Source of the DNA: Chromera velia
Lineage: Eukaryota; Sar; Chromeraceae
DNA length: 25,097 nt
Assembly (NCBI GenBank): GCA_018398765.1
Contig: JAHBMJ010002799.1
Span: forward strand, 70,001-95,097
Reading direction: 5' to 3'
Of this stretch, positions 1 to 25,097 are shown piece by piece. Both the position numbers and the translations under genes were made by a program. Numbering within the stretch: position 1 is the stretch's first letter; each line of letters opens with the position of its first letter. The notes beneath the pieces are model-generated. The model was given only the letters and a program-made list of their open reading frames with translations. It was not told the DNA's origin and searched no databases.

Positions 1-983
1 GACTCAACAGGTAAACTTGGCTGGTAATTCGAAAAATTACTTCAAATTCATTGGTATTAAAGTGCATGAATCGTCACAACATTAATTTAACACCACGTCT
101 GGCTGCCTCTGGCACTCAGCAAACCCACCAGGCTTGGCACCAAACACAATTTGAAGTTCGCACGCAAGAGAGAAGCCAGCCGACGTTCATCAGTCACCCT
201 TCATGTCGTCTCATGCAATTAAAAAAGGCACCAAAAAATCGCACGCAGGCATCAATCAGATTGAATCTCAACTCCAGTCGATCCCCGGCAGTCTCATCAA
301 CAAAAGCTTTCACTGTGGGCCATGCACTCATCTATCCAGCCACAGTACACATCACTGAAAAGGCGTTTCTGCCGCAAATTCTGCTTCCATCTTTCGGTCG
401 ACCACTCACGCATTCATTTATGTAATCTCTCGACAACCATGCACCTCACGGCACTTTTCTTCACTCATTCACTCTCTCACTCACCAACCCGGCATTCCCT
501 CCGTGCACCTCTTCAAGTTCACTTGGATTTGACCAGACACCAGGGCATGCAGACTGGTGGACAGAGACTCAAACGGCTAAACAGATTGACGGACAGAAAG
601 AAAGGCAGACAGCCAAACTGTACTTTTTTGCCTTTTCCCCTTTCTTCTTTTCACAGATGGACAGGCAGGCCAACAAGGAAAACGGACAGACGGTGAGACA
701 CTGAAACCTCCGTCTTCAGCGTGTCACCACCTGCAAATCGGAACCTCCCCCCCCCCCTTTCTCACTCAGCAGCCTGTCTGTACCGACCCAGGCAGGCAGG
801 TACGAACCTCCCCCTGCCACAGCCCCCCACCATGGATCCAGACGACCGAGGAAAGGAGAGGAAAGTGAATGGACTCTCCTGGGAAGTCAAGCGAAGAAGA
901 AAAGAGCGTTATAAGAGGGAGGCACGAGATTCGAGGAACAGGGGAGAATTCCTGCCTGCCCCCCACATCCATCTGCCGCCTCT
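1..983. other. Intergenic, no gene recognised
   Basis: The stretch has several short open frames on both strands, but their translations are low in recognisable motifs, overlap one another, and lack convincing splice sites or domain signatures. The sequence is rich in CA/CT runs, with a short poly-C run near 748. It lies downstream of the minus-strand gene ending at 984, so part of it probably holds that gene's 3' untranslated region. I see no clear polyadenylation signal. Confidence 0.5.
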
Positions 984-1698
984 CTATTCTCCCTTAATGG
1001 CCGCAATCATCTTCTCGCGGTACTTTTCCCTGTAAGCCTGTCCGTACTGCTGCATCCACTTCTTTCCATCTGGGTGGTAAAGGCCTGCGATCGCTGCCTC
1101 CAACTCCTCCTGAGAGGGCGCCATGGGTTTCCACCACTCCCCCGCAGTCAGGGGGTTGTTCGCTCCCTGAAAGTTTGGATCCTGCAGGGGTTCGATTCTT
1201 GTTGCCTCTGTCTTCCTCTCGAATGAATTGTCCATGGTGTAGTTCTCTCTCACAGGATTCTTTGCAGGGGCATTCTCTCCTGTCCAGCTTCCCATCTTTG
1301 ACCGAAACTCTTCGTACTTCTCTGAAGCGAGGTGACGCTGCAGAAGCTGGAATGCTCTGGCTGGATAGTACTGGGACTCTTTCACGATATTGCGGATGAC
1401 ATCCTCACTGACTTCTCCTCCCACAGACCCACTGAGAGCAGAGACGAGATCGTTCTCAAGAGACTCTCTGTTCTGGGTGGCCTCCAACCGAAGAGACGAG
1501 CGTCGCGGGGTCTGCAGGGACACACAAGACGCAAGAAGGAAGATGCCTCATCCATCAAAGGGAATCATTGAAGTGACAGGCATCGGAATCGGAACAGGCG
1601 AAAGCAGCTGACTGGGGGCTTACCGATGGTCGCAGAAGGACAAAGCCGGAGGAGCACACAGCGGTGCAGGAGAGTGCGACGAAGAACCTGCTCAGCAT
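984..1698 (-). CDS. Putative plastid-targeted protein of unknown function (2 exons)
   Basis: Two exons read on the minus strand. Exon 1 is 1698-1624 (25 codons) and exon 2 is 1511-984 (175 codons plus stop), giving about 200 residues. The intron (1623-1512, 112 nt) starts GTAAGC and ends in a pyrimidine-rich tract with CTGCAG, and the frame is kept at phase 0. Exon 1 encodes MLSRFFVALSCTAVCSSGF, a signal peptide, then VLLRPS; exon 2 opens TPRRSSLRLEA. A hydrophobic leader whose likely cleavage site sits just before Phe, followed by a Ser/Arg-rich, acid-free stretch, is the known bipartite leader of complex red plastids; the plastid location is inferred from that. The mature part is hydrophilic and alpha-helical in character, with a C-terminal segment rich in W, Y, K and E (GEWWKPMAPSQEELEAAI, then YGQAYREKYREKMIAAIKGE). 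I do not recognise the family. An alternative start at 1523 inside the intron would give a 179-residue protein without the leader, and is less likely. Confidence 0.75.
1512..1623 (-). other. Intron of the plastid-targeted protein gene
   Basis: Phase 0 intron with a strong donor (GTAAGC) and a pyrimidine-rich 3' end finishing CCCTGCAG. The length of 112 nt is much shorter than the introns of the large plus-strand gene. Confidence 0.7.
1624..1698 (-). CDS. Exon 1 of the plastid-targeted protein gene (signal peptide)
   Basis: ATG at 1698-1696. The exon ends at CCA TCG before donor GTAAGC. All 25 codons form the hydrophobic leader and the first residues after the predicted cleavage site. The open frame here was short enough to be missed without splicing. 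Confidence 0.72.
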
Positions 1699-1954
1699 CG
1701 TGAAAGTAGGCCGTCTCCCTCCACAGCCTCAAAGTCGTTCTGGTTTCAAGACAGCCGCAAAGATCCTACAACCCTCCTGATACAACGCAAAGATAGTTTG
1801 TCTTCAGGAACTTGCACCCATGCTGATGGTACCTACCGCAGTACGTGAAGTCTGAATCCGGCTGGCTGCAGGTGAGATCAATGCTGGCTTGCAATGGCTT
1901 GCAAGTCTCTTTGCGGGGCCTCACAACACACACGCTGACGCACGCATCGCCCGA
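1699..1954. other. Upstream region of the minus-strand gene
   Basis: This is the probable 5' flank and promoter side of the minus-strand gene. I found no TATA-like element or other motif that I can name. Open frames here overlap on both strands and look random. Confidence 0.3.
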
Positions 1955-2105
1955 GCGTTCCGGGGCCCTGGCCTCGAGCAGAGGCCCTGGGCCCCGGCAT
2001 GCCATGCAGGCCCCGGCCGGCCGGAAAGTTGCGTGAACGGGGCCCGCGGCCATGCAGTTTTTGCGCGCGCCGGGGCCGGACAACGCGCCCGCCGCTCGAT
2101 TCATA
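1955..2105. promoter_or_regulatory. GC-rich CpG-dense island
   Basis: A block of about 150 bp dominated by G and C, with many CpG steps and short palindromes (GGCCCTGG, GGCCGGCCGG, GCGCGCGC-like runs). It stands out sharply from the flanking average-GC and AT-rich sequence. It sits 250-400 bp upstream of the minus-strand start codon, so a promoter-associated island is possible. It could equally be a repeat fragment. The regulatory role is inference only. Confidence 0.3.
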
Positions 2106-2789
2106 AAACATGCACTCAAACATTTGAAACCGTTTTCTCAAGTATCAGAATATGTCAGAATCTTCCCAAGGATCGTTGGGCATGCATGTGGACAGTGGCA
2201 GTTACAATCCACGAAATTTCAGTCCCCGAGAGATATTGATACCAGTTCCTGATCAGCCTACTTTTCGTGTGCAGCTTGTGGTGATTTTGTTTGGGTAAAT
2301 AAAGTGTTGAGGCCTTCGATCGATCTGCCCAATTCAATCTTTCCTTGAACGGGGGAGCCGTGGTGTGTGTGAAGGCTGTGCAAGTCGGTGCAGGTTGCTC
2401 TGCCTCGCGTGTCTGCTGTAAAGAGTGAAAGCCGTTGAAGGCAGACTGAGCGAGCAAGTTGTAGAGCAGATGATTGCGAACCCTCCTCGTTACATTTTTG
2501 TGCATGTTCATCAGATCAAGGGGATTGGTTGTCAGTGTTTCAACTTGTCACGACTAGTCAGCAGGTAAGTAAGTGCATTCGTTTCACTACAATTCAATCG
2601 TCAACGTTTCCTCTGAACCGAGCGCTCCGTCCACCCGAGGTCTCGTTTTCCTTTCTCAACCGACCCCAGTTGAGAAACACAGAGTCCTCTGTACTTATGG
2701 CTTCTGTTGCTTCTGCATGTAATTCAAAACACTGGACTGCTCACTTTCGCCTCTTGCAGGTGGACCATTGCTTGCCTGGTTGCAGACAG
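2106..2789. other. Intergenic, no gene recognised
   Basis: Both strands carry short open frames, the longest being a minus-strand 118-codon frame at 2155-2511, but none shows a domain, signal peptide or supporting splice sites. An exon of an unrecognised gene cannot be excluded. Confidence 0.35.
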
Positions 2790-2925
2790 TGATTTGTGTG
2801 GGTTGTAGAGGCCTGCGGAGACGGGTTCAGAGATGACCAGGGGAATGGAGCGAGCGAGCCCGCGGGGCCTCTGACAATGGAGAGGGGATCCGTTTGGCAG
2901 GTCTTGGGGTGATCATTAGGAAGCA
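2790..2925 (+). repeat. Dispersed repeat, copy 1
   Basis: This segment matches a second copy at about 5050-5202 in the same orientation. Shared blocks include TTGTAGAGGCCTGC, GGAGACGGGTTCAGAGATG, GATCCGTTTGGCAGGTCT and a closing GATCATT-GGAAGCA. Similarity stops abruptly on both sides. It may be a short interspersed element or another non-autonomous repeat; a GGTTCAGAG box loosely resembles a pol III B box, but this is weak. Confidence 0.65.
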
Positions 2926-5049
2926 GCAGGTGAGCTGATTCTTTTCTGTTCGCCTGTTTGCCTGGCTGCTGTGTTGTCGGCTGGCTGTCACTGTTGGTAC
3001 CGTTCATGAAGGGGAGGCTAGAGAGGAGCGAAATAACATAATCGAGGCTGCCCGTCTGCGCTGTTCCTTGGGTTTTTCATGTGACGATCTTTATGCCCCT
3101 AGTTATGCCCTTGGGGTTGATTTCATTTCGGGGAATTGCGGCGAGTGAGGCTTCAGGCTTTCTTCATCTACATTGGCGCTCTGACTGTCATCACCTGCAT
3201 GTAACCCAGTTGGCTTCTGTCCCTACATGTATTCTTTTGGCCTGTCTTGTGTGTCTGAAAGGAAGGATCCAAGAGAGAAAGGGTAGAAGAGAAAGGAAAG
3301 GAAAAGAAAGACGTTTCTGTGCTGTCTGTTTTCGGTGCAGATTGAGCGAATCCAGGAAGTCCTTCTACTTGTGCATGCTCCTCTTCATCATTCGATCTTG
3401 GGAGGTGGGTAGCCTAAAGAGATCAAGGGATCGTAGACAGGGAGGGGGAGGGAAGACACATAAAAGTGCATGTTCAAGGATCGACATGAACGTTTTGAGT
3501 GAGACTCTCCTTTTTACTGTTTTTTTTCAACCAATTCGGCTTTCTACCTTACTCTTGCGGCTTGTGCCGTTTTCTTTCTCCCTTTAATTGCCTTGCGTCG
3601 CTTGATCTTCGCTGCAGGGAGACTCATGGAGCTCTCTGTTCTGTGGCTGCGTCCCTCCAATTCGGAAGCGGAGCTGTCTTCTTCCGTTTCTTCGACGAAT
3701 CATGCAGTGCCTGCGAGTGTTCTCCATCTCAGCTAGACTGTATTTCTCCTTTTCTCACCCTATATCCCTGACAGAGTTCGTGAGTGACAGATAGGCGGAG
3801 AGGGAAAAATAAGTTGAGAGAGAGAGAAAGAGAGTGGGGATGTAGATGTGTTCCCATAGAGGTGGAAGTCAGAGAGTCTTCAGGCTGTTAAATTGTTTTT
3901 CCTCCTTTCTCCCTCCTCCTTCAGAAAGGTCGAGTTGAGAGAGTTTGTGAGTGCATGCATGCGGATGGATGCCAGGACGGATGAAGGACCTGTGTGAAGG
4001 TATGGAGGTTGAAGGGGGAGACATTGAAAAGGAAAGACGGAGATGGAGGGGTCGAGCAAGAAAAAGGAAGAGCAAGAAGGAGAAGAGAAGGAGCGAAAGT
4101 AAAGTCGGAAGGTAGATGTGTCCCCATCATGTTGAGTGGCTTGTTTTTCTCCAATCGATCATGTATTTGAGGTTTCTTCTGTTTTTTCCTGGGACACCGT
4201 TTTCTCTTGCCACTTGTCTACATTCGCGCATCATTCTGCTGCTCTGCTCCTTTTGTTTTCTCCCTTTTTAAATGATCATTTTCTTCTGCATATTCTCTCT
4301 TATTCTGGTTCAAAACGGTTTTGATTCTCATGTATTCTTTCGTATGCAGAGACGTCGACTGATCAAGCTAGGGCGGTCTCTTTTTTTTGTATGTTCCCTT
4401 CTTTCCTCCCCTGACAATCCACGTAGTGATGACGATGGGTTCTGCTTTGTGCTGAACTGAATCATTGGAGGACATTTATTTGGCGAACGTGCATGCATGG
4501 ATCGGTACATGTGTTAGAAACATATATCCAGCCTTCTTCTGCACGCCTCTGCACCTTTCCTCTGCAAATCTCTCCGCCTTCTCCGATGTGCAAGTGTTGC
4601 CTATACGTCAACCCCCCCCTCCCCCCCTTCAATTTGATCAGAGCAGATAAATGCCAGGGGCAAGACCAGAGTCGGCATGGTCTTCTTTCGGACCAAGGGG
4701 GGCGCGGGCGGTCAATACGACTGGTCACCACGTACGTACGCCTTGACTTCCTTGAATGAGTTGCCTCAGCAGATGTTCTTGAAACAAGCCTTGCACCTTG
4801 TCTTCTTTCTCTTTAATTCTCTGCCGAACTGGCACCATGTCATTGGAGAGCAGTGTGCTATAGTGCGTACGTCGCGGTTTGCCGTTCTTCTTGAAGTCTT
4901 TGTACTGCAGGGGGCTGGTTGTTGTTGCTTTTTGTAAGTTGAAGGCACCTGGTTTGTTCCTTCTGCTTCCTGCAGGCCAGTCTCTTAGATAAGAGCTGCT
5001 TCTTGATCAGCGGGAGGCAACGATGGCCGGGCCCGGGTGATTTGTGACA
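2926..5049. other. Intergenic, low-complexity patches, no gene recognised
   Basis: About 2.1 kb with pyrimidine-rich and purine-rich tracts (for example GA-rich 3790-3840 and 4020-4110) and poly-C at about 4612-4630. Candidate acceptors such as CTGCAG near 3615 occur, but no consistent exon chain or domain follows. I see no coding function. Confidence 0.4.
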
Positions 5050-5202
5050 ATTTCGTGTGGCTTGTAGAGGCCTGCAGCGCTGCGCGGAGACGGGTTCAGA
5101 GATGCCTAGAGCAATAGAGCAAGCCAGCGCACAGGTCCTCTGATAATGGAGAGAGGATCCGTTTGGCAGGTCTCAGACTCTCAGGGCGATCATTGGGAAG
5201 CA
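5050..5202 (+). repeat. Dispersed repeat, copy 2
   Basis: Second copy of the repeat at about 2790-2925, in direct orientation and about 20 bp longer because of small insertions (for example AGCGCT after GGCCTGC and ACTCTCAG near the end). Right after the shared GGAAGCA block the sequence turns AT-rich, so the right flank differs from copy 1. Confidence 0.65.
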
Positions 5203-6455
5203 CTTTTGTTATACGTTTTGTATTACTTTTCTAATAACGTTTCTATCGTTTTTTTATCATTATTCTAATTTTTTTTTGTAGAGCTACTAGAGCAGTTTCT
5301 AGAAAAAAAAAAAATATTGACACCAAAAGTTTTGTATCATGCAAAGTTAGTTTTTACTCTATCGATTGATCAATTGGTTTCTAGCAGTACGAGACAGTTT
5401 TATTCCTAGCTATTTAGATTTCTATATATGCAATGTTCATTGATTGATAGATAAATTTCGCGCTATGCTTTCCCACTATGTTATTAAATTTGATTAAATT
5501 CACTGTAATTTAATAGGATAAGATAGGGGGCCATCATAAAATTTGGGTATCGGGTGGTGTGATACGATATTATATTTTGATCCCCTTCAGGCCTTCCCCC
5601 CCAAATACATATTACATAAGATGGTATTGGGCACGGACCGCACAGTGGCTGGGGTCGGCCCGGATACCAGCCGTGGTTCGGGCTGTGTAATAAAAGGTCC
5701 GACCACCGTATTGGCGACTTTCAGCAGCGGAACCCCCCTCCGGCATTATGTACCCCATACCAGAATTTTATGATAGCCTAGATCATGGTCCCCAGGTTTT
5801 TATGTTCCGGGAATCCCGATGTTCTATAGTTTGGTTGGGGTGCGCTCGTGCGCCGGATACACCAAACATGGCCAGCCCTGCCGCTAGTATATATGTATGG
5901 TTAGTGTTGGTCTGTTTTGTGGCGTTATTAGGCGTTATCTAGTGAGGTCCTAGACAAAAAACCCACATTATAGTATATAGCCGGCCACGGGGCACTTGAC
6001 AGCGAGGGATCGATGCGCACGCAAAAAGCGCAAAAAAGCATAAATATGGTTCCTTAATGTTAATTCGATCCTTATGCATATTTCTGTATGTGCTTTTTTT
6101 GGCAACACTGCGTTTCTATATATTCCTCCCCTTTTCGCTGAAGGATCACCAAAGTACAATGTCTGTATCACTGTGAAAGTTAATGTACTACCAGAAATAG
6201 AGGTCTTCGATTCTTCACACTGCTGTCTCTGTATACATGTCCTAGAGTCTGGCACTTATATTGGGTTACAGGTTTCAACACCCCCCATACATAAGGGTAT
6301 ACCCCCCTATAATGTTACCCTTACTTCAAAAGTGGTCTCAATCGATCAATCTCATCGAGTTACGTGACTTACGTCTAAAAATATTGAAAATATCTTCTGT
6401 TGATTGAGGTTATATGAGAAACTGACGAAAAACGATGTGTCCCTTTCACTTTGTA
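5203..6455. other. AT-rich segment of unknown origin
   Basis: Base composition drops sharply after about 5207, with long T and A runs (5266-5278, 5304-5316). A stretch at about 5520-5960 has poly-G and poly-C patches and two short overlapping open frames without recognisable motifs. I found no transposase or terminal repeats. It may be a decayed mobile element or an AT-rich intergenic insert. Confidence 0.3.
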
Positions 6456-6459
6456 GCCA

Positions 6460-6680
6460 AACCCCTTGTAACCTTATAACCTGTAACCTAAAATGACCCT
6501 CTTCAAAAGTGATGTAACCTTCGTCTACATGCATTTTAAAGTGTTTTTGAAGTAATTTAAAGAGTTTTTGAAAGTTGACTTTTTGGTTGGTTATAGACCT
6601 CAAGACCCCCTGTAACCTTGTAACCTGTAACCTTGCAAGGGGACATATACAATAAGGGGTGTAACCTCATGTAACCACAT
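6460..6680 (+). repeat. Cluster of degenerate GTAACC / TGTAACCT motifs
   Basis: Short copies of GTAACC or the variant ATAACC recur, for example near 6468, 6477, 6483, 6514, 6613, 6620, 6627, 6660 and 6671, with another near 6799. Spacing is tight in two runs (about 6465-6490 and 6610-6635, period about 7) and loose elsewhere. It resembles a decayed satellite or a binding-site cluster. It lies 300-500 bp upstream of the signal-peptide exon of the modular gene. Confidence 0.5.
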
Positions 6681-6984
6681 AAGCTATACAGTAAAAGTGA
6701 TTGATTTTGAAGTAACTCAACATGCCAGACTTCCAGCTTGTCTGAACAGCTCGTCCAAATGTTTTTTGGTTCATTTTTTATGTCATTTTTGCACTTGTAA
6801 CCCTATATGAGCCCAAGAATGCCCCCCCCTAGTACATGTCTGTCACGTAGAAAGGATATTGGGGCGGGCAACAACAATGCAAATGCATGCAGTCTCCTTC
6901 CTTACAAAAAGGGCAGAACCAGGGAATCGACGGTCTGCTTTGCGGTGTTTTTTATTGTGAGACTTATCAAAAGAAATTTGTATA
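6681..6984 (+). promoter_or_regulatory. Probable 5' flank of the sushi/EGF/PAN gene
   Basis: This is the region directly before the signal-peptide ATG at 6985. It holds one more GTAACC copy near 6799 and a poly-C run near 6824. No TATA box or other named element is evident. The promoter role is inferred only from position. Confidence 0.3.
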
Positions 6985-7045
6985 ATGAAAACCATCCTCG
7001 TGCTGCTTTTGATGTGGAGCATTGGAGGGGGAGTTCTCAACGAAG
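6985..7045 (+). CDS. Exon 1: signal peptide
   Basis: The ATG at 6985 opens MKTILVLLLMWSIGGGVLNE, a short basic start then a hydrophobic core, typical of a cleavable secretion signal. The exon ends after one base of the next codon at donor GTAGGC (phase 1). It joins in frame to the EGF exon at 7516. Confidence 0.72.
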
Positions 7046-10000
7046 GTAGGCATTGTTCAGAATAAATGAAAAGTACCGTAGAGACAAAAAGATGTAGCTA
7101 GGGCAGCTCCTGTTTTTGTACTATACAGCCTGCGTACACAAGGGTTTACTAGATATGTGAGTGTATGCAGACCCAAACTTTGTAGGGCCGACTGTGGACT
7201 CTGCGTCAATACACCGGGGTTAGCCAAGAACAGCATAATGGTTCGATTTACAGACAGACTCTATGATACATATCAGTTTTGTATATGGTGTGTGCGTTTC
7301 CGGGAGCACTCAGGCGTGATCCTGTGTGTGTATGGTGTCCCTGTGATGCTTTGTACTGCTTCAGCCTGTTGGTTCTAGAGAGACTATTCCCCCGTTGTCT
7401 CATTTCTCTTGGCTCCCTTCTTTCACTTTCATGTTGGCTTTCTGGGTCCTTGAAAGACCAGTCAGGACAGTGGTAATAACTCCTTTCTCACCTCTTTTTT
7501 TCTTGATACTTGCAGAACTCTCTGTGGACGAGTGCACGACTAACGTCCACAATTATGACACGAATACGGTTTGTACTAACAGTGCATCCTCCTTCACTTG
7601 CCAGTGCGGTGCTGGGTACTCAGACGACAGCACCATGAGAGATGGCACAAGTTGCGCAGGTACCGAGAGCACGAACGGGGCGAAGATGTGGCAGAAAAAA
7701 GTTTGAAAGACAAAAACATCACACGTACCCCAATAGATGCACAGCCATCCTTGTATGAAGAGGTTCACAAATACAGACAGGAAAGATGCAGGTTAACACA
7801 GATGCAAACGTAAGTGGGAACGAACAGAGCAGTACAAAAAGCAGCTGCATGGGCCAACGAGCATAGGAGAGGAAAAAGGCAAAGCAAGGGACGTATGAGT
7901 ACCAGAGAGACACCGAAAGGAGCAGAAAGCAAGTCTGGGACACGCAAAAAAAACATGGGAAGAATATAAAGAAGGAATTTTCAAACAATAGCTGCTTTCC
8001 CATCCCAAGCTCCTTAGCGATGCAACCATCTGCAACGGTACCATTTCATGCCTCCATTTGCCATTTGTACCGTCAATTCTTTCCTTTTGCTGCGCTTTAT
8101 GTTGTGTCACGCAGCTGTTTTGTGCGATGAGACCAGCGACACCCAGCCGAACACCTTAAGGTCCAACGTCCAGCGAGCAGACTCATCGCAGACAGGAAGC
8201 ACGGGTGCCACTGCGACTTTCACCTACACATGCGACAACGGGTACTCTCTGAACAGCGCCGCTGCTGTCACGTTCTCTTGCACAGGGGATTTTTTGGGAG
8301 TCTTGACGTGGAAGGGGACTTCTCCGACGTGCTCAGGTCGGCTACAGACCGATGGCAAGGCAGAGAAAACTGTGGCTGTCAGATTTGTATGGTACGTGCA
8401 GTTTTTGCTGTCCTGCGGAGGAGTTTCATCCTATGGTGAACGCAGACTAGTCCCTTACAGTCATCTTTCTCTTTCTACCTCGGGATACATTTCTAGTATT
8501 GTCATACACTTGCATCGACTGGCTTCGATCATGCACTTGCTTGCTTTTGTTCTTGTGCTTTCTTTGATTGGACTATCTGTCTATTTCTCTCTCAAGAGCT
8601 CGTCGTATCCATTTTAGTGTTTCGGTCAAGCGACGGGGTTTGCTGCAATCGGAAGGCCTGGGATCCGTTTGCGTGTTTTTCCGTTTCTGCTAACGTGCAG
8701 CCATCACATGCGACGAGACCAGCGACACCCAGCCAAACACGCTGGGGTCTAACGTCCAGCGTGCTGATGCTTCTCAAACAGGGAGTACCGGTGCTACCAC
8801 GACATTCACTTACACCTGCGATAACGGGTACTCTCTGGACAGTGCCGCAGCCGTCACCTTCAGCTGCACAAGGGACTCCTATGGGACTTCTACTTGGAAA
8901 GGGACTCCTCCGACATGCTCAGGTACAACACAGGTATATGGCCTTTTCAAAGGTCGAAGGACAAAACACAAGGGGGACAGGAAAAGAAAAGATGGCAGTT
9001 GACTGACTTAGTCGATCAGGAGAGTGATCAAAGAAAGAATCAAATACCAAGCGAAGATCGAACGGAAATGAAGGGCCGGAAGAGAAGGAAAAGAGGGACA
9101 AAGGGGAGAGGAACATGAGAGAGGTGCTCAGCCACGCCCTGTTTTGTGGCCTCTCATTTCTCATGATGATGACGCAGAAGAGCAGCTCGTTTGAAGAATC
9201 AGGACCACGCTCTGAGGATCGACATCTTATTTGTTTCACATTGCTCTTTTCTGTGCTCTGACTACAGCTGTTTCGTGCGACGAGACCAGCAACACCCAGC
9301 CAAACACCTTAGGGTCCAACGTCCAGCGAGCAGACTCATCGCAGACAGGAAGCACGGGTGCCACTGCGACTTTCACCTACACATGTGACAACGGGTACTC
9401 TCTAAACAGCGCCGCTGCTGTCACGTTCTCTTGCACAGGGGATTCTCTGGGAGTCTCGACGTGGAAGGGGACTCCTCCGACGTGTTTAGGTCGGCTACAA
9501 ACCGATAGCAAGGCAGAGAAAACTGTGGCTGTCAGATGTGCATGGTACGTGCAGTTTCCGCTGTCCTGCGGAGGAGTTTCGTTCTATGGTGGACACGGAC
9601 TAGTCCCTTACAGTCATCTTTCTCTTTCTACCTCTGGATACGTTTCTAGTGTTGTCATACACTTGCATTGACTGGCTTCGATCATGTACTTGCTTACTTT
9701 TGTTCTTGTGCTTTCTTTGATTGGACTATCTATCTATTTCTCTCTCAAGAGCTCGTCGTATCCATTTTAGTATTTCGGTCAAGCGACGGGGTTTACTGCA
9801 ATCGGAAGGCCTGGGATCCGTTTGCGTGTTTTTCCGTTTCTGCTAACGTGCAGCCATCACATGCGACGAGACCAGTGACACCCAGCCAAACACGCTGGGG
9901 TCCAACGTCCAGCGTCCTGATGCTTCTCAAACAGGGAGTACCGGCGCTACCGCGACGTTCACTTACACCTGCAATAACGGGTACTCTCTGGACAGTGCCG

Positions 10001-13000
10001 CAGCCGTCACCTTCAGCTGCACAGGGGACTCCTATGGGACTTCTACTTGGAAAGGGACTCCTCCGACATGCTCAGGTACAACACAGGCATATGGCCTTTT
10101 CAAAGGTCGAAGGACAAAACACAAGGGGGACAGGAAAAGAAAAGATGACAGTTGACTGACTTAGTCAATTAGGAGAGTGATCAAAGAAAGAATCAAATAC
10201 CAAGCGAGGATCGAAAAGAAATGAAGGGCCGGAAGAGAAGGAAAAGAGGGACAAAAGGGAGAGGAACATGAGAGAGGTGCTCAGCAACACCCTGTTTTGT
10301 GGCCTCTCATTTCTCGTAATGATGACGCAGAAGAGCAGCTCGTTTGAAGAATCAGGTCCACGCTCTGAGGATCGACATCTTATTTGTTTCATATTGCTCT
10401 TTTCTGTGCTCTGACTACAGCTGTTTTGTGCGACGAGACCAGCGATACCCAGCCGAACACCTTAAGGTCCAACGTCTAGCGAGCAGACTCATCGCAGATA
10501 GGAAGCACGGGTGCCACTGCGACTTTCACCTACACATGCGACAACGGGTACTCTCTGGACAGCGCCGCTGCTGTCACGTTCTCTTACACAGGGGATTCTC
10601 TGGGAGTCTCGACGTGGAAGGGGACTCCTCCAACGTGTTTAGGTCGGCTACAAACCAATAGCAAGGCAGAGAAAACTGTGGCTGTCAGATGTGCATGGTA
10701 CGTGCAGTTTCCGCTGTCCTGCGGAGGAGTTTCGTCCTATGGTGGACACAGACTAGTCCCTTACAGTTATCTTTCTCTTTCTACCACGGGATACGTTTCT
10801 AGTGTTGTCACACACTTGCATTGACTGGCTTCGATCATGCACTTGCTTGCTTTTGTTCCTGTGCTTTCTTTGATTGGACTATCTGTCTGTCTCTCTCTCA
10901 AGAGCTCGTCGTATCCATTTTGGTATTTTGGTCAAGTAACGGGGTTTGCTGCAATCGGAAGGGATCCGTTTACGTGTTTTTCCGTTTCTGCTAACGTGCA
11001 GCCGTCACATGTGACGAGACCAGCGACACCCAGCCGAACACGCTGGGGTCCAACGTCCAGCGTGCTGATGCTTCTCAAACAGGGAGTACCGGCGCTACCG
11101 CGACATTCACTTACACCTGCGATAACGGGTACTCTCTGGACAGCGCCGCAGCCGTCACCTTCAGCTGCACAGGGGACTCCTATGGGACTTCTACTTGGAA
11201 GGGGGCTCCTTCGACATGCTCAGGTGCAACACAGGCATATGGCCTTTTCAAAGGTGGAAGGACAAAACACAAGGAGGACAGGAAAAGAAAAGACGGCAGT
11301 TGACTGACTTAGTCAATCAGGAGAGTGATCAAAAAAAGAATCAAATACCAAGCGAGGATCGAACGGAAATGAAGGGCCAGAAGAGAAGGAAAAGAGGGAC
11401 AAAGGGGAGAGGAACATGAGAGAGGTGCTCAGCAACGCCCTGTTTTGTGGCCTCTCATTTTTCGTAATGATGACGCAGAAGAGCAGCTCGTTTGAAGAAT
11501 CAGGACCATGCTCTAAGGACATCTTATTTGTTTCACACTGCTCTTTTCTGTGCTCTGACTATAGCTGTTTCGTGCGACAAGACTAGCGACATCCAGTCAA
11601 ACACCTTAGGGTCCAACGTCCAGCGAGCAGACTCATCACAGACAGGAAGCACGGGTGCCACTGCGACTTTCACCTACACATGCGACAACGGGTACTCTCT
11701 GAACAACGCCGCTGCTGTCACGTTCTCTTGCACAGGGGATTCTTTGGCAGTCTCGATGTGGAAAGGGACTTTTCCGACGTGCTCAGGTCGGCTACAGACC
11801 GATGGTAAGGCAGAGAAAACTGTGGCTGTCAGATGTGCATGGTACGTGCAGTTTCCGCTGTCCTGCGGAGGAGTTTCATCCTATGGTGGACACGGACTAG
11901 TCTTTTATAGTCATCTTTCTCTTTCTACCTCTGGATGCCTTTCTAGCATTGTCACACACTTGCATCGACTGGCTTCGATCATACACTTGCTTGCTTTTGT
12001 TCCTGTGCTTTCTTTGATTGGACTATCTGTCTGTCTCTTTCTCAAAAGCTCATCGTATCTATTTTGGTGTTTCGGTCAAGCGACGGGGTTTGCTGTAATC
12101 GGAAGGCCTGGGATCCGTTTGCGTGTTTTTCTGTTTTTGCTAACGTGTAGCCATTACATGCGACGAGACCAGTGACACCCAGCCGAACACGCTGGGGTCT
12201 AACGTCCAGCGTGCTGATGCTTTTCAAACAGGGAGTACCGGCGCTACCGCGACATTCACTTACACCTGCGATAACGGGTACTCTCTGGACAGTGCCGCAG
12301 CCGTCACCTTCAGCTGCACAGGGGACTCCTATGGGACTTCTACTTAGAAGGGGACTCCTCCGACATGCTTAGGTACGACACAGGCATGTGGCCTTTTCAA
12401 AGGTGGAAGGACAAAATACAAGGGGGACAGGAAAAGAAAAGACGGCAGTTGACTGACTTCGTCGATCAGGAGAGTGATCAAAGAAAGAATCAAATACCAA
12501 GCGAGGATCGAACGGAAATAAAGGGCCGGAAGAGAAGGAAAAGAAGGACAAAGGGGAGAGGAACATGAGAGAGGTGCTCAGCAACGCCCTGTTTTGTGGC
12601 CTCTCATTTCTTGTGATAATGACGCAAAAGAGCGGCTCGTTTGAAGAATCAGGTCCACGCTCTGAGGACATCTTATTTGCTTCACATTGCTCTTTGCTGT
12701 GCTCTGACTGCAGCTGTTTTGTGCGACGAGACCAGCGACACCCAGCCGAACACCTTAGGGTCCAACGTCCAGCGAGCAGACTCATCGCAGACAGGAAGCA
12801 CGGGTGCCACTGCGACTTTCACCTACATATGCGACAACAGGTACTCTCTGGACAGCGCCGCTGCTGTCACGTTCTCTTGCACAGGGGATTCTCTGGGAGT
12901 CTCGACGTGGAAGGGGACTCCTCCGACGTGCTCAGGTGGACTACAGACCGATGGTAGGGCAGAGAAAACTGTGGCTGTCAGATGTGCACGGTACGTGCAG

Positions 13001-16000
13001 TTTCCGCTGTCCTGCGGAGGAGTTTCGTCCTGTGGTAGACGTAGACTAGTCTCTTATAGTCATCTTTCTCTTTCTACCTCTGGATGCCTTTCTAGCGTTG
13101 TCACACACCTGCATCGCCTGGCTTCGATCATGCAGTTGCTTGCTTTTGTTCCTGACAGTGTACTTTCTTTGATTACACTGTCTGTCTCTCTCTCAAAAGC
13201 TCGTCGTAACCATTTTAGTGTTTCAGTCAAGCGACAGGGTTTGCTGCAATCAGAAAGGATCCGTTTGCATGTTTTCCGTTTCTGCTAACGTATAGCCATT
13301 ACATGCGACGAGACCAGCGACACCCAGCCGAACACGCTGGGGTCCAACGTCCAGCGTGCTGATACTTCTCACACAGGGAGTACCGGCGCTACCGCGACAT
13401 TCACTTACACCTGCGATATTAACGGGTACTCTCTGGACAGCGCCGCAGCCGTCACCTTCAGCTACACAGGGGACTCCTTTGGGACTTCTACTTGGAAGGG
13501 GACTCCTCCGACATGTTCAGGTGCGACACAGGCATATGGCCTTTTCAAAGGTAGAAGGATGAAAAACAGGGGGGGGAGGAAAAGAAAAGATGGCAGTTGA
13601 GTGACTTAGTCAATCAGGAGAGTGATCAAAGAAAAAATCAAATACTAAGCGAGGATCGAACGGAAATGAAGGGCTGGAAGAGAGGGAAAAGAGGGACAAA
13701 GGGGAGAGGAACATGAGAGAGGTGCTCAGCAACACCCTGTTTTGTGGCCTCTCATTTCTCGTAATGATGACGCAGAAGAGCGGCTCGTTTGAAGAATCAG
13801 GGCCACGCTCTGAGGACATCTTATTTGTTTCACATTGCTCTTTTCTGTGCTCTGACTGCAACTGTTTCGTGCGACGAGACCAGCGACATCCAGCCAAACA
13901 CCTTAGGGTCCAACGTCCAGCGAGCAGACTCATCACAGACAGGAAGCACGGGTGCCACTGCGACTTTCACCTACACATACGACAACGGGTACTCTCTGGA
14001 CAGCGCCGCTGCTGTCACGTTCTCTTGCACAGGGGATTCTCTGGGAGTCTCGACGTGGAAAGGGACTTCTCCGACGTGCTCAGGTCGGCTACAGACCGAT
14101 GATAAAGCAGAGAAAACTGTGGCTGTCAGATGTGCATGGTACGTGCAGTTTCCACTGTCCTGTGGAGGAGTTTCGTCCTATGGTGGACGCAGACTAGTCT
14201 GTTACAGTCATCTTTCTCTTTCTATCTCTAGATGCCTTTCTAGCATTGTCATACACTTGCATCAACTGGCTTCGATCATGCACTTACTTGCTTTTATTCC
14301 TGTGCTTTCTTTGATTGGACTATCTGTCTGTCTCTTTCTCAAAAGCTCGTCGTATCCATCTTGGTATTTCAGTCAATCGACGGGGTTTGCTGCAATCGGA
14401 AGGGATCCGTTTGCGTGTTTTTCCGTTTCTGCTAACGTGTAGCCATTGCATGTGACGAAACCAGCGACACCCAGCCGAACATGCTGGGGTCTAACGTCCA
14501 GTGAGCAGACTCATCGTAGACAGGAAGCACAGGTGCCAGTGCGACTTTCACCTACATATGTGACAATGGGTACTCTCTGGACAGCGCCGCAGCCGTCACC
14601 TTCACTTGCACAGCACATGCATATGGAGTATCCACTTGGAAGGGGACTCCTCCGACGTGCTCAGGTAAGCATTAGGCTTGGGCCTTTTCCTTCTAGTTGA
14701 GTCTGCTTTGCATCAGCTGTTAGATTGACAATCGGTGATTCTATTTAGTTTTTCGTCGCTGCTTGCTTTGTGAGCGAGTTATCTTTGTTTATGTTCTTCT
14801 TTATTGATATGGACGGGATGAAAGTTTTGCTCGATAGTCAAGAAAGGCGTTCATGATTAGCCTTCCTAATCACTTTATGTCTGTCAGTCATTCTGATTAT
14901 TGCTCTTCACACGCATGGCCGATATACATGATTTTCTTCTCATTCGCTTAGGGTACGATTGTTTGCATCTACGTGCTTGTGGGGACTTCTGGCTTCCTTT
15001 TCTGCAGCTGTCACTTCTGATGAGACCAGCGACCCTCAGCCGAACACTTTGGGATCTTAAGTTGTCCGATCGGACTTTTCACAAACAGGGAGCACAACTG
15101 ACATGGCCACCTTCACGTACGCCTGCAATTCTGAATACGCTTTGGACAGCGCTGCGGCCATCAACTTCACTTGCACTGGGGACTCCTATACAACCTCAAC
15201 CTGGAAGGGGACTCCTCCGACTTGTTCAAGTAGGATCACGCAAATTCATTTTTAAGTATCGCTTTGTATAATTGTATTCACTAGCACTGTATGCTTTTTT
15301 ATCACGTCTCTGGATCAGATGAAACACTTCATTGAATCCCGCATGCAACAAATCGATTGAATACCGATCGAAAAACTTTCAATTGTTTAATTATTCCAGA
15401 GGATATGGGTCAGATTCGATAATCCAGTGACTGATTTCTTTTCCAATGCTCTCTCTGGGCCTTTGACCTTTGACTCACCACCCCTGTCTGCCTCGTTGGC
15501 TTTGCAGGACCGTCTGCCTCTTTGTGTATCTTCCAGTATTAATATCTTCCCACGATTTCTATCTGCTTGCAGATATGGACGAGTGCACAGATAACATACA
15601 CGATTGTGACACAGTTGCCACTTGCACAGACACAGATGGTAGCTTCACGTGCACATGCCTGTCTATCGGGTATACTGACAGCGTCGGGGATGGAGTGACC
15701 TGTGACAGTCAGCGGTGTCTGTTTTTTTTTTCTTTTGTTAAACCCTTTTTTAGTGATGTAAAAATTTGCAAACTCTTCCACCTTAACGACAAAAAGTAAC
15801 AAGTCCGTTGTCGTCTTTTCGGATTGTTGTGGAAGGAAACCACGTCTAGCTCTCATAGCTGAACAGATCGATTGCTTACTGTCATTGCAGTTAGACAGAC
15901 GTTCCTGTCCTTTTACTTATTTTTCCCTCTCGAACTCAAACCTTCCGGATTTATGTCCATGCGCATCCATGCAATCAATACAGATATCAATGAATGTATC

Positions 16001-19000
16001 AACAGTTCGCTTCACACCTGCGACTATGGAGCGGGGTGCACTAACAGCATGGGCTCTTTCTCTTGCAACTGCAATAGAGACTCCACGATCGTTGACTACG
16101 GGTCGCTAGCAGGAACCTCTTGCAGAAGTGAGCGTGGTAGTTTGGGAGGTGGTTCTGTATATCAGTTTTGTGCCATTAAATGGTGAATGTCATCGTAGTC
16201 TTATCGTACCTGTACTTCTTTGTGCAAGCCAACCTTTTTTGGTAGCATTTGTTTGTGTCGTTTTCAAGCATTACAGAATATGTATGTGGCTTTTGCTAGT
16301 GAGTTGCTCAGAATGACTGCCCCTAAGCCCAACGGATAGCATAGAGCTTTTTTGAATACGTGAGTTGCACTCGAAACTCAGTCGTGCAGGCTGTCGAAGT
16401 CATGAATACTATATTGGATCCGGCTGGGGGTCTGGATTCAGACAAGAGACGGGGGTGACGAGTGTGGATAACTGTGAGAGTCTCTGTGACCAGGACCTTC
16501 AAAAAGTTGATTGTTTTTACTTCACCTGGTGGAGAAACCAATTTGGAGGAGGCTCCGATTGCCAGAGGAGGGGGTGTGACATGTTCAGAGATCTTTCTTT
16601 GGGTGTTGCTCTTTCGAGTGATCCTTGGAATACAATGTCGTCTCCTAAATTCTGCTGTAAGTTACTGACTCGGACAACACGGCAAGAAGCGCTTCATTGG
16701 TTGATGAATTGTTACATTTGCTTCTTCTGTGCAAATTCGATGTAGTTCGCCTTTCTTCTCTTTAGATTTCCCTCTCTGCAGTACCTTTTCCTCCTTTTCT
16801 CCTCCAGTCTTTCCGACTTCAAGTGCGTAGCCAATTTAATCATGCACACACTCTTTCAGCACTCAGAAGCTCACAATCTCTCTCGGTGCAGTATTTTGTG
16901 GAACATCTCGACCCACTCTCTCAATTTCCTTCAAAAACCTAGGCTGCTGTGTATGGATGGCCCCTAATTGAATGCATGCAGCTTGCTATGATCAAGGCTT
17001 GAGCATAATATCGAATCTGCTGTCGTCGAGCAGCGGAGTCACTACTGCAGTTGAGTGTAGCAAGCTCTGCACAGACGACGGATCATGCAAATATTTTGGA
17101 TACGATATTGCCACTCAGAACTGCTCACTACACTCAAACAATACAGAGACCTCCGCCGTGACCAGTTCGGTGATCGGCCCTGTCATGTGTGGTCGGCCGG
17201 TCCTCCCTTAAGTCATCTTACAGTGGTCCTGCTACCATATGAGCTGCCATTTTGCATCTTTATGGAGACGTGAAGCCTTTTTTTTCTTCTCATACAGTAT
17301 GAAAATAAATACATAACTTTCTTTCTGTTGCTCTGTTCCTATCTCTCTCCCTATCATGTATACTTCTTCGCCTAATGCAACCAATTTGAGACTATCTGAG
17401 GGGAAGAGGGAATCCTCGGATATATCAAAGCATTCGAGGTTTTTTCGCAATGTGAACGAACCTTTCAGAGTCACAGTTGCTTCTGCTCCGTGCAGTTTTG
17501 CTTTTTCTTTTATGGGTCGTCTGTTCTGGCTAGAGAAGCGAAAAGTGGTTCACAAGCATAGAAGACTGTTTTTCTTCTCTGACTGCTGCAGAGAAAAATG
17601 AGTGTACCCTGAGCACCCACAACTGCGACCCGGCTGCCAACTACACAAACACGGTGGGGAGCTTCGTTTGCAACTGCACGATGGGATACTTTAGCACCTC
17701 CGGATGCCACGGTCAGTATTGATCAGAACTTGATACGATCTTTCAGTGTTAATTTCAAATTTTGGCCTCGATCGCGACTTCTTACGCTTTGCTGTCCGGA
17801 TGCCTTTGCCTCTTCTAATCCCACTTCTTGGTCTGTGAAAGAAAGTCATTTTGCGGTTCTTTGGCCTTCTATTACTTGAGAGGAAAGTCGGGAAATTCTG
17901 TTGAAGAAGAGTGACTTTTTTGTTTTTTAATGCAGTCAGCTCATTTTCTCCAGTGTGTTTTACTTTTTTGTTGTTTCTGTTCTATGATGATCCGATGGAC
18001 AGACGAATATGCTGGAGGAGTCTCAGACCATGACTGCGACTACGGAGCGACTTGCTCCAACACAAACGGAAGCTTTGCATGCGCTTGCAACATGCACGAA
18101 AACTATACAGACGTCTCTGCTACGCTAGGGAAAGCGACAGGAACCTTCTACCAATGTCAGTACCCTTGTTTTGCTTCTTTCACATTCAAAGCCTCTAGTT
18201 TTTGAATGCTTTTATGTGGAGACCTCCTTTTATGAGCTTGAAGGCATCTCCTTCACATTTCTCCCCCACACGGAACGGCTTGAAGTCTCCAAGTGAAGGT
18301 CACTTTGGTCTACTTCGTTCTGTAGCAACTTTTTAGTTTCGGAGACTGAGTCTGTTTTCATTTGATTAATCTATCAGAATCGAAGCTTAAGTGAATTCAC
18401 AATGCATTCTTCCATTCCCAACCTCTTGTTGTGGTTCCTCTCTTGCCCCATTTTTTCCAAGCAGCCTGCTACGACCCTGGCATCTACATCCCAACAACAG
18501 GAGGCGCCCTTGTCGACTACCAAGGCCCAAACGACGGGGCTCAGACGCACCAAGAGTACCAGGCGCACTGTTTTGCATACCCCGGTTGTTGGTATTTCAG
18601 CTGGTGGGATTATGAGTACACAGGGACCTCAAAAGGGAGATGCTTACTCCAAAAAGACAACCTTCACAGCGAGCGATACGCGGGCGAATCCTACAGACAC
18701 GTGGCGGGTGGAAAATTTTATTGTGAGTACCGCCGTACTCCCCGACTGTATATATGCGGCTTTGCGGTTTGATTCAATTTCCATGCCTCTTTCTCCTTTC
18801 CCCCCTGCGTTGTACTTTCGGTCTGCAGGAAGTATTTTTGACTTTCTTTCCAGCACTGCCTTTCGATCTCTTTTCTTCGGCCCCCCCGTTCCTTCCGTTT
18901 CGCTGCCCAAATGACTGAGTCAACGATTGGCTGACTGGCTGACTATCTGACAGTGTGTGTGTTTTGGAAATTTGTATTCGGTCACGGATCGGGGAAGGGT

Positions 19001-19966
19001 GGTGATTGCAAAAGAGGGCAGGCGAATGCAATTTTAGATGAAGCTTGCAGATCCTCGAATAGGCTTTGATCATTTGAAACTAGTGGAAGCCTCGGCTAAA
19101 AAGGGCGGAAGGAGGCACAGTGATTCCATCGATGCAGAGTAAGCTGAGAATCTGCCAGCTGGTGGATCCCAGGACGGATTTCGAAGGAAGCGTCGGAAAG
19201 GAAAGAAAGGAAAAGCTAGAAGAAAAGGAAAAGACTGGTTGGAGTCTTCCCGTACCCGTTCCTTTCTTCTAGAAGAGGGGGAACAAGAAGAAGAAGAAGA
19301 AGAAGAAGAGAAGTCCGCAGATAGTGAGAGAGGGGGAAAAGGAACGCCGAGTTCCCCTCAAAGTAGACGGAGCCTCGGGGAGAGAGAAGGGTCCGAGGAG
19401 GAAAAACGTGAAGGTCAGAGAGACGCTAGCTAGCTAGCTACCTGCCTGTGCTCTGTTGGTGAGATTCTTTTATGTTAATTGGATGGGCCCCCCTTCTAGC
19501 GTGCCGGCTTATGGGCAGTGCTCGCTAGTTTGGTACCAGTCAATTGAAGGAACAGTGACTGACTGACTGACTGACTGACTGAATGACTGACTAACTGGCT
19601 GACTGACTGACTGAATGAATGAATCAATGAACGAATGAGTGAATGAATGAATACACAAAAAAGCAAGCACGCAATCCTGTTGAGTGGGAAGCGGGTCATG
19701 CAAAGAAAACAGAAAAGAATACAGAGATTTTTCTTTCTTTTTCGATTTTCACTCGCTTCTGCTTTGCGATTTCCCATTCATCATGCAGCCCCCCGACCGA
19801 CATAGTAGCATAACTACACATACTTTGATTGATTGCAGACACGTTCTCCGTGGCGGACCCAGAGGAGGAGGCGGCAGAAGAAGATCAGGATAGATTAGAA
19901 GGCGCCGGCAGCCAGACGAGTTTCTATCCGGAGAATTACAACAGATTCGGTCCACCGCGCGAATAA
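6985..19966 (+). CDS. Modular secreted/surface protein with EGF, sushi and PAN domains (about 24 exons)
   Basis: Joined by reading frame and GT/AG sites, the exons encode a signal peptide, EGF1, thirteen sushi domains (A1 B1 A2 B2 A3 B3 A4 B4 A5 B5 A6 B6 C), EGF2, EGF3, PAN1, PAN2, EGF4, EGF5, PAN3 and probably a charged tail: roughly 1500 residues if all exons are used. Each domain is one exon and every internal exon is phase 1-1, the classic exon-shuffling layout. Such modules bind proteins or glycans outside the cell; in apicomplexan relatives EGF and apple domains occur in micronemal adhesins. A role in adhesion or coat structure is inference. Exons A3, B4, B6 and C carry stops and A6 lacks its acceptor, so a full-length product requires skipping them. 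The gene may be a decaying pseudogene or rely on skipping. No transmembrane exon was found between PAN3 and the tail, so a secreted form is possible. Collapse or misassembly of the tandem array is a further caution. Confidence 0.7.
7516..7659 (+). CDS. Exon 2: EGF-like domain 1 (calcium-binding type)
   Basis: Acceptor ACTTGCAG, donor GTACCG, 144 nt, phase 1-1. The translation begins ELSVDEC and continues to CQCGAGY and GTSC, the calcium-binding EGF pattern. The second cysteine position is Tyr (HNYD, codon TAT at 7554-7556), leaving five cysteines and one unpaired disulfide partner. Confidence 0.78.
7660..8114 (+). other. Intron 2, leading into the sushi array
   Basis: A 455-nt intron between EGF1 and sushi A1. 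Its sequence differs from the B-to-A introns within the array, so the left edge of the tandem duplication lies at or near the start of exon A1. Confidence 0.6.
8115..8336 (+). CDS. Exon 3: sushi (CCP) domain A1
   Basis: 222 nt, phase 1-1, between CACGCAG and GTCGGC. The four sushi cysteines and the tryptophan are present: LCDETSD, YTCDNGYSL, FSCTGD, LTWKG and PTCS. No stop codon. FLGV replaces the SLGV of most other A copies. Confidence 0.82.
8337..8700 (+). other. Intron A1-B1 with open frame coding a membrane-like helix
   Basis: A 364-nt intron (GTCGGC ... ACGTGCAG). Read through from exon A1, the frame stays open to a stop at 8615-8617 and includes the hydrophobic run HLLAFVLVLSLIGLSVYF. 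The equivalent introns after A4, A5 and A6 are also open through this region; those after A2 and A3 are not. Confidence 0.55.
8701..8922 (+). CDS. Exon 4: sushi domain B1
   Basis: 222 nt, phase 1-1, ACGTGCAG to GTACAA. It encodes ITCDETSD, YTCDNGYSL, FSCTRD, STWKG and PTCS, so all four cysteines and Trp are intact. Arg replaces the usual Gly in FSCTGD. Confidence 0.82.
8923..9267 (+). other. Intron B1-A2 (purine-rich)
   Basis: A 345-nt intron repeated in each unit. It has a strongly purine-rich plus strand around 9020-9120 and a pyrimidine tract before ACTACAG. Its open frames change between copies, so I see no coding function. Confidence 0.6.
9268..9489 (+). CDS. Exon 5: sushi domain A2
   Basis: 222 nt, phase 1-1, acceptor ACTACAG, donor GTCGGC. 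All four cysteines and Trp are present (VSCDETSN, YTCDNGYSL, FSCTGD, STWKG, PTCL). There is no stop. Confidence 0.82.
9854..10075 (+). CDS. Exon 6: sushi domain B2
   Basis: 222 nt, phase 1-1, acceptor ACGTGCAG, donor GTACAA. All four cysteines and Trp are present. Copy-specific changes are QRPD for QRAD and TCNNGY for TCDNGY. There is no stop. Confidence 0.82.
10421..10642 (+). pseudogene. Exon 7: sushi domain A3, disabled by a stop codon
   Basis: 222 nt with intact acceptor (ACTACAG) and donor (GTCGGC), but TAG at 10477-10479 replaces the CAG found in the other A copies. The third sushi cysteine is also Tyr (TAC at 10585-10587). Skipping this phase 1-1 exon would keep the frame. Confidence 0.85.
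11002..11223 (+). CDS. Exon 8: sushi domain B3
   Basis: 222 nt, phase 1-1, acceptor ACGTGCAG, donor GTGCAA. It encodes VTCDETSD, YTCDNGYSL, FSCTGD, STWKG and STCS: all four cysteines and Trp present, no stop. Ala and Ser replace Thr and Pro near the end. Confidence 0.82.
11565..11786 (+). CDS. Exon 9: sushi domain A4
   Basis: 222 nt, phase 1-1, acceptor ACTATAG, donor GTCGGC. All four cysteines and Trp are kept (VSCDKTSD, YTCDNGYSL, FSCTGD, SMWKG, PTCS). It is the most amino-acid-divergent intact A copy (DKTSDIQSN, NNAAAV, SLAVSMW). There is no stop. Confidence 0.8.
12151..12372 (+). pseudogene. Exon 10: sushi domain B4, disabled by a stop codon
   Basis: 222 nt with splice sites ACGTGTAG and GTACGA. 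The conserved sushi tryptophan codon is TAG (12345-12347) where sister copies have TGG. The rest of the domain, including its four cysteines, is intact. Exon skipping would preserve the frame. Confidence 0.85.
12714..12935 (+). CDS. Exon 11: sushi domain A5
   Basis: 222 nt, phase 1-1, acceptor ACTGCAG, donor GTGGAC. Four cysteines and Trp are intact. Changes are YICDNRYSL for YTCDNGYSL. There is no stop. Confidence 0.82.
13296..13520 (+). CDS. Exon 12: sushi domain B5, one cysteine lost
   Basis: 225 nt, phase 1-1, acceptor ACGTATAG, donor GTGCGA. An extra in-frame codon gives TCDINGYSL instead of TCDNGYSL. The third sushi cysteine is Tyr (TAC at 13463-13465), so one disulfide cannot form. 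The frame is otherwise open. Confidence 0.78.
13862..14083 (+). pseudogene. Exon 13: sushi domain A6, acceptor site destroyed
   Basis: The body aligns with the other A copies for 222 nt and is open, but the acceptor reads CTGACTGCAA where sisters read CTGACTGCAG or ACTACAG, so the AG is gone (A at 13861). The second sushi cysteine is also Tyr (TAC at 13978-13980). The exon is probably skipped, unless a nearby cryptic AG is used. Confidence 0.8.
14443..14664 (+). pseudogene. Exon 14: sushi domain B6, two stops, A/B chimera
   Basis: 222 nt with good sites (ACGTGTAG, GTAAGC). The first part is B-like (CTGGGGTCTAACGTCCAG). It then switches to A-like sequence (GCAGACTCATCG, AGACAGGAAGCAC) and ends with a unique segment (TCTAHAYGVSTWKG). 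In-frame stops are TGA at 14502-14504 and TAG at 14517-14519. It marks the right edge of the array. Confidence 0.82.
14665..15007 (+). other. Intron between B6 and sushi C
   Basis: A 343-nt intron with donor GTAAGC and acceptor TTCTGCAG. It is unrelated to the repeated B-to-A intron, which confirms that the duplication stops at exon B6. Confidence 0.6.
15008..15229 (+). pseudogene. Exon 15: divergent sushi domain C, disabled
   Basis: 222 nt, phase 1-1, acceptor TTCTGCAG, donor GTAGGA. It is clearly related to the array exons (DETSDPQPNTLGS, YACNSEYALDSAAA, FTCTGDSY, STWKGTPPTCS) but diverged. The first cysteine codon is TCT (Ser) and an in-frame TAA lies at 15058-15060. It probably represents an old copy outside the recent amplification. 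Confidence 0.78.
15573..15707 (+). CDS. Exon 16: EGF-like domain 2 (calcium-binding)
   Basis: 135 nt, phase 1-1, acceptor TGCTTGCAG, donor GTCAGC. It opens DMDECTDN and runs through HDCDTVATC, GSFTCTC and GVTCD: six cysteines plus the D-x-D-E calcium-binding start, so the domain is complete. Confidence 0.85.
15984..16127 (+). CDS. Exon 17: EGF-like domain 3 (calcium-binding)
   Basis: 144 nt, phase 1-1, acceptor AATACAG, donor GTGAGC. It encodes DINECINS, HTCDYGAGC, GSFSCNC and GTSCR: six cysteines and the D-I-N-E calcium motif, so it looks functional. Confidence 0.85.
16390..16656 (+). CDS. Exon 18: PAN/apple-like domain 1
   Basis: 267 nt, phase 1-1, acceptor GTCGTGCAG, donor GTAAGT. The pattern is a Cys near the start (SCRSHEYY), then VDNCESLCDQD, VDCFYFTWW, DCQRRGCDMF and PKFC at the end, which fits the PAN/apple fold (paired cysteines around a helix, then a C-x-x-F strand). 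PAN domains bind proteins or carbohydrates; the ligand here is unknown. Confidence 0.75.
16657..16981 (+). other. Intron between PAN1 and PAN2
   Basis: A 325-nt intron, GTAAGT to CATGCAG, pyrimidine-rich in the middle. No coding signal seen. Confidence 0.6.
16982..17191 (+). CDS. Exon 19: PAN/apple-like domain 2
   Basis: 210 nt, phase 1-1, acceptor GCATGCAG, donor GTCGGC. It encodes SCYDQGL, VECSKLCTDDGSCKYFGY, QNCSLH and GPVMCG, a compact PAN domain with six cysteines, shorter than the first. Several NxS/T sites (NCS, NNT) suggest glycosylation. Confidence 0.76.
17192..17591 (+). other. Intron between PAN2 and EGF4
   Basis: A 400-nt intron with a long T-rich tract near 17277-17292 and acceptor CTGCTGCAG. 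It contains open frames on both strands but no domain. Confidence 0.55.
17592..17711 (+). CDS. Exon 20: EGF-like domain 4, five cysteines
   Basis: 120 nt, phase 1-1, acceptor CTGCTGCAG, donor GTCAGT. It encodes EKNECTLS, HNCDPAANYTN, GSFVCNC and SGCHG. The third EGF cysteine position is Tyr (TAC at 17642-17644), which creates an N-Y-T sequence. The domain is short and lacks one disulfide partner. Confidence 0.75.
17712..18002 (+). other. Intron between EGF4 and EGF5
   Basis: A 291-nt intron, GTCAGT to GATGGACAG. The 3' end is less pyrimidine-rich than those of its neighbours, so the acceptor position is slightly less certain, but it is the one that keeps phase 1 and the domain start. Confidence 0.5.
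18003..18155 (+). CDS. Exon 21: degenerate EGF-like domain 5
   Basis: 153 nt, phase 1-1, donor GTCAGT. The core HDCDYGATC and GSFACAC is clearly EGF, close to domain 3. The first cysteine (DEY, TAT at 18008-18010) and the last (TFYQ, TAC at 18149-18151) are both Tyr. The fold is probably compromised, though the frame is open. Confidence 0.7.
18156..18464 (+). other. Intron between EGF5 and PAN3
   Basis: A 309-nt intron with donor GTCAGT and acceptor CCAAGCAG after a T-rich tract. No coding function seen. Confidence 0.6.
18465..18722 (+). CDS. Exon 22: PAN/apple-like domain 3
   Basis: 258 nt, phase 1-1, acceptor CAAGCAG, donor GTGAGT. It encodes SCYDPGIY, AHCFAYPGCWYFSWWDYEY, GRCLLQKD and GGKFY. 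The FSWW motif matches FTWW of the first PAN domain, so the two are related copies. If the donor is not used, the frame ends 17 codons later at a stop (18770-18772) after a short hydrophobic run, an alternative C-terminus. Confidence 0.76.
18723..19158 (+). other. Intron after PAN3
   Basis: I searched this stretch for a phase 1-1 exon encoding a membrane helix and found none that avoids stops and has good splice sites. It contains a poly-C run near 18880-18887. Confidence 0.4.
19159..19413 (+). CDS. Exon 23 (uncertain): highly charged tail segment
   Basis: A 255-nt stretch between a weak acceptor (CTGCCAG) and donor GTCAGA is open in phase 1-1. It would encode a Lys/Arg-rich segment (RRKRRKGKKGKARRKGKD), then an acidic run of Glu, then Ser/Arg/Glu-rich sequence. 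Purine-rich DNA stays open by chance in more than one frame, so the coding case is modest. The final exon would also join in frame directly to exon 22. Confidence 0.33.
19284..19312 (+). repeat. (GAA)n microsatellite
   Basis: A run of about nine GAA-type trinucleotides. If coding, it gives the poly-glutamate of the proposed exon 23. Confidence 0.8.
19554..19654 (+). repeat. (GACT)n / (GAAT)n tetranucleotide repeat
   Basis: Tandem GACT units grade into GAAT units over about 100 bp with scattered changes. It lies in the intron between exons 23 and 24. Confidence 0.85.
19839..19966 (+). CDS. Exon 24 (probable terminal exon): acidic C-terminus
   Basis: Acceptor TTGATTGCAG, then a phase-1 frame giving TFSVADPEEEAAEEDQDRLE and ending SFYPENYNRFGPPRE, with stop TAA at 19964-19966. 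The tail is acidic and tyrosine-containing, like a short cytoplasmic or secreted tail. AATAAA overlaps the stop codon and may act as the polyadenylation signal. Confidence 0.5.
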
Positions 19967-20080
19967 AAACACATCCTGTGAATTTTGTCAGTATGTTGAT
20001 TTTCTTCGGTGAGAGCTAGAGCAGTTTTCGCTGTACATTCTCGTAATTTGAAAATGAGTTAACAAATGCGCTTAATTGTC
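19967..20080 (+). other. Probable 3' UTR and flank of the modular gene
   Basis: An AT-rich stretch after the stop codon. AATAAA at 19962-19967 is the best polyadenylation signal. No further domain exon is recognisable. Confidence 0.35.
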
Positions 20081-20310
20081 GCTTGCAGATCTAGGATCAA
20101 TTTCATCTCCGTTTACTTTCATACAGAAAATGTATTTCATATAGCTCTGTATGAAAGAATTCTGTATGAAAGTAAACGCTTACAGATCTAGCATCAATTT
20201 CATCTCCGTTTACTTTTATACAGAATAAGAAATTATATTTCATACAGCTCTGTATGAAACAATTCTGATGAAAGTAAACGCTTGCAGATCCAGCTTCAAT
20301 TTCATCTCCG
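20081..20310 (+). repeat. Tandem repeat with internal foldback arms
   Basis: The block GCTTGCAGATCTAG-ATCAATTTCATCTCCG starts at 20081, 20178 and 20280 (periods 97 and 102). Between blocks lie inverted arms: 20110-20128 pairs perfectly with 20160-20178 over 19 bp, and 20207-20225 pairs with 20263-20280 with minor changes. Each block also carries a CAG resembling a splice acceptor. It looks like a foldback or MITE-type insertion duplicated in place. Confidence 0.85.
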
Positions 20311-20415
20311 TGTTTGCAGCTAAAAGCAGCTACAAGAGGAACGTAGAAGGCCATACAGAAGCCAAGTCTTCGGACAGTGAGGGTTCGTTTGTTTCCTTCC
20401 TTTTGCTGGTGATAA
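20311..20415 (+). other. Possible orphan exon fragment
   Basis: After acceptor-like GTTTGCAG (ending 20319), phase 1 reads KSSYKRNVEGHTEAKSSDSE before GGTTCG. It could be an extra 3' exon of the modular gene or chance. No domain is seen. Confidence 0.2.
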
Positions 20416-20423
20416 ATTGATTT
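20416..20423 (+). repeat. Target site duplication, left (ATTGATTT)
   Basis: Eight bases ATTGATTT, identical to those directly after the right terminal repeat at 21187-21194. An 8-bp duplication is the hAT superfamily hallmark. Confidence 0.85.
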
Positions 20424-21186
20424 CAGGGTTGCTTTTCTGGTCGGTAACAGGTCTAGTCTACCGGCAATTGCCGGTAACCGGTAATGGCCTCAGTCTGCCT
20501 TCCTTTTACCAACAAAAAAAATGATAAAAATTAGGGTCCTAAAAAAAAAAATTCGCCTGGGGTGCCAACCTTCAAAAACATGTTTTTAAGTGTTTATTGG
20601 CATTTGAAAAGCCCATTCACATACAAAAAAAAAATAAAAAAAATATTTAAAAAATATAAATTTTTAATTGCTTCACCCCTATAAGTGGCAAAAAGTTTTA
20701 ACAGCTCTATGACAGCGTCTGTCTGACAACCTTCGAGGCCTCAGACATCAGCTTTTAGCGGCGGGTCTTTCTTTGGAGGCTGGAGCACTGGATTGGGGGG
20801 ACCGCCCAAACTTTGATGCGGACTCTTTCCGTTGTTGGAATCGCGCGGGTGCATCTGTCTAGGCCAGTTGTGGTCATTACGGCCAGCGGTTCTCTGTTTT
20901 TGGGCGCCAAGTGCAAGACGGGACCCATCGCTTCGACCTGCATCATCTTCAAGCACACTGGCCGCATAGCTGTCCCTATAGATGACACATTGACTTTTTG
21001 AATTGACCTTAAGTCTAGCCTTAAGTGATTGATTGATTGACTTATAACCTAGGACTTAGGTTATTCAAAAGTATTACTGACTGTTAGAATTTTGCCTAGT
21101 CTTTGCCAACTACCAGCAAACTCGGCCGGTAATTACCGGTTACCAGTAATGAAACTTGTCTACCGCCGAAAAAATCGGCAACCCTG
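20424..21186. mobile_element. Non-autonomous hAT-like DNA transposon (763 bp)
   Basis: The ends are CAGGGTTGC and GCAACCCTG, perfect 9-bp terminal inverted repeats of hAT type, flanked by identical 8-bp ATTGATTT duplications. Subterminal regions hold CCGGTAA-type motifs and two 14-bp palindromes (CCGGCAATTGCCGG on the left, CCGGTAATTACCGG on the right) that may be transposase sites. The left interior is A/T-rich. The middle (about 20740-21000) is GC-balanced with short open frames on both strands but no transposase similarity that I can see, so it may be filler or a captured fragment. Exact target duplications suggest a fairly recent insertion. Confidence 0.87.
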
Positions 21187-21194
21187 ATTGATTT
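21187..21194 (+). repeat. Target site duplication, right (ATTGATTT)
   Basis: Identical to the eight bases at 20416-20423. Confidence 0.85.
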
Positions 21195-21445
21195 GCTCTT
21201 TCTTGAAAACACGACCACAAATGGGAAGGAAAGGGATGCCTGATCTCTCTCTGTCTTTGTCACTTTCGCAAAAGTTTGCTCCTTCTGTCGCAAGCGATCT
21301 TGGAGGCTTTTTGCTTCAAAGCAGCAGACCAACGAGGCTCGTACAGGTAGGTGTCTTGTCTGTTTACATCGATCGATGCATGGATTTGAAGGCAAGGCAG
21401 AAGGCGTGTAATAAGTGAGTTGATGAAACGAAAGTCACTCTTGTA

Positions 21446-21446
<1 letters not shown>
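21195..21446. other. Intergenic, no gene recognised
   Basis: Short frames on both strands without motifs. Confidence 0.35.
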
Positions 21447-21503
<57 letters not shown>

Positions 21504-21546
21504 TTGTATGTGTGTATGTGTGTGTGTGTGTGTGTGTGTATGTGTG
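21447..21546 (+). repeat. (CT)n then (TG)n microsatellite
   Basis: About 50 bp of CT dinucleotides with a few changes, then about 45 bp of TG/TATG. A plus-strand frame through it is low-complexity and not coding. Confidence 0.9.
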
Positions 21547-21608
21547 TTACCCCTAAGAAGCCTTCCTATGACCCTATGGTCTGTCAATCAAACTCCGGGC
21601 TTTAGCAG

Positions 21609-21718
21609 CCTGGCGCCTTCGGCGCCAGAGCTTTGACGATAGAAAGCTCATTCTTTCTAGTATGCAATATCGTCAAGGCTCTGGCGGCAGAAAGCTAATT
21701 CTTTCTAGTATGGAATAT
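21609..21718. repeat. Hairpins with direct repeats
   Basis: CTGGCGCC-TTC-GGCGCCAG (about 21610-21628) is a perfect 8-bp stem. Overlapping it, 21623-21641 pairs with 21668-21686 over 19 positions with one mismatch. A 30-bp block beginning AGAAAGCT (21641) recurs at 21689 with two differences. It may be a foldback element or the end of a transposon. Confidence 0.8.
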
Positions 21719-21921
21719 ACCTCCAGTCTATTGTAGCTTAAAAATATTATAACCTAATTTAATCTAGTTTAACCCAGTTTTAAAATATTTTAGTCTCGAG
21801 GAAGGAAGGGAATAACCCTTTGATTGAACTGAAACCAGAACGCTCCCGTCTGTTTGCCCGTGCATGCAGGAGAGGTTCAGGTTATACTTAGCTGAGACAC
21901 AAGCTTTGCTCCTCTCTGTGC

Positions 21922-22635
21922 ATGACAAAGGAGTCGGGAGAGCTTGAGAGGGGAGGTATTTTCCTCTCTCGTGACGAATTTATACAGAAGGTGAGTGGGA
22001 AAAGGGGGGATGAGTCTGGGGATGCATGTATTTCTCTTTTTTGTGACAGACTTCTTGTAATGTTTTTCAAGAAGGTGCTTCCTGATAAGTCGATCAGATC
22101 TGTCAATGCCAGTAAGGATGATATCAAGGCATAACATTGTGTGAGGAGGGTTCCAAGAAGGGGAATTCTTGCTACAGGCAGACAGACATTCGACATGAAC
22201 GTTAAACGTCTGTGTGAACTGAATGGATGGTCAATGATGGAGATACTGAAAGGGAAGTCGATTTTTATTCGCCTTCTGCTTGCTGACTGCCCAAAGTTCA
22301 GGGTTTTTTACTTTCGTCAGTTCGAATTGATCAGAAAGGAAGTTGCTCCGCAGAGCTCAGTTCATCTGAGACTCCTGCCATCAAAACTCAAGAACTTGAA
22401 ACAAATGCTCGACAATACATACAAGGTTTGTTTTAATACTCCTTCTGAATTGCATGGTAACTCGCATGATGATTGCCCGTGCATTCGAATCGCTCGACTT
22501 CTCGATTTGCCCCTTCTGGAGGGACATGCATGTGCACTTCTTTCTTCTTCTCCGTCTCTCCGTTCGCTTTTCTCTCTCTCTTTGGATTTCTCGTCCTCAT
22601 GTATGGCCGAACAGTGGATCGTGGGCAATGGTTGA
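21922..22635 (+). pseudogene. Probable 5' part of decayed retroelement ORF
   Basis: One plus-strand frame is open from 21922 to 22635 except for a TAA at 22132-22134. Sequence such as DEFIQKVSGKRGDESGD and VFYFRQFELIRKEVA is hydrophilic and gene-like, but I recognise no domain. It lies directly upstream of the reverse transcriptase frame, with a frame change between, so it is probably the N-terminal part of the same element. Confidence 0.45.
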
Positions 22636-22796
22636 GAAGGGGATTAACTTTTTTGTTTCTTCTCTTGTCTCCCCAAGGGGTTGTGGGAGGGGATGTCTCG
22701 GCTCTGCCCGGCATGGTCAGGGGAGGGGGGGTGATGGAGGTGTGTCTGCGGCGGTTATGGCAGACCTAAGGGAGAGGTGGGTGACTGCTCTTTTAT

Positions 22797-24482
22797 GTGC
22801 TCCATGCTCTGAGGAGGGGGCCTCCCCTTCCGAAAAAGGCTGGGATGGTGAAAAAGTTGTTGGATGTGTTGGCTGTTGTTCCGGTGGATAAGGCTCAAGG
22901 TGATCTAGCCTTTCTATGTGCATGGAAGTACAGTCAAGCTATAAGAGCAGCTTTTATAGATAACCGATCGTATGCTGTCTTGCAACAGGCGGACTTTGAT
23001 TGCGCTATTAATGATCTGGCGAGTGGCATCGCGGACTAGTCTGCTGCCCTGAAGTCTTTTCTTTTATGTTTTGGTTCTCTGAATAGAAGGAAGCATCGTT
23101 TTGGGACTGGTCTTCTATGGGCAAAAAGGAAATTTTGGGGGGACGATGGTCGGTTGCCCGCGGGCTGGTCGTTTATCAAATACCGCCCGCTCGTCTCGTA
23201 TGCCTTGCATGGACGTAAGTCTCTCTTTTCCTTTGCATGTAAATGTTTAAATGGCCTGCTTCGTTACTTCGGCCCTCACTGTGACTTGAACTCAACTTTT
23301 TCTTTTTAAGAATGTGTGTCTGTATTCAACGCCGGGTATGGACGTTCCGCTGATCGGTCCGAACAGCTTTCGCTGAAGCCTGACTGGCCTGTTGGTCACA
23401 TTAAGATGGTTGTTGATGATATCAAGGCTTTTTTCCCCTTCTTCCCATGCGATGCCTTTCTGTTGTCACTTAGAAAGTTCGTCGTGAGGGTGAAGGCAGA
23501 ATCTCGACACAGATATATCGTTCTGCCAAAGTTCCGTCCTTTCTGTAAGAAGGAGGCTGGGGGGGCATGTGGAGAGGTATGGGTATCACGCAGACAATAT
23601 GTGAAGCCTGCTGCCTTCTTGTCCTCTCATAACAGATTCGCAGATGCCATCTCATACCCTATTGATGTCCTACCGGAGATCGTTGACCTTGACTTTCGTA
23701 CTAATTTTATTCATGTTCATGGACGACTGATTCGACAGAAGGAAGGCTTCCCTCAGGGGAGTCCATACTCTCCTGGAGGGGCAAGATTCTTTGCAGCCTG
23801 GCAACAGTTTTTGGTTGCTGACTCTTTCTCTGTTTCATCTTGGGAAGGTAAGTTATGGTTTGGTACATGATATATGGATGACCGCTCTCTTTTTATTCAT
23901 TTTCCTGGCTGTGCTTCTTCTGATGTAATGAGTCTTTGGGATGGGAGTCCTCCTGTGTTACTTTTACAGGAAGATCTTTACAGTCCTGAATGTGTCTTGG
24001 AAAGGCAGAGGGGCTCCACGGTGCTGGGGCTTCGGATTTTCTTCCTCTAACAGACACCCCCTGTTTTACTTTTTACAGCTGCAAACCCTAATCGGGATGC
24101 TCTCATCGAATGGTATCATAACCTGTATGCTTTTTCCTTTTTGTGCCTCCATGATTTTGATAATGCTCTTCCATTCCCCTCCTTCCCTACCTTGAAGAGA
24201 GTTAGATTCATCCATAGTTTTTCTTGCATTCCTTGGTTGCAGGGAATGATCGGACAGAATCTGATGAGTTTGAATCTATTGTGTTCCTTGTTTTCCTGTA
24301 ATGCCCCTGCTTGTGTTTTTGTTGATGAACTGACTTTTCTTTTTCTTGAATGCTTTCTTCTTCGTTGGCCTTTTCGTTTTCTCGTGAAGGTTTTTTCTGA
24401 TGTCATTGCTCGTTTAAGGAGTCCTTCGTTGATCGCATTATGGAATGAAAGGACTTTCTTTCTTTTTACTGTTCTTGGTTGA
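22797..24482 (+). pseudogene. Reverse transcriptase remnant of a retroelement
   Basis: A single frame runs 1.7 kb with in-frame stops at 23037, 23307, 23868 and 24048. Reverse transcriptase motifs appear in order: a finger motif (FIKYRPLVSY, about 23178-23207), motif A (MVVDDIKAFFPFFP, about 23406-23447), motif B (FPQGSPYSPGGARFF, about 23748-23792) and the catalytic YMDD at 23871-23882, directly after the TGA at 23868-23870. A long C-terminal region ends near 24482 without a recognised domain. No long terminal repeats, protease, integrase or endonuclease were found, so the class (non-LTR, Penelope-like or other) stays open. Several stops mark it as dead. Confidence 0.78.
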
Positions 24483-25097
24483 TTTTGTTATATTCCCTCT
24501 TTTGATAACTGATCTTCTTATGTTCTTTCCTGCTTATACAATTGAGTGCACTATTCACCTGCTGGAAGTGATAGACAAAAGACAGCAGCAAAGAGGAAAG
24601 GGGGGTCGCGCGCGTCGGTTCTCATGCCTTGTCCTATGCTTCTCGATTGATCAGATGTTGCATTCTTGGAGTCAGTCCATCTGATATTGCATGCACGGTT
24701 CTGGTGTGTCAGCACCATTGTATATGTAATCAGACCCGTGACTTTTCACGAATGATGCGCGTGTAGAAGGTGCATACATTAATTATTCACTTTTTTCGGC
24801 GTCCCCACCCGGATTGCATAAAAGTGGAATTTTTTGCATGCATTCTTTTTGCTCGATTATTTGATTTACCCAGAAGTGAGAGCATGCCGTCATATTGACC
24901 AATCTTGGAGATGGTGATTTTGGTAGAGTCCACCGTCGGTCCCTTAGCAAACAGTACGTGCATAGCAGGACTGTCTCGGCTGTTGGAAGAGAAGTAATCA
25001 TACTAGAACATTCTTATTTAATACTCTCTTATAGTATCTGCTATAATCAACTTAAAATAGGGGTGTATCCTCCTATTAGGACACCGGCCCCGGGGGG
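24483..25097. other. Intergenic, no gene recognised
   Basis: Mostly AT-rich with no supported open frame. It closes with a GC-rich palindromic patch (GGCCCCGGGG-like) at the window edge, which may be the start of another GC island or a cut-off repeat. It could hold the 3' end of the retroelement. Confidence 0.35.

What the first reader, a model, noticed from the sequence alone, without database searches (positions are those of the whole stretch)
10421..15229. Disabled sushi exons scattered among intact ones in a frame-tolerant array
A3 (TAG 10477), B4 (TAG 12345), B6 (TGA 14502, TAG 14517) and C (TAA 15058) have in-frame stops and A6 lacks its acceptor AG, yet intact exons lie between and after them. 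Because all are phase 1-1, skipping restores the frame. Either the gene is dying, or splicing bypasses bad modules and yields variable repeat numbers.
Basis: partly seen in the sequence, partly recalled or inferred. Interest (0 to 1): 0.7.

Follow-up and report, generated by a model that had tools for sequence, protein, structure and literature searches.

The report
Sushi-exon array eroded by C-to-T mutation
In the alga Chromera velia, five of the six stop or splice-site lesions in a tandem array of sushi-domain exons are C-to-T (G-to-A) changes relative to sister copies, and the same one-sided change marks the array's introns and a neighbouring multicopy element, so this is likely a gene being eroded by a mutation process that may favour repeated DNA rather than one kept alive by skipping its bad exons.

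Summary
Invariant cysteines are also missing in A3, B5, A6 and C.

"The gene is dying" is supported; "splicing bypasses bad modules" is not. Exons take C:G>T:A hits as densely as introns, intact exons are no more constrained than disabled ones, and 0 of 82 full-length exons of the family on nine other sampled contigs has a stop.

The lesions share a cause. Of 130 copy-private substitutions (B6 and C left out), 97 are C:G>T:A, 15 A:T>G:C and 18 transversions. A second broken array (C613) and a dispersed element in this window show the same skew. The annotated protein of this locus skips A3 and B4, but also omits open exons and includes intron and far-downstream sequence: it looks like a gene-finder dodging stops.

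Whether the process recognises repeats (like fungal RIP) is open: the classifiable methyltransferase matches are DNMT2-like, and long young duplicates in healthy arrays are not significantly less transition-rich. No RNA was available.

The parts
8115..14664 (+). Tandem array: about 5.6 units of 1.15 kb (exon A - intron iA - exon B - intron iB), 88-96% identical between copies (B6 78-80%)
8115..8336 (+). sushi exon A1, open, 4 Cys
8701..8922 (+). sushi exon B1, open, 4 Cys; Pfam Sushi 22.7 bits (cut-off 20.7)
9268..9489 (+). sushi exon A2, open, 4 Cys
9854..10075 (+). sushi exon B2, open, 4 Cys
10421..10642 (+). sushi exon A3, TAG at 10477 (majority codon CAG), Cys3 lost
11002..11223 (+). sushi exon B3, open, 4 Cys
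11565..11786 (+). sushi exon A4, open, 4 Cys; skipped in the annotated model although open
12151..12372 (+). sushi exon B4, TAG at 12345 (majority codon TGG)
12714..12935 (+). sushi exon A5, open, 4 Cys
13296..13520 (+). sushi exon B5, open, one extra codon, Cys3 lost
13862..14083 (+). sushi exon A6, open, acceptor CAA instead of CAG, Cys2 lost
14443..14664 (+). sushi exon B6, read by eye as a mosaic of B-like, A-like and unlike sequence; TGA 14502 and TAG 14517 in the A-like part
15008..15229 (+). sushi exon C, outside the tandem unit, TAA 15058, Cys1 lost
7516..7659 (+). EGF exon 1, open (EGF_CA 34 bits)
15573..18722 (+). open downstream exons: EGF2 15573-15707 (EGF_3 40.6 bits), EGF3 15984-16127, PAN1 16390-16656 (PAN_1 14.6 bits, below cut-off), PAN2 16982-17191 (PAN_1 38.9 bits; end uncertain), EGF4 17592-17711, EGF5 18003-18155, PAN3 18465-18722 (no Pfam match). 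EGF3, EGF4, EGF5 and PAN3 are labels by eye
22827..25017 (+). stretch matching a dispersed multicopy element; a 421-bp piece has 39 matches in this genome including itself; this copy is the most C:G>T:A-mutated of the three compared

Best explanation
The disabled sushi exons are the visible part of a one-sided C:G-to-T:A mutation load spread over exons and introns of a tandem array in Chromera velia, and the array is likely a decaying gene eroded by cytosine deamination, predicted to be directed at repeated or silenced DNA, not a working gene that relies on exon skipping. Shown: the anatomy and lesions; the 97:15:18 split of private changes (C:G>T:A, A:T>G:C, transversion); equal density in exons and introns; lack of visible constraint; no stops in the sampled healthy sister arrays; the same skew in a second broken array and in the dispersed element. 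Inferred: a unit of about 1.15 kb amplified to 5-6 copies; function was then lost, or the copies drew the mutation process, and cytosines on both strands mutated at roughly CG = CA > CT > CC, producing stops where CAG, CGA or TGG codons were hit, Cys to Tyr where TGC was hit, and loss of the A6 acceptor. Frame tolerance (phase 1-1) likely comes from how sushi modules are built and is not evidence of bypass. Untested: the enzyme or chemistry, and any RNA. The confidence given is for decay through C:G>T:A changes; that the process is directed at repeats or silenced DNA I hold at about one in two, and the second rival below shares the decay.
For: Private substitutions in A, B1-5, iA and iB: 97 of 130 C:G>T:A, 15 A:T>G:C, 18 transversions (97 against 15, P 7e-16); A exons alone 20 of 21. 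Both strands about equally (77 C>T, 80 G>A, a count that includes B6 and changes shared by two copies). Intron private changes 65:12:14; at that rate equilibrium GC would be about 15% against 48% now, so the regime is recent or confined to this repeat. Four stops (A3, B4, both in B6), the A6 acceptor and three Cys losses (A3, B5, A6) are C>T or G>A relative to sister copies (A3 and B4 stops; the others read by eye). Exon singletons C:G>T:A against other: 32:7 here, 31:47 in 23 healthy exons (P 1.3e-5). Noncoding duplicates at 92-99.6% identity: ts:tv 107:17 here, 41:28 in healthy loci (P 3.8e-5). C613 array: 28:3:5 over six exons. Element copy in this window: 55:11:4, same context ranking. Nonsynonymous (with stops) to synonymous singletons 29:10 here, 23:55 healthy (P 5e-6).
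Against: Against long (at least 400 bp) young noncoding duplicates in healthy loci (27:8, 6 pairs), the array's 107:17 is not significantly different (P 0.20), so the skew may belong to long young duplicates in general and not to dead ones. Older long duplicates (84-92% identity, 4 pairs) show no excess (noncoding 223:197), which a general repeat-directed process would not obviously give. Healthy exons have a mild C:G>T:A excess too (31:13, P 0.01), and by that ratio alone the array (97:15) differs only at P 0.035. B exons alone hint at weak constraint (9 of 22, P 0.067). Exon C, outside the tandem unit, is also broken; its TAA could not be polarised and its Cys1 codon (TCT) differs from a Cys codon by a transversion. 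A few healthy exons also lack GT (4 of 82) or AG (2 of 82) at the expected place. The flanking EGF and PAN-like exons are open, so part of the gene could still work. No DNMT1-, DNMT3-, DNMT5- or RID-like enzyme appeared in the one PF00145 search.
Confidence: 0.74

Rival explanations
1. Splicing bypass: the gene is expressed, the spliceosome skips stop-bearing or acceptor-less phase 1-1 exons, and a family of proteins with variable repeat number results.
For: All 13 exons are phase 1-1, so any skip keeps the frame; the annotated Chromera velia protein of this locus skips A3 and B4.
Against: Intact exons are not more constrained than disabled ones (21:19 against 14:11, P 0.80); open B5 and A6 have lost cysteines; sampled sister arrays have 0 of 82 stop exons; the annotated model skips open exons and includes intron and far-downstream sequence.
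Confidence: 0.1
2. Ordinary pseudogene with the genome's usual mutation spectrum: after loss of function the array drifts, and C:G>T:A excess is what any young neutral duplicate shows in this species. (This shares the decay with the best explanation and denies only the special process.)
For: Long young healthy noncoding duplicates are also transition-rich (27:8) and not significantly different from the array (P 0.20); healthy exons show 31:13.
Against: Short (150-400 bp) young noncoding duplicates show 19:28 and older long ones 223:197; introns would fall to about 15% GC under the array's spectrum but stand at 48%.
Confidence: 0.35
3. Truncated but useful gene: the protein ends at the A3 stop and the first four intact sushi modules with EGF1 are what is kept.
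For: Signal-peptide-like start (by eye), EGF1, A1, B1, A2 and B2 are open, the sushi exons with all cysteines.
Against: A1, A2, B1 and B2 together carry 9 nonsynonymous and 13 synonymous changes, too few to show constraint; no transcript seen.
Confidence: 0.1
4. Assembly artefact: collapsed or miscalled repeats created the stops.
For: Near-identical 1.15-kb tandem copies are hard to assemble from short reads; L032 duplicates part of L029 at 99.6%.
Against: Miscalls would not be expected to give one-sided C:G>T:A in exons and introns alike; all copies differ from one another and frames are kept.
Confidence: 0.03

Closest known systems
Repeat-induced point mutation (RIP) of fungi
   Same: C:G>T:A skew on both strands in repeats; Ti/Tv well above the 2 used for fungal elements (PMC4352252, passages read): longest array pair 326:58, element pair 89:8.
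   Different: No RID/Masc1-like enzyme seen; CG and CA about equally hit, not CA alone; no excess in long duplicates at 84-92% identity; organism is an alveolate alga.
5-methylcytosine deamination in silenced repeats (CpG-signature elements of some fungi, PMC4352252)
   Same: C>T with CG highest; element copy CG 0.151, CA 0.084, CT 0.044, CC 0.027.
   Different: CG is only 1.1-fold (array) to 1.8-fold (element) above CA; the two methyltransferase genes that could be classified are DNMT2-like.
Decaying tandem-exon gene (pseudogene)
   Same: Stops, splice-site loss, cysteine loss, no visible constraint.
   Different: Mutation spectrum more one-sided than in sister exons (32:7 against 31:47).
Chromera velia sushi/EGF proteins (e.g. 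Cvel_23030, P0047; P0048 also has PAN domains)
   Same: Same sushi module type with EGF modules before it; P0047's modules match exons of L031 by eye.
   Different: Healthy sister arrays sampled have no stops; this one and C613 are broken.

Membership tests
Repeat-induced point mutation | C:G>T:A transitions dominate differences among repeat copies | tested here: met
   97 of 130 private changes
Repeat-induced point mutation | CpA (or fixed dinucleotide) preference | tested here: inconclusive
   CG .064, CA .056, CT .035, CC .018
Repeat-induced point mutation | RID/Masc1-type methyltransferase | tested here: inconclusive
   PF00145 search gave 4 matches on three contigs; the two genes searched further are nearest to DNMT2, the third was not classified. 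PMC4352252 (passage) says part of PF00145 is missing from RID proteins, so RID could be overlooked.
Repeat-induced point mutation | depends on duplication length and identity | tested here: inconclusive
   young noncoding duplicates: 27:8 if at least 400 bp, 19:28 if 150-400 bp (P 0.0015); old long ones 223:197
Repeat-induced point mutation | acts in the sexual cycle before meiosis (recalled) | not testable with these tools
   needs crosses
Pseudogene | inactivating lesions and no visible constraint on the coding sequence | tested here: met
   B exons alone P 0.067 for weak constraint
Pseudogene | no functional product | not testable with these tools
   no RNA or peptide data; none of the 12 hits is labelled as an MMETSP transcript
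Regulated exon skipping | skippable phase-matched exons | tested here: met
   13 of 13 exons phase 1-1
Regulated exon skipping | retained exons under constraint, skipped ones not | tested here: not met
   21:19 against 14:11, P 0.80; small counts
Regulated exon skipping | transcripts lacking the exons | not testable with these tools
   no reads; annotated model only
Sushi (PF00084) | profile match above cut-off | tested here: met
   B1, the one exon scanned: 22.7 bits, cut-off 20.7

The most novel reading that the evidence does not exclude
Chromera velia has a RIP-like genome defence: long, near-identical duplicates, mobile elements and gene arrays alike, are recognised and mutated C to T, in a genome where the methyltransferases recognised so far are DNMT2-like, and this sushi array is a host gene caught by it.
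Probability: 0.24. Interest if true: 0.85.

Novelty: new variant of a known kind. Interest (0 to 1): 0.52.

Why it matters
A review treats RIP as fungal and says such use of mutation may have evolved elsewhere (PMC9246332, passages read). A one-sided C>T load in a repeat array, a broken sister array and a dispersed element of an alga close to Apicomplexa makes that question testable with existing genomes. It also warns that annotated Chromera proteins can be patchworks made by gene-finders dodging stops.

Tried and rejected
Exon bypass as a family habit was rejected because the sampled healthy sister arrays carry no stop exons. CpG-only decay was rejected because CA is hit about as often as CG. 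An APOBEC family search (PF08210) gave nothing in this genome, but it rang in no control genome either, so it is uninformative. Strand coordination was weak (43 neighbouring hits on the same strand, 32 on different strands). Dinucleotide indices did not separate cleanly: TpA observed/expected is 0.55 in the array and 0.54 in L033, but 0.30-0.55 in the other fetched loci on other contigs and 0.60-0.61 in the window's flanks of the array. Comparing the gene's 3' part with paralogs failed, because besides itself only seven matches of 51-135 bp at 73-87% were found. Two short repeats in the window show no strong skew (5:5 and 13:6). Pfam gave no family for two open frames of the dispersed element. 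The B1 exon alone found no protein homologue.

Rows dropped before counting: B6 and C are left out of the polarised counts, and ties out of the rates and codon counts; one search includes B6, and the pairwise counts include B6 stretches. One L033 exon (7786) was left out of its spectrum. L038 was left out of some controls. Two incomplete sister exons of 84 were left out of the 82. The healthy exon spectrum uses 23 exons in 4 clusters at an 84% threshold; 86% gave 26:12:25 and 88% gave 12:7:17.

Literature: on C>T repeat mutation or 5mC in chromerids, searches listed no such paper as far as titles and starts of abstracts show; searches were on the protein family. Passages were read in PMC9998398 (no mention of Chromera or Vitrella), PMC4751559, PMC4501334, PMC9246332 and PMC4352252; no paper was read whole. 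PMC5607778 is not held.
Full report
Observation. Thirteen sushi exons of 222 nt (B5 225) lie between 8115 and 15229, all phase 1-1. Invariant cysteines are lost in A3, B5, A6 and C, so no fully sound sushi exon follows A5. The unit exon A - intron - exon B - intron, about 1.15 kb, repeats about 5.6 times with 88-96% identity between copies, B6 excepted. B6 reads as a mosaic, and C lies outside the tandem unit. EGF1 upstream and the EGF and PAN-like exons downstream are open.

Organism. A protein search with joined open exons found Chromera velia CCMP2878 entries; the best (P0046, 653 aa) is 98% identical over 42% of the query. The genome held is 177.8 Mb in 4040 contigs; the paper gives 193.66 Mb in 5953 scaffolds (PMC4501334, passages). 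P0046 maps piece by piece to this window and is the annotated model of this locus. It starts at 4677-4730, uses A1, B1, A2, B2, B3 and A5, reads into the intron after A5 (to 12991), joins 13777-14082 (upstream intron plus A6), then EGF4, then 22680-22766, which lies just upstream of the stretch that matches the dispersed element. It skips A3 and B4, but also open A4 and B5, and the open EGF1-3, EGF5 and PAN-like exons. I read this as a gene-finder avoiding stops. It is not RNA evidence; none of the 12 hits is labelled as an MMETSP transcript.

Is the array under selection? C:G>T:A changes hit 56 of 1424 exonic and 85 of 1807 intronic G/C sites (sites times copies; P 0.30). The nonsynonymous share is 20 of 34 in A (56.5% expected) and 9 of 22 in B1-5 (59% expected, P 0.067), 29 of 56 together (P 0.42). 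Intact and disabled exons do not differ (21:19 against 14:11). Stops in A and B1-5 occur at about the blind rate (A 1 observed, 1.77 expected; B1-5 1 observed, 0.94 expected).

Sister arrays. One search returned 19 loci: 18 around some, not all, of the sushi matches, and one flank of this contig. Besides C613, nine contigs hold 84 exons of this type with no stop; 82 are full length, of which 2 have fewer than four cysteines, 4 lack GT and 2 lack AG at the expected place. Five of the loci (L040, L041, L045-L047) gave no exon of this type. One exon (L032) may be an assembly duplicate of one in L029. C613 (L033) is different: 3 of 7 exons carry stops, and two lack GT at the expected donor.

Spectrum. 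Copy-private changes (C:G>T:A / A:T>G:C / transversion) are A 20/0/1, B1-5 12/3/3, iA 40/5/8, iB 25/7/6, in all 97/15/18 of 130. C613 gives 28/3/5 over six exons; healthy exon clusters (23 exons in 4 clusters at 84% identity) give 31/13/34. Among noncoding duplicates at 92-99.6% identity, ts:tv is 107:17 in the array and 41:28 in healthy loci (P 3.8e-5). The intron rates imply an equilibrium GC near 15%, but the introns are at 48%. So the process is recent or confined to this repeat.

Elsewhere. A stretch at 22827-25017 belongs to a dispersed element: a 421-bp piece has 39 matches including itself, 28 of the others nearly full length at 90-98%. Among three copies, the odd-one-out changes are 55/11/4 in the window copy, 15/9/5 in L052 and 6/1/1 in L051. 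Its context ranking (CG > CA > CT > CC) is that of the array. Only three copies could be read.

Results against a special process. Long young noncoding duplicates in healthy arrays are also transition-rich (27:8) and do not differ significantly from the array (P 0.20), while those of 150-400 bp are not (19:28; long against short P 0.0015). Old long ones are balanced (223:197). Healthy exons show 31:13, and by that ratio the array (97:15) and C613 (28:3) differ only at P 0.035 and 0.048. This fits a process that sees long, near-identical repeats, but also, less well, a shift with age. The array and the element copy lie in the same window, so a regional effect is not excluded, although C613 is another contig and two short repeats in the window show no strong skew.

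Machinery. A six-frame search with PF00145 gave 4 matches on three contigs. Two genes (L025, L026) are nearest to DNMT2 structures (1g55, 9hgm); the third (L028) is a short piece I did not classify. No DNMT1-, DNMT3- or DNMT5-like gene appeared in that search. Intron-split or RID-like genes could be missed.

Verdict. The gene, at least its sushi array, is likely decaying, and four of the five stops, the A6 acceptor and three of the four cysteine losses are C:G>T:A changes relative to sister copies. The stop in C could not be polarised, and its lost Cys1 codon differs from a Cys codon by a transversion. Exon bypass is possible in principle but has no support here. Whether the process is RIP-like remains the open and interesting part.

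Noticed in passing
L033 (C613:4001-14000): A second sushi array with stops in 3 of 7 exons, two lost donors and a 28:3:5 C:G>T:A skew over six exons.
   Followed up: partly
window 22827-25017: Copy of a dispersed element with 28 other nearly full-length matches at 90-98% to a 421-bp piece; a YMDD-like motif with a stop close by was read by eye, but no Pfam family matched two open frames.
   Followed up: partly
P0046 (UniRef entry beginning A0A0G4HIT): The public protein for this locus is a patchwork with intron and far-downstream sequence.
   Followed up: yes
L025, L026-L027, L028: Two DNMT2-like genes and one unclassified C5-methyltransferase piece; no other type appeared in the one PF00145 search.
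   Followed up: partly
window 17192-17211: PAN2 reads on into a TAA if its donor is not used, so the gene may have two alternative ends.
   Followed up: no
window 20080-20311: 97-bp tandem repeat, 2.3 copies, 88% matches.
   Followed up: no
window 21446-21547: (CT)n followed by a TG-rich microsatellite.
   Followed up: no
L032 (end of C1467) and L029 (start of C186): 498 bp at 99.6% identity between two contigs: likely the same locus split in assembly.
   Followed up: no
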